Assembly: GCA_040881665.1 (NCBI GenBank) | Contig: JBBECT010000004.1 | Location: 1-64,000, forward strand | DNA: 64,000 nucleotides | Reading direction: 5' to 3' | From: Actinomycetota bacterium | Lineage (GTDB): Bacteria; Actinomycetota; UBA4738; HRBIN12 | Shown here: positions 1 through 64,000 of the stretch, one piece after another | How positions within the stretch are numbered: position 1 is the first letter of the stretch | Layout: each line of letters begins with the position of its first letter | Made by a program: the position numbers and the translations under genes | The notes under the pieces: generated by a model | Databases searched by the model: none | Told to the model about the DNA's origin: nothing | Seen by the model: the letters and a program-made list of their open reading frames with translations, nothing else

Positions 1-879
1 CTCGTGTCGGAAGTGGTAGTCGGAGTGACCGAGCACCAACGAGTCTTTCACCCACGCGAGCGTTTGATGCAGGCGCCAGCCTTGCGCGCAGAAGGCCTGC
101 AGGAACACGACCGATCGCTCCCCGGCCGGATGGCACACATATAACGCAGCGCCGGGCTCCAGGACCGAATCAATCGCGGCGAAGGCGTCCGTTAGCAGCT
201 GTTCGAGACTGCCGGCATGGTCGCCCTGGATCCGCAGCGCCTCGGGCGTCTTGCCGGTGTAGTTCACGCCGTAGGGAGGATCGGTCCACAGCAGCTGCGC
301 GCGCTCACCTTCGAGCACCTTCGCAAGGTCGGCGGGCTTGGTCGCATCTGCACACAGCAGGCGGTGCTGACCCAGCAGCCACAGGTCGCCGGGCTCGGTG
401 ATCTCTTCTGGGGCCTCGGGGATCTCGTCGGGATCGACCAGGAGCGGGGGTGGATCGATCCCCGCCTCGGATCGAATGCCCTCGAGCAGGTCAAGCACGG
501 CGTCACTAGAGGTTGTGACACCGCGCAGCAGCTGCTCGAGTGCCTCGGAGTCGGGGGTCGCCAGCGCCGCGAGCGGGTCCAGCGTCGCGAGCAGCTTGTC
601 GGCCTCGGCCTCGTCGACATCCAGAACCAGGACCGGCACCGTTTGATCCGGATCCAAGCTCTGACGCAGGTGTCCGTCGATCAGGACCAGCTCATCACCC
701 TGGCGGCGGGCGAGGAGCGCATCCGAGTAGCCGATCTCCTCGAGAAGGCCCCGGAGCGCGTCTCGCTGACGCTGTGGATGACGACGCCAGTTCTTGGCGT
801 TGGGAACAAGGTCACCGGCGCGAACGCGAACGAGCTCGACGACGCGGTCGCGGATCGTGGAATCGGAGGGAGTGCTCAC
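1..879 (-). CDS. ParB-N domain DNA methyltransferase, phage type (3' end beyond window)
   Basis: DNA adenine/cytosine-N4 methyltransferase with an N-terminal ParB-like domain, a pairing common in phages and integrative elements. Reading leftward from GTG at 879, residues 1-110 look ParB-like (LVLIDGHLRQ, then VPVLVLDVDEAEADKLL). A linker leads to LWLLGQHRLLCADAT and the catalytic motif IV TDPPYGV, with D200-P-P-Y203. At least 293 residues are present and the frame is still open at base 1, so the C-terminal SAM-binding part is outside the window. The start overlaps the stop of the preceding HTH gene in GTGA, which implies translational coupling. By family it probably modifies element DNA. Specificity cannot be read. 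The reverse strand also has a long open frame here, but only this frame gives family motifs. Confidence 0.88.
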   Translation of the reverse strand, partial: MSTPSDSTIRDRVVELVRVRAGDLVPNAKNWRRHPQRQRDALRGLLEEIGYSDALLARRQGDELVLIDGHLRQSLDPDQTVPVLVLDVDEAEADKLLATLDPLAALATPDSEALEQLLRGVTTSSDAVLDLLEGIRSEAGIDPPPLLVDPDEIPEAPEEITEPGDLWLLGQHRLLCADATKPADLAKVLEGERAQLLWTDPPYGVNYTGKTPEALRIQGDHAGSLEQLLTDAFAAIDSVLEPGAALYVCHPAGERSVVFLQAFCAQGWRLHQTLAWVKDSLVLGHSDYHFRHE

Positions 880-1379
880 GGATCGCTCCGATCGCCATCC
901 GCCGCGATTGCGGGATCATCCGCCGGCGGAGGTGTCGTGCTGGAGCGCCTCTTCGCCCTCCTCTCACCCAATTCGTCGAGCCGCTGTTCGATCCCCTGCA
1001 CGAGTTCGTCGCCGTCGACCGCCTCCCCAGAGGACTGGGTCCAGCCCGGACTGTCACTCGTGCTGCGGGCGACGTGGGTTAACCAATACTTCGGAGCGTC
1101 GCGGTAGATGCGTGCCTCGGCACCCGCTCGAGCCTCTGCTTGGGCCATCCGGACTTCTTCGGCGAACGCGCGGAGTTCTGGAGTTGAAGAGCGCGAGGGA
1201 TGATTGTCTTCGCCCCGGGCCATCCAGTCGCGGAATGTTCGATCAGAGATGCCGGCCGTCTGGGCGGCTACTCCTGCGAAGACTCCTCCGCGGATGAGCG
1301 AAACGACGGTAGCTTGAATCTCCGGAGTGAGTGTGACTGAGCCTTCCGGTCGGCCCCGTTTCCTGCTCTTGGCATTCAC
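876..1379 (-). CDS. HTH protein resembling phage terminase small subunit
   Basis: Predicted 167-residue DNA-binding protein. Residues 1-50 carry a basic stretch (KSRKRGRPEGS) and a helix-turn-helix (VAAQTAGISDRTFRDWMARG), followed by an Ala/Glu-rich helix and YWLTHVARS. This order matches small terminase subunits, which recognise phage DNA for packaging. Start GTG 1379 was chosen because AGGAGGT (1383-1389 read on the minus strand) lies just upstream; a second GTG at 1382 is possible. It is coupled (GTGA) to the ParB-methyltransferase gene. The large terminase would be expected further left, outside the window. It could instead be a generic element-encoded HTH regulator. Confidence 0.65.
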   Translation of the reverse strand: MNAKSRKRGRPEGSVTLTPEIQATVVSLIRGGVFAGVAAQTAGISDRTFRDWMARGEDNHPSRSSTPELRAFAEEVRMAQAEARAGAEARIYRDAPKYWLTHVARSTSDSPGWTQSSGEAVDGDELVQGIEQRLDELGERRAKRRSSTTPPPADDPAIAADGDRSDP

Positions 1380-1629
1380 CACACCTCCTAGGGGGTGTCG
1401 AATATCTCCGTCAGGTCCCGCCCGGAGACGCTTTTGCCGTCTCCTGACGGCAGCTGGTCCTCCTCCTTCATTCAGGCGAGTCCTGGGACGTTCTATCTTA
1501 CACGGATGTAGTTCTTCAGGGGATGCCGAAGGCGAGACCCTGCGCGAGGGCTCAATCTCAAGTCGTGGAGTGCCGATAACGAGCATGCGTACCCGATTCT
1601 GGGTATCCGACGGTACCCAACCAGGGGTG

Positions 1630-2634
1630 ATGATCGGGATGGAACCAGGGACGGCGGAACTGCCGCACACCGGGCCTCGCGTGCTGCTCGCCGACGACAA
1701 CTACTTCTTCCGAGCGGGTTTGAAGAGCCTGCTCGCTGACTACGCCGTCGAGATCGTGGGCGAGGCCGGCAACGGGTGGGAGGCTGTGGAGCAAGCGGAC
1801 GCGGTTCACCCAGACATCGTCTTGATGGACCTGCGGATGCCGCAGCTCGGAGGCCTCGAGGCCGCGCGGCTGATCCGCGAGCACCAACCCGACACGCAAG
1901 TGATCATCCTGTCGGCCTACGACGAGCCGGAGCTTCGCAGCGGCACCGAGGATGGGTCGGTCATCGACTACCTCGTTAAGGGGTCGCAGCCGGAGCTGAT
2001 ACACGAGGCTCTGGTCGCCGCATACGGTGCGCCGGTCCCGCCCGTCCCAGCGCTCGATCCGGCAGATCCCGCCAATCAGGATGAAGCGCTCCAGCGACTC
2101 ACCGCGGCGCAGATGCAGCTCGCGACCCTGCGCCGGGACACCCATGACCCGCACCGGCAGGCGGCATTGGACGAGCTAGAGCATGCTGTGGAGATCGGCA
2201 TCGAGGGTCTGCGCGACCTGGTATTCGAGATCCGACCGCCCGCCCTCGAGCGCCGCCGACTCGGCGTGACGATCGAGGGACTCCTTGCTCGCCACGCCGA
2301 AACCTGCGGGTACCAGTGGTCCGTGCAGGATCGGTTGGCCTCACAGCCCCCCGAGGGCCTGTATGGCGTGGCGCTCGGCATCGCGCGCGAAGCGATCGAC
2401 AACGTCCGAGAGCACGCCGAAGCGGAGACCGTTTCCGTTTCGCTCGACGAGCGCGACGGCGGGATCTACGTCGAGGTCGCTGACGACGGATGTGGCCTCT
2501 CGCCATCGGATCTGTCTGACGCCGCGGTCGGACTCGCTGCCATGCGATCGCGGGCCGAGGAGGTCGGTGGGTCCTGCCGCATCTGGAGCCTCCCAGGCGC
2601 AGGAACGACGGTGAAGCTGTGGCTGCCTCTGTGA
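1630..2634 (+). CDS. Receiver domain fused to a histidine-kinase ATPase domain lacking the phospho-acceptor His
   Basis: Signalling fusion, 334 residues. Residues ~15-130 form a CheY-like receiver with acidic pair D22-D23, phospho-acceptor D67 (VLMDLRMP) and K117. Residues ~150-334 match the C-terminal half of NarL-family histidine kinases: the DELEHAVEIGIEGLRDLVFE helix, N box with N258, G1 box at D285-D-G, and the closing GTTVKLWLP. In relatives the H box reads roughly HDD.IQ; here the aligned stretch is NQDEALQRL, so the histidine is missing. It may bind ATP and sense a phosphorylated receiver without autophosphorylating. Starts at ATG 1630 or 1639; neither has an ideal ribosome site. A decayed paralogue lies at 24967-25424. 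A c-di-GMP protein follows 76 bp downstream. Confidence 0.8.
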   Translation: MIGMEPGTAELPHTGPRVLLADDNYFFRAGLKSLLADYAVEIVGEAGNGWEAVEQADAVHPDIVLMDLRMPQLGGLEAARLIREHQPDTQVIILSAYDEPELRSGTEDGSVIDYLVKGSQPELIHEALVAAYGAPVPPVPALDPADPANQDEALQRLTAAQMQLATLRRDTHDPHRQAALDELEHAVEIGIEGLRDLVFEIRPPALERRRLGVTIEGLLARHAETCGYQWSVQDRLASQPPEGLYGVALGIAREAIDNVREHAEAETVSVSLDERDGGIYVEVADDGCGLSPSDLSDAAVGLAAMRSRAEEVGGSCRIWSLPGAGTTVKLWLPL

Positions 2635-2710
2635 TGCATCCAGCCGCGGATCGTGGAGGCGGCGAGCGATCGTCGGCCACATCGAACAGCCTGCGCGAGT
2701 GGGAGAGATC

Positions 2711-5140
2711 ATGAGCAGCGACGCGCCGGTGGCGTCCGAGACCACGGACGCTCCCTCGCCTGCGCTCTCGGTACGCGCGTACCTGATCGCCATCGTTGGC
2801 GTGCTCGCAGTCACCCTGATCGGGGTCGGGGCCTACCAGACCTCGCACGCTTTCAACCAGGCGCGACGGGAATCCGGGTTGGACACGGCCTTCCAGGCGC
2901 AACTCGCGGCCGACTCCCTGGCCAAGGGGATGGAGGAAGCGAGCGGGTTCACAGCCGGAACGGCGGCCTCCCCCTCGGTAATCCAGGTCTTCGGCGCGAT
3001 CGACGAGCAGGGATCAGTGTGTTCGCTCACGGCCGGCGGGACCGGGCTTTTCCCCGAGGGATCGATCCATTTCCTGGATCGCGATGGATCCTTGTTCTGT
3101 TCCTCCGCGGCGGAGCGGATCTATCGCCAGGGCATTGAATACGGTGGGCTCGCCTGGTTCTCGCGGGCACGAGCCCCCGCGGATGGATCAGCGGTCGCTG
3201 TGGAGCCCTTCCTGGATCCGGCGACCCAGAAGGTCTCGATCGCATTCGCCGCGCCGGTCATCGGCGATTCGGCCCGGGCCACAGGCCTGGTTGTCTACGC
3301 GCTGCCGGTGGAAGAGGTTGCCACTGCCATGCAGTCGACCTACGGAAGCCGAGCGGCTCTGGCGTTCGACGTGACCTGGACCGCTACGGAACGACTCGTG
3401 TCCTCCTCGGAAACGACGACCGGGGGTGCTCCGGTATCGGGCGCCGACCTTCAGAGTCCGTCAGAGGATGCGGTTGCCGGACTGGACGGGGTCAGACGTT
3501 TCTACCGCGCCGTTCCCGCACGCGGCACCGGCTTCACCGTGATCGCAGGTGTCTCCGAGTCCGCGACTCTTGCGAGTGCTCGGGCACAACTGTGGGAGCA
3601 AATAGGTCTGACGGTCCTTGCGCTCGCCGTGACGCTGGCATTGGGACTGTTCGTCAACCGACGCATCGGAGGTCCTCTCCGCCGTCTCACCCGTTCCGTG
3701 GAGAGAGCGGGACAGGCAGTAAGGCCGGAACCGGTCATCTCCGAGGGTCCTCGGGAGGTCCGCCAACTCGTCGAATCCTTCAACGGCCTACTCGCGGCCC
3801 GATCGCGTATCGAGGATGAGTTGCGTCAACGAGCGATGTTCGATGAGCTCACCGGGTTGCCGAATCGAGCCGTCGCCCTCGACCGTGTTGAGCATGCGCT
3901 GGATCAGACGCGCCGCGACGACGACCTTGTGGCCGTGCTCTCGATCGATATCGACCGGTTCAGCCTGGTGAACGAGAGCCTGGGACGTGATGTGGGTGAC
4001 CGCATGCTGATCCAGGTCGCTCACCGGATCGCCTCGGCGATCAGACCCGGCGATACCCTCGCACGCTTCTACGGAGATGAGTTCGTCGTCCTTTGTGAAG
4101 GCATCAATTCCCGTGAGGATGCCGGCGCGGTAGCAGGGCGCATCAGCGAAGCCCTCGGCAATTCGGTGCACGAGGGGGAGCGGGAGGTAACGATCTCGGT
4201 CTCCACAGGCGTGGCTCTCGGCAGCTACGGCAAGAGCACCGCCGCCGGTCTGCTCGCGGACGCCGACACGGCGCGGGCGCTCGCCAAGCAGCGCGGCAAG
4301 GCTCGCTACGAGTACTTCGAAGACGCCATGCGCGAAGGGGCTACCACCCGCCTCGGCTTGGAGAACGATCTTCGCCGCGCGATCGACACCGACGAGCTTC
4401 GGCTCGTCTACCAACCGGTCATCGACCTTCAGACCGACCGCATCGTGGGCGCGGAGGCCCTGATCCGGTGGCATCACCCGACCAAAGGCCTGCTGTTGCC
4501 CGGGGTCTTCATCGACCTAGCCGAAGAGACCGGTCTGATCGTGCCGATCGGGTTGCAGACTCTGAAGCAAGCCTGCGCACAAGCCGCCGAATGGAGCGCG
4601 CAGGGGAACCCGATCCGGGTTTCCGTGAACCTGTCTCCCAGACAGCTATCCGAGCCCGGCTTGGCCGTGGATGTGGCCGCGGCCCTGCGGAAAGCGCACC
4701 TCGACCCATCGCTGCTGTGCATAGAGATCACCGAGAACACCTTGATGCGGGAGGAGACGGCGGCAAGCGTGCTCGATTCCATCAGGAGTCTCGGCGTGGC
4801 GATCAGCATGGACGACTTCGGGACCGGGTACTCCTCGCTCGCCTACCTGCAACGGTTCTCCCTCGACGAGCTGAAGATCGACCGCTCCTTCGTGCGCGAG
4901 CTTGGGAAGGAAGCGAGTGCCTCGGACCTCGTCGCCGCGATCATGGGTGTGGCACGAGCGCTCGATCTCAGCGTCGTTGCAGAAGGGATCGAGGAACCGG
5001 GGCAACTCGAACAACTGCGTAGGCTGGAATGCGATAGCGCTCAGGGTTTCCTATTCATGCGGCCTCAGCCGCCTGACGTCCTCGCGCCACTCCTGGAGTT
5101 GGACGCGGTCCCCTCGCCCATCGACGCGCAGGCGACCTAG
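2711..5140 (+). CDS. Membrane GGDEF/EAL protein (c-di-GMP phosphodiesterase, degenerate GGDEF)
   Basis: Inner-membrane c-di-GMP turnover protein of 809 residues. TM1 ~22-44, an extracytoplasmic sensor ~45-295, TM2 ~296-318, a HAMP-like linker, GGDEF ~375-545 and EAL ~560-800. The GGDEF signature is Y454-G-D-E-F, so the first glycine is replaced. The EAL domain keeps E582-A-L, a metal-binding E in CIEITENTLM, and DDFGTGYSSL from D701. The sequence therefore predicts active phosphodiesterase and doubtful cyclase activity; the GGDEF half may only bind GTP and regulate. ATG 2711 was preferred over GTG 2699 because GGGAGAG precedes it. A 6-bp/4-nt hairpin (5136-5151) straddles the stop codon without a T run. 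Confidence 0.92.
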   Translation: MSSDAPVASETTDAPSPALSVRAYLIAIVGVLAVTLIGVGAYQTSHAFNQARRESGLDTAFQAQLAADSLAKGMEEASGFTAGTAASPSVIQVFGAIDEQGSVCSLTAGGTGLFPEGSIHFLDRDGSLFCSSAAERIYRQGIEYGGLAWFSRARAPADGSAVAVEPFLDPATQKVSIAFAAPVIGDSARATGLVVYALPVEEVATAMQSTYGSRAALAFDVTWTATERLVSSSETTTGGAPVSGADLQSPSEDAVAGLDGVRRFYRAVPARGTGFTVIAGVSESATLASARAQLWEQIGLTVLALAVTLALGLFVNRRIGGPLRRLTRSVERAGQAVRPEPVISEGPREVRQLVESFNGLLAARSRIEDELRQRAMFDELTGLPNRAVALDRVEHALDQTRRDDDLVAVLSIDIDRFSLVNESLGRDVGDRMLIQVAHRIASAIRPGDTLARFYGDEFVVLCEGINSREDAGAVAGRISEALGNSVHEGEREVTISVSTGVALGSYGKSTAAGLLADADTARALAKQRGKARYEYFEDAMREGATTRLGLENDLRRAIDTDELRLVYQPVIDLQTDRIVGAEALIRWHHPTKGLLLPGVFIDLAEETGLIVPIGLQTLKQACAQAAEWSAQGNPIRVSVNLSPRQLSEPGLAVDVAAALRKAHLDPSLLCIEITENTLMREETAASVLDSIRSLGVAISMDDFGTGYSSLAYLQRFSLDELKIDRSFVRELGKEASASDLVAAIMGVARALDLSVVAEGIEEPGQLEQLRRLECDSAQGFLFMRPQPPDVLAPLLELDAVPSPIDAQAT

Positions 5141-5172
5141 GGGCTCCTAGGCGGAGAACGGCTCGTCTGAGG

Positions 5173-5460
5173 TCAGGTCGCTGCTTCGTCGTCGGCCGAC
5201 TCTCCGAGATCGGCGCCAAAGGTTTCCAAGGAGATGTCTTCTCCCACTGTCAGGTCGGCACGGTCTAGCGTTGCGAAGACGTGGGCAAGGCCTTCACTTG
5301 CAGCCTCCTGACGTGAGCGCGCCGTGAGGTCGAGGTCGATCTCGAGCTCCGTGTCCGAGAATTGCGCCTGCGGGAACTCGTCAAGCACGACCGCTCGGGC
5401 CTCGCCTCTCACCGGTCGCAAGAGTGCCAGGCGCGTTCGAATCCTGTACGACGAAGCCAT
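5173..5460 (-). CDS. Hypothetical small protein
   Basis: A 95-residue protein not assigned to a family. The N-terminal third is basic and Arg-rich (MASSYRIRTRLALLRPVRGE); the rest is acidic with alternating hydrophobics (DTELEIDLDLTARS) and ends in an Asp/Glu tail. ATG 5460 has AGGAAGGGG about 11 bases upstream. The gene is convergent with the c-di-GMP gene and stands alone. Composition is protein-like, but no motif confirms it. Confidence 0.45.
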   Translation of the reverse strand: MASSYRIRTRLALLRPVRGEARAVVLDEFPQAQFSDTELEIDLDLTARSRQEAASEGLAHVFATLDRADLTVGEDISLETFGADLGESADDEAAT

Positions 5461-5999
5461 CGCAGCGGGCACCCCTTCCTGGAAACGACAACAATGCGAC
5501 CTTATCGCGTCCAGGTAGTAAGTCGAGTGTCCGCCAATAGACAGAGGCGGCCCGCAAAGGCTGGGCTCTTGGCCCGTTTCCGTTTTCCCCGAACGGCCGG
5601 CACAACGCCCGTTAGGGGCGGGGGCACGGGCATGGAGGGCGACGAATCGAGGGCAGCCCTCACCGCCACGGCGATTCAGCCAGGCGACGCCTGCAACGGC
5701 GAGGGTGTCGGACCATCCCGAGGCTCCCTAGGAAGGATCCTGGGTGGCGGAGACATCAGAGCAGGTCTCGCTCTCCCACGCAAGCGCGGGCTGTGGAATG
5801 TAGGCATCACAGCAGCGGGGGCGCAGACAGGAGACATGGCGTGCCTCGATTGCGGCGCTACCTGGTGGCGGGTTTCGGGCAAGCAGAAGAGTGATTCCCA
5901 ATAGGGAGTTGGGATGCACCGCCGCCGTTGCGAACGAAGCACGCCCCCGATCAGATTCCGCGACGTCGACGATGCCGACACAGGCCTGATCAGCGAACA
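5461..5999. other. Stretch without a convincing gene
   Basis: About 540 bases. Both strands have open frames, but none has a good ribosome site or recognisable domain. One plus-strand frame ends in ACLDCGATWWR, faintly zinc-ribbon-like, and could be a remnant. Nothing else stands out. Confidence 0.4.
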
Positions 6000-6737
6000 T
6001 CACATGCGGAGGAATGCAGCGAGTACTCGAGCCTGGGGCTCCGGGATCCCGGCTGCGACAGCAGCCGGAATTACTTCCTCTAGCGCAAGCGTACCGTCGC
6101 CCAGCCGATGTCGGAGATCCGAGCCAAGTTCACCGTCTCGCTCCTCCACTGCCAAAAGTGAGGCAGACGCCTTAGTCACCAGAGATTGACCAGCGTTGAT
6201 CTCTCGCATTCGCTCGTTTGTCGTCTCGTGTCCCTCGATGCGCGCCGCCAGCTGAATCCGCTCATCCGGATCGTTCTCGTCAGCCAATCGACTGCTGAAC
6301 CAGGATGGGTCGAGAAGGTGGATCGAAGCTTCGAGACTCGCCTGCGTCTCCTCGAGGGCAGCCCAGAAGGTCGCGGGGTCCTTCTCCCCCGGGACCGCGT
6401 CATGGTCAGCCAGGTATCGGATCGCGCCGATCAGCAGCAGAGCGTCGGCGAGCTGATTTTGCAGCTGCTCGCGGCTCTCCGGCTGTTCGAGTCGATAGCG
6501 CCTCTCCATCTCATGAAAGGCCCTTGAATCCGGATCGAAGACTTGGCTGGGGCAACCCGTTCGCAATGCGACCAGCGCGGCTTCGTCCGCGTTCTCAAGG
6601 TGATCGAAGAGTGTCTCGAGGTCACGGTCGTCAAGGCCGCTCCATACAGGCGACCGCTGGTAGCTGACCGCGTCAATCCGTCCCAAGACCGACTTGATTC
6701 GCCACAGGTGCGATTCGACCATCCCAGGGTCTGCCAT
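6000..6737 (-). CDS. Hypothetical acidic helical protein
   Basis: A 245-residue soluble protein, unassigned. It is rich in Glu, Asp, Leu and Ala with predicted helices throughout (DLETLFDHLENADEAALVAL; EREQLQNQLADALLLIGAI-type heptads) and has no signal peptide or membrane segment. ATG 6737 was chosen because AGGAAA lies 7 bases upstream; an in-frame ATG at 6761 has no ribosome site. It sits alone in the lower-GC accessory region left of the tRNA-fragment repeats, so it may be cargo of an integrated element. Confidence 0.6.
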   Translation of the reverse strand: MADPGMVESHLWRIKSVLGRIDAVSYQRSPVWSGLDDRDLETLFDHLENADEAALVALRTGCPSQVFDPDSRAFHEMERRYRLEQPESREQLQNQLADALLLIGAIRYLADHDAVPGEKDPATFWAALEETQASLEASIHLLDPSWFSSRLADENDPDERIQLAARIEGHETTNERMREINAGQSLVTKASASLLAVEERDGELGSDLRHRLGDGTLALEEVIPAAVAAGIPEPQARVLAAFLRM

Positions 6738-7468
6738 GGTCCATTTCCTAGCCGAGTTCATGCCTCGACGTCAACGCGAGAGCCTGCGATGCTCGCCTTT
6801 GCTCGCAGGATCGGATCAAGGACACATTGCGGACAAGACGCCCGTTGGCGCGTAACAGTCCCAGCTTGTGGGACGTTGCTCCACGATTCGGCACCTGCCC
6901 AGTGCCGAGCAACACGGCAATCAGCAGGGGGGAAAACCAGCGGCTCGTATTGCGCTCAGTGCAGCTCGGGGTCCTTCCTCCTGCTTTGGGCGCAGGCGTG
7001 TCGGAACCGGCAAGTAGATTGAGGTTGGTGCCTGCCCGGCCGGTGGGCTGAAAACCTAACGCTGTGGGGGGCGCGAGCCAGACCACGGAGGCCGGGTCGT
7101 GCGGGAACCAAGGCCCGTGTGGGGTTTACCGGGCAGGGGCCAGCACGCGCTTTTCACCGGGCAGGGGCCAACAAACGTCCGACTGGATCGCTGGGACCCC
7201 GAAGGGCTCGGTTCGGCTGAGGGTTGCGTGTCCGTTGTTGCGAGCACTATTCAGAAATCTTCCAGCCTCCGCCTAACATGAGGACGGCGCTACCCCCTCC
7301 TGAATCACACACTTGGTTGTGTGCCGTCGGCCGAGCTTTTCCCTCCTCGTCGGCCGTTGCTTTGTAGAGCAAATGGGGAACGTCTGGCTGCCTCGATGCC
7401 CCGGGGACGCGGATTCCGTGATTCTTGGCGCTTGTCCTCTACGGCGGCACGAAACTCCTGAAGCACCT
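6738..7468. other. Gene-poor stretch left of the first tRNA fragment
   Basis: About 730 bases with no supported gene. It contains one close pair of ~21-base direct repeats (7125-7145 and 7153-7173). Its last 60 bases share short blocks (CCTCTACGGC and GCACC followed by CGTTTCC) with the DNA left of the third tRNA fragment, suggesting both lie at the same kind of element end. Confidence 0.5.
7125..7173. repeat. Pair of ~21-bp direct repeats, 28-bp period
   Basis: The unit TTYACCGGGCAGGGGCCARCA occurs at 7125-7145 and 7153-7173 with only two differing bases. The spacing is close to three helical turns. Position near an attachment-site array makes recombinase arm or excisionase sites a possibility, but nothing else supports that. 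Confidence 0.5.
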
Positions 7469-7514
7469 CGTTTCCTAAACCGTGTGCGCAGGTTCGACTC
7501 CTGCCGGGGGCACT
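7469..7514 (+). repeat. tRNA-Arg(CCT) 3'-half fragment, copy A (probable attachment site)
   Basis: 46 bases identical to copy C (9251-9296). They read as the 3' half of a tRNA-Arg with CCT anticodon: end of the anticodon stem and loop (TTCCTAA, then ACCGT), variable bases, T arm (GCAGG TTCGACT CCTGC), acceptor strand CGGGGGC and discriminator A. The upstream 5' half (GCCCCCG, D arm) is absent, so this is not a gene. Integrases that target tRNA 3' ends leave exactly such fragments at the distal end of the inserted element. Confidence 0.85.
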
Positions 7515-7554
7515 CACCAGCGCTTTCATGCGAAGCCCCGAGGACCCCTGAAGT

Positions 7555-7590
7555 CAGGCACAAAACTGGTTGCAGCAGACGGTGCTGTGA
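7555..7590 (+). repeat. Flanking repeat 1 of the tRNA-fragment array
   Basis: A ~36-base block, CAGGCACAAAACTGGTTGCA at its left end, that recurs with a few changes at 7676-7712. Each copy lies 40 bases downstream of a tRNA fragment (A or B), so fragment plus block form a ~118-base imperfect tandem unit. Confidence 0.7.
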
Positions 7591-7591
7591 G

Positions 7592-7635
7592 ATTCCTAAG
7601 CCGTGTGCGCAGGTTCGACTCCTGCCGGGGGCACT
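7592..7635 (+). repeat. tRNA-Arg(CCT) 3'-half fragment, copy B
   Basis: Same tRNA 3' half as copies A and C with a changed anticodon-stem base (CCTAAG for CCTAAA) and a different 5' flank. Downstream it shares CACTCAC.AGCG with copy A. It is only ~77 bases from copy A, implying either a tandem duplication or a second element that lost nearly all its content. Confidence 0.8.
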
Positions 7636-7637
7636 CA

Positions 7638-7895
7638 CTAGCGGATTCTCAGGCACCCGAGGGGGTCGGGTGGGCCAGGCACAAAGCCGGTTGCAAGCAG
7701 ACGGTGCGGTGAATTGCTCCACCAATCGGCGGGTTCACCGCGGCAACCGGTCGGCAGCGACTCGATCCATTCAACGAAGGCCGCGATCATCTGGGGGCCG
7801 TGAGGCTTCCAGCAGTGGTCCCGGCCGGGCCGACCGAGGTCGATACCGCAGTGACAGGTCGGCTGATTTTCGCCGCCCCAGGCGGAGCCGTCCAT
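7638..7895 (-). CDS. Possible Cys-containing small protein, perhaps a gene remnant
   Basis: 85-residue frame whose first 55 residues look protein-like (MDGSAWGGENQPTCHCGIDL, later MIAAFVEWIESLPTGC), with a CHC pair and further cysteines. The C-terminal third runs through the flanking repeat and up to tRNA fragment B and reads as random. No ribosome site precedes ATG 7895. The simplest view is the 5' part of an element gene cut at the attachment site. No family recognised. Confidence 0.3.
   Translation of the reverse strand: MDGSAWGGENQPTCHCGIDLGRPGRDHCWKPHGPQMIAAFVEWIESLPTGCRGEPADWWSNSPHRLLATGFVPGPPDPLGCLRIR
7676..7712 (+). repeat. Flanking repeat 2 of the tRNA-fragment array
   Basis: Second copy of the block at 7555-7590, with CAGGCACAAA, GGTTGCA, AGCAGACGGTGC and a GTGA end conserved. 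It lies 40 bases after tRNA fragment B. Confidence 0.7.
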
Positions 7896-8094
7896 GAGTT
7901 GACCGATTGTGCTGATCACGAACAAGGGGGGAAACAGAGGGTGGGCCCTTCACACCACATTCGAGCTCGGTTGCGTAGAACGCATGGCGAATGGTCACCT
8001 GGTTTCCCTCGTCGGGAAGTGGTATCTGAGCCCCACAGGGTGTTAGCCCGGCATGGTCAGCGCCTGGGAGCCCACACGAACGCGGGGTGATGAC

Positions 8095-8889
8095 GTGCGC
8101 AATGCAGAAGGACCCCTCTATGCAGAGAACGTCAAGCTGCGAGTGGTGGCGGTTGGACTCGCCTTCTTCCTAGCGGGTGTGGCCTGTGCCTGGGTGGGGG
8201 AAGCGTGGCTTGAAGGTGTTTCCAGCCAGACGGTGAGTAGCGTCGGCACGGCGCTCTTCACACTCGGTCTTGGCACCATCGCATATGAGGTGTGGCTCCG
8301 AAGATCAGTGACGCGGGAGATGCTCGCCGCACACAGGCTGTCGATTGACCTCACCCGGGCCGGGATACTGGAGATCAATAGCGTGCGGGATGTTGATTGG
8401 AAGGATTTCGTCGACAGCAACGCCGGAGATATGACGATCGTCGTCCCCCACGCCAGAACCTGGTCTGCGGCACACGCCCAGATGGTGTGCGAACTCGCCG
8501 CAACGAAGAACTTCAAGGTGACCGTCTGCCTCCTGGATCCCTCGGCACCCAAGGAGATCCTTGAGCTGTACGGACATCGAACACGGGAGTACCTTGCCGA
8601 GGTTGAAGAGCAGTGGCGCCGCGGGGAAGCGACGGCCCGAGATCGATCGGGCCACGCACTACGAATCGAAGTTGAGCGTCTAGCGGCCCACACCCCGCAC
8701 TCCTTCTATCGGAAGGGGGATGTCATGTGGGTTGTCCTTCACTCCAGACAGCGCGATCACTCACGGCCGGCGATCTTGTGTGCTCGGACAGGCCACAACG
8801 ACGGGCTGTTTGATTGGGTCTATGCAGAGTGGCGGGCCTGCAAGGCTCGAGTGGCTGCACAAGCCACCAGCAAGGGCAAGGAGAGTTGA
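8095..8889 (+). CDS. Two-TM membrane protein with cytoplasmic domain, unknown function
   Basis: 264-residue protein: short N terminus, TM helices ~17-36 and ~44-66, then a ~195-residue cytoplasmic domain with alternating strands and helices (DMTIVVPHARTWSAAHAQM, FKVTVCLLDPSAPKEILELY, MWVVLHSRQRD, PAILCARTGHNDGLFDWVYA). The layout, two anchors plus an alpha/beta domain, resembles membrane effectors of some defence systems, but I recognise no catalytic motif; an HxK phospholipase D signature is absent. GTG 8095 (GGGGTGA upstream) was preferred over ATG 8053. It is the only convincing gene between tRNA fragments B and C, so it is the likely cargo of a very small integrated element. GC is lower than in chromosomal parts. 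Confidence 0.7.
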   Translation: MRNAEGPLYAENVKLRVVAVGLAFFLAGVACAWVGEAWLEGVSSQTVSSVGTALFTLGLGTIAYEVWLRRSVTREMLAAHRLSIDLTRAGILEINSVRDVDWKDFVDSNAGDMTIVVPHARTWSAAHAQMVCELAATKNFKVTVCLLDPSAPKEILELYGHRTREYLAEVEEQWRRGEATARDRSGHALRIEVERLAAHTPHSFYRKGDVMWVVLHSRQRDHSRPAILCARTGHNDGLFDWVYAEWRACKARVAAQATSKGKES

Positions 8890-9250
8890 ACTCAGCAGCC
8901 TCCTCCTCCCGCCCGGCGAGGACGATCGGATTGCTCCTGACAAGAATCGACTGGAATTCCAGCACACACATGAGGGGCGATTTCACCCTGATGGACTTGC
9001 CGTTCCCAATCGCGGGTCCTCAATCGCGGCAACGCCGTCTCCGGCCATGAGAGCCAGCCGGGTGACCACAGATCCTGCTGGCCTCTCATACGCCGCGATT
9101 ACGTGCAGTCGTCCCCGGTCCTACCATTCTCTCGTGGCATTGCTCTATGACGCAACCCAGCCCTCCCCACCAGCCTCAATGCGGGTGGGGAACCAGGAAC
9201 CCAGCCGTCAGAGAATCCCCCTCTACGGCTGCACAAAACGCCGCGCACCG
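8890..9250. other. No gene seen
   Basis: About 360 bases between the 2-TM gene and tRNA fragment C without a supported gene on either strand. The last 50 bases resemble the DNA left of fragment A. Confidence 0.5.
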
Positions 9251-9296
9251 CGTTTCCTAAACCGTGTGCGCAGGTTCGACTCCTGCCGGGGGCACT
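9251..9296 (+). repeat. tRNA-Arg(CCT) 3'-half fragment, copy C
   Basis: 46 bases identical to copy A, with partly conserved 5' flank (CCTCTACGGC, GCACC.CGTTTCC) but unrelated DNA downstream (GATGCTG). The change of right flank suggests that C is the outermost attachment site and that chromosomal or older DNA begins after it. Confidence 0.85.
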
Positions 9297-9478
9297 GATG
9301 CTGTGTCCTGTTCCGGGGCTGTCCTGTTCCGGGTGATGCTGGACGGATGGAGTGTGAACGGAGAGCGGCGGATCGGACGTGATGCGGACCTGATCTGGGC
9401 CTTCCCGTGCCGTCCTCCCGGCGCCCACGCCCGCCTTGAGCGATGCGCCCACCACCAGGCGCGACGCCGGGCTTTCAT
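9257..9478 (-). CDS. Doubtful Arg/Trp-rich small frame running into tRNA fragment C
   Basis: 73-residue frame starting ATG 9478 with a strong GAGGAGG site 8 bases upstream. The start is strikingly basic (MKARRRAWWWAHRSRR), after which composition looks random and the frame ends inside the tRNA fragment. The ribosome site is the main evidence; it may be the start of an element gene truncated at the attachment site. Confidence 0.25.
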   Translation of the reverse strand: MKARRRAWWWAHRSRRAWAPGGRHGKAQIRSASRPIRRSPFTLHPSSITRNRTAPEQDTASVPPAGVEPAHTV

Positions 9479-9642
9479 GGTCGTTCCTCCTCGCCTATCG
9501 GGCTGGCAAGGAACACTCATATTAAGGTGGACGGATTCTCGCGGGTCAGGTCCACGATTGCATGACGCTGTTACGGAGACATATCTCGTCCCGCGGAGCA
9601 CATGGCTTCGATTGCATCCCGTTGCGGACTAGGGCACCCTTA

Positions 9643-10185
9643 ATGAGCATATCGAAGGAGCGCCTCGGGACGAGGAGCAAGTGGTTAGCTGCAGCAGCGC
9701 TGGTCGGGGGTATTACAGTCCTGGCAGCGACGATCATCGTGGCGTCCGAAGCAGAGGGGGAATCTCCCAATGCACTTGACTGCCCCGAAGGTGCTCCAAC
9801 AAGCGAGAGCATTTTCGAGTTTTCTTGGGAGCCCGTTGGTCTCACGCCGGAGGAAGCGCAAGAATGGGAAGCGGCAGGCTTCGATTCTCCCGCTGGCTTC
9901 TTTGAGAGCGAACTGGCGTTAGAACTGATCCGTACGCCGACAGACTCCCTCGAGCTGGTTGAGGATGAAACCTCTACGGAGGATGGCGTCACGGTGCTCG
10001 AAGGTGCTAGTGAGGAGAGTGAAGGTCGCTCAGTGCAGGCGTCGGCTTCCGGGTCCACCATGGGGGCAGCAGAGATTGTTCCGCATGACTTCGTCGTCTG
10101 GAACGATGGCCATCGGGTCGCGTTCGTCGGCCTCCTTGAAAGTAACGGACAGTTCCGGGTTGAAAGCGTCTCGCAGTGCGCTTAG
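9643..10185 (+). CDS. Hypothetical membrane-anchored or secreted acidic protein
   Basis: 180 residues: a basic N terminus, one hydrophobic helix ~14-35 (WLAAAALVGGITVLAATIIV) acting as signal anchor, then a strongly acidic extracytoplasmic region (LTPEEAQEWEAAGF; LELVEDETSTEDGV) and a C-terminal part with HDFVVWNDGHRVAFVGLL. No family recognised. ATG 9643 puts the start directly before the basic segment; the ribosome site is weak. It stands alone to the right of tRNA fragment C, with GC below the chromosomal average. Confidence 0.6.
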   Translation: MSISKERLGTRSKWLAAAALVGGITVLAATIIVASEAEGESPNALDCPEGAPTSESIFEFSWEPVGLTPEEAQEWEAAGFDSPAGFFESELALELIRTPTDSLELVEDETSTEDGVTVLEGASEESEGRSVQASASGSTMGAAEIVPHDFVVWNDGHRVAFVGLLESNGQFRVESVSQCA

Positions 10186-10638
10186 CTCCGTGAACCCTTA
10201 TGCCAAAGGCGCCCAGGGGGAACGGACCACGATGAGGGATGGAAGGCGGACGATCCAGAGCGAGAGACCCCGAAGTGGCGGTTCTCCGTGAGGCTGGTGC
10301 AAGAAGCCATCCACAAACCAAGAATGACGCCGATGCCGACCGACAGCCGAGTCCAGCGACTCCACACCGCCAGGCCAGATTGCATTCGAGGGTTCAACAG
10401 TCGTAGCCGCCGTCAGAGAGGTCCGCACTGATTTCAAAGGTGTTATAGCAAGGAGCTCTCTCTGGCCCGAACGAAGATTCGGGCCACTCCCTCGTTTGCA
10501 AAGTAGAGGGGGCACGAAGAGCGGTCCTAGAGCCGCCTGCTGATCCGCGTGCCTTGTTTCGTGTGACCCCCAGGGCCACTTACCTCCCCGGACTTCGTCA
10601 GGAAGGACCCGACCGGGTCTTCTCACAGGAGGTGGGCC
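10186..10638. other. No gene seen
   Basis: About 450 bases with only short, unsupported frames. It lies between the acidic protein gene and the IS481-type stub and is probably eroded mobile DNA. Confidence 0.5.
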
Positions 10639-10776
10639 GTGCTGGTGGAGCTCAGCGTCATGGAACAGCGGTATCAGGCAGTGCTCGCGGCCGAGCTATG
10701 CCGTGAGCATCCCTGGTGGGGACCGGGTCACGGGATCCCATGGGCCGACGACCACGGATCGAGCGAGGACGACTGA
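10639..10776 (+). pseudogene. IS481-type transposase 5' stub
   Basis: A strong AGGAGG site precedes GTG 10639. The first ~17 codons (VLVELSVMEQRYQAVLA) match the typical N terminus of IS481-family transposases; the remaining ~28 codons to the stop (AELCREHPWWGPG onward) do not, and the HTH and DDE domains are missing. It is a truncated insertion-sequence remnant whose translation start is still intact. Confidence 0.65.
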
Positions 10777-10831
10777 ACCGTTCCCCGATCACGTGCGTAC
10801 CCCTGGCAACTCGGGAGAAGAAGGGGGAACG

Positions 10832-11110
10832 ATGCGCACGACCAGGAGAGCGTTGATCGTCGCGATAACGACCGCCGGGCTGGTTGCGGGACCGGGAGGG
10901 GTGGCCTTCGCCCACGTCCACGGGGTCACGCCCCTGTTGGCGTGTGGGAACACCGCGATCAACGGCGCGAACCGCACGGACACGACCCCGGCGAGCGAAG
11001 CGAACGGGGGTCCGATCACGGGACTGATCCCTCGCGACGTCGGGAACGCCCCGATCACCGTAGGAGATGGTGGGTTCGGTTCGCCCGCTACAGACCACTG
11101 CCGGAGCTGA
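10832..11110 (+). CDS. Small secreted protein, unknown function
   Basis: 92 residues. Basic start (MRTTRRA), hydrophobic core ~8-22 and an AFAHVHG cleavage region form a good Sec signal peptide. The mature part is short, Gly/Thr/Asn-rich, with two cysteines (LACGNTAING and DHCRS) that could form a disulfide. ATG 10832 follows AAGGGGG with good spacing. Monocistronic. No family recognised. Confidence 0.65.
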   Translation: MRTTRRALIVAITTAGLVAGPGGVAFAHVHGVTPLLACGNTAINGANRTDTTPASEANGGPITGLIPRDVGNAPITVGDGGFGSPATDHCRS

Positions 11111-11215
11111 CCCAGGGCACCGCCGCCTGCGATGATGGACATGGTCATGGTGGCCGACGGGGCCGCGGACCCGCTTGCGAACGGGACTCGGTCACCTCGG
11201 TCGCGGCTGGTCGGC

Positions 11216-12352
11216 TCAGCGGGCGCCGGAGGTGTTGCGCCGCGCGTCCGGGGCATCGGACACCGAACGCACTGCTCGCCGTGCCTCGATCGTGCGGGCG
11301 ATGTAGTCGGCGTCGCGTCCGACGCCATGGATCTGCTCCGAGGAGACCGAATGGAGGAACTTGAGACCGATGAAGTAGAGGCCGGGCTCCGAATCGACGA
11401 TCCCCCGCTCGTGGAGCGGTTCCTGCGGTCCGAGCACGGGTAGCTCGATCCAGGAGAATCCGGGTTGGAAGCCCGTGCACCACACCACATTGGCGGCATC
11501 CACGGAGCGACCGTCTTCGAGTTGCGGCAGTCCCTCTGAGACACCGGTGACCCGAGGGACACGTTGCACTCCCAGTGCGGCGAGATCTTTGGGCTTGACC
11601 CGGATCAGCGGTTCACCGCTCGAGATCATCTTGGGTCGCGCTTTCCTTCCGATGGGCGTCCCGGTCGTCAGCACCCGGTGAAAGATGACCCGGCCGATGA
11701 ACGGCATGAGGACGCGGGCGACGACGCTTTCGGGGCGGAAGGGGATCGCGCCGGTGCTGGGTCCCGATAGCACCACCTCGTGCGTTCTCGCCACTTCGTT
11801 GGCGACCTCGGCACCCGAGTTCCCCGCACCGACGACGAGGACGCTACCTTCTTGGAGCTGCCCCGGATTCTTGTACTCGGCGACATGGAGCTGGACGATC
11901 CGCGCATCGAGATCGGATGCACACTCGGGGATCCGGGGCCGTTGCCAGCTCGACATCGCGACCACCACGTTGTCGGCTTCGAACCGTCGGTCCCCCGAGG
12001 TGGCGACGAAACGATCACCTTCCCGCGACAGCCTCTCCACCCGTATCCGCGTCTCCACCTGGAGGTCGAACTTCCGAGCGTAGGACTCGAGGTAGTCCGC
12101 CCACTCGTTCTTGCTCGGGAACCCCCAGTGGTACCCGGGGAACGACATCCCCGGAAGGCGATTGAGACGGTTGGGGGTGAACAGTCGCAGGGAGTCCCAC
12201 CGGTTCCGCCACGCGTCCCCGATCCGCGGATTGGCGTCGATGATCTTGTAGGGCAGATCTCGCCGCGCCAGCTGATAGCCCGTCGCCAGCCCGGCCTGCC
12301 CACCCCCGATGACTAGGGTTTCCACGTACTCACGTCCGTGTTGGGCGGCCAT
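11216..12352 (-). CDS. FAD/NAD(P)-binding monooxygenase, CzcO-like flavoprotein
   Basis: 378-residue flavoprotein of the class B monooxygenase-like group (COG2072). An FAD-binding GGGQAG at 16-21, a WRNRWDSLRLFTP segment typical of the group, and a second dinucleotide-binding GAGNSG at 175-180 for NAD(P)H are visible, as is a late GLYFIGL region. It probably oxygenates or oxidises a small hydrophobic substrate; the annotation 'potassium transport flavoprotein' used for homologues is not supported by function. ATG 12352 follows GAGGAGGTGGG. It is transcribed away from the adjacent PadR regulator, and paired operators lie between them, so it is the probable regulatory target. Confidence 0.85.
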   Translation of the reverse strand: MAAQHGREYVETLVIGGGQAGLATGYQLARRDLPYKIIDANPRIGDAWRNRWDSLRLFTPNRLNRLPGMSFPGYHWGFPSKNEWADYLESYARKFDLQVETRIRVERLSREGDRFVATSGDRRFEADNVVVAMSSWQRPRIPECASDLDARIVQLHVAEYKNPGQLQEGSVLVVGAGNSGAEVANEVARTHEVVLSGPSTGAIPFRPESVVARVLMPFIGRVIFHRVLTTGTPIGRKARPKMISSGEPLIRVKPKDLAALGVQRVPRVTGVSEGLPQLEDGRSVDAANVVWCTGFQPGFSWIELPVLGPQEPLHERGIVDSEPGLYFIGLKFLHSVSSEQIHGVGRDADYIARTIEARRAVRSVSDAPDARRNTSGAR

Positions 12353-12413
12353 GCCACCCACCTCCTCAACCGATCGACCGGGAAGGTTTCCGTGGATCAA
12401 CCCGGCCGGGCCT

Positions 12414-12453
12414 ATACTCTCAATCGGAGTATCTATACTGGCGTTTGGAGTAT
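12414..12453. promoter_or_regulatory. Tandem PadR-type operators in the divergent promoter
   Basis: Two 19-base inverted repeats of the form ATACT-N9-AGTAT lie at 12414-12432 and 12435-12453, with centres 21 bases (two helical turns) apart. They sit between the flavoprotein gene (left, minus) and the PadR gene (right, plus), 13 bases before the PadR start. PadR proteins bind short dyads of this kind as dimers, so autoregulation together with control of the flavoprotein gene is likely. Confidence 0.75.
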
Positions 12454-12465
12454 GTCAAGGGGGAG

Positions 12466-13152
12466 ATGACGACGCAGCTGACGACGACCTCGTATGCGGT
12501 TCTGGCCCAGGTTGCGGTGCATCCCTGGTCGACCTACGAGCTGGCGCAGCAGCGGGTGCGCTACTTCCGCTACGTGTGGCCGCGAGCCGAAAGCGCCATC
12601 TACCGAGAAGTGAAGCGGCTTTCTGCGATGGGCCTCCTGACCGGGAAGAAGGACTACGTCGGGAAGCGGGCACGAACCGTGTACTCGATCACGGACGAGG
12701 GACGTGAGGCGCTGCGCGGATGGCTCTCCACGCCGGTGTCTCCGTTCGCCATGGATTTCGAAGCCATGATCCGACTCTTCGTGGCCCCTCTCGGCACCAA
12801 GGATCAGATCGTGACGACCCTCCATCAGGTCCGAGACGATGCCCGGGAGATGCTCCGTTTCGGAGGAGAGGTCAAACAGGAGTTCCTCGAAGGCCTCGCC
12901 GTCACCCAGGATCAGGTCTACATCCGCGCCCTGGCAGTGGACTTCTTCATCAGCCTCCTCAACACGGTCCACGCGTGGGCGGAACGAACCATCGAAGAGA
13001 TCGAATCATGGGACGACCTCAGCCCCGATGGAAAGAACGAGCGCGCACTCGACAGGATCAGAGAGCTACCGGTCGCGACGCCTAGGCCGATCGAGACGAC
13101 ACCGGTAGCGCCTCGTACGCAGCTCCGGCCGCGACAGCACCGGACACGTTGA
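12466..13152 (+). CDS. PadR-family transcriptional regulator
   Basis: 228-residue regulator. The N-terminal winged helix (~8-95) has the PadR pattern: STYELAQQ, WPRAESAIYREVKRLSAMGLL and a wing KRARTVYSITDEGREAL. The C-terminal helical domain (~105-200), as in the PadR C-terminal (Vir-like) family, mediates dimerisation and ligand response. The last ~25 residues are Arg/Pro-rich and probably disordered. ATG 12466 is preceded by AAGGGGG. The paired ATACT-N9-AGTAT dyads directly upstream are its probable binding sites. Confidence 0.9.
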   Translation: MTTQLTTTSYAVLAQVAVHPWSTYELAQQRVRYFRYVWPRAESAIYREVKRLSAMGLLTGKKDYVGKRARTVYSITDEGREALRGWLSTPVSPFAMDFEAMIRLFVAPLGTKDQIVTTLHQVRDDAREMLRFGGEVKQEFLEGLAVTQDQVYIRALAVDFFISLLNTVHAWAERTIEEIESWDDLSPDGKNERALDRIRELPVATPRPIETTPVAPRTQLRPRQHRTR

Positions 13153-13189
13153 AGGTTGATGTCGTGTCCCGGCTGATCGTCGGCCGGGC

Positions 13190-13252
13190 TCAGCAGGCCG
13201 CCAGCAGGCCCAGGACCTTGCGCCGGAACTCCGGCGGGCAGCTCTTCGGCAT
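13190..13252 (-). pseudogene. IS3-type transposase OrfA 5' stub
   Basis: AAAGGAGG precedes ATG 13252. The 20-residue product (MPKSCPPEFRRKVLGLLAAC) matches the first residues of OrfA-like transposases and then stops. The HTH that should follow is absent. This is a second truncated transposase start in the region, again with its ribosome site intact. Confidence 0.65.
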
Positions 13253-13485
13253 GCCGTTCCTCCTTTCGAGCATGAGGATTCCACCAACCCGGCTCAACAG
13301 AACCGAGGGCAGACCTCTCCACTTTCACGCGCTGCGCTTCTCTACCTGCCAATCGGCGTCCACCACGAGGTGCTTGCCCGCTCCGACCGGCCAGGGAACC
13401 CAGCCGGCGCATCGAGGCTGGTTTGAAGCACGATCCGCCGGGTATCGCCAGCGCCCAGGCAAACGAATTCGGAGGGGAGGGAAAC

Positions 13486-13719
13486 ATGAAACGGAGCTTG
13501 ACTGCTTTGGCGCTGGCTGCCGTCCTGACGCTTGGCGGTGGCGCCGTCGCCACAGCGCAGGACACGGACACGTCGGTGACGGAGGAAGCCACCAATGACG
13601 ATGGCGACACCGGCCTGTTCGGGCTGGCTGGCTTGCTCGGCCTTATCGGCCTCGCCGGTTTGAAGCGACGTGACCGCTCGGATCACGTGAGGACGGGTCG
13701 GGACGACGTTCGTAGGTGA
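13486..13719 (+). CDS. Small exported protein with WGxxGxxG-like C-terminal sorting segment
   Basis: 77 residues. Sec signal peptide 1-22 (MKRSLTALALAAVLTLGGG), short acidic Thr-rich mature part, then GLFGLAGLLGLIGLAGL and a basic end KRRDR. Hydrophobic segment plus basic tail, headed by a Gly-rich motif, resembles WGxxGxxG-CTERM proteins, a group processed or anchored like LPXTG or PEP-CTERM proteins; here the Trp is replaced (DTGLFG). The last ~12 residues extend past the basic cluster. GGAGGGGAGGG precedes the ATG. A hairpin terminator follows. Confidence 0.75.
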   Translation: MKRSLTALALAAVLTLGGGAVATAQDTDTSVTEEATNDDGDTGLFGLAGLLGLIGLAGLKRRDRSDHVRTGRDDVRR

Positions 13720-13730
13720 GTAGCAGGCGA

Positions 13731-13758
13731 AGGGGGTGCGGCTATTGCGCCGCCCCCT
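13731..13758 (+). terminator. GC-rich hairpin after the WGxxGxxG-like gene
   Basis: GGGG..GCGGC (13732-13742) pairs with GCCGC.CCCC (13749-13757) around a 6-base loop. There is no proper T run after it, so termination would be weak or of the actinobacterial U-poor type. Confidence 0.45.
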
Positions 13759-13797
13759 CCGCTTGCTCTGAGGCGGAGCCGATGATGATGAGGCTTC

Positions 13798-13920
13798 ATG
13801 CGATTCGGTAACTGGGAAGTGCAACCACTTGGCGGCGGGTTTGGTTGCTTGATGATGATCTTGGGCTCTCTCGCCTTGTCCGTGCTCCTTACCATCGTGG
13901 CCAACCTGCTTCTCCGCTAG
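13798..13920 (+). CDS. 40-residue membrane protein
   Basis: A complete small gene from ATG 13798 to TAG 13920. Polar Gly-rich start (MRFGNWEVQPLGGGFG) followed by one strong transmembrane helix ~18-38 (MMILGSLALSVLLTIVANLL) and a terminal Arg. A modest GATGAGG site lies upstream. Length and pattern match single-helix actinobacterial small proteins; the function is unknown. It lies just after the surface-protein gene and its hairpin, same strand, but need not be in one operon. Confidence 0.6.
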   Translation: MRFGNWEVQPLGGGFGCLMMILGSLALSVLLTIVANLLLR

Positions 13921-14170
13921 GTCTCACCGACTCGTGCGTCCTTTGCGTCTCGGGCCTTCTCGCGCGCAAACGCCGTTGGGAGCGTACGGGGACGGTCCCG
14001 CCGGGTCCGAGCGATCGGGCAGCGGATCCTGCACCTCTCTTGAAGGCGGCGGCCTCGAACCACCAGCGGGTTCGGGGCCTTCGCCTTTTCCGAAGGTTTT
14101 TTCCGGCCTTGGGTTTGATTGGCCCGCCGCCCGGGAAATCCGCCTTCCCGACGACCAGCGAGGAGGAGAG

Positions 14171-14614
14171 ATGGACGCGATCCAGCTGTTGGAGGACGAT
14201 CACGACGCGCTCAAGGAGCTACTGGAGAAGGCGGATTCCACTACAGAGCGCGGAGTGAAGACCCGGGAGGAGCTCCTGACCCGCATCAAGAACGACCTTA
14301 CCGTGCACGAGGCTATCGAAGAGGAAATCTTCTACCCCGCGTTGAAGGAACATGCCAAGACCAAGGAGATCACTCTCGAGGCCTACGAGGAGCACCACGT
14401 CGTGGACGAGATCATGGGGGAGATCGAGCAGACGCCCTTCGACGACGAGCGATGGGGGGCCAAGTTCACGGTCATGAAGGAGAACATCGAGCACCACATC
14501 GAGGAAGAGGAAGGCGAGATGTTCAAGCAGGCACGGCAGGTCTTGGATGCCGCTGAAATCGAGAAGCTGGGCGACCGGATGGCCGCGCGCAAGAAGTCGC
14601 TCCTTGCAGGGTGA
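14171..14614 (+). CDS. Hemerythrin HHE-domain protein
   Basis: 147-residue four-helix protein with the di-iron ligands of the hemerythrin-like family: H11 in DDHDALKELL, H46 with E50 in VHEAIEEEIF, H75/H76 in EEHHVVDEIM and H108/H109 in NIEHHIEEEEGEMF. Members bind O2, NO or respond to redox stress; the exact role is not readable. AGGAGGAG precedes ATG 14171. Another gene follows 50 bases later on the same strand. Confidence 0.9.
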   Translation: MDAIQLLEDDHDALKELLEKADSTTERGVKTREELLTRIKNDLTVHEAIEEEIFYPALKEHAKTKEITLEAYEEHHVVDEIMGEIEQTPFDDERWGAKFTVMKENIEHHIEEEEGEMFKQARQVLDAAEIEKLGDRMAARKKSLLAG

Positions 14615-14664
14615 CGTGTTGGCGGCTCTCATTCGTCATACCGACGCGAAGGGTGAGAGGACCC

Positions 14665-15171
14665 ATGGAAACGCGACCCCTACCGATCTATCTCAACGAC
14701 CACCTAGCGGGATCCATCGCGGCATCCGAGCTTGCTAACCGCTGCCAGTCCGAGAACCGCGACCGCCCTGAGATCTCGGAAGTGCTCTCTCGATTTCGAA
14801 GAGAGCTGGAGACAGAACGTGCCGTTCTGGAGAAGATGATCGAGGTCGTCGGCGGGCAAAGGAGCACGGTCAAGATGGCCATGGCCTGGAGCATGGAGAA
14901 AGTCAGTCGGCTCAAGCTGAACGGCGGGGTCATCTCCTACACCCCGCTCAGTCGGCTGATCGAGCTTGAGGGCCTGATCGCTGGGGTGCGCTTGAAGGAG
15001 GCGCTGTGGGAGTCACTCATCGTTGCTGGTCCAGGCGGCATCGACACAGCGGCCTGCGGACGGCTCGCTGACCAGGCCCGCCGACAATCTGGGGACCTGG
15101 AAACCCTGCGCAAGGCCTGCGTGCTCGAAGCACTCGAAGAGCCTGCAAGTGCGCCGCTGTCTGACAGCTGA
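14665..15171 (+). CDS. Conserved hypothetical helical protein
   Basis: 168 residues. The opening LPIYLNDHLAGSIAASELA resembles a widespread uncharacterised family of short helical proteins often near hemerythrins and stress proteins. The middle has charged helices (ISEVLSRFRRELETERAVLEKM) and the C terminus is Ala/Arg-rich. No catalytic motif seen; a ferritin-like bundle is possible. ATG 14665 follows GAGAGG. It is probably co-transcribed with the hemerythrin gene. Confidence 0.7.
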   Translation: METRPLPIYLNDHLAGSIAASELANRCQSENRDRPEISEVLSRFRRELETERAVLEKMIEVVGGQRSTVKMAMAWSMEKVSRLKLNGGVISYTPLSRLIELEGLIAGVRLKEALWESLIVAGPGGIDTAACGRLADQARRQSGDLETLRKACVLEALEEPASAPLSDS

Positions 15172-15341
15172 GCGAGTTGGTCTCGCTTGCGGTCTCTGCT
15201 CTTGCTCGGCAGTCTGAGCCAGGTCGAAGAGAGTCATGCGCAGAGAAGTTCCTCTCCCGATCCGGGGCTCTAACGGTGCCGGAAGAGGCACTTCGCACAC
15301 GGTGAGTTGCGCCCCGTCACCATCGAGGCGAATATCGGCCC

Positions 15342-16688
15342 GTGACGGCGAGCTCGACGTTCGGCTACGCGAAGACCGACGACGGCATCTACCTCGGCTA
15401 TCGGGTGGACGGTGATGGTCCGATCGACGTCGTGAGTCAATCCGACTGGCCGGGCAACATCGACCTGGAATGGGACGACCCCGTCTCGGGGGATTGGCTG
15501 CGCGAGCTGCGCTCGTTCTCCAGGGTGATCACGCACGACCCGCGAGGCCTCGGGCTGTCGAGTCGCAACGTCGGTCTCCCCACGCTCGAGACCCGCGTGT
15601 CCGACCTCATGACCGTGCTGAACACGATCGGAGTCCGACGGCCCGTGCTCTTCGGCGTCCTCGCCACGGGAGCGGTCAACATCCTTGCCGCCGCGACGCG
15701 GCCGCGGCTCCCCCGTGCCTTGGTCTGGGTCGAACCGGCGCCTCGTTACGCGCGGGCCGAGGACTTCCCCTGGGGCGTGACGCCCGAGGACCTGCAAAGC
15801 GAGCTCGACTTCATCGACCTGTGGGGGACCGAGGCATACGGGAAGGCATTCCTGCAGGATCAGGAAGTCCTGGGGAACGTCATGCCTCCCGAACTTGGCG
15901 CGTACATGCCGAGGTGGACCCGCGGCGCATGCACGCCCGACGTCGCACGGAAGTTGGTTCAGATGTGGGCCGAGATCGACGTCCGGAACGTGCTCGACGC
16001 GGTGCGAACTCCCACGCTTCTGCTCGTGCACAAGGAACGGAAGGACGCCGTCGACACCGCCGAGTACGTCGCCGCCCGGATGCCCGCGGCCGAAGTCCGC
16101 GCGATGCCAGGCGATGCCTGGGACTCGGAGGATTTCCCCGCATGGGTCGAGCAGATCCGCGACTTCATCGGCGTGGAACGGCCATCGGCGGCGCACAGCA
16201 CCGTGTTGGCCACCGTGCTGTTCACGGACATCGTTGGTTCCACTCAGCGGTCCTCCGCGATGCCCGGCCGTGAGTGGAAGGAGTTGCTCCAGCGACATCA
16301 CGCGATCGTGCGTGATTCCTTGCACCACCTCGACGGCACCGAGGTCGATACGGCCGGCGATGGCTTCTACGCCACTTTCGACGGACCCGCGCGTGCGATC
16401 CGGTGCGCGGTCGACATCGCAGAACGCGTCGCAGAGCTCGGGATCGAGATCCGCGCGGGGATCCATACCGGTGAGTGCGAAGTGATCGACGGCAATGCCG
16501 GCGGGCTGGCCGTCTCGATCGGAGCCAGGGTCGCGGCGAACGCCGGGCCGTCGGAGGTGTTGGTTTCGCAGACCGTGAGGGACCTCGTCGCCGGCTCCGG
16601 ACTCACCTTCGAGGATGCCGGCGAGCACGAGCTGAAGGGCGTCCCCGACCGCTGGCACCTCTACCGAGTCGTGGGCCACACCGCCTGA
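15342..16688 (+). CDS. Alpha/beta-hydrolase-like domain fused to class III adenylate/guanylate cyclase
   Basis: 448 residues, cytoplasmic. Residues 1-275 have an alpha/beta-hydrolase fold pattern (THDPRGLGLSS; LLLVHKERKDAVDTAEYVA), but the nucleophile-elbow stretch F104-GVLATG110 has no serine, so hydrolase activity is unlikely and the domain may be a sensor. Residues ~285-448 form a class III cyclase: metal-binding D296 (LFTDIVGST), D340 (AGDGFYATF), and the AGIHTGECE strand. The usual base-selecting Lys position holds D336, as in several actinobacterial relatives. GTG 15342. Neighbours give no pathway. Confidence 0.85.
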   Translation: MTASSTFGYAKTDDGIYLGYRVDGDGPIDVVSQSDWPGNIDLEWDDPVSGDWLRELRSFSRVITHDPRGLGLSSRNVGLPTLETRVSDLMTVLNTIGVRRPVLFGVLATGAVNILAAATRPRLPRALVWVEPAPRYARAEDFPWGVTPEDLQSELDFIDLWGTEAYGKAFLQDQEVLGNVMPPELGAYMPRWTRGACTPDVARKLVQMWAEIDVRNVLDAVRTPTLLLVHKERKDAVDTAEYVAARMPAAEVRAMPGDAWDSEDFPAWVEQIRDFIGVERPSAAHSTVLATVLFTDIVGSTQRSSAMPGREWKELLQRHHAIVRDSLHHLDGTEVDTAGDGFYATFDGPARAIRCAVDIAERVAELGIEIRAGIHTGECEVIDGNAGGLAVSIGARVAANAGPSEVLVSQTVRDLVAGSGLTFEDAGEHELKGVPDRWHLYRVVGHTA

Positions 16689-16745
16689 CCGGGCACGCCT
16701 GCCTCCAAGGCCTCAGGTCTCGGAGTTTGGTCTGGTCGTGGTGGC

Positions 16746-16982
16746 TCAGGTTCGAATGCGGCGCCGAGCCGCGAAGTGCCGAACCAGGCGCATGAACACC
16801 GCCGTGAACAGCAGTCGAGCGATCCATCGAAGGAACATAGGAAGCACGTACCCGCGAATGGCTCGGATGATGCGCGTAGCGCGGGTCCCACTCCGGCCGC
16901 GCGCGCGACCGAGGGCGCGGGCCGCGCAAGCTTGTGTAGGCGGCGGCCCGTCCGGGTAAGAGACCATTTCGGCAGTAGCCAT
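16746..16982 (-). CDS. Possible small membrane protein (doubtful)
   Basis: 78-residue frame divergent from the DUF2188 gene. The C-terminal half reads as one membrane helix with positive flanks (GYVLPMFLRWIARLLFTAVF, then MRLVRHFAARRR). There is no ribosome site at ATG 16982, and the N-terminal half is low-complexity Ala/Arg. A shorter start inside the frame is possible. Confidence 0.3.
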   Translation of the reverse strand: MATAEMVSYPDGPPPTQACAARALGRARGRSGTRATRIIRAIRGYVLPMFLRWIARLLFTAVFMRLVRHFAARRRIRT

Positions 16983-17002
16983 CAAGAGGAGGGCGTGTTC
17001 AC

Positions 17003-17236
17003 GTGTCGAAGGAGAAGGTCTACACGGTTTCGAAGCGCAAGAAGAAGAGTGGGTGGAAAGCGAAAGAGTCCAGGATCGGGGTGATCGCCAGGGCCGACAA
17101 CAAGGAGGACGTCGTTCAAGCGGCTGCCCAGATCGCGAACCTCCAGAAGCGGGCCACACTCCGGATCGAGAAGGAGAACGGCGAGGTCCAAGAGGAGCGC
17201 TCCTACCCTCGAGGGGCCGACAGCAGACCAAAGTGA
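17003..17236 (+). CDS. DUF2188-like small basic protein
   Basis: 77 residues. A Lys-rich start (MSKEKVYTVSKRKKKSGWKA) is followed by ARADNKEDVVQAAAQIANLQ and ATLRIEKENGEVQEERSYP, the pattern of DUF2188 proteins, which are short, abundant and uncharacterised. GTG 17003 has AGGAGG at a slightly long distance. Stands alone. Confidence 0.75.
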   Translation: MSKEKVYTVSKRKKKSGWKAKESRIGVIARADNKEDVVQAAAQIANLQKRATLRIEKENGEVQEERSYPRGADSRPK

Positions 17237-17299
17237 ACAGGTCTCATCTCAGACGTGATCCCGCGAGATCCGACGCGGGCGCAACGATCCGCTACCGCG

Positions 17300-17638
17300 C
17301 TAGGGCAGGTCGAACGCGAGCCCGAAAGGGCTTCCCTCTGTGTCTCGACACACGCTCCACCGCTCTCCCGGGTGGATGACCTCACCGCCGAGCTCGCGGA
17401 CGCGCTGCAGCGCCGCGTCCATGTCCAGAACCGAGAAATATGGGAGCGAGACCCGGTCGCCGGGCCCCGACCCCCTCTGGTGGAGGCCGAGCGCGGAGCC
17501 TCCCCCGTGAGTCTGCCAGCCTTCACCTTCACCCCCGGCGCGGTCCTCGAGCTCCACGTCCAAGAGCGCACTCCAGAACCCGCGAGCCCGGGCCGGGTCG
17601 TCGGCAGGGAACTCCACGAGTCGAAGCGGCGAGGTCAC
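17300..17638 (-). CDS. VOC-family (glyoxalase/bleomycin resistance-like) protein
   Basis: 112 residues, about one VOC module: beta-alpha-beta-beta-beta repeats with EFPADDPARARGFWSALLDV at the start, SLPYFSVLDMDAALQRVREL in the middle and CRDTEGSPFGLAF at the end. VOC proteins bind a metal or small ligand; the substrate cannot be told. GTG 17638 start. Monocistronic. Confidence 0.8.
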   Translation of the reverse strand: MTSPLRLVEFPADDPARARGFWSALLDVELEDRAGGEGEGWQTHGGGSALGLHQRGSGPGDRVSLPYFSVLDMDAALQRVRELGGEVIHPGERWSVCRDTEGSPFGLAFDLP

Positions 17639-17755
17639 GTCACCACGATAGCGGCATAAAGATTCTGCGGTACCGCTCCGACGCCGTGGGAGGGGCTCTT
17701 CAGGCCCTCCCAGGTCCCGACACGGACTCTCGCGCCTCTTCTCGTCGTCTCCCCT

Positions 17756-18097
17756 TCAGCCGACGCGGATCCTTCCGTCCATGTTGGCGTGGATCTTGCA
17801 GCGATAGCGGTAGATCCCGTTCTGATCGAACCTGAAGCGGGTGGTCTCACCAGGATCCAACCTGACGTCCTTCGACCAGCCGCCGCCGAACGCGGTGACG
17901 GTGTGGTCGTTGTTCCCGGCATTTCGCCAGATGACCCTTTCGTTTCGGGACACCGACACTCGCTTGGGGGCGAAGCGATTGTCGCGAGCCCGGATGGTTT
18001 GACGCGCGAGCGCCGTGCCGCCGAGCATGGCAACGAGCACGGCAGCCAAGACAAGCAGCACAAAGATCCGGTGTCTCAGGATACGAATTGACATCAT
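17756..18097 (-). CDS. Exported cupredoxin (plastocyanin/azurin-like)
   Basis: 113-residue blue-copper protein, predicted outside the membrane. N-terminal signal or anchor helix 11-31, then a single cupredoxin domain with all four type 1 copper ligands: H65 (NDHTVTAF), C100, H103 and M106 (CKIHANM). It probably carries electrons between exported redox partners. AGGAGGAGG lies upstream of ATG 18097 (a second ATG follows at once). Pseudogene scraps lie directly upstream. Confidence 0.88.
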   Translation of the reverse strand: MMSIRILRHRIFVLLVLAAVLVAMLGGTALARQTIRARDNRFAPKRVSVSRNERVIWRNAGNNDHTVTAFGGGWSKDVRLDPGETTRFRFDQNGIYRYRCKIHANMDGRIRVG

Positions 18098-18225
18098 CTC
18101 CGACCTCCTCCTTGTCGATGAGTGAAGCACCCCCCGGTCAGCCGATCCCTCGGATCAGTTCCCGGCGCTCGTGCCCGCCGTCGTGATGGGCGCGCCCGAG
18201 GGATCGACCGACCACGTACCACCCC

Positions 18226-18345
18226 TCCCCCCGCGGTCGCGGCGTCACTGATCAACGCTGGCCAGGCGTCGGCGCACTCGCCGTAGCACGTGCTCGTGTC
18301 GTCCGTGTCTGCCTCGTACAGATATAGCGTCATGCCTTCGGAGTC
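18226..18345 (-). pseudogene. Fragment of a COG4315-type secreted repeat protein
   Basis: Residues GMTLYLYEADTDDTSTCYGE and CADAWPALI are the first half of the repeat typical of COG4315 predicted lipoproteins. The second half (a YFAGD-like motif) is missing and the frame continues as random sequence. No start or signal peptide remains. Confidence 0.7.
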
Positions 18346-18419
18346 CCGATCCGCACCATGCCCTCCCCCCTCTCGTTGGCGCCTCGTGGCATCCGTGGGA
18401 ATACGGGCCCGGGGGGTCC

Positions 18420-18547
18420 TGTGGTTCACCGCCCTCCGATCGAACGTCCGCGGGCCGTTCGAAGTCGTATCCCGGCCGTTCAAGGAGATTGCTCGCGCTC
18501 GAGCCGTCGGCGCCCATCACCCAGATATCCGCGCCGCGGCACCCCTC
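18420..18547 (-). pseudogene. Fragment of a PD40/TolB-type beta-propeller gene
   Basis: ADIWVMGADGSSASNLLERP and GYDFERP match one blade of PD40 (TolB-like) repeats, without neighbouring blades. It is in a different frame from the COG4315 scrap next to it, so at least two genes were destroyed here. An intact PD40 gene exists at 26902-27948. Confidence 0.6.
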
Positions 18548-18890
18548 GCGAGAGAACGCGAGGACCCAGCTCCGGAGGAAGCGGGTTGACCGTTCCCCTC
18601 TCCGGCGAACGACGGATCTCGCGGGCATTACCGAACGTGCTCACCGATGGGGCCGCCGAAGGAAGGGCTCACGACACGGTCGCTGGAAGTGATGGAGGGC
18701 TCGGCCAGCACTAGCCACAGCACCGGAGCGGGCGGAGCCATGGAGCGGGCGCGCCTGCCCGAGGGAGCCCTCTTGCCGCTCAGAACGGCCGAGGTGCGTG
18801 GCACGCCTAGGCGATCGGGGAGGACGAGACATTCGAGATCATGGAGCTGGCGCGGATCCGCCACCGGGCTGGCTGGGCCCTTGAGCGCGG
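18548..18890. other. Gene-free, probably degenerate DNA
   Basis: About 340 bases between the PD40 fragment and the FolD homologue. Minus-strand frames contain plausible short segments (VLWLVLAEPSITSSDRVVSP) but no start or domain. Likely further remains of the eroded genes. Confidence 0.4.
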
Positions 18891-19811
18891 TCAGCGACGC
18901 TCGCCGAAGCGAGACTCCACCCTCGCCGCCGTGGCCGCGGCAGCGAGGGTGTTCCCGACGAGCCAGACGTCCGTGACCGGCCCCACGCCGCCCGGGACCG
19001 GAGTGATCGCCTCCGCTCGGGCTCCGACACGTTCGAAGTCCAGGTCGCCAACGATGTGGACCTCTCCCGTCGAATGATCCTTCAGGGCATTGATGCCGAC
19101 GTCGAGGGCGATCACGCCCTCGCGGACCATCTCCCCGGTGATCAGCGCCGGCACGCCGGTCGCCGCGATGAGGATGTCGGCCTGGCGCGTGAAGTCGGCG
19201 AGGCGGCCGGCCTCGTCTGTTCCGGAGTGACAGGTGACCACCGTCGCGTCGCGCTGGAGGCCGAGCGATTGGGCTGGCTTGCCCACGCCGTTGGAGCGTC
19301 CCACCACCACGAGGGTTCGTCCGCGGTAGAACCGGGACGGATCGAAGCCTTGCGACCCAGCGTAGGAGTCCAGGATGTGGAAGCACGCGGCCGCCGTGGA
19401 GGGGATGAACCGGGGGCGTCCCTGCGCGAGCAGACCGGCGTTGACGGGGTGGACCGCCTCGATGTCCTTGAGCGGGTCCAAGGCGGAGTTGATCTCGGCC
19501 TCAGGCAGTTGCGGGGGCAGCGGCTGCAGGACGATGATCCCCGTGACCCGAGGGTCGGCGTTCAGCTTGCCGATCGTGGCGACGACCTCCGCGAGCTCCA
19601 CGTTCGGGGCCAAGTGCTCTCGCACGTACCGGTACTCCAGCTCCTCGGCCAGGCGGTGGACGTGCCGCTCGTACGCGAGCGCTCCGTAGTCCTCCCCGAA
19701 CACCACGGTGGCGAGCCCCGGCCGGACCGCCGAGCGCCGCAAGACCCGCAGCTCGTCCTCGATGCTCGCCTTGAGCTCCTCGGCCAGCGCGTTGCCGTCG
19801 ATCACGTTCAT
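18891..19811 (-). CDS. FolD homologue with altered catalytic residues
   Basis: 306 residues, length and fold of bifunctional methylene-THF dehydrogenase/cyclohydrolase FolD. The Rossmann segment (VVVGRSNGVGKPAQSL), VIDGNALAEEL start and TPVPGGVGPVT are preserved. Aligned by eye to E. coli FolD, the Lys essential for cyclohydrolase is V51 (Y47 four residues before it is kept), the active-site Gln is L95, and the Asp of KDVDGFHP is E118 in KDIEAVHP. The PCTP segment is also changed (PSTAAAC). The fold is clear but classical activity is not expected; it could act on another one-carbon substrate or pterin. ATG 19811 with a weak ribosome site. No folate genes adjacent. Confidence 0.85.
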   Translation of the reverse strand: MNVIDGNALAEELKASIEDELRVLRRSAVRPGLATVVFGEDYGALAYERHVHRLAEELEYRYVREHLAPNVELAEVVATIGKLNADPRVTGIIVLQPLPPQLPEAEINSALDPLKDIEAVHPVNAGLLAQGRPRFIPSTAAACFHILDSYAGSQGFDPSRFYRGRTLVVVGRSNGVGKPAQSLGLQRDATVVTCHSGTDEAGRLADFTRQADILIAATGVPALITGEMVREGVIALDVGINALKDHSTGEVHIVGDLDFERVGARAEAITPVPGGVGPVTDVWLVGNTLAAAATAARVESRFGERR

Positions 19812-20011
19812 CCCGTAACCATCTCACCGTCCTTGCGTGTCCTCACACAGAAGCTCCGCGTGTGGCAGCCTAAGCAACGCCTCAGGGTGCGGGGGCGGAC
19901 GGGATCCAGAATTCGACGGTGGTGCCGGACCCCGGCGCCGAGGGATGGACATCCGACCGGGTAGCGTGTGGATGCGTCGTCGCTGACGAAGAGCTGATCC
20001 AACCCGAGATC

Positions 20012-20983
20012 CTAGCCCGTGGTACCCACAGACGAAGGTGGATCGATCGGACGCGGGATCGACGAGCGCCGTGGCCGCAAGTCAGTTGCATCCGCCAGGC
20101 CCAGTTCTTCAACGACCTTCAGGTCTGAAATCTCCCCGACCTGATCACCCCCACCCCAGAAGGATCGGATCGCGAGGAGTTCGTGGCTGGACGGATCCAC
20201 GAAGAGCTCCTGTCGGACGCCGTCCGACACCGCGTGAAATGAGATCCGGTAACTAGGCCGCCCAACAGGATCTGTTGCGGAGAGGTCGACCTTGGCACCT
20301 CGCAGCTCTGCGGCGACGTTCAGCAGTGCGGCGCGGTGGGTCGGGGTGACGTTCGGCATCGCGAGCAGGTCGGTGATCGCGCGCCACAGCTGCCCGTCCT
20401 TGGGGTCCGACCCGGGAGGAGGACTCACGACGGGGGCCGGTGAGGCTCCCGAAGGTTGGCTCCGTTCCAGTAGGAACTCCTTCAGCTCGTCCGGATCGGT
20501 CGGGAATCGGCTGGTGTTCGTCTCCCTGGGGAGCTCACCCGGGCCGAAGGTCTTGTCGTCTCGTTCCGAGTAGCGAAGCCGTCCCGAGTCGTCGGGTGCC
20601 CACCACTTTTCCGTAACGCCGTTCTCGATCAATGGCGTCATCGTGCCCTCGGGGGACTGCTCGCCACCGCCGATGCGAAAATCCGTGACCCGCGCGTAGT
20701 AATACTGGCCGTCGAGGACCTCCAACGGCGCGGCGATGGCGGGGGGCAGGATTCGGGGGGGCTCGCTCACCGAGGCGGGGCCCTGTGACGACCGGCCGAG
20801 CAGGAACGAGGCGGCCACGGCCATCGCCACGACGCCGATCGCCGACGCGCCTACACCCGACGCGAAACGCCTGCGGCGCTGCAGGCTGTGTCGTCGTCGG
20901 TGGATATCCGCGAGTCCCAGGTCTAGGGTCGGCACCTCCCGCGCCGCACGCAGGAGCAGGTTTCGACTGTCAGATGTCGTCAC
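20012..20983 (-). CDS. Membrane protein coupled to ECF sigma factor (CU044_5270-like)
   Basis: 323 residues: cytoplasmic N terminus with a basic stretch (HRRRHSLQRRRRFASG), one TM helix ~45-63, then an extracytoplasmic domain ~90-300 with YYYARVTDFRIGG and LWRAITDLLAMPNVTPTHRA typical of the CU044_5270 group. Such proteins are encoded with an ECF sigma factor and probably act as its membrane regulator, although no zinc anti-sigma (HxxxCxxC) motif is present. The start overlaps the sigma gene by 14 bases. Confidence 0.75.
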   Translation of the reverse strand: MTTSDSRNLLLRAAREVPTLDLGLADIHRRRHSLQRRRRFASGVGASAIGVVAMAVAASFLLGRSSQGPASVSEPPRILPPAIAAPLEVLDGQYYYARVTDFRIGGGEQSPEGTMTPLIENGVTEKWWAPDDSGRLRYSERDDKTFGPGELPRETNTSRFPTDPDELKEFLLERSQPSGASPAPVVSPPPGSDPKDGQLWRAITDLLAMPNVTPTHRAALLNVAAELRGAKVDLSATDPVGRPSYRISFHAVSDGVRQELFVDPSSHELLAIRSFWGGGDQVGEISDLKVVEELGLADATDLRPRRSSIPRPIDPPSSVGTTG

Positions 20984-21482
20984 GGGATACTCCTTCCCTC
21001 AGGCCGTCCCGTCCTCGTGCAAGCAGGACGCGGACCGTAGACGGCTTTATCCCAAGCAGCTGGCTCGTCTCTTCCGTGGTTCGATCGCTGAGATCGACCA
21101 ACACAAGCACCGCTCGCTGCCTCGGGGTGAGCCGATCCAGAGCTCGCGACACGGTGTCGCGAGCCTCGATCGCCGAGAGTTCGTCGCGCTCGGTCCGGTC
21201 GAAGACGCGGCGGACGGCGGCCAGGCTCCTGCGACGTCTGTTCCGGATCAGGTTGAATGCGACCCGGAACAGATATCCCTCAAGGTCCTGAACGTGACCA
21301 AGGTCCCCCCATCGCTCGAGGAGGCGCACGAAGGCATCTTGAGTAACCTCCTCCGCTTCGGTCCGGTCACGAATCGCCAGGTACACAGCGGTAAACAGCG
21401 ATTGGCGCTGAGACACGAAGAAGTCCTCGAAGAGCAGATCGGGGCTTGCCTCCGAGATCGAGGGCGACGGAACGTTGCTCAT
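20970..21482 (-). CDS. ECF sigma factor 1 (SigE/SigM-like)
   Basis: 170-residue sigma-70 family ECF factor. Region 2 ~24-90 (FVSQRQSLFTAVYLAIRD, AEEVTQDAFVRLLERW) contacts core RNA polymerase and the -10 element; region 4 ~110-165 (LTPRQRAVLVLVDL, LLGIKPSTVRVLLARGR) binds the -35 element. Its 3' end overlaps its membrane regulator. An almost identical arrangement follows upstream, making two tandem modules on one strand. Confidence 0.92.
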   Translation of the reverse strand: MSNVPSPSISEASPDLLFEDFFVSQRQSLFTAVYLAIRDRTEAEEVTQDAFVRLLERWGDLGHVQDLEGYLFRVAFNLIRNRRRRSLAAVRRVFDRTERDELSAIEARDTVSRALDRLTPRQRAVLVLVDLSDRTTEETSQLLGIKPSTVRVLLARGRDGLREGVSRDDI

Positions 21483-21565
21483 GACAGCAAGGACACTCCC
21501 ACGACCTGATCTGCTTACACGGATGGCCGAACGGCAGGCTCACCGTGACCGTCGAACCGACGGGT

Positions 21566-22669
21566 TCAGGCGATCCAGCTCCCCGCCCCCTCCACCGTCC
21601 CTACGACCTTCCAGCCCGCCGCTGTTTGACGGACCTCCCATGCCGACCCGGTTCCGCACAGTCCGCCGCAGACCATGCTCCCCGCGACCTCGAAGTGATC
21701 GTTCCGACGGTGGAGCGGTCCGACCCAAACGTAGACTCCCCGACCGCTCGCCCAAAGCCGATCGCGATCGTGCACCTCGCTGAAGTCGGTGACGAAGAAC
21801 ACGCGCGCTTCGTCGGCCAGTCGGTTTGCAAGGTACGACTGCTCCTGCGGCGTGAAGGCGGTTTCGCAATCCTTACCGAAGGAACCGCTGTCCGCGTTCT
21901 CGCAGAGCGTTTCGCGAATGAAGATCGTGTCCCACCTCCCGGCGGCCTCTAGGCTGATCAAGTGCCTGACCGCGGCCTCGTAGACCTCCATCCGCGTAGT
22001 GTCGCCAACCGGGAGGGACTCGGTGTCCGTCGAGCTGGAGGTTGAAGGCCCCTCAGTCGATAGCCCGAAGTAGAAATGTGTGTATCCCCTGTCCCCGAGG
22101 GCCGTGATGTCCAGCAAGTAGAAGGACGGACCGGCTACCGGAAGGTTTAGCCGAGCAACGCGGTCCTCGATGTCGACTGCCAACTCTCCGAAGTCGACAG
22201 ATGATCTATGAGTTTGGAGCGTCACCTGAGCCGACACTGGATCAAGGGTTCCTCTGAACCGGACCGAACTACTCGGTGGCACGTCGAGATACTCCGCAGG
22301 GATCGGGTCGTGTGTGACGCTTCTGCAATCCGGCGCTGGGCAGAAGCCGTTCGGGCGATACGTTCGAGTTACGCCATCGAACTCGATCGTTCCGATCGGA
22401 TCAGCTTCCTCCGAGGAGAGGAGCACCTCAACGGCGGGGCCGTCAGTATCGCTGGATATCGCGGTCGTGGATGGTGGTTCGCCGAATGTTTGAGCGACCA
22501 GAAGAACCGCAGCTGACCCGACCACGAGCGCGAGCACTCCGGCAATGATCCGCTGTGTCCGAATGCGAGCGTGGGCGCGAGCCTGAAGGTCATGCAGCTT
22601 GAGAGGGGCCAGCGGGACTGCCCTGAGCTCTCTGTCGAGCCGATCCTTCAACTCACGCATCCTCATCAC
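21566..22669 (-). CDS. Membrane protein paired with ECF sigma factor 2
   Basis: 367 residues: cytoplasmic N terminus (MRELKDRLDRELRAVPLAPL), TM ~40-60, and a long extracytoplasmic region with conserved-looking cysteines (FCPAPDCRS, LCENADSGSFGKDCE, MVCGGLCG). The C-terminal third (ATRMEVYEAAVRHL-type segment to WVGPLHRRND) is unlike module 1. The 17-base overlap with the sigma gene argues for a regulator of that factor. No family assigned. Confidence 0.65.
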   Translation of the reverse strand: MMRMRELKDRLDRELRAVPLAPLKLHDLQARAHARIRTQRIIAGVLALVVGSAAVLLVAQTFGEPPSTTAISSDTDGPAVEVLLSSEEADPIGTIEFDGVTRTYRPNGFCPAPDCRSVTHDPIPAEYLDVPPSSSVRFRGTLDPVSAQVTLQTHRSSVDFGELAVDIEDRVARLNLPVAGPSFYLLDITALGDRGYTHFYFGLSTEGPSTSSSTDTESLPVGDTTRMEVYEAAVRHLISLEAAGRWDTIFIRETLCENADSGSFGKDCETAFTPQEQSYLANRLADEARVFFVTDFSEVHDRDRLWASGRGVYVWVGPLHRRNDHFEVAGSMVCGGLCGTGSAWEVRQTAAGWKVVGTVEGAGSWIA

Positions 22670-23165
22670 TCCCTAGACTCGCCCGCAGCGTCTGCTTGGC
22701 CCGATGGACACGGCTTCGCACCGACCCCGGTGATATTCGAAGAGTCTCGGCCGCCTCTTCGGAATTCATGCCGAGCCACTCCACGAGAACGATCGCTGCT
22801 CGCTGTCCGGGCGAGATCGAGGCCAGGGCTGACAGGATCTCGCCGGGTACGTGCGACTCCATCGGCGAGCGGCGATCGAGGTGAAGCAGATTTCGCGCAC
22901 GCACTTTCAGGTGATGCAGTCGTTTGCGCTGGAGATTCAGGGCGGTTGAATAGACGTACCCCTCCGGGGAACTCATCGCCTGGACGCGATCCCATCGCTC
23001 GTAGGCACGCACCATCGCCTCCTGAGACACGTCTTCCGCCTCGGCCACGTCGAGAGTCACGGCGTAGATCAGACGCACCAATCGTGGGTACTCGTCTTCA
23101 AAGAAGCGCGCGAAGGGCCGAGCTTCGAGGCTTGAGGGGTCCGCGTCGGCCTGACCTGTCCTCAT
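22653..23165 (-). CDS. ECF sigma factor 2
   Basis: 170-residue ECF factor: region 2 ~20-85 (FFEDEYPRLVRLIYAVTLDV, AEDVSQEAMVRAYERW) and region 4 ~108-160 (ISPGQRAAIVLVEWLGMNSE, LRISPGSVRSRVHRAKQ). Same length and spacing as factor 1 but clearly different sequence, so the pair is an old duplication or two independent modules. First gene of the four-gene minus-strand run. Confidence 0.92.
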   Translation of the reverse strand: MRTGQADADPSSLEARPFARFFEDEYPRLVRLIYAVTLDVAEAEDVSQEAMVRAYERWDRVQAMSSPEGYVYSTALNLQRKRLHHLKVRARNLLHLDRRSPMESHVPGEILSALASISPGQRAAIVLVEWLGMNSEEAAETLRISPGSVRSRVHRAKQTLRASLGSDEDA

Positions 23166-23352
23166 CTAGGTAGATAACCCTCATCCTGCGCATGGCGTTG
23201 CATGTCACCTGAAGAAGGTTGCACCCGCGAGGAGCCCCTTGGCACAGGAGGCGGGCGAAAGGGGGTCCAGATGAACTCTAGCGGAACACACTCCGAAGGT
23301 CGGTCGAGCATCACTCGTGCTGGAGGACGGGCGATTCGACCGCGCTCGGCGA

Positions 23353-24249
23353 TCACGGCATGCGCTGTGGTGCACGCTGCAGAAGAACTGCCAGTTCCGA
23401 GACCAGCTCGTCAAAGGGCTCCAGGAAGGCGTCTCCTGGGAATCTCTGAGGGTCGGGGACGTCGACGCCGCATGCCACCAGATCGGCTCGTGCATCTTCG
23501 ATCAGGTCACGAGCGCCGCTCGATCGGAGGTAGCGACTCTTGCCGGCCTCTCCCGCATCTTCGAGCCAATTGAGGATGCGAACGGTGGGTCGGAACAGGC
23601 GGATCCACGGGATGTAACCGGGCAGCTCCTCCGAACCCAACCCCAGGAACGCGCGCCAGCGGCTCTTGTCGGCGGAGAAGACCCGACGATTCCCGGCCCA
23701 CGCCTCGTCGACGACACCGGCACGAACGAAGGAGAGCAAGATGTCGTTCACGTTCCGCTTGGCGAACGCAGCCGCCTCGGCGACGTGATGCGCGTCGGCC
23801 TCCGAGCCCGGCCAGGTCAGCAGGAATCGAGCGACCTCTGACCTCGCACCCGCGTCCATGAGGAGCCGCAAGCGAACGGCGAAGTTCGAGGGCAGCATCG
23901 GATCCGGTTCCAGCGCCTTCGGCGCGGCCGCGATCCGCCTCTTCCCCTGTTCTCCTCCTCTGAGGATGGATACCGGCTCGTCCACGGCTCCTGGCCCCGA
24001 TCGGAAGAGATTCCGAAGCCTGTGAACGGATAGGAGATCGCGGTTAAGCGCAAGCCAGTCGCTGGTCGCGTCGACGAGGCGCGGATCGCTGACACCTCCG
24101 GGCACGAACATGAGCCACACGAGGGCCTCCGGGTCGATACATCTCCTCTCGACCCACAGTCCCTCCACGGAAACACCGAGATGCGCCCATTGCGTCCACG
24201 CGGCATCCGCAACGGCTTGCCGGAGCTGCTGACTACTCGACGTCGGCAT
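23353..24249 (-). CDS. Winged-helix partner of nucleotidyltransferase (putative antitoxin-like protein)
   Basis: 298 residues. N-terminal ~1-130 is unassigned; residues ~140-215 have a winged-helix pattern (ARSEVARFLLTWPGSEADAH, AFAKRNVNDILLSFVRAGVV, then NRRVFSADKSRW); the C terminus is helical. ATG 24249 overlaps the stop of the nucleotidyltransferase gene by 17 bases, so the two are coupled. In AbiE-like systems an HTH protein neutralises or regulates a nucleotidyltransferase toxin; here gene order is reversed and homology is not proved. Confidence 0.65.
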   Translation of the reverse strand: MPTSSSQQLRQAVADAAWTQWAHLGVSVEGLWVERRCIDPEALVWLMFVPGGVSDPRLVDATSDWLALNRDLLSVHRLRNLFRSGPGAVDEPVSILRGGEQGKRRIAAAPKALEPDPMLPSNFAVRLRLLMDAGARSEVARFLLTWPGSEADAHHVAEAAAFAKRNVNDILLSFVRAGVVDEAWAGNRRVFSADKSRWRAFLGLGSEELPGYIPWIRLFRPTVRILNWLEDAGEAGKSRYLRSSGARDLIEDARADLVACGVDVPDPQRFPGDAFLEPFDELVSELAVLLQRAPQRMP

Positions 24250-24811
24250 CGTCCACTCCAAGCCGCTCGAGCGCGAGGGACAGCTGTCCACGGAACCCTG
24301 GCGAGGGGTCGTGCGTCCTCGTCCAGCGAGCCGCGATCAACAACTCGTCGGGCGTCGGGGTAAGGGCCCGAAGGTCGTCCTCGTGCCGCCCTCCCGCCTG
24401 ATCGACCATCGCGTACAACTTCAGATGGATCTGGTCGAAGCGATCGGCGTACAGGACGGCGAGACTCGGCCCGACGTCTACGCGATGGACCCGATCGAGG
24501 AAACCCGAGGGAAGACCAAAGTCCAAGAGAGCGGTCGGGCCGGCATTGAGCCAATCGGGTGGCAGCCCGAGATCCCGCGCAACCCGCGCACCCGCGGCGA
24601 CGAGAGGTTCGGGGAGCGGATCCGCAGGAACCAACTCACCTTGTGCCAGGATGCCGACAACATCAATGTCGCGTGTGACGCGGGACACCAATCCCAGCGC
24701 CACGAGCGCAGAGCCACCGACGACGACCAACTCGAATCGAGCGTCGGAGTCCTGGAGTTGCTCGGAGAGGGCTCTGAGCGCGGCCGATCCCCACCCCGGA
24801 GTCGTATCCAT
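24233..24811 (-). CDS. DUF6036/AbiEii-like nucleotidyltransferase
   Basis: 192 residues with the minimal nucleotidyltransferase core: G32-G-S-A in ELVVVGGSALVAL and D48-x-D50 in VTRDIDVVG, then a helical part with HLKLYAMVD and HEDDLRALTPTPDELLIAAR as in DUF6036 proteins. Such enzymes transfer NMPs to protein or RNA; several are toxins of type IV-like toxin-antitoxin pairs. ATG 24811 has no ribosome site, but a promoter ends 6 bases before it, so the mRNA is probably leaderless. Coupled to the winged-helix gene downstream. Confidence 0.8.
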   Translation of the reverse strand: MDTTPGWGSAALRALSEQLQDSDARFELVVVGGSALVALGLVSRVTRDIDVVGILAQGELVPADPLPEPLVAAGARVARDLGLPPDWLNAGPTALLDFGLPSGFLDRVHRVDVGPSLAVLYADRFDQIHLKLYAMVDQAGGRHEDDLRALTPTPDELLIAARWTRTHDPSPGFRGQLSLALERLGVDDADVE

Positions 24812-24817
24812 CAGAGA

Positions 24818-24846
24818 TGTATACCATCTCGTGTCAGGATAGTAAA
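24818..24846 (-). promoter_or_regulatory. Promoter of the nucleotidyltransferase pair (leaderless)
   Basis: Reading the minus strand: TTTACT (24846-24841), 17 bases, TATACA (24823-24818), 6 bases, ATG (24811). Spacing between the two hexamers is ideal for a sigma-70 type promoter, and the distance from the -10 to the ATG fits a transcript starting at or next to the start codon. This explains the missing ribosome site. Confidence 0.6.
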
Positions 24847-24966
24847 GGCCTCGGTCTGACTCTCCTCTGAGAATGCGAGACCGTCGGAGCCGCGCAGCAG
24901 ACCCGTCGGAACTGCGGGGGGCTTGAGGCCGTTCGATGACCGGGGCGCGCAATCTCGTGTCCTGGG

Positions 24967-25424
24967 ATGCTCGATCATCGTGCGTTGGACGAGTTGGAGC
25001 AGGCCGTCGAGATCGGCATCGAGGGACTCCGCGACCTTGTGTTCGAGATCCAACCGCCCGCCCTGGGGCGCCGCCGCCTCGGCGTCGCGATCGAGGGACT
25101 CCTCGCTCGTCATGCCGACACGTGCGGCTACCGCTGGTCGGTTCAGGACCGGCTTCCGTCGCAACCACCGGAGGGTCTGTACGGCGTGGCACTCGGCGTC
25201 GCGCACGAAGCGATCGACAACGTCCGGCAGCACGCGCAGGCGGAAACCGTCTCCGTCTCCTTGCAGGAACGGGACGGAGGGATCTACGTCGAGGTCGTCG
25301 ACGACGGTCGTGGTCTGTCGCCGTCGGACCTGTCAGAGCCGCTGTGGGGCTAGCGGCGATGCGATCACGGGCTGAGGAGGTCGGCGGTTGGTGGACCACA
25401 GTGAAGCTCTGGCTTCCCCTCTAG
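24967..25424 (+). pseudogene. Decayed paralogue of the receiver/ATPase fusion (ATPase half)
   Basis: From 24967 the frame reads LDELEQAVEIGIEGLRDLVF and continues closely similar to residues ~180-334 of the protein at 1630-2634, including IDNVRQHAQAETVSV and DDGRGLSPSDLS. Near 25340 the frame shifts: AAVGLAAMRSRAEEVGG continues in another frame, and the segment between GGWW and TTVKLWLPL is deleted. The receiver domain is gone. It abuts the nucleotidyltransferase promoter. Confidence 0.85.
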
Positions 25425-25526
25425 CCGAGCTCACCCGCGGACGACGGATACGTCGCGGCCCCCGCCGGATCGAGGTGACCGCCCCGGATCCTGCTTCCCC
25501 CTCGCCGCCCGGTGCTCCGCCCACTA

Positions 25527-26723
25527 CTACCTCGACGAGGGTGGCGGACCGCCTGCACCTGAGCTGACCGTGTCGACAACCACGCGGGCGGCGAGCCACG
25601 TCGTGATCGGAACTGCGGCGACGAGGCCGATCGAGCCAACGAGGGTACGGATGATCTCCGTGGCGAGAACCTCGCCGTTCGCGGCGATCCCGAGCGACTG
25701 CTCGGAGAGGGTGAACACGATCAGCAGCGGGAGCGACGCGCCCGCGTACGCGAGCACGAGCGTATTCACGATCGAGCCGACGTGATCGCGCCCGACTCGC
25801 ATCCCTGCCCTTGCGAGGTCACGTCGTCGCATCGTTGGGTCGGTCGTGGCCAACTCCCATACAGCGGATGCCTGCGTAACCGCAACGTCGTCGATCGCAC
25901 CCATGGCGCCGATGATCATGCCGGCGAGGACCAGTCCTGATAGATCGAGGTCGATGCCGAGCGCGGTGACGATGCCCGCCTCTTCACTCCCCAAACCCGA
26001 CAGGTGGGCGAGTCCGACGAAGACGTCGGCGAGCACAGCGGTCAAGGCGAGGCCCGACAAGGTCCCAAGCAGGGCGACCGTCGTGCGCACCGAGAAGCCG
26101 TGGGCAAGGTAGAGAACGATATAGGCGACGACCCCTGCACCCACGACAGCGGCCCACACAGGAGAAGCACCGTCGAGGATCGAGGGCAACACGAAGGTGA
26201 GGAGGATGACGACCGTGCCGATGAGCCCAACGAGAGCCGCGATGCCGCGCAGCCTGCCCAGCAGGATCACGACCAGAGCAAACAGTCCGGCGAGCAGCAG
26301 CAACGTCGGCCTTCGGTCCCGATCCACGAGCGAGTACTGAAGGCCTCTGGGAGCGTCAGGCTGGTAGGCCAGCACCACCCGATCACCCTCGGCGACCTCG
26401 ATGGAGGTTCCGACATCGGGCACCTCGATCGACGCGGTCGATCCCTCGTCGGGCCCCCCACCGAGCTCAAGCCCGATGGTCCGGCATTCGGTTCCGCTGG
26501 TCGGATCGGCGTTCGAGCACGGACCGTATTCGAGTGAGACCACGGTCGCCGGGAAGACCGCCCCCCGGTTGAGGATCCCTTGCGAGTCGAGCTCGCGGAG
26601 TTCGCCCGGCCACAGGACGATCACTCCAATCGCCAGCGCGATCGCCAAGACGACGGTGATCGCGGTCAAGGCAGCGGCGATGCTGAGCCGCGGTGGCCCG
26701 AAGGTGCTCGAGCGATGAGCCAT
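25527..26723 (-). CDS. YibE/F-like multi-pass membrane protein
   Basis: 398 residues. TM1 ~15-37, an extracytoplasmic beta-rich domain ~45-135 (AVFPATVVSLEYG, CSNADPTSGTEC), then about seven TM helices ~140-385. The loop GMIIGAMGAIDDVAVTQASA is the hallmark of the YibE/F family. Function is unknown; members are common in actinobacteria and firmicutes. Single gene, start ATG 26723. Confidence 0.88.
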   Translation of the reverse strand: MAHRSSTFGPPRLSIAAALTAITVVLAIALAIGVIVLWPGELRELDSQGILNRGAVFPATVVSLEYGPCSNADPTSGTECRTIGLELGGGPDEGSTASIEVPDVGTSIEVAEGDRVVLAYQPDAPRGLQYSLVDRDRRPTLLLLAGLFALVVILLGRLRGIAALVGLIGTVVILLTFVLPSILDGASPVWAAVVGAGVVAYIVLYLAHGFSVRTTVALLGTLSGLALTAVLADVFVGLAHLSGLGSEEAGIVTALGIDLDLSGLVLAGMIIGAMGAIDDVAVTQASAVWELATTDPTMRRRDLARAGMRVGRDHVGSIVNTLVLAYAGASLPLLIVFTLSEQSLGIAANGEVLATEIIRTLVGSIGLVAAVPITTWLAARVVVDTVSSGAGGPPPSSR

Positions 26724-26901
26724 TGGATCAGCTCCCGCCGTGCGGACGCGGCGCGTCAGCTTCGCCTCGAAGGTCGGTTCTCATCACTACGCCAGGCAAC
26801 CGCAGAGAGACGACCGGTGCAATGACCTTCGAAGCGAAGCTGACGGAGTCGGCCGCGGTGAAACCGTCGCACGATCGAAGCCGTCGCAGCTTCAGCCACC
26901 C

Positions 26902-27948
26902 CTATGGAACCGGGATCGGCCGCCACGCGGGCTCGTGAAGATCCTCCTCCGGCCGCTCGTTCAGGAGGTACCGATAATCGCTTCCGTCCGCCCTGAACGT
27001 CACGATCGTGTCCTCGTCGTCGTCGCCACCGCATGCAGCGTCGCTGAAGAGGTGCCGCTGTTCGACGACCACGATCCGTTGCCCGTCCGGCGACCATCGG
27101 GCGTCGGCGTAGCCACCGGCGTACGGGTTTCCATCGGCAGAGGGCCACGTGGCGACGTAGTGGACGACGCGATCGGAGCCGTCGGTAGCAAGCACGCTTT
27201 CTACGGTGAACCGTTCGGACCTGCAGTCGTGCTTCCCGTCGTCGATCACCGCGGTGGTCTTCCGGCGGGTGAACAGGATCCGTCGGCCGTCGGGTGACCA
27301 GTCCGGCGATCCCAGGCTCCCGAAAGCAAGCAACTTCCGGTCCGTTCCGTCGGTTCGCATCGTTCCGATCGCGCCGACCGTCGCACCGTCGATCTCGACG
27401 CGCGTGCGGAATGCGATCCAGCCCCCGTCGGGGGACCATGCGGGATCGAAGTGTGGGGAGCCCTCGGTGATCTGCGTCCGTTCACCGTCGAGGGTGACGA
27501 TGAAGATCTGGCTGATCGGCGACTCGTCGTCGTGCGACCTCTCCGTCATCACGGCAAGTTTCCCCTCGTTCGGCGCCCACGAAGGGCTGGCGCCTCGGAC
27601 CAGGATCCGGCGCAACCCGCGTGCGTCGGCCCGAACAACCCACACGCCGGAGCGGCCGCCTCGCTCCCCATCGAAGGCGAGACGCCGCCCCGTCGCGGTC
27701 CAGGAGAGATCGTGAATCGTTTCGAAGCCTGCGGCCACCGTCCTCCGCTTGTCGGCGGGGCCGACGATGCGCAGCGTCGAATCGTACCCGTCGGCCCCCG
27801 ACCCGCTCCGGCGAACGAAGGCGATGCCTCCGTTCGTACCGGGGAACTGTGCCCCGGCGGGGGCCGCTACGAACGTCACGAGGACGAGGGGAATCGCTGC
27901 GATGAGTGCGACAAGGCGGCGACGGAACATGCGCACGAGCCTAGCCAT
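26902..27948 (-). CDS. Secreted PD40/TolB-like beta-propeller protein
   Basis: 348 residues. Signal peptide ~1-35 (RRRLVALIAAIPLVLVTFVA), then PD40-type blades: LSWTATGRRLAFDGERGG, HFDPAWSPDGGWIAFRT, SPDWSPDGRRILFTRR and ARWSPDGQRIVVVEQR. Such proteins bind other proteins or glycans in the cell envelope; no enzyme motif is present. A Cys and Asp-rich loop (AACGGDDDEDT) may bind metal. ATG 27948 or 27930; neither has a strong ribosome site. Confidence 0.8.
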   Translation of the reverse strand: MARLVRMFRRRLVALIAAIPLVLVTFVAAPAGAQFPGTNGGIAFVRRSGSGADGYDSTLRIVGPADKRRTVAAGFETIHDLSWTATGRRLAFDGERGGRSGVWVVRADARGLRRILVRGASPSWAPNEGKLAVMTERSHDDESPISQIFIVTLDGERTQITEGSPHFDPAWSPDGGWIAFRTRVEIDGATVGAIGTMRTDGTDRKLLAFGSLGSPDWSPDGRRILFTRRKTTAVIDDGKHDCRSERFTVESVLATDGSDRVVHYVATWPSADGNPYAGGYADARWSPDGQRIVVVEQRHLFSDAACGGDDDEDTIVTFRADGSDYRYLLNERPEEDLHEPAWRPIPVP

Positions 27949-28127
27949 CAGGCGCCCCGAAGGGCAACGGCCGAAGGGCCCGATCGTCACGGGTTCGGCC
28001 ATTCCAGTGGAGGAGCCGGACCGATCACGAACGCGAGGGCCCCGACGCGGCTGGAGGTCGTTCCTCGATCTCGGCCTCGCAGGTCCAGCTAGTCTGTCGC
28101 CCACCCGGATGCGAATTGAGGCGCACG

Positions 28128-28568
28128 ATGACGACGAAGCAGGATGTGACACGACGGGAAGCGGAGGCGTGGGCCCGGTTCCAGGACGCCGTGAACGCCG
28201 TACCCGAGGAGCGACGGGAGACGCCGGCTCTCGAGGCTGGATGGTCGGCGAAGGACGTCGTATGGCACGTCGCGTTCTGGTGGAGAGATGTCATCCGCGC
28301 CTCGCGCGAGGGATGGCGAGGGGAGGAAGCCAGCACCGACGACGTGAACCTGAGGGAGCAGCAGCGGTCGCGGTCCCTGCCGATGGTCGAGGTGCTCGCG
28401 GAGGTCGACGACGTTCGGAGGCAGCTGCTGGCGGCCTGGGCCGAAGCCGAGGCGACAGACGAGGCGATCGAGTACTTCACCAGCGAGACGATCGAACACT
28501 ACGAGGAGCACCAGGCACCGCTGCTGGCGTTCGCCGCCGACCCGAACGTCAGGTCGCGCGGCGGGTAG
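28128..28568 (+). CDS. DinB/mycothiol-type maleylpyruvate isomerase-like protein 1
   Basis: 146 residues, four-helix DinB-like fold: ARFQDAVNAVPEERRETPAL, then GWSAKDVVWHVAFWWRDVI with the conserved His, and HYEEHQAPL near the C terminus. Members use mycothiol or bacillithiol as thiol cofactor or bind a metal by three histidines. Substrate unknown. ATG 28128 follows GAGG. A relative lies at 32230-32682. Confidence 0.75.
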   Translation: MTTKQDVTRREAEAWARFQDAVNAVPEERRETPALEAGWSAKDVVWHVAFWWRDVIRASREGWRGEEASTDDVNLREQQRSRSLPMVEVLAEVDDVRRQLLAAWAEAEATDEAIEYFTSETIEHYEEHQAPLLAFAADPNVRSRGG

Positions 28569-28847
28569 CAGCTCCCACATCCAGTCTTCCTTCGCGCCGC
28601 CGCGTGCGACATGCGGCGAGAACCGAGATCCGGATCGACGCTCCTGGGGGAAGGTCACGTCCTGGAAGGATATGCGGCAGAGATGAACACGAAGAGAACC
28701 GCGGGTGTCCGTCGCCCATCGGCTCGGTGATCGCAGGGATACTCGTGGAGTTGCGCCCGCTCAGGCGGGGGTGATAGAAGGAACGCAACCGAGCGGTCCG
28801 GGCCTCTTCCCCGTTCCGTGCGTCCACAGAAAGGGTGGTGCTGCCGC

Positions 28848-29264
28848 ATGGCTGCGCTCAACACGAAAGACATCAGCCTCGAACAGGCTCAGGTCGCGCT
28901 CATGGCGGCCGTCGCGAAGTCCGACGAGATCGGCACGAAGATGGACATCGCCGTCGTCGATGCCGGCGGCAACCTCAAGGCGTTCTGTCGTCAGGACGGT
29001 GCGTGGCTCGGCAGCATCGACATCTCCCAGAAGAAGGCTCGCACCGCTCGAGGGTTCGACATGAACAGCGGCGACATCGGCGGACTGTCCCAGCCAGGCG
29101 GGCCCCTGTACAACATCGAGCACTCCAACGGCGGTCTGATCACGTTTCCCGGCGGGGTTCCGATCAAGGACGGCGACACGATCATCGGGGCGATCGGCGT
29201 CTCGGGCTCCAGCGTCGAGGACGACCACACGGTCGCGCAGGCGGGGGCGGACGCGGTCAGCTGA
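28848..29264 (+). CDS. GlcG/HbpS-like protein
   Basis: 138-residue GlcG-family protein: [53 protein letters not shown] and [20 protein letters not shown]. The family includes haem-binding HbpS and companions of dehydrogenases; the GlcG fold binds small ligands. It precedes the formaldehyde dehydrogenase gene by 60 bases on the same strand, so a shared transcript and a role in redox sensing or chaperoning of that pathway are plausible but unproved. ATG 28848. Confidence 0.88.
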
Positions 29265-29324
29265 CACGCGGCACACATCCGCCCCACCACCCGCAGAAGG
29301 ATCGAGACGAAAGCGAGATCAGCG

Positions 29325-30512
29325 ATGGCAGACAACCGCGGCGTCGCATACATCGAGCCCGGGAAGGTCGAGCTGCAAGACATCGACTACCCGAAGCTTG
29401 CTCTCGGCAACCGCAAGTGTGAACACGGTGTCATCCTCAAGACCGTCGCCACGAACATCTGCGGCAGCGACCAGCACATGGTGCGCGGGCGCACGACGGC
29501 CCCGGCCGGGCTCGTCCTCGGCCACGAGATCACCGGTGAGGTGGTCGAGAAGGGCCGCGACGTCGAGTTCATCGAGGTCGGGGATCTCGTCTCGGTCCCG
29601 TTCAACATCGCCTGCGGGCGGTGCCGCAACTGCAAGGACGGCAAGACCGGCATCTGCTTGAACGTGAACCCCGCCCGCCCCGGCGCGGCCTACGGCTACG
29701 TCGACATGGGGGGCTGGATCGGCGGGCAGGCCGAGTACGTGATGGTCCCCTACGCGGACTGGAACCTGCTGAAGTTCCCCGACAAGGACCAGGCCATGAC
29801 GAAGATCAAGGACCTGACCCTGCTCTCGGACATCCTCCCGACCGGGTTCCATGGAGCGGTTACGGCGGGTGTGGGACCGGGCTCGACGGTGTACGTCGCC
29901 GGGGCCGGGCCGGTCGGGCTCGCCTGTGCCACGGGAGCGCAGCTGTTGGGCGCGGCCGTCGTGATCGTCGGTGACATGATCGACGAGCGGCTCGCACAGG
30001 CCCGCAGCTTCGGCTGCGAGACGATCGACCTCAAGGGCGCGCCGCTGGCCGATCAGATCGAGCAGATCCTCGGCGTCCCCGAGGTCGACAGCTCGGTGGA
30101 CTGCGTGGGGTTCGAGGCACGCGGTCACGGCGGAGACACCGTGGTCGAGAAGCCGGCCACCGTGCTGAACTCCGTCATGGAGATCACGCGCGCCGGCGGG
30201 GCGATCGGGATCCCGGGGTTGTACGTGACCGGCGACCCGGGCGCCGTCGACGACGACGCCAAGATCGGACAGCTCGGTATCCGGATCGGGTTGGGCTGGG
30301 CGAAGTCGCACGTGTTCGCGACGGGTCAGTGTCCGGTGATGAAGTACCACCGGGGCCTGATGATGGCGATCCTGCACGACAAGGTGCATCCCGCCAGGAA
30401 CGTGAACGTTGAAACGATCTCACTCGACGAGGCCCCCAGAGGCTACGCCGACTTCGACAAGGGAGCCGCCAAGAAGTTCGTCATCGACCCGCACAGCCTG
30501 ATCGCGAACTAG
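29325..30512 (+). CDS. fdhA: Glutathione-independent formaldehyde dehydrogenase
   Basis: 395-residue zinc-dependent medium-chain dehydrogenase that oxidises formaldehyde to formate with NAD+, without added thiol. The catalytic zinc ligands fall at C46, H67 and D169, the positions known for the Pseudomonas putida enzyme. The structural zinc is held by C97, C100, C103 and C111. The NAD motif is GAGPVG (193-198), and GGWIGGQAEYVMVPYAD is typical of the family. It follows GlcG. It would remove formaldehyde released by N- or O-demethylation, for which candidate genes exist elsewhere in the window. Confidence 0.93.
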   Translation: MADNRGVAYIEPGKVELQDIDYPKLALGNRKCEHGVILKTVATNICGSDQHMVRGRTTAPAGLVLGHEITGEVVEKGRDVEFIEVGDLVSVPFNIACGRCRNCKDGKTGICLNVNPARPGAAYGYVDMGGWIGGQAEYVMVPYADWNLLKFPDKDQAMTKIKDLTLLSDILPTGFHGAVTAGVGPGSTVYVAGAGPVGLACATGAQLLGAAVVIVGDMIDERLAQARSFGCETIDLKGAPLADQIEQILGVPEVDSSVDCVGFEARGHGGDTVVEKPATVLNSVMEITRAGGAIGIPGLYVTGDPGAVDDDAKIGQLGIRIGLGWAKSHVFATGQCPVMKYHRGLMMAILHDKVHPARNVNVETISLDEAPRGYADFDKGAAKKFVIDPHSLIAN

Positions 30513-30583
30513 CCCTCACGTCAGCCACTGCGGACGGGTTTGAGGCTTCGCAACCCGACGAGAAGCCTGGCAAGATACGGCCC

Positions 30584-31066
30584 ATGGCGGTCGTGAGCGA
30601 AACCCCCTTGCCCGGGCTCGGCGTACGTTTCGAGTTCTCGACGGAGACCGGAACCCGTCTGGGTGTGCTCCAACGGCAGGGTGGCCGGATCGACCTGCTT
30701 ATCTACGACGAGAACGACCCCGACACCGCGAAGGAGTCGATCTCCCTCGACGAGGAGGACGCCCGCACCCTCGCGGAGCTGCTGGGCTCCTCGCGGGTCG
30801 TCGAGGACCTGGGACGGCTCCGCCAGCAGATCGAAGGCCTGGCGATCGACTGGCTGCCGATCCGCGAGGGCCCGTTCGCCGGACGAACGATCGGCGACAC
30901 AGAGGCGCGGACCCGCACGGGCGTATCGATCGTGGCGGTGGTCCGGGGGGACGATCCGATCCCCGCGCCCGGGCCCGAGCAACCCCTGGAGTTCGGCGAC
31001 ACCCTGGTGGTCGTCGGCACCCCGCGTGGGATCGAACAGCTCGTCGTTCGTTTGCGGACGGGTTGA
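30584..31066 (+). CDS. khtT: KhtT-like regulatory subunit of K+/H+ antiporter
   Basis: 160 residues: N-terminal domain ~1-75 (VLQRQGGRIDLLIYDENDPD) and a C-terminal RCK_C/TrkA-C domain ~80-160 (TGVSIVAVVRGDDPIPAPGP, FGDTLVVVGTPRGIEQL). KhtT controls KhtU and responds to nucleotide (c-di-AMP in some species). The stop is 4 bases before the antiporter start, so the two genes are tightly coupled. Confidence 0.85.
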   Translation: MAVVSETPLPGLGVRFEFSTETGTRLGVLQRQGGRIDLLIYDENDPDTAKESISLDEEDARTLAELLGSSRVVEDLGRLRQQIEGLAIDWLPIREGPFAGRTIGDTEARTRTGVSIVAVVRGDDPIPAPGPEQPLEFGDTLVVVGTPRGIEQLVVRLRTG

Positions 31067-31070
31067 CGCG

Positions 31071-32261
31071 GTGATCGAAGCCACCTTCCTGCTGGAACTC
31101 GGCGGGATCGTGGTGGGGCTCGCGGTGCTCGCGCGCATCGCCGCCCGATGGGGACTCCCCGCAGCACCACTGTTCCTCGTGGCCGGTCTGGCGTTCGGTA
31201 AGGGCGGCGTGTTCCCCCTGATCACCGCGAGGGAGTTCGTCGAGTTCGGCGCGGAGATCGGACTGATCCTGCTGTTGTTCATGCTCGGGCTCGAGTACTC
31301 GGCCGCCGAGCTCACGGCCGGCATCCGCCGGCACGCGCCGTCGGGCGCGGTGGACTTCCTGCTGAACTTCCCTCCCGGCTTCCTGGCGGGACTGCTGCTC
31401 GGATGGGGACCGATCGCCGCCGTCTTCCTCGGCGGGATCACCTACATCTCTTCGTCGGGGATCGTGGCGCGCTTGTTGGACGACCTGCGGTGGGTGGGCA
31501 ACCGCGAGGCCCCCGTCGTGATCTCGATCCTCGTGATCGAGGACCTCGTGATGGCGGTGTACCTCTCGGTGATCGCGGTGCTGGTGAGTGGGGTCGGGCC
31601 CGTCGACGGCATCGTCACCCTCACCCTTGCGCTGGGAGCGGTCTCCGTGCTGTTCCTCGTCGCCTACCGATGGGGGGATGTCCTCAGTGAGCTGATCTTC
31701 AGCCACTCCGACCAGACGCTGGTGTTGACGATCCTCGGCATCACCTTCCTCGTCGCCGGGATCGCCCAGCAGATCGGCATCTCCGCGGCGGTCGGCGCCT
31801 TCATCGTGGGATTGATGCTGTCCGGACCGTCGGCGGATCGAGCCCGGGACCTGCTGAGCCCGATGCGCGACCTGTTCGCGGCCGTCTTCTTCGTCTTCTT
31901 CGGCTTGTCGATCGACCCCGCCTCGATCCTGCCGGCTCTCCCCGTCGCCGCGGCGCTCGCGGTGGTCACGGCGGGAACGAAGCTCGCGACCGGATGGTGG
32001 AGCGCTCGGCGCGAGGGGATCCGGACGCGCGGCCGCTTCCGGGCCGGAGCGGCGTTGATCGCGCGCGGAGAGTTCTCGATCGCGATCGCCGGCATAGGCG
32101 TGGCGGGTGGCATCGCGGCGGACCTCGGTTCGCTCGCGGGCGCCTACGTGTTGATCCTCGCGATCGCCGGTCCGCTGATCGCCCGCGTGATCGACCCGAT
32201 CGTCGCCGCGGTCCTAGCGCGGCGCGACGCTACGTCTCGAGCTCGGCGAGCCACTCCCTGA
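31071..32261 (+). CDS. khtU: KhtU-like CPA2 K+/H+ antiporter
   Basis: 396-residue integral membrane protein with about 12 TM helices, CPA2 family. Recognisable segments: LILLLFMLGLEYSAAEL, ISILVIEDLVMAVYLSVI (the acidic ion-binding helix), IGISAAVGAFIVGLMLSG and ALIARGEFSIAIAGIG. It exports K+ in exchange for protons and works with KhtT encoded just upstream. GTG 31071. Its 3' end overlaps the convergent DinB gene by 32 bases. Confidence 0.9.
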   Translation: MIEATFLLELGGIVVGLAVLARIAARWGLPAAPLFLVAGLAFGKGGVFPLITAREFVEFGAEIGLILLLFMLGLEYSAAELTAGIRRHAPSGAVDFLLNFPPGFLAGLLLGWGPIAAVFLGGITYISSSGIVARLLDDLRWVGNREAPVVISILVIEDLVMAVYLSVIAVLVSGVGPVDGIVTLTLALGAVSVLFLVAYRWGDVLSELIFSHSDQTLVLTILGITFLVAGIAQQIGISAAVGAFIVGLMLSGPSADRARDLLSPMRDLFAAVFFVFFGLSIDPASILPALPVAAALAVVTAGTKLATGWWSARREGIRTRGRFRAGAALIARGEFSIAIAGIGVAGGIAADLGSLAGAYVLILAIAGPLIARVIDPIVAAVLARRDATSRARRATP

Positions 32262-32682
32262 GCCTCGGCAGGTGCTCGGCGTAGTGCTCCGGTCCCGCCT
32301 TGCGGATCCACCCGTCGGCTTCGTGCGTGTCCTCGGGCAACGCTCCCCACGCGCCGAGCATGCGCGTGCGCGCCGCGTTGGCCTGGCCCCGCACCGTCTC
32401 GAACGGAACGTCCTTCATGTCCTCGTAGAACTCCGCGTTGATCGCGTCGATGTCGATCTCGTCGGGGACGTAGGTGCCGAACCGGATCCGCTCCAGGACC
32501 GCCCCCGCCAGGGCGAGCCAGCTCCCGATGTGAGCGAGGAGGTCCTTGGCCGACCATCCTTCGGCGAAGTACCCGGGCGTCGCGATCCGGTCGAGTGGCA
32601 TCGCGTCGACGAGGGCATGCAGCTCGCCCCACCATCGATCCTCCTCGGCCAGCAACTGGGTGCGGGTCTGCGATGTGGACAT
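32230..32682 (-). CDS. DinB/mycothiol-type protein 2
   Basis: 150 residues, DinB-like four-helix protein: LAEEDRWWGELHALVDAMP, EGWSAKDLLAHIGSWLALAG with the conserved His, and EHYAEHLPRLREWL. Related to the protein at 28128 by pattern (GWSAKD). Convergent with khtU, overlapping its 3' end by 32 bases. Confidence 0.75.
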   Translation of the reverse strand: MSTSQTRTQLLAEEDRWWGELHALVDAMPLDRIATPGYFAEGWSAKDLLAHIGSWLALAGAVLERIRFGTYVPDEIDIDAINAEFYEDMKDVPFETVRGQANAARTRMLGAWGALPEDTHEADGWIRKAGPEHYAEHLPRLREWLAELET

Positions 32683-32750
32683 GCGGTCAGTATGGCGGCA
32701 CCGGATCCCGACGGCACCACCGGGCAGGTCCTCGTCGCTAGGATGTCCCG

Positions 32751-33773
32751 ATGGATGCAGACCTGCAGGCGTCGATCGACCGCATCGCGGACGAAAGCGG
32801 CTACTCCGGTGTCGTGCACGTCTCCCGCCAGGGTCGGCTGCTGTACGAACGCGCGTCCGGTCTCGCCGATCGGGCCCACGGCATCCCGAACACCACCGAC
32901 ACGCGGTTCGCGATCGCGAGCGGTACGAAAGGGTTCACCGCCCTCGCGGTGATGGCGCTCGTATCCGATGGAACGCTCACCCTCGAGACCTCGGTCCGCG
33001 ACCTGCTGAACGACGACCTCGAGCTGATCGATCCCGCCGTCACCGTGGAGCATCTGCTCGCGCACACCTCGGGGATCGGCGACTACATCGACGAATCCGC
33101 CGGCTGCGAGATCAGCGACTACGTCATGGGGGTCCCCGTGCACCGCCTCGCACGCGCGGCCGACTTTCGCGCTGCCGTCCGCGGACGCCCGGCCGCGTTC
33201 GGCGTTGGAGATCGCTTCGCCTACAACAACAGTGGCTACGTCGTCCTCGCCCTCGTCGTCGAAGCGGCGAGCGGTCTCGACTACCACGACGTCCTAGGGA
33301 GACGGGTCTTCGACGCCGCCGGCATGGCCTCGACCGGGTTCCCGCGATCCGACGAGCTGCCCGGGTCGGCGGCGCTCTGTTACCTCGAAGTCGACGGCTC
33401 CCGGCGAACCAATCAGCTCCACATGCCGGTTCGTGGCGTGGGCGACGGCGGCGCGTACTCGACCCTGGCCGATCTCGCCACGTTCTGGCCCGCGCTGTTC
33501 GCCGGGGCGATCGTCCCGTCACCGATCGTCGACGAGATGGTCCGGCCGCGCAACGACGTTCCCTCGGAGGGGAAGCGGTACGGGCTCGGCTTCTGGCTCC
33601 GCCCGGACCGGGACACTGCGATGCTCGAGGGATACGACGCCGGCGTCTCGTTCCGTTCCGCCTACGATCCCGAGTCGAAGCTGCACTACACCGTGATCTC
33701 GAACACCTCGGAGGGTGCGTGGCCCCTCGTAGAGGTACTCGACGAGATGCTTCCGGGCCTCGCGACGGGGTAG
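32751..33773 (+). CDS. Serine hydrolase, class C beta-lactamase-related
   Basis: 340 residues of the penicillin-binding-protein/beta-lactamase fold: S57-G-T-K60 as the SxxK catalytic motif and Y158-N-N160 as YxN. HLLAHTSGIGDY is the usual segment following. There is no signal peptide, so a cytoplasmic esterase or peptidase role is more likely than antibiotic resistance. ATG 32751. Followed 45 bases later by a nucleotidyltransferase gene. Confidence 0.9.
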   Translation: MDADLQASIDRIADESGYSGVVHVSRQGRLLYERASGLADRAHGIPNTTDTRFAIASGTKGFTALAVMALVSDGTLTLETSVRDLLNDDLELIDPAVTVEHLLAHTSGIGDYIDESAGCEISDYVMGVPVHRLARAADFRAAVRGRPAAFGVGDRFAYNNSGYVVLALVVEAASGLDYHDVLGRRVFDAAGMASTGFPRSDELPGSAALCYLEVDGSRRTNQLHMPVRGVGDGGAYSTLADLATFWPALFAGAIVPSPIVDEMVRPRNDVPSEGKRYGLGFWLRPDRDTAMLEGYDAGVSFRSAYDPESKLHYTVISNTSEGAWPLVEVLDEMLPGLATG

Positions 33774-33818
33774 CCCGACGGTAGTCGAAGCATCGACCGG
33801 TGCCTCTATAGTCGGGCG

Positions 33819-34406
33819 ATGGGGCTGTTCGAGCCGATCTTCGCGGCGCTCGACGAAGCCGGGGTCCGCTACGTCGTCGTCGGAGGGGTCGCGGTGGTCC
33901 TGCACGGTCACGCCCGCCTCACCGCGGACCTGGACATCGCGATCGATCTTGCTCCGCAGGCCGCGAGGGACGCGATCGACGGGCTCCAGCGACTCGGACT
34001 CCGACCCCGTGTCCCCGTCGATGCGTCCGACTTCGCAGATCCCGAGGTTCGAGCTCGATGGATCGCCGACCGGGACATGCGCGTGCTCTCGTTGTGGGAC
34101 CCAGCGAACCCGATGCGCTCGTTGAACCTCTTCGTCGAGAACCCGATCGACTTCGAGGAGCTCTGGATCGGGTCAGAGGTCGTCGATCTCGACGACATGC
34201 AGATCCGGGTCGCGTCGAAGCAGCCATCGGACGGCTGGGAGGCAGATCGACTCGCCCGGCTCACGAACGGCCTGGAGGCCACGCCGGCCCAGCGTCTGGC
34301 GTGGCTCGAGGAAGCCATCGAGTTCGCGCACCGTGCCGGCGCGCTCCCTCGGGGCCGACCGGACCGGTCCCCGCCGGGAGGACCTCGGGACGAGGCCCGC
34401 CGCTAG
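33819..34406 (+). CDS. Stand-alone nucleotidyltransferase (DUF6036/AbiEii-like)
   Basis: 195 residues. The nucleotidyltransferase core is visible: G22-G-V-A (YVVVGGVAVVLHG) and D37-x-D39 (TADLDIAIDL). Residues ~55-150 form the helical partner region, with LADLTNGLEATPAQRL-type helix near the end and a disordered Arg/Pro tail. Unlike the copy at 24233 no HTH partner gene is adjacent. Substrate unknown; a toxin role or a tRNA/protein-modifying role are both possible. Confidence 0.8.
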   Translation: MGLFEPIFAALDEAGVRYVVVGGVAVVLHGHARLTADLDIAIDLAPQAARDAIDGLQRLGLRPRVPVDASDFADPEVRARWIADRDMRVLSLWDPANPMRSLNLFVENPIDFEELWIGSEVVDLDDMQIRVASKQPSDGWEADRLARLTNGLEATPAQRLAWLEEAIEFAHRAGALPRGRPDRSPPGGPRDEARR

Positions 34407-34431
34407 CGCGTCGGGAGTCGGCGCAGGCGGG

Positions 34432-34860
34432 TCAGTTCCAAACCGCGAGGATCACGGCGGCGGCGAGGTTGCCGACGACGTGATAGCCCGCGTTGATCGC
34501 GCCCCAGGTCATCGGCTTGGGCTTGCTCGTCTCGAACGTCGCGGTGACCATCGCGATCCCGATCGCGAAGCCGATCCCGACGACGAGTCCCAGGACGAGT
34601 CCTTCGCTCACGGTGTCGGTCCCCGTCGCCTCGGTGATCATGCCCAGCGCGATCGCCGACAGGGCGCTCCCGACCAGCGGCACGAGGTAGACGGCCGGGC
34701 CGGGCCCGTCGCCACCCGCCGGGGTCGAGGTGCCTGCCGCCGCTTGCCACCGGTTCCCGAGCACCGGCGGCGAGTACCAGAGGGCTCCGATCGCGAAGTA
34801 CGCGAGCGCGGCCACGATGACGGCCAGCCAGTTCAGCTCACCCAAGAGCTCGAAGGTCAC
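34432..34860 (-). CDS. DUF1761 membrane protein
   Basis: 142 residues, four TM helices: LNWLAVIVAALAYFAIGALW, VYLVPLVGSALSAIALGMIT, VLGLVVGIGFAIGIAMVTAT and GYHVVGNLAAAVILAVW. The WLAV...A.GALWYSP start is the DUF1761 signature. Function unknown. GTG 34860. Confidence 0.88.
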   Translation of the reverse strand: MTFELLGELNWLAVIVAALAYFAIGALWYSPPVLGNRWQAAAGTSTPAGGDGPGPAVYLVPLVGSALSAIALGMITEATGTDTVSEGLVLGLVVGIGFAIGIAMVTATFETSKPKPMTWGAINAGYHVVGNLAAAVILAVWN

Positions 34861-34931
34861 GGCACTCTCCTCTCATCCCCGGGGGATCGGTACGACGGGC
34901 TGGAGCAAGCCTAGTGCGGGCGAGCGGTCCC

Positions 34932-36080
34932 TCAGCGCAGCAAGCGCTCCGAGAACGGATAGGGAGCCTGCACGCTGCAGCCGGTGGCGGTGATCTCCAC
35001 CTGGTCCTCGAGCTTGACGCCGTCACGGCCGCCGAGCTCGCCGCAGTAGACCTCCAGGCACAGGACCATCCCGGGCTCGAGCAGGCGGTCCGGGTTCGGG
35101 TGGGGATCCTCCGGCCACGCGATCGACGGTCCCTCGTCCTCGAGCCCGGCCGAGTGGGCGAGGCACTCGTAGCGCTGCGCGCGGTAGCGCTCCGGCAAGC
35201 GGGGTGCCCGCTCCGAGAACTCCCGCATCGTCGGGCCGGGACCGAGCAGCTCACGCGTCGCCGCGAGCCAGTCGTAGGCCGCGCGATACGCATCGAGCTG
35301 GGCACGCGTCGGTGCTCGATCCCCGGCGAGGAACGTCCGCGACACGTCGGCGAAGTAGCCCTCGATGCCGATCGCGTCGGTGTCCACGAACACCAGATCA
35401 CCGTCCTCGACCACGCGATCGGTCGCTTCGAGGTTCCAGGGGTTCGTGTTCGGCCCCGAGACGCACGCTCGGGTGATCAGGTACTCCCCGCCCCCGCGTA
35501 ACAGCTCGTCGGTCAGCTCGGCGAGCAGGTCGATCTCGCGCACCCCGGGAACGATCGCGTGCTCGAAACGCTCGAGCATCGCGACGGCCAGGCGGCCGTT
35601 GCGGCGGAGGAGCTCGAGCTCGGGCTCCGTCTTCACCGCGCGTGCATCCAGCGTGAGGGTGTCGGTATCGACCAGGGACAGCCCTCGGTCCTCCAGGGCG
35701 CGGGTGGGTGCCGGCGCGGTCCGGTCGGTTCCGAGCCGGCGCGACGAGACCCCCAGCTCGCGGAGCCCGTCGGCGATCTGCCCGGCCCATGCCCGAAGGT
35801 CGGCGCGCGGATCGTCGGAGTACTCCCAGGGATGCATCTCCCGCACGTCCGGCGCGCGCAGCGACGAGAGATGGGTCGTGCCCCCGTGCTCGTAGAGGAT
35901 CGGGGTTCCCTCCGCGGGAACGAGCGCGCACCGCACGAGGTTTCCGAGGCAGTAGGTGGTCATGATCGAGGACCCGGTCGTGTAGCGAACGTTGGCCGGC
36001 TTGAAGAACAGACACGCCTCGAGGTCATGGGACGCCATCGCGCGTTGCATCCGCGCGAGACGCCCGGCGTCCAACGTCAC
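34932..36080 (-). CDS. M24-family metalloenzyme (creatinase/DddP/DoeA-like)
   Basis: 382 residues: N-terminal creatinase-like domain ~1-150 (CLFFKPANVRYTTGSSIMTT) and C-terminal pita-bread domain ~160-380. The metal ligands are visible: D235 and D245 in DTDAIGIEGYFADVSRT, H309 (LAHSAG), E343 (CLEVYCGE) and E358 (KLEDQV). An extra Asp, D233, gives D-x-D-x9-D, not the usual M24 spacing; I recall this arrangement from the DMSP lyase DddP. Alternatives are ectoine hydrolase DoeA or a Pro-dipeptidase. GTG 36080 has GAGG upstream; GTG 36134 is an alternative. It follows the Rieske oxygenase gene on the same strand, suggesting joint action on a methylated compatible solute. Confidence 0.8.
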   Translation of the reverse strand: MTLDAGRLARMQRAMASHDLEACLFFKPANVRYTTGSSIMTTYCLGNLVRCALVPAEGTPILYEHGGTTHLSSLRAPDVREMHPWEYSDDPRADLRAWAGQIADGLRELGVSSRRLGTDRTAPAPTRALEDRGLSLVDTDTLTLDARAVKTEPELELLRRNGRLAVAMLERFEHAIVPGVREIDLLAELTDELLRGGGEYLITRACVSGPNTNPWNLEATDRVVEDGDLVFVDTDAIGIEGYFADVSRTFLAGDRAPTRAQLDAYRAAYDWLAATRELLGPGPTMREFSERAPRLPERYRAQRYECLAHSAGLEDEGPSIAWPEDPHPNPDRLLEPGMVLCLEVYCGELGGRDGVKLEDQVEITATGCSVQAPYPFSERLLR

Positions 36081-36160
36081 GAGATCGACCTCGGCCGCGA
36101 GATCCGCTCGGTCGTGTTCGGAGGCGCCTACCACGTCGTGGCGGACGCTAGCACGGAGGG

Positions 36161-37291
36161 CTAGGCCATCGACTCCTGGTACCGATCGTTGAACGCCGCG
36201 ATCCAACGGTCGTTGTAGGGGTACACCCCGCCCTCCCGGTACGACCGGGACGCCATCCCGAGTTGCGCGCGTTCGCAGACCGCCCAGTCCTGACGGCTGA
36301 TCAGGTCCCAGAGCTCGACGACGTCGGACGGATCGAAGTCCTCGCGCGCGATCGTGTCGGGGTGGAACAGGTAATCGCTCACGATCCTCGTGCGGTCGGG
36401 CCCCTGGGGCTCGAGGCGGTAGGTCATCGCGCAATCGGCCTGCAGGTTGATCAGCAGCGTCGGGAAGAGGGTGTTGCCCGCATACGAGGAGCACTCCTCG
36501 GCCGTGAGGTCCGGGAGCGAGGGCCTGCTCGTCGTTCCGGACGTCGTCAGGGTCGTCACGCCGTCGGCGAGCCGGGCGCCCTCGACGCTCTCGGACAGGC
36601 CACGCCGGTACAGCGGCACGAGATCCACGAGCGCGGGATGGATGCCGGGGCAGTGGAGGCACTCGTTGTAGTTGTCGACGATCACCTTCCAGTTCGCGGC
36701 GACGCCGTAGGTGATCGTCTCGGCGATCCTGAGCTCGTCGAGATGCCAGTTCGCGCAGAACCGCGTCGGATCTCCCTCGGGGTTGCGAGCGAGGAACGCC
36801 TCCATCGGAGCGGGAGCCTCGGACAGGTTCACGAACACGAATCCGTTCCATTCCTGCACCGCGATCGTGTGCAGCGGGTAGCGCGAGCGATCGAAGCCTT
36901 CGTCCGCCAGGACGTTCGGCGTGCCGACGAGCTTCCCGGTCGTGTCGTAGGTCCATGCGTGGTACGGACACTTGATCACGCCGGACTTCGCGTGACCCGC
37001 CCCCGGGTCGCACAGCCGCGTTCCCCGGTGGGCACAGACGTTGAAGAACCCGCGGATCACGCGATCCTTGCCCCGCACGACGATCACGCTCTCGGTCCCG
37101 ACCTCGCGGGTGACCAGGTCACCGGACTCGGGGAGCTCCTCCGCACGACCGACGCAGATCCATTCGGCGGCGAAGACCTTCTCCTGCTCCTGTTCCCAGA
37201 CCTCGGGGTGGAAGTAGCTCGGACCGGGGAGGGTTGGGACGGGGTCCCAGGACTCGGACGGTTCGGGGAACTCCTCGGGGACGGCACTCAT
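36161..37291 (-). CDS. Rieske non-haem iron oxygenase alpha subunit (GbcA/choline monooxygenase-like)
   Basis: 376 residues. Rieske [2Fe-2S] ligands C86, H88, C108 and H111 (CAHRG and CPYHAW). The mononuclear iron site lies in NYNECLHCPGIHPALVD with E210, H213 and H218, plus a C-terminal QDWAVCERAQLG segment. Domain order and length match oxygenases that hydroxylate quaternary amines such as glycine betaine (GbcA) or choline, releasing formaldehyde or aldehyde. The reductase partner is not next to it. ATG 37291 after GGAGG at a longish spacing. The M24 gene follows downstream. Confidence 0.9.
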   Translation of the reverse strand: MSAVPEEFPEPSESWDPVPTLPGPSYFHPEVWEQEQEKVFAAEWICVGRAEELPESGDLVTREVGTESVIVVRGKDRVIRGFFNVCAHRGTRLCDPGAGHAKSGVIKCPYHAWTYDTTGKLVGTPNVLADEGFDRSRYPLHTIAVQEWNGFVFVNLSEAPAPMEAFLARNPEGDPTRFCANWHLDELRIAETITYGVAANWKVIVDNYNECLHCPGIHPALVDLVPLYRRGLSESVEGARLADGVTTLTTSGTTSRPSLPDLTAEECSSYAGNTLFPTLLINLQADCAMTYRLEPQGPDRTRIVSDYLFHPDTIAREDFDPSDVVELWDLISRQDWAVCERAQLGMASRSYREGGVYPYNDRWIAAFNDRYQESMA

Positions 37292-37417
37292 CTGTTCGTT
37301 GGACCTCCGGGCGCGCGTACGGCCGGGTGTGCCCGCACCCGATGGGTATCGGCCGGAACGTCGGCCGACTGGAGGACGCCGCCGCGGGCGACACCTCCGA
37401 CGCCAACCTCTGAGCGC

Positions 37418-39241
37418 TCAGGCCCCGGCGACGTTGCCGAGCCAGCTCGCGAACATCCGCGCGTAGACGCCGTCCCGCGCGCACAGCTCGGCGTGCGTAC
37501 CGTGCTCGATCAGGCGACCCCGGTCCATCACGAACACGTGGTCGGCGTGTTCGGCGGTCGACAGACGGTGCGCGATCGTCACGACGGTCCGGCCCGCGGA
37601 CAGGCGGCGCAGGGCCTCGCTGATCTTGCTCTCGGTGCCCGGGTCGACCGAGCTCGTCGCCTCGTCGAGGATCAGCAGGCCCGGTTCGGCGATCTGGGCG
37701 CGAGCGAGCGCGACGAGCTGACGCTCTCCGACGCTGAGCGCCTCCCCGCGTTCTCCCGCCGGCGTGTCGAGTCCCTGCTGGAGGGCCTCCACCCACGCGC
37801 CGAGGCCAAGCTCCTCGAACGCGGTGTCGACGTCGCGATCGCTCGCCCCAAGGCGTCCGTAGCGCACGTTCTCCCGCACGGTCGCGTCGAACAGGAACGG
37901 ATCCTGGGGCACCATGCGGATCATCGACCGCCGGGCATCGGGAGCCACCTCGCGCAGGTTCACGCCTCCCACGAGGATGCGGCCGTCGACGGGATCGGCC
38001 AGACGCGCGAGCAGTTTCGCGAGGGTCGTCTTGCCGCTGCCCGTCTCACCGACGAGGGCGACGTGGCTGCCGGCGCCGATCGCGAGCGACACGTCGCGGA
38101 GCACGGGCGGCCCTCCCGGGTACCGGTACGCGATGTCCTCCACGCTCACCGGCAGCGCGCCGTGCTCGAGCTGCTCGCCGGGATCGGGCTCACGGATCTC
38201 CACCGACAGATCGAGGACCGCGAGGATCTTGCGCCACCCGGCGATCGCGGTCTGGGTCTCGGAATAGATCTCCGGCAGGTCGGTGAAGGGGTCGAGGAAC
38301 AGCTGCGCGAGGAACAGGAACGCGGTCAGCTTGCCGAACGTGAGGCCCCACTCGGCTCCGAACGTGGCACCGAGCCCAACGACGACCGCGATCGCGACCC
38401 CCGAGAAGATCACGCTCGCCGGCCAGAGGGTGGCCGCCCGCCCGTGCGCCCGCATCTCGGCCCGGTAGCGCGCGGCGATGCGCGCCTGCACGCGCTCGTC
38501 CACCGTGTCGTCGATCCCGTACACGCGTACGACCGCCGCGCCCATCACGCTCTCGGAGACCTCCGAGAGCAGCTCCCCCACGCGCGTGCGGACCAGCGAG
38601 TAGGCCTCGGAGAACCCCGCCTGCATCTTGCCCACGACGAGCAGCATCGGGAGCACGAGGATCACCAACACGATCGCGAGCTGCCACGAGTAGAACAGCA
38701 TCAGTGCGAGCGAGCCGACGATCTGGGTGAACGACACGATCCACTCGATCCCGCCCCACTCGGTGAACTGCGCGAGCGAGTCGACGTCCGCGGTCACCCG
38801 CGCGACGTAAACGCCGCGCTTCTCCTTCGTCTGCTCGGCCACCGACAGCTCGTGGATGTGACCGAACGTCCGGACCCGGAGTGCCGCCAGCGCCCGTTCG
38901 CTCGCAGCAGCGAGCCGCCGTCCCGCGGACCTGCTCCCCAGGTACGCGACGACGACGAGGCCGAGGGCTGCCGCGCACAGACCGAACACGAACCCCGGGT
39001 GGAAGCCCCCGTCGAAGCCCCGATCGAAGATCGTCTGCAGCAGCACCGGGCTGACGAGGTTCGCGATGGTGACCGCGAGCGACAGGACGACGGTGAACCA
39101 CAGGCCCCGGCGCAGCTCGGGCGACTCGCGCAGGCCGCGACGCAGCACCGACGAGGTGCTCGCCAGCTCCGGTGGGATCGGGATCGCCTCGTCGTCGGGG
39201 CCCCGTGCCGTGTGTTCGAGGTCGGGCGCGGTGCCGCTCAC
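37418..39241 (-). CDS. Heterodimeric ABC exporter, subunit B (catalytic Glu and His)
   Basis: 607 residues: six TM helices ~60-345 and a nucleotide-binding domain ~370-600. Walker A GETGSGKT, Walker B LLILDEATSSVD with catalytic Glu, H loop IAHRLST; but the signature is LSVGERQ instead of LSGGQ. Paired with subunit A (39238-41007), it would form one complete and one degenerate ATP site, as in TM287/288-type exporters. GTG 39241 overlaps the upstream stop in GTGA. Substrate unknown: drug, lipid or peptide. Confidence 0.9.
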   Translation of the reverse strand: MSGTAPDLEHTARGPDDEAIPIPPELASTSSVLRRGLRESPELRRGLWFTVVLSLAVTIANLVSPVLLQTIFDRGFDGGFHPGFVFGLCAAALGLVVVAYLGSRSAGRRLAAASERALAALRVRTFGHIHELSVAEQTKEKRGVYVARVTADVDSLAQFTEWGGIEWIVSFTQIVGSLALMLFYSWQLAIVLVILVLPMLLVVGKMQAGFSEAYSLVRTRVGELLSEVSESVMGAAVVRVYGIDDTVDERVQARIAARYRAEMRAHGRAATLWPASVIFSGVAIAVVVGLGATFGAEWGLTFGKLTAFLFLAQLFLDPFTDLPEIYSETQTAIAGWRKILAVLDLSVEIREPDPGEQLEHGALPVSVEDIAYRYPGGPPVLRDVSLAIGAGSHVALVGETGSGKTTLAKLLARLADPVDGRILVGGVNLREVAPDARRSMIRMVPQDPFLFDATVRENVRYGRLGASDRDVDTAFEELGLGAWVEALQQGLDTPAGERGEALSVGERQLVALARAQIAEPGLLILDEATSSVDPGTESKISEALRRLSAGRTVVTIAHRLSTAEHADHVFVMDRGRLIEHGTHAELCARDGVYARMFASWLGNVAGA

Positions 39242-41007
39242 GCCTGCCTCTTCGCGTAGGCGTGCACGATCGCGGCGTACCGGGGCTCGCGCTCGAGCAG
39301 CTCCTCGTGGGTTCCCGTCGCGGCGATCCGGCCGCCGTCCAGGAACAGCACTCGGTCGGCGAGCCGGATCGTCGACAGGCGGTAGGCGACGACGATCAGC
39401 GTGGTGGCAAGATCTCGGCGCAGCCCGCCGAGGATCTCGGCTTCGATCGTCGGGTCGACCGCGCTCGTCGCGTCGTCGAGGATCAGCACCCGGGGGTTGC
39501 GCACGAGGGCGCGCGCGAGCGCGATGCGCTGGCGTTGGCCGCCGGAGACGGTCGCGCCGCGCTCGCCGACGACGGTGTCGTAGCCCTTCGGGAGCTCGCG
39601 GATGAATCCGTCCGCCTGCGCCAGGCGAGCGGCCGCGATCACGTCGTCGTCGCTCGCGCCCGAGTCGAGCGCGATGTTCTCCGAGACCGTGGTCGCGAAC
39701 AGGAAGCTCTCCTGGAACACCAGGCTCGCCCCCGCGCGCAGGTCCGAGGCGCCCACGTGCCGGATGTTGACGCCGTCGAACAGCACCTCGCCCTCGTCCG
39801 GGTCGTCGAGCCGCACGAGCAGCTGGGTCAGCAGACTCTTGCCGCTGCCGGTGGCACCGACGAGCGCCACCGACTCGTCCGGCCGAACCTCGAAGCTGAC
39901 GCCGTCGAGCAGCGTGACGGGTCCGAACCGATAGGTGAGCGACTGTGCCTGCACGCCGAGCGGACCGTCCGGCAACGCGACGGGGGTCTCCGGCGGGGCG
40001 ACGGTGACCGGTTCGGCCAGCACCTCCTCGATCCGTGTCTTGCCGACAAGCGCGCGCGGGAGCTCGCCGAGGATCCACCCGATGAACCGCATCGGCCACG
40101 CGAGCAGGTAGAACAGCGCGGTGAACTGCACGAGCACGCCGACGGTCACGTCCCCGAGGCTCACCCGCCACGCGCCGACGGCGATGATGAGCACGATCAC
40201 GACGTTCGGCATCCCTTCGAGCGCCGGCTCGAACGCGGCGCGGACGTAGCCGGAACGGGTCCGTTGCACGCGGAGCTCGTCGGCCCGTTCCGCGAGCCGC
40301 TGCGTCTCGGCCTCCTCACGCCCAAGCGTCTTCACGACGAGCGCACCGTCGATCGACTCGTGCGCGACCGAGGAGACGGCCGCGATCCGCTCCTGCGCGA
40401 GGCGCACCGGTTCCTCCATCCGGTGGGCGAACGCGCGGTTGAGCAACATCAGGGTCGGGATCGCCAGCAGACCGACCGCCGCGAGCCACAGGTCGGTGAG
40501 CAGCATCGAGATCAACGCGAAGACCACGAACAGCAGCACGCCGATCGCGAACGGGACCGGGTAGAGGACGTCGACCGCTGCGACCACGTCGGCCTCGATG
40601 TGGGCGAGCAGCTCTCCGGTCGGCTTCGCGCGGTGGTAGGCGACCGGGAGGCGCTTGTAGCGATCCGCGACCTGAGTGCGGAAGGTCCGCATCACGCGCT
40701 CGCCCGACATCCCGGAGAAATACCGCCGGATCCCGATCCCGACCCCGCGCAGGACGAAGGTGGCCATGATCGCCCCGACGGCGGTCCAGACCGCGGCGGA
40801 CGAGACCCCCCGCTCCTGGAAGGCCGGCAACAGCACGCGGTTCGTCACCCGGCCGAGCACGATCGTGGACAGGATCGACCCGACCGCGTACATCGAGGCG
40901 CCGGCGACGGCGATCAGGAACGGCTTCGGGTGCGCCCGGACATAGGACCAGACGAGGCGCATGCCCCGGATGAACGAACCCGAACGTTCCCCTTGCGCGA
41001 CATCCAC
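39238..41007 (-). CDS. Heterodimeric ABC exporter, subunit A (degenerate site)
   Basis: 589 residues: six TM helices ~30-320 and NBD ~350-585. Walker A GATGSGKS and a canonical signature VSGGQRQRIALARA are present, but Walker B ends in Asp (VLILDDATSAVD) and the H loop reads VAYRLST, so both catalytic Glu and His are missing. Subunit B supplies those residues. The first gene of the two-gene operon, ATG 41007. Confidence 0.9.
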   Translation of the reverse strand: MDVAQGERSGSFIRGMRLVWSYVRAHPKPFLIAVAGASMYAVGSILSTIVLGRVTNRVLLPAFQERGVSSAAVWTAVGAIMATFVLRGVGIGIRRYFSGMSGERVMRTFRTQVADRYKRLPVAYHRAKPTGELLAHIEADVVAAVDVLYPVPFAIGVLLFVVFALISMLLTDLWLAAVGLLAIPTLMLLNRAFAHRMEEPVRLAQERIAAVSSVAHESIDGALVVKTLGREEAETQRLAERADELRVQRTRSGYVRAAFEPALEGMPNVVIVLIIAVGAWRVSLGDVTVGVLVQFTALFYLLAWPMRFIGWILGELPRALVGKTRIEEVLAEPVTVAPPETPVALPDGPLGVQAQSLTYRFGPVTLLDGVSFEVRPDESVALVGATGSGKSLLTQLLVRLDDPDEGEVLFDGVNIRHVGASDLRAGASLVFQESFLFATTVSENIALDSGASDDDVIAAARLAQADGFIRELPKGYDTVVGERGATVSGGQRQRIALARALVRNPRVLILDDATSAVDPTIEAEILGGLRRDLATTLIVVAYRLSTIRLADRVLFLDGGRIAATGTHEELLEREPRYAAIVHAYAKRQA

Positions 41008-41085
41008 GGCCGAGATGCTAGAGGACGCGGGTGGATCTCCGACGCCGGCCTGCGCCGCGGTGCCGACCTCGGGTCGACCGGAGGG

Positions 41086-41682
41086 TCAGGGCTCGCTGCC
41101 GGCCGAGCCGCTCGGGGCGGGCTTCTGGCCCGGCATCAGGTCGACCTCGGACTCGTGCCACGCCGGGCTGTCGCCCGCCGTCTTGACGTTGAACCCGTAG
41201 TCGAAGACGAGCGAGCCACCGATCGCGGCGCCCATGATCATCAGGAGCGTGGCGACGACGGTGAGGACGACGATCACGACGGGCGCCGAGACCTCGTCGT
41301 TGAATGCGGTCAGCCGCAGCAGGATGTCGACGAGCACGATCGCGGTCACCGTGAGCATCGTGATCCCGTGCGCGTTCGCCGTCCTGCGTGCCTGCGTTCC
41401 CTTCGGTGCGGACTTGGCCCAGTCGAGCGCACCGGTGAGCGCGGTGCCGAGCGAGACGATCGCGCCTGCGACGAGGGCGAACGTGGCCGCCCGGTAGAAC
41501 TCGATCCCCCACGCGTCGTCGCCGGCGATCAGCGAGATCACGTCGAACGCGGCGGCGAGAACGTACGCACCGATCGGGACGTCGGTCAGCGGTGGATGGA
41601 ACGGCTTGCCGGTGAACCCGCGGAGCCCTTTGGACTTGCGCCCCTTCAGGGTCAGGGACGGGCGGAACGAGAACCGTGCCAT
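41086..41682 (-). CDS. DUF2231 membrane protein
   Basis: 198 residues, four TM helices (ISLIAGDDAWG region, ATFALVAGAIVSLGTALTGA, TMLTVTAIVLVDILLRLT, VVIVVLTVVATLLMIMGA). GKPFHPPLTDVPIGAYVLAA is the DUF2231 start, whose His may bind haem. Function unknown; it often accompanies redox proteins. ATG 41682. Confidence 0.88.
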   Translation of the reverse strand: MARFSFRPSLTLKGRKSKGLRGFTGKPFHPPLTDVPIGAYVLAAAFDVISLIAGDDAWGIEFYRAATFALVAGAIVSLGTALTGALDWAKSAPKGTQARRTANAHGITMLTVTAIVLVDILLRLTAFNDEVSAPVVIVVLTVVATLLMIMGAAIGGSLVFDYGFNVKTAGDSPAWHESEVDLMPGQKPAPSGSAGSEP

Positions 41683-41804
41683 GAGCGTGTTCTCCCCTCG
41701 GTCGCTCGCCTCGATGATCGGTCAAGTCGATACCCATCCGCTCCCGGGGTCAAGCACGCAGGCCGCGGGGGTTCGCGGGTCCCGCGGTGGGTAGCCTTGC
41801 TCCG

Positions 41805-42203
41805 ATGGGAGTGCAACGGTTCGACTTCGCGATCGACCCGCGCTACGAACAGGTGCTCCGGCTGTTCGGGGTCGGCCCGGGCCGGGCCTGGGTCGGGATC
41901 GACGAACGGTCGCTGCGGGTCCGATTCGGCTTCTGGCGGTTCTCCACACCGGTCGCCAACATCGAGCGGACGTGCGTGACGGGTCCGTACACCTGGGCGT
42001 TGAAGGCGATCGGCCCGCGCGTGTCGCTGGCCGACCGCGGGCTGTCGTTCGGCACGAACACCGAGCGCGGCGTCTGCGTCCTGCTGCGTGAGCCGGTCCC
42101 GAGCCGGGCCACGCTCGGAGCGATCAAGCACCCGGGGGTCACGGTCACCGTCGGGGACGTCGACGGGCTGGTCGCGGCGATCGACCGGCTCCGCGCCGCC
42201 TGA
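41805..42203 (+). CDS. Conserved hypothetical protein
   Basis: 132 residues, mainly beta: FAIDPRYEQVLRLFGVGPGR, WVGIDERSLRVRFGFWRFST, SLADRGLSFGTNTERGVC and VTVTVGDVDGLVAAIDRL. The pattern matches an uncharacterised actinobacterial PH-like family. Start ATG 41805; GTG 41787 is possible. Ends 3 bases before the VapC fragment on the other strand. Confidence 0.75.
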   Translation: MGVQRFDFAIDPRYEQVLRLFGVGPGRAWVGIDERSLRVRFGFWRFSTPVANIERTCVTGPYTWALKAIGPRVSLADRGLSFGTNTERGVCVLLREPVPSRATLGAIKHPGVTVTVGDVDGLVAAIDRLRAA

Positions 42204-42206
42204 GGG

Positions 42207-42329
42207 TCACCAGATCGTTCGAACGGGGTAGCTCCGCATCGTCTCGTCTCCGGTGACGAGATCGAGATCGTCGGTGAGCGCCTGCGCGACGAGCATCCGA
42301 TCGAAGGGGTCCCCGTGGATCTGATGCTC
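42207..42329 (-). pseudogene. VapC (PIN-domain toxin) C-terminal fragment
   Basis: From a TAG at 42330-42332 the frame reads EHQIHGDPFDRMLVAQALTD, LDLVTGDETMRSYPV and stops after RTIW. HGDPFDRML and VTGDE are the last two conserved motifs (with acidic catalytic residues) of PIN toxins. The first ~90 residues and the antitoxin gene are missing. Remains of a toxin-antitoxin locus at the left edge of the restriction-modification island. Confidence 0.8.
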
Positions 42330-42473
42330 CTAGCCGACATGTCTTCGTAGGTCGAGCAGACTCGGTGCTGGGTGGCGAGCTTCCGCTGGTGGTCCAGGTT
42401 CTGCCTGCTGCGCTCCAGCTGGTAGGCGACGTTTGCGACCGCGAGCGTTTACCGTGACCAAGCTGCCCGGTGG

Positions 42474-42695
42474 TCACCGATCGGCGATCTCGGCGTCGAG
42501 GCGCTCGCGTAGCTGCCTAAGCCGCGAATCGGCGTCAGCCCTTTCGTCTGCCAGGTCCTCGGCCCAGTCCCACCGACCACGCATCCTGAGGGCATCGATA
42601 ACCGGATCAAGGTGGTCGGACTCGCTGGCCGCGTCTATGAGCTGCTCCAGGTGCCACTTCAGCTCCGGTGTCACCTGCCCGTAGCTGGTGCTCAT
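42474..42695 (-). CDS. Small hypothetical acidic helical protein
   Basis: 73 residues: STSYGQVTPELKWHLEQLID, HLDPVIDALRMRGRWDWAED and DADSRLRQLRERLDAEI. Highly charged, helical, no cysteines. AAGGAG lies 5 bases before ATG 42695. Divergent from the methyltransferase gene, 191 bases apart; could be a regulator or antitoxin-like protein of the island, but no HTH is visible. Confidence 0.6.
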   Translation of the reverse strand: MSTSYGQVTPELKWHLEQLIDAASESDHLDPVIDALRMRGRWDWAEDLADERADADSRLRQLRERLDAEIADR

Positions 42696-42886
42696 TGTTT
42701 CTCCTTCCCGCTGCTGTTGGTCCTCGGCGTGGGGAAGAATCGTCGAGGTGCTTGACACCCATGGTATCAGGCAACTTACATGGTTGTGATTCGCAGGTCC
42801 GAGGCACGGGGATGTCAGGGCTTTCCTCTAGAGTTCGTTCCTGGCTAGAATCACACGCCGGTAGTTCAATCCAGAAGGGGGTTCAA

Positions 42887-43843
42887 GTGAGCTTGACGGT
42901 CGCATCGTTCTTCGCGGGCATCGGTGGATTCGACCTTGGATTCGAGCGAGCCGGCCTGGAGACCGTCTGGCAGTGTGAGATTAAGCCCTTCTGCCTGGAG
43001 ATCCTTGAGCAGCACTGGCCTAATGTGCCAAGAGCTCACGACATCAAGGAGGTGGATCCTGAAGACATTCCAGACGTCACTGTTTGGGCCGGAGGGTTCC
43101 CGTGTCAGGACGTCTCCCTCGCCCGCATGGGCCCTCGATCCGGACTCAGAGGGCGACAGTCAGGGCTCTTCTTCGACTTTGCAAGACTTGTGGATGCACG
43201 CCGACCCCCTACTGTTGTCATCGAGAACGTCCCGGGTCTCCTTTCATCTCATGGAGGACGAGACTTCGGGATCGTCGTTCAGTCGCTGGCCGACCTCGGG
43301 TATGGCGTGGCGTGGCGTGTGCTTAACAGCCGCTACTTCGGAGTCCCCCAGTCCCGCCAGCGAGTCTTCATTGTTGGATGTGATCGAGACCCAGGACGTG
43401 CCGGACGGATACTTTTTGAGTCCGAACGCGGCGACGGGGATCCTCCGACGCGCGGACCGAATGGGGAGAAACCTCTTTCAGCCTTTAAGAGAGTCCTTGG
43501 AGATCCTGTCAAGGGACCACTCGTCAAAGGAATAGCTCACTGCCTCTACGCTGAGTCCGCCCGTCACACGGGTACGGACTGGAGTAGGAACTACGTCTCC
43601 TACCCTGAGGGGCGAGTGAGACGTCTCGTCCCCGTGGAGTGCGAGCGCCTACAGGGATTCCCTGACAACTGGACTTTCCCTCATCACCGCATCGATGATG
43701 TTGATCGTCTGGACAGCCTCCGTTATCACGCCGTGGGCAATGCAGTCACGGTGAACGTTGCCGAGTGGCTTGGTCGTCGGATCGTAGAGACGGAAGCTTT
43801 GAGGAGAAGGAAGCGCCGAAACCTGGAGTTGGTCACGGCATAG
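42887..43843 (+). CDS. DNA cytosine-5 methyltransferase
   Basis: 318-residue C5 methyltransferase. Motif I FFAGIGGFDLGFE (8-20), catalytic motif IV GGFPCQDVS with C73, motif VI VIENVPG (E113), motif VIII QSRQRVFIV, and motif X YHAVGNAVTV at the end. Single target-recognition region ~195-255. GTG 42887 follows AAGGGGG. It protects host DNA against the nuclease encoded next to it; Vsr two genes on supports 5mC in a context that deaminates to T:G. Codon use and GC are lower than in flanking genes, suggesting acquisition. Confidence 0.93.
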   Translation: MSLTVASFFAGIGGFDLGFERAGLETVWQCEIKPFCLEILEQHWPNVPRAHDIKEVDPEDIPDVTVWAGGFPCQDVSLARMGPRSGLRGRQSGLFFDFARLVDARRPPTVVIENVPGLLSSHGGRDFGIVVQSLADLGYGVAWRVLNSRYFGVPQSRQRVFIVGCDRDPGRAGRILFESERGDGDPPTRGPNGEKPLSAFKRVLGDPVKGPLVKGIAHCLYAESARHTGTDWSRNYVSYPEGRVRRLVPVECERLQGFPDNWTFPHHRIDDVDRLDSLRYHAVGNAVTVNVAEWLGRRIVETEALRRRKRRNLELVTA

Positions 43844-45017
43844 CCGATCCCTCAATCGCGTCCAGGATCTCTGCCATGTTGTCCGGCCAAAGCAGAACGA
43901 CACCCACTTGAGTGCACAGCTCCTCCCAGGAATGATCCTCAGGGCGCTTCTCCACGGCAATCACGGCCGTCACTTTAAGGTCGTACCTCGCGAGAACCTG
44001 CCTGTAGCGGAGAACCTGACCTAAGCCAAGCCGAAGCTGCTTCTCCTCGTTGGCGACCGTCATGCTCTTGACCTCGGCCACGAACAGACTGCCGCCGTCC
44101 TCCCACGCCAAATCGAAGTTGGGATCGCCAGGTCTCGGAGACTTAGGTTCGAGGTCTCGACCTCGGACGTACTCGGCCAAGGCGTTCTGAGTGGCCGCGT
44201 GTCCTCTCAAGCCCCGCTCACGAATCGCTGGGTCCACTGTGAACGGGTCCACTTGCGGAATCTGGGCGTTCTCGTCAGCCGGACGGTACTCCTCGCCTAC
44301 TGGACCGGGGGGCAGCTGAACCCCTGCACCCAGTGCAGGAGGAGCGGGCAGGGCTGGAGCAACCAGGCCTGCCATCGCCTCAAGCGCGGGCAGCACGTCG
44401 GTGCCATAGGCGTACTCGATGCCGGCCGCGGGTCCTTGCGCCTGAACGAGGTTCATCAAGTGGTCCACGGATTCTTCCGCGGCGACTGTCAATGGGGCCG
44501 GGTTCTCAAGCATGCCGCGATGCGTGGTAAGCACCGCCGCGATCGGATCAGGCAGAAGATTCAAGTTGTCCTGAACCTGTTCAAGCCGCTGAACGCGATC
44601 CGTGAAGTTCATCACTTGAACGTCCTCTGTTCCGTTCTGCGCTTCCATGTCGCCGAGCTCCACTCTGGCCTGCGCGGGGAGCAGGTTGAGACCGGTGAGA
44701 TGAATCCGACGGAGCACATACCTGTTGAGGAAGACGATCGGAAAGCCCCCCGCCAACGTTGCTTCGCCACGCTTGGACTTGGGGAGGAGGACCGAGGCAG
44801 CGACCTGCCGGTGCATGTGCACCGCGCCGGGGTGATCAATCCGAAGACGTGGCTTGCCCCCTTGTTCGCGAAGCACGACTCCAGTCGGCCTAACGCCCCA
44901 GCGCCCCACCACGATGCGCATCTCCTTGGTCAGAAGATCGTGGGGCATGGCATCGCCGAAGGCCTCGGCGATCTCGTACTCGCCTCGACCGCCACTTGGG
45001 CGCTTCATCAAGTACAT
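43833..45017 (-). CDS. Restriction endonuclease with PD-(D/E)XK domain
   Basis: 394 residues. The C-terminal ~95 residues form a nuclease core: D302 (NFDLAWEDGG), E315-V-K317 (LFVAEVKS) and a GQVLRYRQVL helix, the PD-(D/E)XK pattern. The N-terminal ~120 residues (ISLLTKEMRIVVGRWGV-type segment; VFLNRYVLRRIHLTGLNL) probably recognise DNA. The middle ~150-290 is Pro/Ala-rich linker. Convergent with the methyltransferase, 11-base overlap of 3' ends. Together with that gene and Vsr it makes a type II restriction-modification island; the family of the N-terminal part is not recognised. Confidence 0.8.
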   Translation of the reverse strand: MYLMKRPSGGRGEYEIAEAFGDAMPHDLLTKEMRIVVGRWGVRPTGVVLREQGGKPRLRIDHPGAVHMHRQVAASVLLPKSKRGEATLAGGFPIVFLNRYVLRRIHLTGLNLLPAQARVELGDMEAQNGTEDVQVMNFTDRVQRLEQVQDNLNLLPDPIAAVLTTHRGMLENPAPLTVAAEESVDHLMNLVQAQGPAAGIEYAYGTDVLPALEAMAGLVAPALPAPPALGAGVQLPPGPVGEEYRPADENAQIPQVDPFTVDPAIRERGLRGHAATQNALAEYVRGRDLEPKSPRPGDPNFDLAWEDGGSLFVAEVKSMTVANEEKQLRLGLGQVLRYRQVLARYDLKVTAVIAVEKRPEDHSWEELCTQVGVVLLWPDNMAEILDAIEGSAMP

Positions 45018-45069
45018 GGCCTTGCGAGTTTGCCTGCAGCGCCAGATGGCCGCAACCTACTCCTCAGTG

Positions 45070-45507
45070 ATGGCTGATGACCTGACGCCGACCCAGCGCT
45101 CCTACGCGATGTCTCGTGTGCGGAGTCGAGGCAATAAGTCGACCGAGCTGCGGCTTGCTCGCCTTCTACGGGAGCGGTGTATCTCGGGGTGGCGGCGACA
45201 CGAGTCGCTGCCCGGACGCCCCGATTTCGCCTTCAGGCGCGAACGCGTGGCGATCTTCGTGGATGGGTGCTTCTGGCACAGGTGTCCGCGATGCTTCCGA
45301 ATGCCTTCCACGAACATCGACTACTGGGAGGCGAAGACTGCCAGAAACGTGGAGCGCGATCGACGAACCACGCGCGAACTCAAGCAGGGCGGCTGGGTCG
45401 TTGTGCGCATCTGGGAGCACTCACTCGACAGACCGAATGTCGTCGCTTCGAGAATTCAGAAGGCACTCATGCGGGCCCGCGGGGCATCTGCACTACCTGA
45501 AGCCTGA
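45070..45507 (+). CDS. vsr: Very short patch repair endonuclease
   Basis: 145 residues, Vsr family: TPTQRSYAMSRVRSRGNKST start, LPGRPDFAF with catalytic D52, VAIFVDGCFWHRCP (GCFWH 66-70) and NVERDRRTTRELKQGGW. It nicks 5' of T in T:G mismatches left by deamination of 5-methylcytosine, so it accompanies C5 methyltransferases. ATG 45070, no strong ribosome site. Divergent from the nuclease gene (52 bases apart). Confidence 0.93.
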   Translation: MADDLTPTQRSYAMSRVRSRGNKSTELRLARLLRERCISGWRRHESLPGRPDFAFRRERVAIFVDGCFWHRCPRCFRMPSTNIDYWEAKTARNVERDRRTTRELKQGGWVVVRIWEHSLDRPNVVASRIQKALMRARGASALPEA

Positions 45508-45634
45508 GCAGCTCGCCCTTCCAGTCCATCAGCAGGGCCATGCCCTTCCCGCCGGATCGCTCATGGAACTGGATAACATCGGTGCGCACCGGCGATGGGG
45601 TCGCCCCAGCCTCGGTTGACTCCTTGGTGGGCAC
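45467..45634 (-). CDS. Small hypothetical protein convergent with vsr
   Basis: 55-residue frame from GTG 45634 (GGAAGA upstream): Ala/Thr/Pro-rich start, then TDVIQFHERSGGKGMALLMD, WKGELLRLQVV and a short tail. The second half is protein-like with a beta pattern. It overlaps the 3' end of vsr by 41 bases on the opposite strand. No family recognised; it may be a remnant at the right edge of the island. Confidence 0.4.
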   Translation of the reverse strand: MPTKESTEAGATPSPVRTDVIQFHERSGGKGMALLMDWKGELLRLQVVQMPRGPA

Positions 45635-45754
45635 CGATCTTCCGGCGGGGACGGGAAAAAGAGAGCGTGCACCAAGCGCGGCTGATGCGGACGTAGACTC
45701 CTGCTGACCTGGTCATTCAGCAATCGGAGCGCGGAGGCGAGCCCAGTACACAGA

Positions 45755-46642
45755 TTGCTGATCGACGTGTCGAGTCTGATGTACCGGGCCTTCTTCGCGC
45801 TCGGGGACGAGATGCGGTCGCAGGAGGGCGTGCCGGTCGGCGCGGTGCACGGCTACCTGGGGATGGCGACCCGGCTCGTGGCGGCACGCAGACCGGACGA
45901 GATCGTCCACGTCTACGATCACGAGTGGCGGCCGGTGGCGCGGACCGACATCTATCCCGGCTACAAGGCCAACCGGCCGCCCGATCCCGAAGGCCTGCCG
46001 AGGCAGTTCGAGCTGCTGCGCGGGTTGCTGGACGCGACGGGAACGCTGCAGGCGCAGACGGAAGGGTGGGAAGCGGAAGACGCGATCGGAGCGTTCTGCG
46101 TCGAGGCGCGGGAGACCGACCGCATCGAGATCGTCTCCGGCGACCGGGACCTGATCCCGCTCGTGCGGGACCCGGTCGTCCGCCTGTTGTTCACGGTCCG
46201 CGGGGTCTCCGATCTCCTCGAGTTCGACGAGGCGGGCGTGCTCGAACGCTACGGGGTACCGGCCTCGCGGTACCTGGACTTCGCGATCCTGCGAGGCGAT
46301 CCCTCGGACGGGCTTCCGGGCGTGCGGGGGGTCGGGGAGAAGACCGCCCGTGCCCTGGTCCAGACCTATGGCTCGCTCGACGAGATCCTGGCCGACGCCG
46401 CGACGCAGCACCCTCGGCCCGGCCCCCTGGCCGGCAAGCCCGCGGTCCGCGCGAAGCTGCTCGACGCGGCGGACTACCTGGCGGCGATGCGCAGGCTCGT
46501 ACCGATCAACATCGACGCCCCCCTCAGCGTCTGGGCCGGAGAGCGCGACGACTCGGCGCTGCTCTCGGCGGCCGACGCACTCGGCGTTCGCGGGGCCGCC
46601 CAACGGTTCGTGGCCGCCCTGGACAGCGCGGGGGCCGACTGA
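45755..46642 (+). CDS. 5'-3' exonuclease (DNA polymerase I N-terminal-like)
   Basis: 295-residue FEN/5'-3' exonuclease. The metal-binding acids occur in LLIDVSSLMYRAFFAL, VYDHEWRP, GWEAEDAIGAF and IVSGDRDLIPLV; the helix-hairpin-helix GLPGVRGVGEKTARALVQ follows. It removes RNA primers or flaps; it is separate from any polymerase domain. TTG 45755 is the best in-frame start, since motif I begins immediately after it. Confidence 0.88.
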   Translation: MLIDVSSLMYRAFFALGDEMRSQEGVPVGAVHGYLGMATRLVAARRPDEIVHVYDHEWRPVARTDIYPGYKANRPPDPEGLPRQFELLRGLLDATGTLQAQTEGWEAEDAIGAFCVEARETDRIEIVSGDRDLIPLVRDPVVRLLFTVRGVSDLLEFDEAGVLERYGVPASRYLDFAILRGDPSDGLPGVRGVGEKTARALVQTYGSLDEILADAATQHPRPGPLAGKPAVRAKLLDAADYLAAMRRLVPINIDAPLSVWAGERDDSALLSAADALGVRGAAQRFVAALDSAGAD

Positions 46643-46660
46643 GGCGCGCGACCGCGCCCC

Positions 46661-47644
46661 TCAGCCGCCGCTCGGGTCGGGCGAGAGCGGCTCGAGATCG
46701 TTCACCGCGGGGTCGCGTTCCACCGCTCGGGCTTCCTTGACGACGATCGCCGCGGTCGCGGTCAGCACGATCAGTCCACCGGCGATCACCAGCGGCGGCA
46801 GCGCCTCGCCGATCAGTACCCAGGCGGCGACCGAGCCGACAACCGGTGTGCACTGGGTGATCAGGCTCGCGAGCCACGCCTCGACGTGTCGATGGGACCA
46901 GGCAACGAGCCAGTGCCCGGTCGCGCCGGGCAGGACGGCGACCAGGACGATCCAGATCCAGTCGCCACCCACAGGCGGCCGCAGGCCCGCCTCGGGAACC
47001 CCGGCGACGGTGCTGACGACGTTGAGCACCGTGACGACGACCGCGGCAACCAGCATCACGGTCGCCATGTACTCGAGCGCGGTGACATCGCGCCGCGCCC
47101 GCTTGGAGAACAACCAGTAGGCGGTCCAGCTGATCGTCGAGGCGAACGCGAGAGTGTCGCCAAACACGCTGCGATCGCCCGAACCCGCCGACCCCACGGC
47201 GACGAGCGCAACCCCCGCGAACGACAGGAGCATGAACAGATAGTCACGCCGCTCGAGCCGCTCGCCGAAGAGCCGAACGGCGCCGAGCGCGATGAAGACC
47301 GGAGCGAGTGCGCCGATGATCGTGGCGTTCGCCACGCTCGTAATCTGGAACGCGTTGAACGTGAGCGACACGTCGAGCCCGAAGAACACTCCGCCGAGGG
47401 CACAGGCCCTGATCACGTTCCACCGGAGTCGCCGTCCGTCGAGCAGCAGGACGGCCCCGTAGATCGCGACGCCGAGCCAGAGCCGATACATCGCGAAGCC
47501 GAGGGTCGGCATCCGCACCTCTTTCAGGACGAGGGGAACCAGACCCCAGACGATCGTCGTGAACGAGACGGCGGCGATCCCCAGCTCTCGATGCTGCAGG
47601 TTCGCCACCCGGTCGCGTGCGCCGGAGACCTTGGACCGGGACAT
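46661..47644 (-). CDS. EamA-family (DMT) transporter
   Basis: 327 residues, ten TM helices in two EamA repeats (ELGIAAVSFTTIVWGLVPLV; FGDTLAFASTISWTAYWLFS), the second ending with VVGSVAAWVLIGEALPP. Probably exports or imports a small metabolite or amino acid. ATG 47644. Convergent with the exonuclease gene. Confidence 0.88.
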   Translation of the reverse strand: MSRSKVSGARDRVANLQHRELGIAAVSFTTIVWGLVPLVLKEVRMPTLGFAMYRLWLGVAIYGAVLLLDGRRLRWNVIRACALGGVFFGLDVSLTFNAFQITSVANATIIGALAPVFIALGAVRLFGERLERRDYLFMLLSFAGVALVAVGSAGSGDRSVFGDTLAFASTISWTAYWLFSKRARRDVTALEYMATVMLVAAVVVTVLNVVSTVAGVPEAGLRPPVGGDWIWIVLVAVLPGATGHWLVAWSHRHVEAWLASLITQCTPVVGSVAAWVLIGEALPPLVIAGGLIVLTATAAIVVKEARAVERDPAVNDLEPLSPDPSGG

Positions 47645-47775
47645 GGCCCGACGCTACCAGCGGGCTCGCACGGCATTGTCGGCCCTCTGTGGTTCGATGC
47701 CCCGGCACGAACACCTCCCCCGATCCGGTTCCGCCGGCGCCGACCGCGCCGGCGTTCGACAGGAGGTGTGTGTCC

Positions 47776-48453
47776 ATGCGAAGGCGCGTTCCGCTCGCCG
47801 TGCTGCTGGTGCTCGGTTGGTCCATCACGTGGCCGGTCACCGGACCACCCTCGATCGTCGCCGCGACCCCGCGAGACGCGACCGCTCGAGGAGACGATCC
47901 CCCGCCGATCGGGCGCAAGCTCCGCATCAACGAGGTGGACTACGACCAGCCCGGGTTCGACACGGGCGAGTTCGTCGAGATCGCCAACACGTCCGAGCGG
48001 CGGTACCGCCTGCGGGGCACGGCCCTGGTGTTCGTGAACGGCACCACCTCGGCCGAGTACCGGCGGGTCCGGCTCTCGGGCCGCCTCGGACCTTCCCGCT
48101 TGCTCGCCGTCGCGAGCGCCGGCGTCGAGATCGCGTCGAAGGCGCGCTCGCTCCCCCTTCCGCTCGCGCGCGACAACGTGCAGAACGGGGCGCCCGATGC
48201 CGTCGCGCTCGTCGACGTCGCCAACGGCGTGGTCCTCGATGCGATCTCCTACGAGGGCGGCATCGGCGAGGCCACGTTCACCGACATCGCCGGCACCTTC
48301 GATCTCGTGCAGGGCTCGCCCGTGTCCGAGGCGGACAGCAACGTCGATCCCGGGTCGTTGTGCCGATCCCCGCACGGGGCCGACTCCGGAGACGATGACC
48401 ACGATTGGACGGCCTGCGCCGCGACACCGGGAGCCAAGAGCGCCGGCGGTTGA
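47776..48453 (+). CDS. Secreted lamin-tail-domain protein
   Basis: 225 residues. Signal peptide ~1-30 (RRRVPLAVLLVLGWSITWPV), then an LTD domain: LRINEVDYDQPGFDTGEFVE, IANTSERRYRLRGTALVFVN and DAVALVDVANGVVLDAISYE. LTD domains in bacteria occur on secreted nucleases and cell-surface proteins; no nuclease part is present here. AGGAGG lies 9 bases before ATG 47776. Divergent from the EamA gene. Confidence 0.8.
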   Translation: MRRRVPLAVLLVLGWSITWPVTGPPSIVAATPRDATARGDDPPPIGRKLRINEVDYDQPGFDTGEFVEIANTSERRYRLRGTALVFVNGTTSAEYRRVRLSGRLGPSRLLAVASAGVEIASKARSLPLPLARDNVQNGAPDAVALVDVANGVVLDAISYEGGIGEATFTDIAGTFDLVQGSPVSEADSNVDPGSLCRSPHGADSGDDDHDWTACAATPGAKSAGG

Positions 48454-48501
48454 GCCGCGACGCCGGGCTCTCAGGGTCCGGCGGGCCGTACACTCGGGGC
48501 G

Positions 48502-48723
48502 ATGGCCACCTACGAATACGAGTGCGAGCCGTGCGGAGCGCGCTTCGAACACCGCCGGTCGATGGGCGACACCGCCGTCGACCTCGCCTGCCCCTCATGC
48601 AGCTCGCCCCGTACGCGCAGGGTCTTCTCGTTCTTCGCCACCGGCGGATCCGCGCCGGAGGCGGGGGGCGGGGGTGGCTGCGGATGCGGTGGCGCGTGCG
48701 CCTGCGGGGCCCACAGCAACTGA
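48502..48723 (+). CDS. FmdB-type zinc ribbon protein
   Basis: 73 residues: YEYECEPCGARFE and LACPSCSSPRTRRVFSFF give the CxxC...CxxC zinc ribbon of the FmdB family (putative regulators). The C terminus is a Gly/Cys-rich tail (GGGGGCGCGGACACG) with extra cysteines. Start ATG 48502. Confidence 0.85.
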   Translation: MATYEYECEPCGARFEHRRSMGDTAVDLACPSCSSPRTRRVFSFFATGGSAPEAGGGGGCGCGGACACGAHSN

Positions 48724-48748
48724 ACACGGCCCTCCCCCTGAGGGGCGA

Positions 48749-50578
48749 TCAGTCCAGATCGACGACGACGTCCTGGGCCCCGAGGCCTTCCTTCGCCGCC
48801 AGCGCGATCTGGCGAACCGGATCCCGCTCGGCGGTCGCTCGCAGCCCCGCGATCGCACGGGGATCATCGGTGGACCCGAGCCGTCGGACGGCCCGAAGGC
48901 GGATCTCCTCGTCCGGATCGTCGAGCGCTCGCAGCAACTGACCCACGGCCCCCGGCGAGCCGATCGCCGAGAGCGCCTCGACGGCGGTCTCACGCTGATC
49001 CCGGTCGACGCTCGTGAGGCGCCGGGCGAGTTCGTCGACACCGACGACCTGGTCGAGCGCCTCGCCGAGGGACGCTCGAACCTCACCACCCCGGTCGGGC
49101 AGGGCATCCAGCAACAGCGGCTCGGCGAACCGATCCATCGACACCAGCAACTCGGTGGCACCGGCGCGAAGGCGCGGATCCTCCAGTGCGGAGATCAGGC
49201 GCGTCGCGAGTCCCCGGGAGGCCCGATCATCGAGAGCCTCGATCACCGCGGCTCTGATCCGCGCGTCCGGGTCGCCGAGACTGTCGACCAGCGCGTCGAC
49301 GCTCGCCGCCTCATCCCTGACCGAGAGCGCGCGGACAGCCTCGAGCCGCACGGCCGGGCTCGGATCGACGAGCGCGCCCCGCAGCGCCTCCGCGACGAAC
49401 TCGCTCCGTATGCGTGTCAGCGCCTGCGTGGCGGCTGTGCGCACGCGGGCGGAGGGATCGCTCAGCAGAAGGATCCCGGCTTCGGCAGCGCGCTCCTCGT
49501 CGCGAGCCGGAACGAGCTCGGCCGCCAGCACGCGGTCTTCGGGGTCGAGCGACAGCGCGCGTTCGGCGCGGAGCCGCTCCAGTTCCTCGGGGCGTTCGCC
49601 GGCGAGCACGACCTTCAAACGTTCGCGACGCGGCCCGGACGAGCGCTTCAGCGCGGCCCAGACCGTCGCGGGATCGGAACCGATCCTGCGCACGAGAACC
49701 TCGCCCGCGATCTGCGCGGTGTGATCGTCGGGATCATCGAGCAGCGCGAGCACGGCGCGTGCCGCCTCCGGCTCGTCGCCGGCGAGCCGGTCCAGCGATG
49801 AGGCGCGCACCCCCGGCTGGGGATCGCCGGTCGCGATCTCGAGCGCCTCGAGCCGGACCTCCGCCGGCGCCGACGCGAGGATCCGAACGGCGAGCGATCG
49901 CACGCCTTCGGACAGATCGTGGGTCAACGCGGCGAGTGCGACCTCGTGGACCTCGGGGCGATCGATGCCCTCGAGGGCGGACAGGGCGGCGAGCCGTTCC
50001 TCGGCCGGGCGCTCGCGGGAGGCGCGCACCTCGGCTACGAGGGCGCGGACCCGCATGAGCTCGGGGTCGACCTCGATCGTCACCTCTCCGGAGGGCGCTC
50101 GGATGCCCGTGTAGGTCGTGGCGGGCACTGCTTCGGACGTCTGGACCTCGGGGGCCTCGATGTCGGGAGCCTCCCCGCCGGGAGACTCGGCGTGGGGGCT
50201 CTCGGCTTCGGATGCCTCTGCGTCGGCCGTCTCCGTTGGGGGCTTCTCGGGCTGGTCGGGCTGGTCGGCGCCTTCGCCTTCGTTCGCGATCGCTCCGGCG
50301 TGAACCTCCTGCCCGGAGCCCTCCTGCCCGGAGCCCTCCTCCCCGTCCGGCGGCCAGGGAACCTCGGGACGTGCTTGCGAGTTCCCGGCTGCGGCCGGGG
50401 GACGGACGGGGCCGGCCCCTGCGTGGTGGGCAGGAGCGGGGCCGGCCTCGCCCGGACCGAGGACCCAGCTCTCTGAACGGGCGGGAGTGGACGCACGCGC
50501 ACTACCCGCGGGGGGTGATTCCTCCTGCGGGACCTCACGCCGTCGCCGCCGCCTGTTGAAGATCGACATGTCGCCCAT
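48749..50578 (-). CDS. HEAT-repeat protein with long disordered N terminus
   Basis: 609 residues. Arg-rich start (FNRRRRRREVPQEE), then ~150 residues of Pro/Glu/Ala low complexity with repeats (GSGQEGSGQE; EASEAESPHAESPGGEA), then about 13 HEAT repeats ~190-605 of the form DPSPAVRLEAVRALSVRDE, DDPDEEIRLRAVRRLGSTDD. HEAT arrays bind proteins; phycobilin-lyase-like repeats are a related type. No enzyme motif. ATG 50578 or 50569. Confidence 0.85.
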   Translation of the reverse strand: MGDMSIFNRRRRRREVPQEESPPAGSARASTPARSESWVLGPGEAGPAPAHHAGAGPVRPPAAAGNSQARPEVPWPPDGEEGSGQEGSGQEVHAGAIANEGEGADQPDQPEKPPTETADAEASEAESPHAESPGGEAPDIEAPEVQTSEAVPATTYTGIRAPSGEVTIEVDPELMRVRALVAEVRASRERPAEERLAALSALEGIDRPEVHEVALAALTHDLSEGVRSLAVRILASAPAEVRLEALEIATGDPQPGVRASSLDRLAGDEPEAARAVLALLDDPDDHTAQIAGEVLVRRIGSDPATVWAALKRSSGPRRERLKVVLAGERPEELERLRAERALSLDPEDRVLAAELVPARDEERAAEAGILLLSDPSARVRTAATQALTRIRSEFVAEALRGALVDPSPAVRLEAVRALSVRDEAASVDALVDSLGDPDARIRAAVIEALDDRASRGLATRLISALEDPRLRAGATELLVSMDRFAEPLLLDALPDRGGEVRASLGEALDQVVGVDELARRLTSVDRDQRETAVEALSAIGSPGAVGQLLRALDDPDEEIRLRAVRRLGSTDDPRAIAGLRATAERDPVRQIALAAKEGLGAQDVVVDLD

Positions 50579-50708
50579 CCGGAGCGTAGCTCCGCCTTGC
50601 GGCCCACGCCATCCGGCTATCGGGACCTACTTTCGGCCGAGGCCGGGTACTGCGACCTACGTCCTCCGCCTGCCCTACCGCGATCTCATGGCCGGGACCC
50701 GTCGGGGA

Positions 50709-51734
50709 TCAGCCGTCGAGCGCCTCCAGGGAGCGCTGCGCGGGTCCATGGATCACCGTACCGTCCGTGGCGTATCGACTGCCGTGGCATGGACAATCCC
50801 AGGTGCGGTCGGCGTCGTTCCAGCCCACCGTGCACCCCATATGCGTGCACCTCGGGTTCAGCCGATGCGTCTTCCCGTCATCGTCGCGGAACACCGCGAC
50901 CCGCTTGCCGCCCTCGTCGAGGATCGCCCCGTGTCCTGGACCGATGTCTGCGGCCGAACGATCGATCGTCTTCACCACGAGCACGTCGGCGACACCCGCG
51001 TGGAGCACACGGCCGGGGACCGAACCGAAGACGCGTCGCGACATCCCCTTGTTGCCGACCACGACCAGGTCGGCGTGCACCCGTTCGGCGGCGTCGACGA
51101 TCGCCTGCGCGGGATCCCCCTCGGGAAGGATCAGGGGTTCGACCTGAAGGTCGTCCGCCCCGGCACGGGCCGTCTCTTCGACCCGGATCTTGCCGACGAG
51201 CGGATCGCCCACGAACACGAGGGAGACGGGCGCTCCGAACATCGTGGCGACGTCGAACGCGCGAAGACACGCGGCCGACGCGGTTGCGGAGCCGTCGGTG
51301 CCGGCGATCGCGTGCCGGTACCGCGGTCCCTCCGAACCGGTGTCGCCGGCCGTGTCGACCACGAGCACGTCGCAGGGCGCCTCGTGCGTCACACGATCGG
51401 GTACCCCGCCGAGCCGGAAGCGCGTCGCGGCATCGAGACCTCGGTTGCCGACGACGAGCAGGTCGGCTCCGTGGTCGACGCAGGCTGCGAGCAACGCATC
51501 GTGCGGATCGCCGCTGCGCAGCTCCGCCGTGGCCCGCACCTTCTTCACGGTCGCCGCATCGACGGCATGACCGAGCACGCCGCGCGCCAGTTGCTCCGTG
51601 AGCCCCCGGCCCCCGATCACGCAGATCACGACGAGCTCGGCGTCGAATCGCCGGGCGACCCTGATCGCGACATCACGCGCTTCGGTCGCGGACGCGGATC
51701 CGTCCGTACCAACGACGACGGTGCGGTAGCCCAT
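50709..51734 (-). CDS. Tandem universal-stress-protein domains fused to a bc1-type Rieske domain
   Basis: 341 residues, no signal peptide. USP1 ~1-130 and USP2 ~138-265, each with ATP-binding pattern (VGTDGSASATEA and GNRGLDAATRFRLGG; AGTDGSATASAA and GNKGMSRRVFGSVPG). Residues ~275-341 form a Rieske [2Fe-2S] domain with C296/H298 and C314/H317 as ligands, plus C301 and C316 placed as the disulfide of high-potential bc1-type Rieske proteins (CTHMGC and CPCHGS). The combination is unusual; it might couple stress or nucleotide sensing to redox state. It follows a membrane cupredoxin gene by 12 bases. ATG 51734. Confidence 0.88.
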   Translation of the reverse strand: MGYRTVVVGTDGSASATEARDVAIRVARRFDAELVVICVIGGRGLTEQLARGVLGHAVDAATVKKVRATAELRSGDPHDALLAACVDHGADLLVVGNRGLDAATRFRLGGVPDRVTHEAPCDVLVVDTAGDTGSEGPRYRHAIAGTDGSATASAACLRAFDVATMFGAPVSLVFVGDPLVGKIRVEETARAGADDLQVEPLILPEGDPAQAIVDAAERVHADLVVVGNKGMSRRVFGSVPGRVLHAGVADVLVVKTIDRSAADIGPGHGAILDEGGKRVAVFRDDDGKTHRLNPRCTHMGCTVGWNDADRTWDCPCHGSRYATDGTVIHGPAQRSLEALDG

Positions 51735-51746
51735 CCTCCCCGCCTC

Positions 51747-52556
51747 TCAGGCCACGGTCAGGGTGCCGGTCATGTCCGGATGCACATCACACACGAGCGT
51801 GTAGTCACCGGCCTGCAACGGCGGTACCTGATAGGTCTTCGTCGCGACGCCGTTGAACACCTCTCCGGTGAACACGGCTCCTCCGGCATCGTCTCCGATC
51901 GCGACGTTGTGCGGGACCCCGCTGTCCTGGTTGTCGAACACGAGGTTGAACCCCTCGCCCGCGGGTGCGGTGATGTCCGCCGGAACGAACGTGCTCACCT
52001 GCGCGGAGATCTCGACCACCGGCGAACCGTCATCGGGAACCGTGGCGGCGGCGGGTGCGGCCTCGGGTCCCGACGAGACGAAGAAGGGCAGTACCGGCTT
52101 CCAGAACATCATCGTGAGGATCAGCAGGAACCCGCCGAACCCGATCAAGGAGATCGTCCACCCCGTCGACGAGCGACGCAGCCTCGTGAACTCCTCCTCG
52201 GAGACCGTGTCCGATCCGTCTGCGCGGGAGGTCGCGACCAGGCCCAGCTTGCGGAAGTACGGACCCGCGATCGCGCTCATCAGCCCGAAGGTGACGAGCA
52301 ACAGGATCAGCGAGTACCAGATCCATCCTTCGCCCCACCAGTCGCCGTTGAACGCAGCGCCGACCCCGCCCATCAGCAGGAACAGCAAGGACACGTAGAA
52401 CGCCGGCATCGAGGTTCCGGAGATCTCGATCAGGTGCGTCACGCGCGCGGGGTCGCTCTCGGCCCGGATCCGCAGCAGCGCGAAGACCGATACCCCGTGC
52501 GAGGTGACGAGCCCGACCACCCCGAGGAGATGGACGAACACCCACCAGCGATACAC
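51747..52556 (-). CDS. Four-TM membrane protein with C-terminal cupredoxin domain
   Basis: 269 residues: four TM helices ~5-30, ~48-68, ~78-103 and ~132-158, the first with two His (FVHLLG, TSHGVS), then an extracytoplasmic cupredoxin domain ~175-269. Copper ligands: His in VPHNVAI and Cys, His, Met in CDVHPDM. Possibly a membrane redox carrier related to DUF2269-type proteins. Operon with the USP-Rieske gene (12-base gap). Confidence 0.85.
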   Translation of the reverse strand: MYRWWVFVHLLGVVGLVTSHGVSVFALLRIRAESDPARVTHLIEISGTSMPAFYVSLLFLLMGGVGAAFNGDWWGEGWIWYSLILLLVTFGLMSAIAGPYFRKLGLVATSRADGSDTVSEEEFTRLRRSSTGWTISLIGFGGFLLILTMMFWKPVLPFFVSSGPEAAPAAATVPDDGSPVVEISAQVSTFVPADITAPAGEGFNLVFDNQDSGVPHNVAIGDDAGGAVFTGEVFNGVATKTYQVPPLQAGDYTLVCDVHPDMTGTLTVA

Positions 52557-52609
52557 GACGGCGCCTCCCGTCCCCGGAGCGCGTTCGGCCCGGAGCGCGG
52601 GCCAGGGTA

Positions 52610-52816
52610 CTACTCCGAGCTCGTGCGCCCGGTCGCCTGCGGAGTCGGCGCGGGATCGGGGACGGGGGCCGGATCGGGCACCGGCGGCTGCGGGACCGGG
52701 TCGGGAGGTCCCGGCGGCTCGGGGTCGGGCCGACGGCCGGGACCCGGCGAGGGCTGCGGGGTCGGCGTGGGCGGCTGCGGGTCGGGCTGAGGGAGCGGAT
52801 CGCGTTCGACGATCAT
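52610..52816 (-). CDS. Proline-rich small protein coupled to upstream gene
   Basis: 68 residues, about one third Pro, with PTPTPQPSPGPG and PPVPDPAPVPDPAPTP repeats, no signal peptide. ATG 52816 overlaps the stop of the preceding gene in ATGA, supporting real translation. Probably disordered; the function is unknown. It could be an artefact of GC-rich repeats, but coupling argues against that. Confidence 0.5.
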   Translation of the reverse strand: MIVERDPLPQPDPQPPTPTPQPSPGPGRRPDPEPPGPPDPVPQPPVPDPAPVPDPAPTPQATGRTSSE

Positions 52817-53154
52817 CGGGACGGTCCCTCCTTGGACAGGGCGCGCTCCAACTGCGCCTTCGTCATCTTGGATCGGCCCTCGATACCGGCGTCGCGCGCC
52901 TCCTCGTAGAGCTGGTCGCGCGTCCGGCCACGTGGACCCGAGTGCGAGCGGAGCCCGCCGCGGCGTCCCGACGAGATGTCGTCGGTGGAGGTGCGGCTCG
53001 CCGTCTCGGACTCCCCCGCCCGGGCGCGCTCCTTGTTCACGGTTCGCGCGGCGATCTCTTCCGCCTCGTCTTCGCCACGGCCGTGTTCGGTCAGACCCTG
53101 CTTGATGTGCTCGTACTGACGTTCACGCTTGTCGTTCCAGGATCTCTGCGGCAT
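52813..53154 (-). CDS. Rho_N/ChaB-like 'plasmid stabilisation' protein
   Basis: 113 residues: PQRSWNDKRERQYEHIKQGL and EDEAEEIAARTVNKERARAG belong to a family often labelled plasmid stabilisation protein, and RTRDQLYEEARDAGIEGRSK with MTKAQLERAL is a Rho-N/SAP-like nucleic-acid-binding motif. Highly charged, cytoplasmic. Function unknown; chromosomal copies are common. Confidence 0.82.
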   Translation of the reverse strand: MPQRSWNDKRERQYEHIKQGLTEHGRGEDEAEEIAARTVNKERARAGESETASRTSTDDISSGRRGGLRSHSGPRGRTRDQLYEEARDAGIEGRSKMTKAQLERALSKEGPSR

Positions 53155-53275
53155 CGGTCACCACTCCTCGGGGACCGCGACGTTGCCCTGGGACAGCATG
53201 GCTGCCGCGGCCGTCGACTTTGCGTGCGATACCCGCGGCGGTCGGAGGGTGAAACCTACTCCCGGAACGCCCAGG

Positions 53276-55759
53276 TCAGCCGCGGAGTCGCTGCCCGGAG
53301 GGGTCGAAGAACGCCCTCGCCGAGACCGTGGCGAGAACCGCCTGCGCAGCGATCTCGACCTCGAACCTGCCCTCGTCGAGCCACGCGTCGGTGACCTCCG
53401 GTTCGGCGTTAACCCAACCGAGGCCGACACATCGATCGAGGGTCGCGCCGAACGCCGCAGACGTCACCTCGCCGACACGCTCGCCGTCGCGCAGGATCGA
53501 TTCGCCGTGGAAGGCGAGCCGCTCGGGATCGTCGATCCGAACGTGCACCAGGCGGCGGCGTCGCGGTTGGTCCTTCGCGGCCTCGGCGGCCGATCGACCG
53601 ACGAAGTCCGCGTCGCTGCGCAAGGACACCGTGAAACCGAGACCGGCCTCCCAGGGCGTATCCATCGGTCCGACGTCGTGACCCCAGTGGACGTACCCCT
53701 TCTCGCTGCGCAGCGCATCGAGCGCGTGGAACCCGGCATGCCGCAGGCCGAGATCGCGACCGGCCTCGAGGATCGCGTCGTAGACACCGGCCGCGAACTC
53801 TGTGGGCACGTAGAGCTCGTAGCCGAGCTCCCCGACGAAGGACAGGCGCAGCGCCGTCGCGCGGGACGTCCCGACGTCGAGGTCGACCGCCGCTCCCCAT
53901 CCGAACGCCGCGTTCGACACGTCAACGTCGGTGAGTCTCGCGAGCAGCTCGCGGGACCGCGGCCCCATGAACGCCAGCACGGCGAGTCCACTCGTCACGT
54001 CGGTGACCACCGCGTGCGTCCCCCGTGGGATCGATCGCTCGAGCAGGGTCCCGACTCGGAGCTGGGCGAGCGTGGGAGCCACGACGAGGAACCGATCGTC
54101 GCCGAGCCGCGTGACGGTGAGGTCCATCTCGATGCCGGCACGCTGGTTCAGCAGGCACGTGTAGACCACTCTGCCGTCCGGCACATCGACGTCGGCAGAG
54201 CATATCCACTGCAGAGCGGCGCATGCGTCGGAGCCCTGCACGAGGAACTTCGCATACGTCGACAGATCGAACAGGGCGACCCGTTCGCGAGCGGCGGCGC
54301 ACTCCTCGCGGACGACGTCGAACCAGTTCTGCCGGCCGAACGCGTATCGGTAAACGGGTTCGTCTCCCGGGTTGGCGAACCACATCGCCCGTTCCCATCC
54401 GGCCGCCTCGCCGAAGCAGGCGTTCGCTTCCGCCAGCCGCTCGTACAGGGGCGTCCGACGCACGCCGCGCGCGGCAGCGGGCTGCCAGTACGGCCAGTGC
54501 ATCCCGTAGAGCCGTCCGAGACTCTCGCGTGTGCGCTCGAACAGGTAGCGAGGGTTGTCCTGGAACCGCGCGACGCGAGCCGGGGACACCTCGACCAGGT
54601 CCTGCTGCGGCGCGCCGGCGACGATCCACTCGGCGAGCGCCTTGCCCGCGCCCGGACCGTAGATCACTCCCTGGGAGTTGAAGCCGCACGCGAGGAAGAA
54701 CCCGCGCAACCCCGGCGCCTCCCCGAGGTAGAAGTTCGCGTCGGGCGTGAAGCTCTCGGGGCCGTTGAGGAAGTACTCGAACCCACGGTCCTCCAACTCG
54801 GGGAGGCGCTGCTTCGCCCGGCCGAGCGGAAGCTGGAAGTGCTCCCAGTCGGCGCCGAACTCGGCGAACCCCTCGTGGGGGATCGACGCGACGGGGCGAG
54901 GCTTGCCGTCCGGTTCGAACGCTCCGACGATGAAGCGCCCTCGGTAGTGCCGCACGTAGAAGAAACCATCGAGATCGCGAAGGATCGGCAGCTCTTCGCG
55001 GGCTCCGGCCGTCGGTTCGCTCATCACGTACATGTGTTCCGCCGCGTACAGGGGCACGGTGACACCGACCGACCTCGCCAGCTGCCGCGCCCAGAGTCCC
55101 GCGGCGTTGACGACGATCTCGCCCTCGATCTCGCCGCGGTCGGTACGCACGCCCGTGACCGCTCCGTGCTCGACACGCACACCGGTCACCTCGACGCCCT
55201 CGAAGACGCGGACCCCTCCATCGATCGCACCCTTCGCGATCGCGAGCGCCGTGTCCCCCGGGTTCAGCGTGCCGTCCCCGGGGAACAGTGTTCCCCCGAC
55301 GAGATCGTCGATCGCTATGGGGGGCCACCAGGCCCGCAGCTCGTCCACCGACAGGATCTCCGCCTCGATCCCGAAGTCGCGGGCCATCGAGACCCCGTAG
55401 GAGATCTCGGTCATCCGCTCCGGCGTGCGCGCGACCGTCAACGCCCCGACGCGTTTGAACCCGGTGGGGACACCCGTCCGTTCGGTGAGGCGTTCGTACA
55501 GGATCGGCGCGTAGCTCGACATCGCGGTGAGCGCGTGCGTCGGCCGGACCTGGGCCACCAGCCCGGCCGCGTGCCAAGAGGTTCCCGAGGAGAGCCTGCC
55601 GCGCTCGAGGAGCACGACGTCGCTCCACCCGAGCTCGGCGAGGTGATAAGCGACCGACGCGCCGGCGATACCGCCGCCGACGATCACGACTCGAGCGCGG
55701 GAGGGAAGCTCCCCGGCGTCTGCGCCGCCGAACACCTCGGCGCCACGCTTGGACATCAT
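53276..55759 (-). CDS. Dimethylglycine/sarcosine dehydrogenase-like flavoprotein with GcvT domain
   Basis: 827 residues. N-terminal FAD oxidoreductase ~20-400: GGGIAG 28-33 and SGTSWHAAGL, where H63 is the position that binds FAD covalently in relatives. C-terminal GcvT/aminomethyltransferase region ~430-827 (WFDVVREECAAARERVALFD, LSFVGELGYELYVP, ALRSEKGYVHWGHD) transfers the one-carbon unit to THF. Together these oxidatively demethylate N-methylated glycines. It fits the Rieske oxygenase and FdhA into a betaine-type pathway. ATG 55759 or 55756; a longer frame upstream is not coding. Divergent from the acetyltransferase-like gene. Confidence 0.9.
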   Translation of the reverse strand: MMSKRGAEVFGGADAGELPSRARVVIVGGGIAGASVAYHLAELGWSDVVLLERGRLSSGTSWHAAGLVAQVRPTHALTAMSSYAPILYERLTERTGVPTGFKRVGALTVARTPERMTEISYGVSMARDFGIEAEILSVDELRAWWPPIAIDDLVGGTLFPGDGTLNPGDTALAIAKGAIDGGVRVFEGVEVTGVRVEHGAVTGVRTDRGEIEGEIVVNAAGLWARQLARSVGVTVPLYAAEHMYVMSEPTAGAREELPILRDLDGFFYVRHYRGRFIVGAFEPDGKPRPVASIPHEGFAEFGADWEHFQLPLGRAKQRLPELEDRGFEYFLNGPESFTPDANFYLGEAPGLRGFFLACGFNSQGVIYGPGAGKALAEWIVAGAPQQDLVEVSPARVARFQDNPRYLFERTRESLGRLYGMHWPYWQPAAARGVRRTPLYERLAEANACFGEAAGWERAMWFANPGDEPVYRYAFGRQNWFDVVREECAAARERVALFDLSTYAKFLVQGSDACAALQWICSADVDVPDGRVVYTCLLNQRAGIEMDLTVTRLGDDRFLVVAPTLAQLRVGTLLERSIPRGTHAVVTDVTSGLAVLAFMGPRSRELLARLTDVDVSNAAFGWGAAVDLDVGTSRATALRLSFVGELGYELYVPTEFAAGVYDAILEAGRDLGLRHAGFHALDALRSEKGYVHWGHDVGPMDTPWEAGLGFTVSLRSDADFVGRSAAEAAKDQPRRRRLVHVRIDDPERLAFHGESILRDGERVGEVTSAAFGATLDRCVGLGWVNAEPEVTDAWLDEGRFEVEIAAQAVLATVSARAFFDPSGQRLRG

Positions 55760-55828
55760 GTTCTCGGGGTCGGGCACCTGGTTCCTCTCGATCCGAGCCG
55801 CGGCCGGACGGCAGGGTACCGTTCGGGA

Positions 55829-56938
55829 GTGGCCCTCACCTACCCGCCCGGCGACATCAGGGGCGACGCGGACCCCGCGGAACACGAGGTCGTCGCGGCG
55901 GCGGATCCGGTCGCCGACGACGCTCCGATCGAGATCGCGTTCCTCGAGCCGGTCCAGGCGAGCGAGCTCTCCGGCGCGATCTGGAGAAGCTACGGCGCTT
56001 CTTACGATGCCGATTGGGTCTACCGCCCGGACGAGATCGAGCGACGACTCCGGTCGAGGCTCCTCCGCTCGATCGTGGCGCGCGATGCGGGTTCCCCGAC
56101 GCGACCGGTCGTCGGACACCTGGCGCTGACGCTGCGCTCCGCGGATGCGCACGTGGGCGAATCCGGTCAGGCCGTCGTCGATCCGCGGTGGCGCGGACAC
56201 CACCTGTTCACGACCCTGAAGCGCACCCTCGCCGACACGATGCGGGGCGAGGGGCTGGCCGGGATGTTCAGCGAGGCGACCGCGGCCCACCCCTACAGCC
56301 AGAAGGCGAACGTGGCGCTCGGGGCGCAGGAGACCGGGATCCTGGTGGGTTACATCCCTACGAGCGTCGAGTACGCGGCGATCGACGCGACGCCGGAGCA
56401 TCGGCGGTCCGTGGTGCTCTACTACCTGAAGCTCAACGACGGTCCCGACCGGTGGCTGTATCCCCCTCCGCACCACCACGCGATCGTGTCGAGGATCGTC
56501 GAGCGCGCGGGATTGCACGGCCGCGTCCGAGAGCCTCCCGGCCGGGACGACGCCGGCCACCCGAACGCGTCCTCCACGCGGCTGTCCGAGACCGTCCGCA
56601 CCGATCACGACGCCGGCTTCGTCACCATCGAGGAGGTCGGACCTGACCTGGTCGAGACGGTCGAGACGCATCTCGCGCGCGAGCGAAGCCGGGGGCTCGC
56701 GTGTAGCTACGTCGACCTTCCGCTGGAGGACCCCGGCACCGCGGTGCACGGCGAGCGCCTTCGCGGTGCGGGCCTGCGGTTCGGCGGTGTGTTCCCGAAC
56801 GCTCGCACGGCCGGGGACGTCCTGCGCCTGCAGTACCTGCACGACGCCAGTCCCGAGATCGCCGACATCCACCTCGCGAGCGAGGGCGGGAGGGAATTGC
56901 TGGACTACGTGGTGTCCGACACGCGCGAGGGGTCCTGA
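55829..56938 (+). CDS. GNAT-like acyltransferase
   Basis: 369 residues with a GNAT-type core: ELSGAIWRSYGASYDADWVY, VVGHLALTLRSADAHVGESG and VVDPRWRGHHLFTTLKRTLA, where the R-x-x-G-x-[LI]-type acetyl-CoA loop is RWRGHHLF. The C-terminal ~150 residues form a second, degenerate domain. Substrate unknown. GTG 55829, divergent from the dehydrogenase gene with 69 bases between. Confidence 0.7.
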   Translation: MALTYPPGDIRGDADPAEHEVVAAADPVADDAPIEIAFLEPVQASELSGAIWRSYGASYDADWVYRPDEIERRLRSRLLRSIVARDAGSPTRPVVGHLALTLRSADAHVGESGQAVVDPRWRGHHLFTTLKRTLADTMRGEGLAGMFSEATAAHPYSQKANVALGAQETGILVGYIPTSVEYAAIDATPEHRRSVVLYYLKLNDGPDRWLYPPPHHHAIVSRIVERAGLHGRVREPPGRDDAGHPNASSTRLSETVRTDHDAGFVTIEEVGPDLVETVETHLARERSRGLACSYVDLPLEDPGTAVHGERLRGAGLRFGGVFPNARTAGDVLRLQYLHDASPEIADIHLASEGGRELLDYVVSDTREGS

Positions 56939-56970
56939 CGCGTGGCTCCGGCACCGGCTAGTCTCCCCCC

Positions 56971-57279
56971 ATGCGCGAGGGAGCGGGTATCGGGCTCGCG
57001 ATCGGGATCGCGGCGGTGGCCTTCTTCGCCACCCTCCCGTTCGTGATCGTCGTGCTCTTCTGGTTGTTCACGAGCGGCGTGGCGTTCGCGCGCAGCAACG
57101 ACCCGGCCGCCACGAGCGCGCCCGCGCTGCTCATCGGGCTCGCCTCGATCGTCCTTCTGCTCACCACGGGCCTGGCCGCGACCTTCGCGCTGATCGGCCG
57201 CTCGCTGACACCGCCGGGGAAGAAGCGGCGCGAGAAGGCCGAGAAGGCCGAAGCGGCGCGGGCCTCGACGGCGAGCTAA
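56971..57279 (+). CDS. Two-TM hypothetical protein
   Basis: 102 residues: TM helices ~7-36 (GLAIGIAAVAFFATLPFVIV) and ~50-76 (LLIGLASIVLLLTTGLAATF), then a Lys/Arg/Glu-rich tail (PGKKRREKAEKAEAARA). No family recognised. 32 bases after the acyltransferase stop, same strand. Confidence 0.65.
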   Translation: MREGAGIGLAIGIAAVAFFATLPFVIVVLFWLFTSGVAFARSNDPAATSAPALLIGLASIVLLLTTGLAATFALIGRSLTPPGKKRREKAEKAEAARASTAS

Positions 57280-57305
57280 CCCCGCCGCCGGTCGCCTCGC
57301 GGTCG

Positions 57306-59201
57306 CTACCGGTCGCCGGCCCGCCGCGCGGACTCGACGACCTCGGCGGCCAGATCGAACCGGCCGAACTGCGGCATCAGGTAGACCCCGGCCACAGCAG
57401 GATGCACCGCGAGCTCCTCGACGAGCTCGGTCGCCATCGCAAGCCCCTCCGCGGCATGGTCCGCCTTCCGGATCCGGTCGAGCACCTCGGGGGGGATCAC
57501 GACACCGGGCACCTCATTGTGGATGAACTCGGCATGTCTGCGGGACGCGAGCGGCAACACGCCCGCGAGGATCCGCAGCGAGAGCTCTCCGTGTCGCGCC
57601 TCGTAGGCATCGACGAGGCGCTCGAGCGGTCCGAGTGAATACATCGGCTGCGACAGCGCGAACCGGGCTCCCGCATCCACCTTCTTCCTCAGCAGCTTCA
57701 CTTCGCGACCGAGGTCCGGAGCCGACGGGCTCAAGGCGCACCCCACGAGGAACCGCGTCGGCTCGCCGATCGAGGAGCCGGCGTGATCGCTCCCGGCGTT
57801 GAACCCGCCGGTGACCAGAGCCATCAAGCCCGTCGGCGTCACGTCGATCGCATCCGTCCCGTGAGGGTAGTCCCCGATCGTGACCGGGTCGCCGAGGCAG
57901 ACGAACAGGTTCCGGACGCCGAGCGCGTGGATCGCGAGCAGATCACCCTGGAGCCGGAGCAGGTTCCGGCCGCGCGTGGGGAAGTGCAGCACCGTCTCGA
58001 CACCCACGCGTTCCTCGATCGCGCGGCACGCGGCCCACGGACTCATCCGCATCTTCGCCATCGGTGAGTCGGCGACGTCGATCACGTCCGCTCCCGCCTG
58101 GACGAGGGTCTGCGCCGCAGCCACGAGCCGAGCGGGCGAGTGCGAACGTGGCGGCTCCATCTCGACGGCGATCGTCCAGTCGTCGCGGTCGAGTCTGCGT
58201 TCGAGCGCGGAGGCCGTGTCGTCCGATACCCCGGCGGAAGCGACGGGTGGCGGATCCTCGACGAGCCGCACGTCCGCCCGCGTGTCCGCCCGGACGTCCG
58301 AATGGCGTTCGGCCGGCCCTCGCTCGAGGGCGTCGGCCATGGCCCCCACGTGCTCCGGACCCGTACCGCAGCATCCGCCGAGAACGGCGACCCCCTCCTC
58401 GATCAGATTCCGCGCGAGCTCGCCGAAGTAGCCGGGCGTCGCCGGGTACAGGAACCGGCCACCGATCTGCTGCGGGCCACCGGCGTTCGGCTTGGCGAGC
58501 AACGGGACCGACCCGACCGATCCCCGGATCCGCCTGATCACGCGGAGCGCCTGCGCGGGACCCTGTCCGCAGTTGACACCGATCGCGTCCACATCGAGCT
58601 CACGCAGTCGGGCGGCGACCTCATCGGGCGGAGAGCCGAGCGGTGTTCGGTCGTCGGTCGTGAACGTGGCGGACGCGACGAGGGGAACCCCGGGCGCGAC
58701 CGATCGAACGGCGAGCACCGCTTGCTCGAGCTCGACGAGATCGGTCTGGGTCTCGACCACGAACAGATCGACCCCGGCGGACGCCAGGGCAGCCGCCTGC
58801 TCGGCGTACGCCTCCCGGGCCTCCTCGCTCCGCACTCGCCCGTACGGCGCCAGCCACACACCGAGCGGACCGATCGAGCCCGCGACCGAAACACCTTCGG
58901 CCTCGACCGCCTCGCGGGCGATCGCGACGGCGGCCTCCGCGAGCTCGGCGACGCGTTCTGCCCGAACCCCGTGCCGTGCGAGCTTGAAACGATTCCCTCC
59001 GAAGGAGTTCGTCCACACGACCCGAGCACCTGCCTGGACGAAAGACCGGTGGACCGACCGGACCAGGTCGGGCTGCTCCACGTTGAGTTCTTCGAAGCAC
59101 GCGTCGAAGGGGATCCCGCGGTCGGCCAACGACGTTGCGAGCCCGCCGTCGGCGAGCAGGGGCCCTGCCCGCAGCAGGTCGGCGAACGCAGCGCGGTCCA
59201 T
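57306..59201 (-). CDS. Bifunctional homocysteine S-methyltransferase / methylenetetrahydrofolate reductase
   Basis: 631 residues. N-terminal ~1-290 homocysteine methyltransferase with the zinc cysteines C211 (GVNCGQGP) and C277/C278 (LGGCCGTGPEH). C-terminal ~335-631 MTHFR barrel (WTIAVEMEPPRSHSPARLVA, VLHFPTRGRNLLRLQGDLLA, LFVCLGDPVTIGDYP). The fusion (YitJ type) makes 5-methyl-THF and/or transfers methyl groups to homocysteine to give methionine. No riboswitch precedes it in the 48 bases to the divergent PPOX gene. ATG 59201. Confidence 0.92.
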   Translation of the reverse strand: MDRAAFADLLRAGPLLADGGLATSLADRGIPFDACFEELNVEQPDLVRSVHRSFVQAGARVVWTNSFGGNRFKLARHGVRAERVAELAEAAVAIAREAVEAEGVSVAGSIGPLGVWLAPYGRVRSEEAREAYAEQAAALASAGVDLFVVETQTDLVELEQAVLAVRSVAPGVPLVASATFTTDDRTPLGSPPDEVAARLRELDVDAIGVNCGQGPAQALRVIRRIRGSVGSVPLLAKPNAGGPQQIGGRFLYPATPGYFGELARNLIEEGVAVLGGCCGTGPEHVGAMADALERGPAERHSDVRADTRADVRLVEDPPPVASAGVSDDTASALERRLDRDDWTIAVEMEPPRSHSPARLVAAAQTLVQAGADVIDVADSPMAKMRMSPWAACRAIEERVGVETVLHFPTRGRNLLRLQGDLLAIHALGVRNLFVCLGDPVTIGDYPHGTDAIDVTPTGLMALVTGGFNAGSDHAGSSIGEPTRFLVGCALSPSAPDLGREVKLLRKKVDAGARFALSQPMYSLGPLERLVDAYEARHGELSLRILAGVLPLASRRHAEFIHNEVPGVVIPPEVLDRIRKADHAAEGLAMATELVEELAVHPAVAGVYLMPQFGRFDLAAEVVESARRAGDR

Positions 59202-59249
59202 CGCTCGATGCTCCCATACGATGGGAACGCCGAACGACGGGAGAAGGCG

Positions 59250-59633
59250 ATGCTGACCGACGAGGACCGTGCACTGTTGAAAGGCAAGAACTTCGGGGGC
59301 CTCAGCACAATGATGCCCGACGGATCACCGCAGACCACGATCGTGTGGATCGACACCGACGGCGAACACGTGCTCGTCAACACCGCGGAGGGACGCGTCA
59401 AGCTGAACAACATCGAGCGTGATCCGCGCGTCGCACTGGCGGTCTACGAACACGACGACCCCTACCGACAACTCGCGATCCGCGGGCGCGTCGTCGACAT
59501 CACGCGCGAAGGCGCGGAAGCGAACATCGACGCACTCGCGCAACGGTACCTCGGGACCGAGCGCTACCCGTGGCGCAGCGAGGGCGAACACCGCATCCTG
59601 CTGAAGATCCTGCCGGAGAAGATCGTGCGCTGA
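59250..59633 (+). CDS. PPOX-class (F420/FMN) oxidoreductase
   Basis: 127-residue split-barrel protein: LKGKNFGGLSTMMPDGSPQT, VWIDTDGEHVLVNTAEGRVK and DPYRQLAIRGRVVDITREGA are typical of PPOX-class F420-dependent enzymes, which reduce or oxidise small substrates or bind biliverdin. ATG 59250, GAGAAGG upstream. Confidence 0.88.
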   Translation: MLTDEDRALLKGKNFGGLSTMMPDGSPQTTIVWIDTDGEHVLVNTAEGRVKLNNIERDPRVALAVYEHDDPYRQLAIRGRVVDITREGAEANIDALAQRYLGTERYPWRSEGEHRILLKILPEKIVR

Positions 59634-59655
59634 CCTCGGACACGCCCGAGCCGAG

Positions 59656-60663
59656 CTAGGCCGCCAACCGATAGTGCGGGTCGGAGCCCATCTCCGCGAG
59701 GGCGTTCGCCGCCGCTTGCGAGGTGTCGAACTTCCACACGCAATCCGGCTCGTTCTGCCCGACCGAGTGGTAGTAGAGCAGCGTCTTGAACTGGCCCCAC
59801 TCGGGCTGCTTCATCAGCTCGGACATGTCCCGGATCCAATCCGCCTTCCGGCCCGGATCGGACCGGTCCTCGACGGTGCCGTACTCCGCAAGCATCAGGT
59901 CCTTGTGCGGGTGCTTCAAGCCGAACTGCCGGATCGATTCGAGCGCGAACTCCGCGCTTCGCCACGGATAGCTCGTGTCGCGGCAGTCGAACCAGTTGTA
60001 GGGATCGGCACCGATCTCATCGACGTACGCGCTGCCCGGGTACCACTTCTTCGCGAAGCGCGGATCCGACTTCGAGGTGCGGAAAGCCCAGCTCGTCATC
60101 ACCCACACGTACTCGACGTTCGTCGCGCCGACGCTGTCGAACACCTCGTGCACCTTGCGCCACGCGTCCTTGAAGTCGGTGCTGGTTCCCAACGCACGGC
60201 TGGCCTCGGCCTCCGGCTCGTGGTTGAAGACGAAGTAGATCGTGTCCCCGAAGTCGCGGAACCGCCGGCCCCACGACTGCATCTCCGAGTAGAGCTGATC
60301 GCCGGGCTGGGCTGCCGCGATGTTGCGCCACGGGATCATCGTTCCGTTGCGCCGCTGCGCCTTCACCGACAGGTACATCGCGTGGTCGGTGTCCCGCAGC
60401 CACGTGTGCGATCGGGATGGGAACGGGCTGTCCCACTTCTCGTAGACGCGGACGGCGGCAAGCTTGCGTCCGAGTTTCGCCTCGGTCTTCAGGACCGACT
60501 CCTCCGTCGTCTCGTTCGGACCCGCCGAGACGCTGGTCCCGAAGACGATGCCGGCCGACGGGGGTTCCGGGTCCGGGTCCGGGGACTCCTCCGTGACCGG
60601 GAACGCCGAAACGGTCAACGCCAGCACGACCGCCGCGACCGGGAATCGAGTGGAGCCTCGCAT
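59656..60663 (-). CDS. Secreted GH26-like glycoside hydrolase
   Basis: 335 residues. Signal peptide ~1-22, Pro/Asp linker (ESPDPDPEPP), then a TIM barrel with acid/base E149 in FVFNHEPE and probable nucleophile E260 in LMLAEYGT, as in GH26 (beta-mannanase-like) enzymes. Substrate unknown. ATG 60663, with GGGGGAGG upstream. Confidence 0.8.
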   Translation of the reverse strand: MRGSTRFPVAAVVLALTVSAFPVTEESPDPDPEPPSAGIVFGTSVSAGPNETTEESVLKTEAKLGRKLAAVRVYEKWDSPFPSRSHTWLRDTDHAMYLSVKAQRRNGTMIPWRNIAAAQPGDQLYSEMQSWGRRFRDFGDTIYFVFNHEPEAEASRALGTSTDFKDAWRKVHEVFDSVGATNVEYVWVMTSWAFRTSKSDPRFAKKWYPGSAYVDEIGADPYNWFDCRDTSYPWRSAEFALESIRQFGLKHPHKDLMLAEYGTVEDRSDPGRKADWIRDMSELMKQPEWGQFKTLLYYHSVGQNEPDCVWKFDTSQAAANALAEMGSDPHYRLAA

Positions 60664-60966
60664 GGATGCCTCCCCCTTCGTGGTTCTGCCTGCGATGTGT
60701 GTGGGGTCCCTCCCGTCCGCACCCCTTCCCTCCTGGGTGGGTGCGGATGACCCGTTCTTGCTAGAGCGGGTATCGGCAGGGGATACGGATCTGTTGAGCG
60801 AGCTACCCGGGAAGGGGTACGGAATCGGCCGAAGGCACCTGCATCCGTGGTCCGGACAGGCTCACCCCCTGCCGATCGGCCGCCCCCGATCGGGGGACAC
60901 GGATCGAGGCGGGTGCGTGACGCGAGCGCGCATGACGCTGCGCGGCGATCGCGGGATGATCGGCGC
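60664..60966. other. Divergent leader region with one hairpin
   Basis: Between the glycoside hydrolase (minus) and serC (plus). CCGCACCC (60717-60724) and GGGTGCGG (60739-60746) form an 8-bp stem with a 14-base loop, transcribed in the hydrolase leader. Nothing in it matches a known riboswitch by eye; promoters could not be placed with confidence. Confidence 0.4.
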
Positions 60967-62106
60967 ATGGCCGACGACGTCTGGAACTTCTCGCCCGGTC
61001 CCGCGATCCTCCCGCGGGCCGTGCTCGAGGGGGCAGGGGACGCCGTCCACGAGATCGGCGGTTCGGGCATGTCGATCCTCGAGATCAGCCACCGATCCCG
61101 GTGGTTCGACGAGGTGATCGATGAGGCCGAGCAGGGGATCCGCGAGCTCCTCGCGGTCCCCGACGGCTACCAGGTGCTCTTCCTCCAGGGCGGGGCCAGC
61201 CTTCAGTTCTCGATGGTGCCGGGCAACCTGCGCCGCAACGACGCCGGACCGCCCTCCTACGTCGTCTCCGGCTCATGGGGCTCCAAGGCGCTCGCCGAAG
61301 CCCGGGCCGCCGGGGATGTCCGCGTGGCCTGGGACGGAGCGGGAACCGGCTACGACCGCGTCCCCGCACCCTCGGACGTGGCGCTCGAGGTCGACCCCTC
61401 CTACGTCCACATGACCTCGAACGAGACGATCGAGGGGGTCCAGTGGCCCGCCGATCGGACGCCGAACGCCCCCGCGCAGGCGCCCCTCGTGTGCGACATG
61501 TCGAGCGACTTGTTGTCCCGGCCGGCCGACATCGGGCGGTACGGGCTCGTCTACGCGGGAGCGCAGAAGAACGCCGGGCCCGCCGGCGTGACGATCGTCC
61601 TGCTGCGTGACGAGCTCCTCGACGCGATCCCCGAGGGGAACCCGGCGATGCTCGACTACCGGACGCACGTCCGCTCGGGATCCCGCTACAACACCCCGCC
61701 CGTTTTCGCGATCTACGTCGTTTCCCTCGTGACGCGCTGGCTCCGCACCGAGGTGGGCGGACTCGGGGTGATGGCGGCACGGAACGAAGAGAAGGCGCAA
61801 CTGCTGTACGAGGCGATCGACGGGAGCGAGGGCTTCTATCGCGGTCACGCACAGCCCGACAGCCGTTCTCGGATGAACATCACCTTCCACCTCCCGGACG
61901 AGGACCTCGGCTCGGCCTTCCTCGATGAGGCCGGACGTGCGGGCCTGCTCGAGCTCAAGGGACACCGGAGCGTCGGAGGGCTCCGAGCGTCGATCTACAA
62001 CGCGATGCCCGTCGAAGGCGTCCGTGCCTTGCGCGATTTCATGGAGACGTTCCGCCGGGACCACGCGGGGTCCCACCCGTCGCGGACTGCCACGACCTCG
62101 GGCTGA
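60967..62106 (+). CDS. serC: Phosphoserine aminotransferase
   Basis: 379-residue PLP-dependent class V aminotransferase of serine biosynthesis (3-phosphohydroxypyruvate + Glu to phosphoserine). WNFSPGPAILPRAVLEGA is the usual start; LFLQGGASLQFSMVP and GAQKNAGPAG with K201 as the PLP lysine are diagnostic, as is GLRASIYNAMPVEGV near the end. ATG 60967. Convergent and abutting with the OsmC gene. Confidence 0.95.
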   Translation: MADDVWNFSPGPAILPRAVLEGAGDAVHEIGGSGMSILEISHRSRWFDEVIDEAEQGIRELLAVPDGYQVLFLQGGASLQFSMVPGNLRRNDAGPPSYVVSGSWGSKALAEARAAGDVRVAWDGAGTGYDRVPAPSDVALEVDPSYVHMTSNETIEGVQWPADRTPNAPAQAPLVCDMSSDLLSRPADIGRYGLVYAGAQKNAGPAGVTIVLLRDELLDAIPEGNPAMLDYRTHVRSGSRYNTPPVFAIYVVSLVTRWLRTEVGGLGVMAARNEEKAQLLYEAIDGSEGFYRGHAQPDSRSRMNITFHLPDEDLGSAFLDEAGRAGLLELKGHRSVGGLRASIYNAMPVEGVRALRDFMETFRRDHAGSHPSRTATTSG

Positions 62107-62544
62107 TCACCCCCGGTCGGTGTCCGCGCCTTCCGATCGGTCGTCCACGATCTCGAACGAGACCTCCATCGCGACGGTTCCCTCGAGGGTCGCGGCCACC
62201 GAGCAGTACTTGCCGTGGGACAGGTCGATCGCCCGCGTCGCCTTCCGCTCGTCGATCGTACCTCGCAGGAGGAACCGCATGCTGATGCGCCGGAACGCGA
62301 ACGGAGGGTCAGGGTCCTGCTCGGACTCCGTGATCACCTCGAGCCCTCGCAGATCCTGGCGTTGCTTGCGCAGGATCACCACGACGTCGTAGGCGGTGCA
62401 CGCCGCGAGCGAGAGCGGGAGCAGGTCCGAGGGCTTCGCGCCGGGCCCGTCCTCGTCCCCGCCGATGCGGATCGGCTCGCCCGGCCCGGAGTGGCCGAGG
62501 AACTGCAGCCCCTCGCCGGTCCATCGCAGCCGCTGCTCCCCCAT
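62107..62544 (-). CDS. OsmC/Ohr-family protein
   Basis: 145 residues with the two cysteines of the OsmC family, C49 (SLAACTAYDV) and C114 (HGKYCSVAATL), which reduce organic hydroperoxides by a thiol mechanism. GAKPSDLLPLSLAACTA is the family signature. Its 3' end touches that of serC. ATG 62544. Confidence 0.9.
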   Translation of the reverse strand: MGEQRLRWTGEGLQFLGHSGPGEPIRIGGDEDGPGAKPSDLLPLSLAACTAYDVVVILRKQRQDLRGLEVITESEQDPDPPFAFRRISMRFLLRGTIDERKATRAIDLSHGKYCSVAATLEGTVAMEVSFEIVDDRSEGADTDRG

Positions 62545-62605
62545 CGCCCGGAGTCTATGCGGACACCGCTATCCGGCAGGCGACGCAGCTCGACGGGCGC
62601 GCGTG

Positions 62606-62962
62606 TCAGTCCTGGGCGATGTCGAACTCGTTCCCTTCGGGGTCGGCCATGTTGATCCAGGTGTAGCCCTCGAGCTCCTGCGCGTCGCGCAGCTTCGTGC
62701 CCCCGAGCGCCTCGATCTCGGCGGCGGCCGACCCGAGATCGGCGACCGACAGCTCGAGGTGCATCCGGTTCTTCCCCGCCTTCGCATCGTCCACCTTCTG
62801 CAACGCGAGCGGCGCGGCGTTCTCCGTGGCCTTCAGCAGCACGAACGAATCCCCGCCGATCCGAGAGTCCTCCGTCGTGCCCAATACCGCGCACCAGAAC
62901 GCCGACAGGACCTCCGTGTCGCGAGCGTCGAGTACGACGAACTGCACCTTCGCGATCGCCAT
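62606..62962 (-). CDS. VOC-family protein
   Basis: 118 residues, one glyoxalase-type module (IAKVQFVVLDARDTEVLSAF; HLELSVADLGSAAAEIEALG; WINMADPEGNEFDIAQD). The His and Glu (MHLEL, EGNEFD) could bind metal. Substrate unknown. ATG 62962. Confidence 0.88.
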   Translation of the reverse strand: MAIAKVQFVVLDARDTEVLSAFWCAVLGTTEDSRIGGDSFVLLKATENAAPLALQKVDDAKAGKNRMHLELSVADLGSAAAEIEALGGTKLRDAQELEGYTWINMADPEGNEFDIAQD

Positions 62963-63037
62963 CGTGTCGTTCCTCCTCGTCCCTCGGTCGCGGCGAGGGG
63001 CACCGCGGTTCGCCGGACGATACCGGAGCGATCCGCC

Positions 63038-63541
63038 TCACGCACGCCGACGGGACACACCGTCACGTTGCCGCTCCGCGAGCAGGGCCGTCCACGCCCG
63101 TCGGGCTGCGCCGCGATACCCGTCCCGCTCCGCCGCCACGAGGTCCTCGAACAGCATCACGCTGCTCGGCAGCGGTTCGGACCGCCGGGGATCGAAGAAG
63201 GGGAGATCGAACTCCCGGAGCTCGATCCCGAGGTCCGGGTTGGAGTAGTACAGGTGCGCGCGAGGACAGGGGATCAGGTCCTCGAGGTGGTTCGCGAGTC
63301 CGTTGCGAACGTTCTCCACCAGAGGGGCGGGGTCGTCGCGGCGACGCGTCCGGACGGTCGCAGCGAGGGCGTCCAGGCTGACACCCACGACGGTGACGTC
63401 GACCTTGCCCCACATCCCGAACAGCTTCCTCGTCTCGAAGCAGAACTCGTTCGCGAGCGCGACCAGTCGCTGTCGTGGCGACAGAGCGCGCGCGGGAGCT
63501 TCACCTCGCACACGTCTCGATGCATCGTCGGATGCGCGCAT
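63038..63541 (-). CDS. Unknown protein behind a riboswitch-terminator leader
   Basis: 167 residues, soluble. Basic N terminus (~1-22), then LSPRQRLVALANEFCFETRK, LFGMWGKVDVTVVGVSLDAL, DPAPLVENVRNGLANHLEDL and AHLYYSNPDLGIELREFDLP, with a helical tail rich in Arg. No family recognised. ATG 63541 has GGAAGGAGGAAGG upstream. The 240-base leader carries an S-box-like aptamer and terminator, so the gene is probably repressed when S-adenosylmethionine is plentiful; a role linked to methionine or methyl transfer is inference only. Confidence 0.75.
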   Translation of the reverse strand: MRASDDASRRVRGEAPARALSPRQRLVALANEFCFETRKLFGMWGKVDVTVVGVSLDALAATVRTRRRDDPAPLVENVRNGLANHLEDLIPCPRAHLYYSNPDLGIELREFDLPFFDPRRSEPLPSSVMLFEDLVAAERDGYRGAARRAWTALLAERQRDGVSRRRA

Positions 63542-63626
63542 CGGCCTTCCTCCTTCCCGGATCGCCTGCGATCCGATCGAGATGCTCCGCGGAGCGGGAG
63601 GGCCGGGATCGCCGAGGAACGCGAAA

Positions 63627-63658
63627 GGACCCGCCGTCCGCATCGGGAAGGCGGGTCC
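63627..63658 (-). terminator. Hairpin terminator in the leader of the unknown gene
   Basis: On the minus strand GGACCCGCC (63658-63650) and GGCGGGTCC (63635-63627) form a 9-bp GC stem with a 14-base loop, followed by TTT. It lies between the aptamer and the ATG 63541 (79-85 bases before it), the usual place for a riboswitch expression platform. Confidence 0.65.
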
Positions 63659-63690
63659 GCCTCGGACAATTCGTTGCCGATCGATCCGGC

Positions 63691-63782
63691 CACATCCCCG
63701 CTCGCGCGGGAGGCACCTTGGGTGTCCGTCCCAGGTTGCCGGGCTCCCTCCTCTCCCCGGGAGGCGAGCCGCTCCTGATGCG
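63691..63782 (-). ncRNA. Probable SAM-clan (S-box-like) riboswitch aptamer
   Basis: Reading the minus strand, four stems make a four-way junction: P1 CGCAT (63782-63778)/ATGTG (63695-63691), P2 GGCTCGCCTCC (63770-63760)/GGAGGGAGCC (63751-63742), P3 GGCAACCT (63740-63733)/AAGGTGCC (63719-63712), P4 CCCGC (63710-63706)/GCGGG (63701-63697) with GCGA loop. GCATCAGGAGCGGC at the 5' side, GAGGGA in P2 and CGGCAACC...AAGGTGCC in P3 are the conserved S-box pieces. The AA usually found before P4 is missing. A terminator and gene follow. It could be SAM-I or a SAM-I/IV variant. Confidence 0.65.
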
Positions 63783-64000
63783 TTCTCCTCGATGGTACAC
63801 GGGGCCGACGGGGGACGCGCCCGCGCGCCGGGAGGAAGGGTTCGTCGAGGTCGGCCGGAGCGTCCAGCCGCGGGCTGGTCCGTTCCCCGTACGCAGGACA
63901 CCCGATGCGAGGCACGGGGGCGGCACCTAGCATGCCCAGCGACCGGCGCGCGCGAAGGTGTGTCAGGCTCGTGCACGAACGACAGGTCGTCACCCGGTCG
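63783..64000. other. No gene seen; upstream of the riboswitch
   Basis: About 220 bases with no supported gene. It should contain the promoter for the riboswitch-controlled transcript reading leftward, but no hexamer pair could be assigned with confidence. Confidence 0.4.

Follow-up and report, generated by a model that had tools for sequence, protein, structure and literature searches.

What is the function of a FolD protein whose catalytic residues have been exchanged and whose motifs for the binding of folate and of the dinucleotide cofactor have been kept? This question is raised by a gene (18891..19811) on the minus strand of the window, i.e., the whole 64,000-nucleotide stretch of Actinomycetota DNA analyzed here; its open frame runs from an ATG at position 19811 to a stop codon at position 18891 and codes for 306 amino acids. 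From sequence comparisons, we consider it likely that this gene, which we name FolD2 together with its relatives, encodes a FolD paralogue that has kept the methylene-tetrahydrofolate dehydrogenase, has lost the methenyl-THF cyclohydrolase, and is used in the oxidation of one-carbon units.

The FolD2 Protein and Its Active Site

The window protein matches PF00763 (84.6 bits) and PF02882 (156.7 bits) in Pfam, both above cut-off, the pair of matches by which the FolD superfamily (THF_DHG_CYH) is recognized. No domain beyond these two was found by Pfam in the protein, and a Pfam search of the plus strand of 18891-19811 gave no match. Among solved structures, FolD/MTHFD proteins are closest in sequence (best E-value 7.7e-48). 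The best NCBIfam FolD match scores 233 bits against a cut-off of 396; the canonical FolD of the same genome likewise stays below its cut-off (363.8 versus 421 bits). Comparison of the gene with its closest relative gave a dN of about 0.19 and a dS of about 1.04, and hence it is under constraint through purifying selection. The open frame, the Pfam matches and this constraint underlie its designation as a gene for a predicted cyclohydrolase-less 5,10-methylene-THF dehydrogenase.

The active site was assessed by an alignment with the canonical FolD of the same genome and about 100 other FolD proteins, and all codons given here lie on the minus strand. The lysine of the YxxxK motif (Lys56 in the human enzyme, Lys54 in that of E. 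coli) is replaced by Val51 (19659..19661), the equivalent of human Gln100 by Leu95 (19527..19529), and that of the pterin-binding human Asp125 by Glu118 (19458..19460); the window protein thus lacks the residues of the bifunctional FolD enzymes at these positions. A shift in the alignment is not at issue, since the spacing of the GI(I/L)V-x-x-PLP segment equals that of the canonical FolD. Kept are Tyr47 (19671..19673), which corresponds to Tyr52 of human MTHFD1, the dinucleotide-binding motif GRSNGVGKP (19275..19301), with a glycine where isoleucine or leucine is usual and with GRS as residues 171-173, the TCHSGT segment (19218..19235), whose His-Ser pair at the 2'-phosphate site is of the NADP type, and the PGGVGP motif (18978..18995; residues 273-278). 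The sequence-only reading of this DNA had named the three exchanges as V51, L95 and E118 and the Rossmann and PGGVGP regions as retained; the alignment bears out both statements, down to the residue numbers.

What these exchanges may mean can be judged from studies of the human enzymes. According to this literature, Lys56 together with Gln100 has a role in hydride transfer, and Lys56 possibly takes part in proton transfer during the cyclohydrolase reaction; the residues assigned to binding are Tyr52 and Asp125 (PMC3368264; PMC6443876), with Tyr52 stacking onto the substrate (PMC3368264). Kinetic data have been read in a further study as giving Lys56 a mainly binding role in the dehydrogenase reaction, with a catalytic role in the cyclohydrolase reaction left possible (PMC9173628). 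As Lys56 has also been proposed to assist the dehydrogenase step (PMC3368264), the joint loss of the Lys, Gln and Asp residues could weaken the dehydrogenase activity as well.

The Host Genome and the Genetic Surroundings of folD2

The assembly that contains the window (2.46 Mb in seven contigs, 95.9% complete) harbors two FolD genes. The other one, on contig C7, is canonical at all four positions (Y-K-Q-D) and adjoins genes that, named by reading their sequences, are purH and metF. The window gene is thus a paralogue; that it might be the only FolD of the genome, which would have spoken against the sequence-only reading, is ruled out by this canonical copy. The view of that reading that the gene does not stand in for the housekeeping folD, for which it had advised a search for a second, canonical gene, is thereby upheld.

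The same reading held that the gene stands alone. This applies to the window, where its neighbors are unrelated by Pfam (a hemerythrin, a cyclase-domain protein, a glyoxalase, a cupredoxin and ECF sigma factors), but not to the subfamily, whose copies often adjoin genes of one-carbon (C1) metabolism. The cyclase-domain protein (15342-16688, plus strand; 448 amino acids) carries a guanylate/adenylate cyclase domain at its C-terminus; its N-terminal part has no Pfam match and reads like an alpha/beta hydrolase. On the minus strand between 20012 and 23165, two genes code for ECF-type sigma factors (20970-21482 and 22653-23165), and each is followed by a gene without a Pfam match (20012-20983 and 21566-22669), probably two adjoining sigma/anti-sigma-like pairs.

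In the relatives from the window's family, folD2 adjoins ligA and gatC/gatA or lies between them, and pabBC is often found a few kilobases from it. In the window's genome, the ligA-gatC locus is intact on contig C5, with gatC following ligA and without folD2; a fixed locus throughout the family is thereby ruled out, and the gene has moved, yet stayed under constraint. Contig C5 also holds, side by side, a gene for Fhs, two genes for GCV_T proteins, and a molybdopterin/NuoEF cluster resembling a formate dehydrogenase. Thirteen of the 17 genomes of the family possess folD2 and four lack it, and the gene is therefore not essential to the lineage.

The FolD2 Subfamily

Relatives of the window protein with 49-74% identity occur in Actinomycetota, where FolD2, judged by the titles of the records, spans several classes and is carried by the window's family, Rubrobacter, Pseudonocardia, Amycolatopsis, Streptomyces, Nocardia, Nonomuraea, Euzebyaceae and others. 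On the FolD tree they form a single group (support 100), and beside it lies a second actinobacterial group (YRGQV / LRPFP / KDID; support 98). According to a survey across life, no ancient duplication of the FolD family is found in the stems of the major prokaryotic phyla (PMC11064299).

Across 51 distinct FolD2 copies, position 51 is occupied by Leu, Val or Ile (30, 19 and 2 copies, respectively), and positions 95 and 118 are Leu and Glu without exception. The 85 canonical sequences all possess Lys, Gln and Asp, but as these were selected by their YKQD state, only their contrast with FolD2 is informative and not the 85/85 itself. Judged by these alignments, the V51/L95/E118 pattern is far beyond chance. 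Tyr47 (Tyr in 51/51), GRS and PGGVGP are invariant (51/51, or 50/50 where one copy has a gap), and position 96 is always Arg, Lys, Gln or His.

These data bear on the possibility that FolD2 is a pseudo-enzyme, either weak in catalysis or regulatory, to which folate binds without being turned over. The replacement of three catalytic positions would fit such a protein, as would the isolation of the gene in the window and its absence from four of the 17 relatives, but the invariance of Tyr47, GRS and PGGVGP, the low dN/dS ratio and the catalytic C1 enzymes encoded beside the relatives argue against it, and we regard it as quite improbable.

Association with a Separate Cyclohydrolase

The relationship between the Lys residue and FchA, the separate cyclohydrolase, was examined in DNA surrounding FTCD_C matches and surrounding 40 FolD genes not located beside one, with four residues scored per FolD. 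The 40 controls form a non-random set, hand-picked among the matches listed as those nearest to the query, with FTCD_C-adjacent ones excluded and with flanks of about 1 kb. Removal of rows with a gap at any of the four positions or with fewer than 200 residues left 189 of 190 distinct FolDs. The Lys is absent from all 65 distinct FolDs whose genes have an FchA/FTCD_C gene no more than 400 bp away, with both genes on one strand in every case; these originate from Actinomycetota (57), Omnitrophota (7) and Chloroflexota (1). Of the 124 FolDs for which no FchA was seen within 400 bp, 86 keep the Lys, and the 38 without it are 36 FolD2 proteins and two from Nitrospirota. Within FolD2, fchA directly adjoins folD in 15 of the 51 copies. 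Nine of the 30 FTCD_C loci examined in Bacillota hold a FolD, and all nine lack the Lys or the Gln: three have exchanged the Lys for Ala, and six (L332, L333, L336, L338, L339 and L348) have kept it and carry Glu in place of Gln (VELPLP). Two further actinobacterial FchA-adjacent FolDs (L309, L311) likewise lack the Lys or the Gln. Taken together, every FchA-adjacent FolD examined has lost one or the other.

Since two changes suffice to explain the loss of the Lys on the tree, with or without the motif columns (one to two independent pairs), the 65/65 association must not be counted as 65 events, and the idea of many independent losses is set aside. The p-value of a Fisher test on this association is likewise unreliable, since the test takes no account of relatedness. 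A strict rule by which a missing Lys implies an adjacent FchA does not hold either, as it fails for the two Nitrospirota FolDs and for 36 of the 51 FolD2 copies. In the former (L065, 7995-8933; L072, 4840-5793), which represent the second loss on the tree, both Lys and Gln are replaced (by Ile or Phe, and by Thr or Leu), and no FchA was seen near them in the DNA examined.

At the level of genomes, and among the matches listed, 13 of 15 FolD2-bearing genomes contain FTCD_C, versus 72 of 231 others. One genome (G065) contains two fchA-folD2 pairs (L243, L244) about 0.94 Mb apart. Streptomyces tagetis (G271) possesses FolD2, and FTCD_C was not found in it; the window's genome, at 95.9% completeness, has no match to FTCD_C (PF04961). 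The only genome of the window's family scanned (G001, locus L155), which has no FolD2, carries FTCD_C adjoining FTCD_N, and it may therefore be a cyclodeaminase there.

The lack of FTCD_C in S. tagetis and in the window's genome would be understandable if FolD2 were still bifunctional, with the residue at position 96 and Glu118 having taken over hydrolysis and the FchA beside the relatives serving as a booster; the Arg, Lys, Gln or His always present at position 96 places a new polar group beside the pocket. We nevertheless consider this unlikely, given that the Lys and Gln credited with hydrolysis are gone from all 51 FolD2 proteins and that the Lys is also gone from all 65 FchA-adjacent copies. 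The loss of the cyclohydrolase, which the sequence-only reading had brought up as one of two options, appears to be the best reading, with both residues replaced and a separate cyclohydrolase adjoining close relatives.

Neighborhoods of FolD2 Genes and the Proposed Pathway

The neighborhoods of FolD2 genes comprise 48 rows, in which the loci of the window's family are counted twice, under two sources; 33 of the 48 are from outside this family. Genes were called by a GC-position heuristic, distances were measured between open frames, and neighbors were named by NCBIfam and Pfam scans of representatives. Within 8 kb, the 33 rows contain genes for DesA/LigM-like (15), MetF-like (14), Fhs (13), FchA (12), PurU (11) and FolP (9) proteins, along with parts resembling sarcosine oxidase, and at least one C1 gene is near FolD2 in 27 of them; the six rows with none (L006, L007, L030, L031, L036, L039) include some with short flanks. 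The representatives of Fhs and PurU (339 versus 286 bits) score above their cut-offs, those of the DesA-like (571.5 versus 800) and LigM-like (491 versus 580) proteins below, and that of FchA below for the FchA model (104 versus 275) and above for FTCD_C (131 versus 24.5). In 30 rows of canonical FolDs from other phyla, Fhs and PurU were each seen once and FchA never, a weak comparison made with actinobacterial probes. Folate-synthesis genes also occur near FolD2 (FolP in 9, FolC in 5 and PabBC in 14 of the 48 rows). FolP is found at L018, L020-L023, L025, L028, L029 and L035, in some of them accompanied by FolC and PabBC, as if the C1 route had brought its own folate supply.

These neighborhoods also bear on the other option of the sequence-only reading, that the enzyme acts on a different one-carbon carrier or on a modified folate. 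In favor of this idea, Asp125, which binds the edge of the pterin, is Glu in all 51 FolD2 proteins, and Arg, Lys, Gln or His is found at the position of Leu101, a residue that in the human enzymes contacts the pterin through its main chain (PMC3368264; PMC9173628). The neighbors of FolD2, however, are THF enzymes (Fhs, PurU, MetF-like, LigM/DesA) or make tetrahydrofolate (FolP, FolC, PabBC), and the window protein has no Pfam domain besides the two of FolD. The idea thus finds no support, and we judge it very improbable.

In the dehydrogenase-only reading that we prefer, folate and NAD(P)+ would still be bound by Tyr47, the Rossmann motifs and PGGVGP, a hydride would be removed from 5,10-methylene-THF, and the released 5,10-methenyl-THF would, without the Lys/Gln pair, not be converted at that site into 10-formyl-THF. 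Across the wider subfamily, a separate FchA-type enzyme would carry out the hydrolysis, the formyl group would then exit as formate via Fhs or PurU, and the whole chain would burn methyl groups released by THF-dependent demethylases. FolD2 is thus probably catabolic, with both the activities and the direction of the reaction predicted from the sequences. In the window's genome, the chain would be formed by the genes on contig C5 (the two GcvT-fold demethylase-like proteins, Fhs and the formate dehydrogenase-type cluster) and would lead to formate and CO2. As no FchA was found there, the housekeeping FolD would supply the hydrolysis in trans, and this hydrolysis by the canonical FolD is the weakest link of the account for this genome.

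Predicted Cofactor Preference

An acidic residue at the 2'-phosphate site of a Rossmann fold points to the use of NAD+. Canonical FolDs have His at this site in all 85 cases, followed mostly by Ser or Thr, and the 13 FolD2 proteins of the window's family, including that of the window, have His followed by Ser (11) or His (2). All 38 FolD2 proteins from outside the family have Asp, followed by Glu, Val, Ala or Arg, which suggests that they use NAD+. We would thus predict NADP+ as the cofactor in the window's clade and NAD+ in most other FolD2 enzymes. This prediction also draws on the contrast between Ser197 and Arg233 described in PMC9173628.

Relation to Known Systems and Implications

The window protein shares with bifunctional FolD and the D-C domain of MTHFD1 both domains, the substrate-stacking Tyr, GRS, PGGVGP and its length; it differs from them through Val, Leu and Glu in place of Lys, Gln and Asp, and through the separate canonical FolD in its genome. 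Clostridium perfringens reportedly possesses a monofunctional FolD that works with FchA and Fhs (Aluri et al., 2016), presumably with residue changes other than those of FolD2. The predicted division of labor is alike, FchA adjoins 15 of the 51 FolD2 copies, and the window protein shows the Lys/Gln loss of an FchA-paired FolD; FolD2, in contrast, is found in an actinobacterial demethylation context, and the window's genome contains no FchA gene. Since a monofunctional FolD with FchA is already known, FolD2 is a variant and not a new kind of enzyme. The MtdA/FchA/FtfL branch splits the same three reactions over three proteins. Earlier studies report the use of a separate FchA by some microorganisms (PMC7219735) and the MtdA/FchA/FtfL gene set of Methylobacterium (PMC9618320), from which the window protein is set apart by its FolD catalytic domain PF00763; as only this domain and PF02882 match, and the search gave no N-terminal domain of the MtdA type, its identity as an MtdA is set aside. 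LigM and DesA are described as THF-dependent O-demethylation enzymes of Sphingobium SYK-6. DesA/LigM-like genes are near FolD2 in 15 of the 33 rows from outside the window's family, but FolD2 is a dedicated FolD paralogue, often accompanied by PurU and folate-synthesis genes, and no LigM/DesA genes surround the window gene. Literature searches, whose coverage mostly left out subscription papers, found no published description of actinobacterial FolD2 clusters.

FolD2 is a real and conserved FolD variant and is most likely dehydrogenase-only and catabolic. As a broader and tentative scenario, about which we have more doubt than confidence, the Lys/Gln-less FolDs might be one old and separate dehydrogenase-only lineage that accompanies FchA in at least four phyla. 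Actinomycetota would have recruited it for methyl oxidation and changed its cofactor to NAD+, and in the window's family it would have become FchA-independent, partnered there with the cell's own bifunctional FolD. The Lys/Gln-less FolDs lie on one side of the FolD tree, with a support of 90 that is not decisive, and this one-sided position makes it testable whether bifunctional FolD gained its second activity or whether that activity was lost.

All 25 NCBIfam models among the matches listed for the window protein are named bifunctional, so that annotations of genes of this type are likely to include an activity that the proteins probably lack. A sequence rule by which the Lys or the Gln is gone and fchA is adjacent would correct the folate-pathway models of many bacteria, and the actinobacterial FolD2 clusters point to a THF-based route by which the methyl groups of lignin aromatics and of methylated amines are oxidized.

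Follow-up and report, generated by a model that had tools for sequence, protein, structure and literature searches.

A SAM-I/IV riboswitch precedes the gene for a lineage-restricted orphan protein in an uncultured actinobacterial class

We found that, in an uncultured actinobacterium, a SAM-I/IV riboswitch lies upstream of a gene whose 167-amino-acid product has no recognised family. Both are on the minus strand of the 64,000-nucleotide stretch of DNA that we analysed (the window), with the aptamer at 63786-63660 and the gene at 63541-63038. As far as its sequence can tell, the leader is a genuine and ordinary riboswitch of a known class, and only the controlled gene is new. Our overall explanation, to which we give a probability of about 0.78, is that this is an ordinary SAM-I/IV OFF switch over a soluble factor for methionine or SAM supply. 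This explanation builds on features that we observed, namely the aptamer, its core, the complementarity of its pseudoknot, covariation among related leaders, and the linkage of riboswitch to gene.

We infer the other parts of the explanation: the ligand, the OFF direction, the expression platform, and the role in methionine metabolism. SAM would bind the core formed by P1 to P3 and would stabilise P1 as well as the pseudoknot in which the P3 loop pairs with the 3' tail; binding would alter the pairing of the tail, of the adjoining hairpin, and of the ribosome-binding site; and with SAM plentiful, expression of the 167-residue gene would be lowered. The protein itself would be a lineage-restricted soluble factor, probably for methionine or SAM supply. 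The riboswitch serves here as a functional pointer, as it links an unannotated protein family to the level of SAM in an uncultured class.

The aptamer and its core

The Rfam model for SAM-I-IV (RF01725) matches the window at 63660-63786 on the minus strand with a score of 49.5 bits, above the gathering score of 41.1, and the match covers the full length of the model (positions 1-99). The E value is 4.5e-5 when the whole 64-kb window is searched and 7.7e-7 for a 1.1-kb stretch. No other Rfam match in the window is above its cut-off, and RF01725 matches the 2.46-Mb genome nowhere else. An earlier note on this DNA had described an S-box-like riboswitch and suggested a covariance-model search. The search bears out membership in the SAM clan, with RF01725 as the best-scoring family of the clan; the leader is thus more precisely SAM-I/IV, and the note's coordinates are correct to within a few bases. 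The aptamer comprises P1, P2, P3, P4, P5, and a 3' tail. Both the alignment to the model and the sequence contain the features of the class (PMC2864571, PMC6890682): P2 has no internal loop, and P4 and P5 are present. SAM is the presumed ligand.

The strongly conserved core positions of the leader are identical to those of 19 aligned relatives, and it departs from these relatives at just two positions, of which one belongs to P2 and the other to the tail. Across the stems, 97.5% of the cells in the alignment are paired, and none of 500 shuffles was as good. Furthermore, ten stem pairs have changed on both sides, as compared to a mean of 5.4 in shuffles.

In the pseudoknot, the P3-loop strand CGGACA (63723-63728, minus strand) is a perfect complement to TGTCCG in the 3' tail (63663-63668, minus strand). 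Matches of this kind within a single sequence are weakly above chance, so it is the relatives that support the pseudoknot: they place it at nearly the same position in the tail and compensate with other sequences (TCGCC/GGCGA, GGAAGC/GCTTCC, and CGAAC/GTTCG). The earlier note had listed a lack of compensatory changes in orthologous leaders among the findings that would count against it; among the related leaders aligned here such changes are present, both as the ten two-sided pairs and as the variants of the pseudoknot.

The lack of an AA before P4 had been raised as a hint of a variant class. This does not hold, because the core is canonical and because the AA is likewise absent from other aligned members of SAM-I/IV; its absence is no mark of a new variant. 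We also considered a variant subclass with a changed ligand (such as SAH or a polyamine), as in the SAM-I variants that bind spermidine. There is precedent for a change of ligand via a few core mutations (PMC10853860), and the gene controlled here is an orphan. However, in the spermidine-binding variants the changes are in J1/2 and in the internal loop of P3 (PMC10853860), and in our leader these positions are canonical; the two differing positions fall in P2 and the tail instead. The strongly conserved positions also all match those of relatives upstream of metX and metH. We rejected a variant ligand class because of these canonical core positions and consider a changed ligand to be very improbable.

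The 167-residue protein and the genes that the riboswitch precedes

The open reading frame at 63541-63038, which contains no stops, is a real gene, because its base composition is like that of coding sequence (GC of 0.80 at third codon positions versus 0.51 at second positions) and because homologous reading frames (36-39% identity) occur in two more genera within the same taxonomic family. As the earlier note had it, the protein belongs to no recognised family: searches against Pfam, NCBIfam, and PADLOC gave no match, PHROGs gave only noise, and nothing beyond chance was found among the sequences in the PDB. The AlphaFold model (pLDDT 79.8, pTM 0.74), which rests on three sequences, has a helix, two strands, a helix, two strands, and a long helix, in that order. 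Foldseek found no match for this model at E <= 0.001 in the PDB or among viral models. Proteins of the MpsC/DUF2294 family (PF10057) have their helices and strands in a comparable order. We rejected kinship with this family, as a comparison of profiles by hhalign gave a probability of 0.3%, and the GRGP motif, which is invariant in A3, is absent from the 167-residue protein.

Among 27 genomes sampled from the class, three encode the protein and five have a SAM-I/IV riboswitch. In all three of the genomes with the gene (from three genera), the riboswitch lies upstream of it, so the leader is conserved in orthologues, a check that had been proposed at the outset; this linkage rests on three members of the protein family. 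In one of the three (G010), the aptamer scores 30.9 bits, which is below the gathering score. This locus also has a 253-residue reading frame between the riboswitch and the homologue (L004:715-1473), which has no significant family match and is unique to G010 among the class genomes. When about 85,000 species genomes were scanned for patterns of conserved peptides, just two contigs came up, which to judge by their identical lengths appear to be those of the two known relatives, and searches of the phylum, of viral contigs, and of plasmids found no further relatives. We took weak 17-bit matches in two genomes from other families (G308 and G326) to be chance; on reading, one falls within a photolyase-like protein, and the second is in a short frame without resemblance. 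By sequence comparison, then, the protein is a lineage-restricted orphan family, seen in three related uncultured species.

Our best guess is that the protein has a role in methionine or SAM metabolism, because in related genomes riboswitches of this class stand before metH, metX, and metK. The remaining two class genomes with the riboswitch have it upstream of metH (for one of these genes, the first 493 residues match metH). In a sample of the phylum, 31 of 396 genomes have the riboswitch. Of the loci that we fetched, about 13 are upstream of metX, as judged from the first reading frame (two of these were confirmed with NCBIfam), and two are upstream of metK. Another two, L068 and L073, are SAM-I/IV-type matches below the gathering score and are upstream of threonine synthase genes; there, the homoserine branch point would come under SAM control. 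At the two loci with the phylum sample's top SAM-I/IV scores (58.4 bits for L054, G330:C1:1407399-1407511, and 57.0 bits for L055, G303:C67:1989-2107), the first downstream reading frame is not recognisable as a methionine gene. Judging by eye, another match (L060, G353:C645) lies upstream of a stretch that resembles a mobile element and bears an integrase.

The earlier note had allowed for either methionine/SAM metabolism or the transport of a related compound. The regulon of metH, metX, and metK speaks for metabolism. Transport is unlikely, because the protein has no membrane or hydrophobic segment (the maximum Kyte-Doolittle mean over 19 residues is 1.28).

A metH gene lies on another contig of the genome, and the genome also encodes a MetB/MetY-family enzyme. 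We saw no riboswitch at metH in this genome or in readable members of its family. The window also contains a gene for a bifunctional homocysteine S-methyltransferase/methylenetetrahydrofolate reductase (57306-59201, minus strand), which is 4 kb from the riboswitch and has no riboswitch of its own. Because these three enzymes are present, the 167-residue protein is not an obvious replacement for a missing enzyme. MetX, whose gene is the one that SAM-I/IV riboswitches usually precede in the wider phylum, was not clearly recognisable in the sampled genomes of the class. If the proposed role is true, the protein would be one more component of methionine metabolism in this class.

Downstream of the 167-residue gene are a glyoxalase-like gene and then an OsmC-like gene (62962-62107, minus strand; the intervening gaps are 75 and 61 nt long), which could be on the same transcript. 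These neighbours bear on another explanation, that the riboswitch is real but that the protein takes no direct part in the metabolism of methionine and the level of SAM is a proxy signal. The neighbours would fit with this, as would the 24 of 27 class genomes that lack the protein, given that metH and enzymes of the MetB/MetY family occur in the class in its absence. But the regulon elsewhere is almost entirely methionine and SAM genes, and the glyoxalase-like/OsmC-like pair is not common to the two homologue loci. We consider a proxy signal to be quite unlikely. A bolder version of the proposed methionine role is that the protein is the first of a new family, restricted to this lineage, that acts directly in methionine/SAM homeostasis under SAM-I/IV control, as an enzyme or as a partner of methionine synthase, and that no known methionine protein or solved fold is related to it. 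This seems somewhat unlikely to us.

The region between the aptamer and the gene

A 9-bp hairpin lies on the 3' side of the aptamer: GGACCCGCC (63658-63650) pairs with GGCGGGTCC (63635-63627), followed by TTT (63626-63624) and then by CGCGTTCC. This hairpin (63627-63658, minus strand) is a possible expression platform. Its 48-nt stretch has a predicted energy of -27.3 kcal/mol (z = -3.2 versus shuffles), yet 26 of 500 shuffles (about 5%) of this GC-rich leader also contain a perfect 9-bp stem. The hairpin is real but weakly above chance, and it has no terminator-grade run of T. The earlier note had called it a terminator; the hairpin and the TTT are there, but a terminator is unproven, as a terminator scan of the leader did not accept the hairpin and the T run is just three bases.

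If the riboswitch acts by terminating transcription, then binding of SAM would favour the 9-bp hairpin and the transcript would end near 63624. A stable hairpin immediately after the pseudoknot strand, with TTT behind it, is what this would require, and G010 has a 9-bp hairpin of another sequence at the same place (GCGATGCCC/GGGCATCGC), which hints that the hairpin is functional. However, G010's hairpin is followed by GACCCC, and the short T run, the negative scan, and the frequency of such stems in shuffles count against termination here. We view termination as possible, though we would bet against it.

Alternatively, the same riboswitch might control translation, with the ribosome-binding site sequestered in the SAM-bound state. 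The site, GGAAGGAGG (AAGGAGG at 63549-63555, minus strand), ends 7 nt upstream of the ATG at 63541 and is the strong ribosome site that had been described. An 8-nt complement of the ribosome-site region (63559-63552), CCTTCCCG, lies at 63644-63651 on the minus strand, and both homologues have 6-nt equivalents. We regard CCTTCCCG as suggestive only as a sequestering strand: 153 of 2,000 shuffles were as good, and none of the complements is strong when taken singly (frequencies among shuffles of about 0.08 in the window and about 0.04 and 0.13 in the homologues). In the window, the predicted access to the ribosome-binding site is lower in the bound state (0.20) than in the unbound state (0.55). 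But reduced access in the bound state is not predicted for the relatives, among which the direction conflicts. We put translational control at slightly below even odds. By either route, the OFF direction of our preferred explanation is assumed from the class.

Comparison with known riboswitch classes

The leader resembles SAM-IV (RF00634; PMC6890682) in having P5 and a pseudoknot that joins the tail to the P3 loop. In SAM-IV, however, P2 is split, there is a second pseudoknot (PK-1), and P4 is lacking, while the leader has an uninterrupted P2 and does have P4. With SAM-I (the S-box, RF00162), the leader shares the core and P1 to P4; it differs in having P5 and the tail pseudoknot, and RF01725 scores best. 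As compared to SAM-I/IV (RF01725; PMC2864571), the leader has a score above the gathering cut-off, the core, an unbroken P2, P4, P5, and the tail pseudoknot. Nothing within the aptamer differs from this class, and what is new is the gene under its control.
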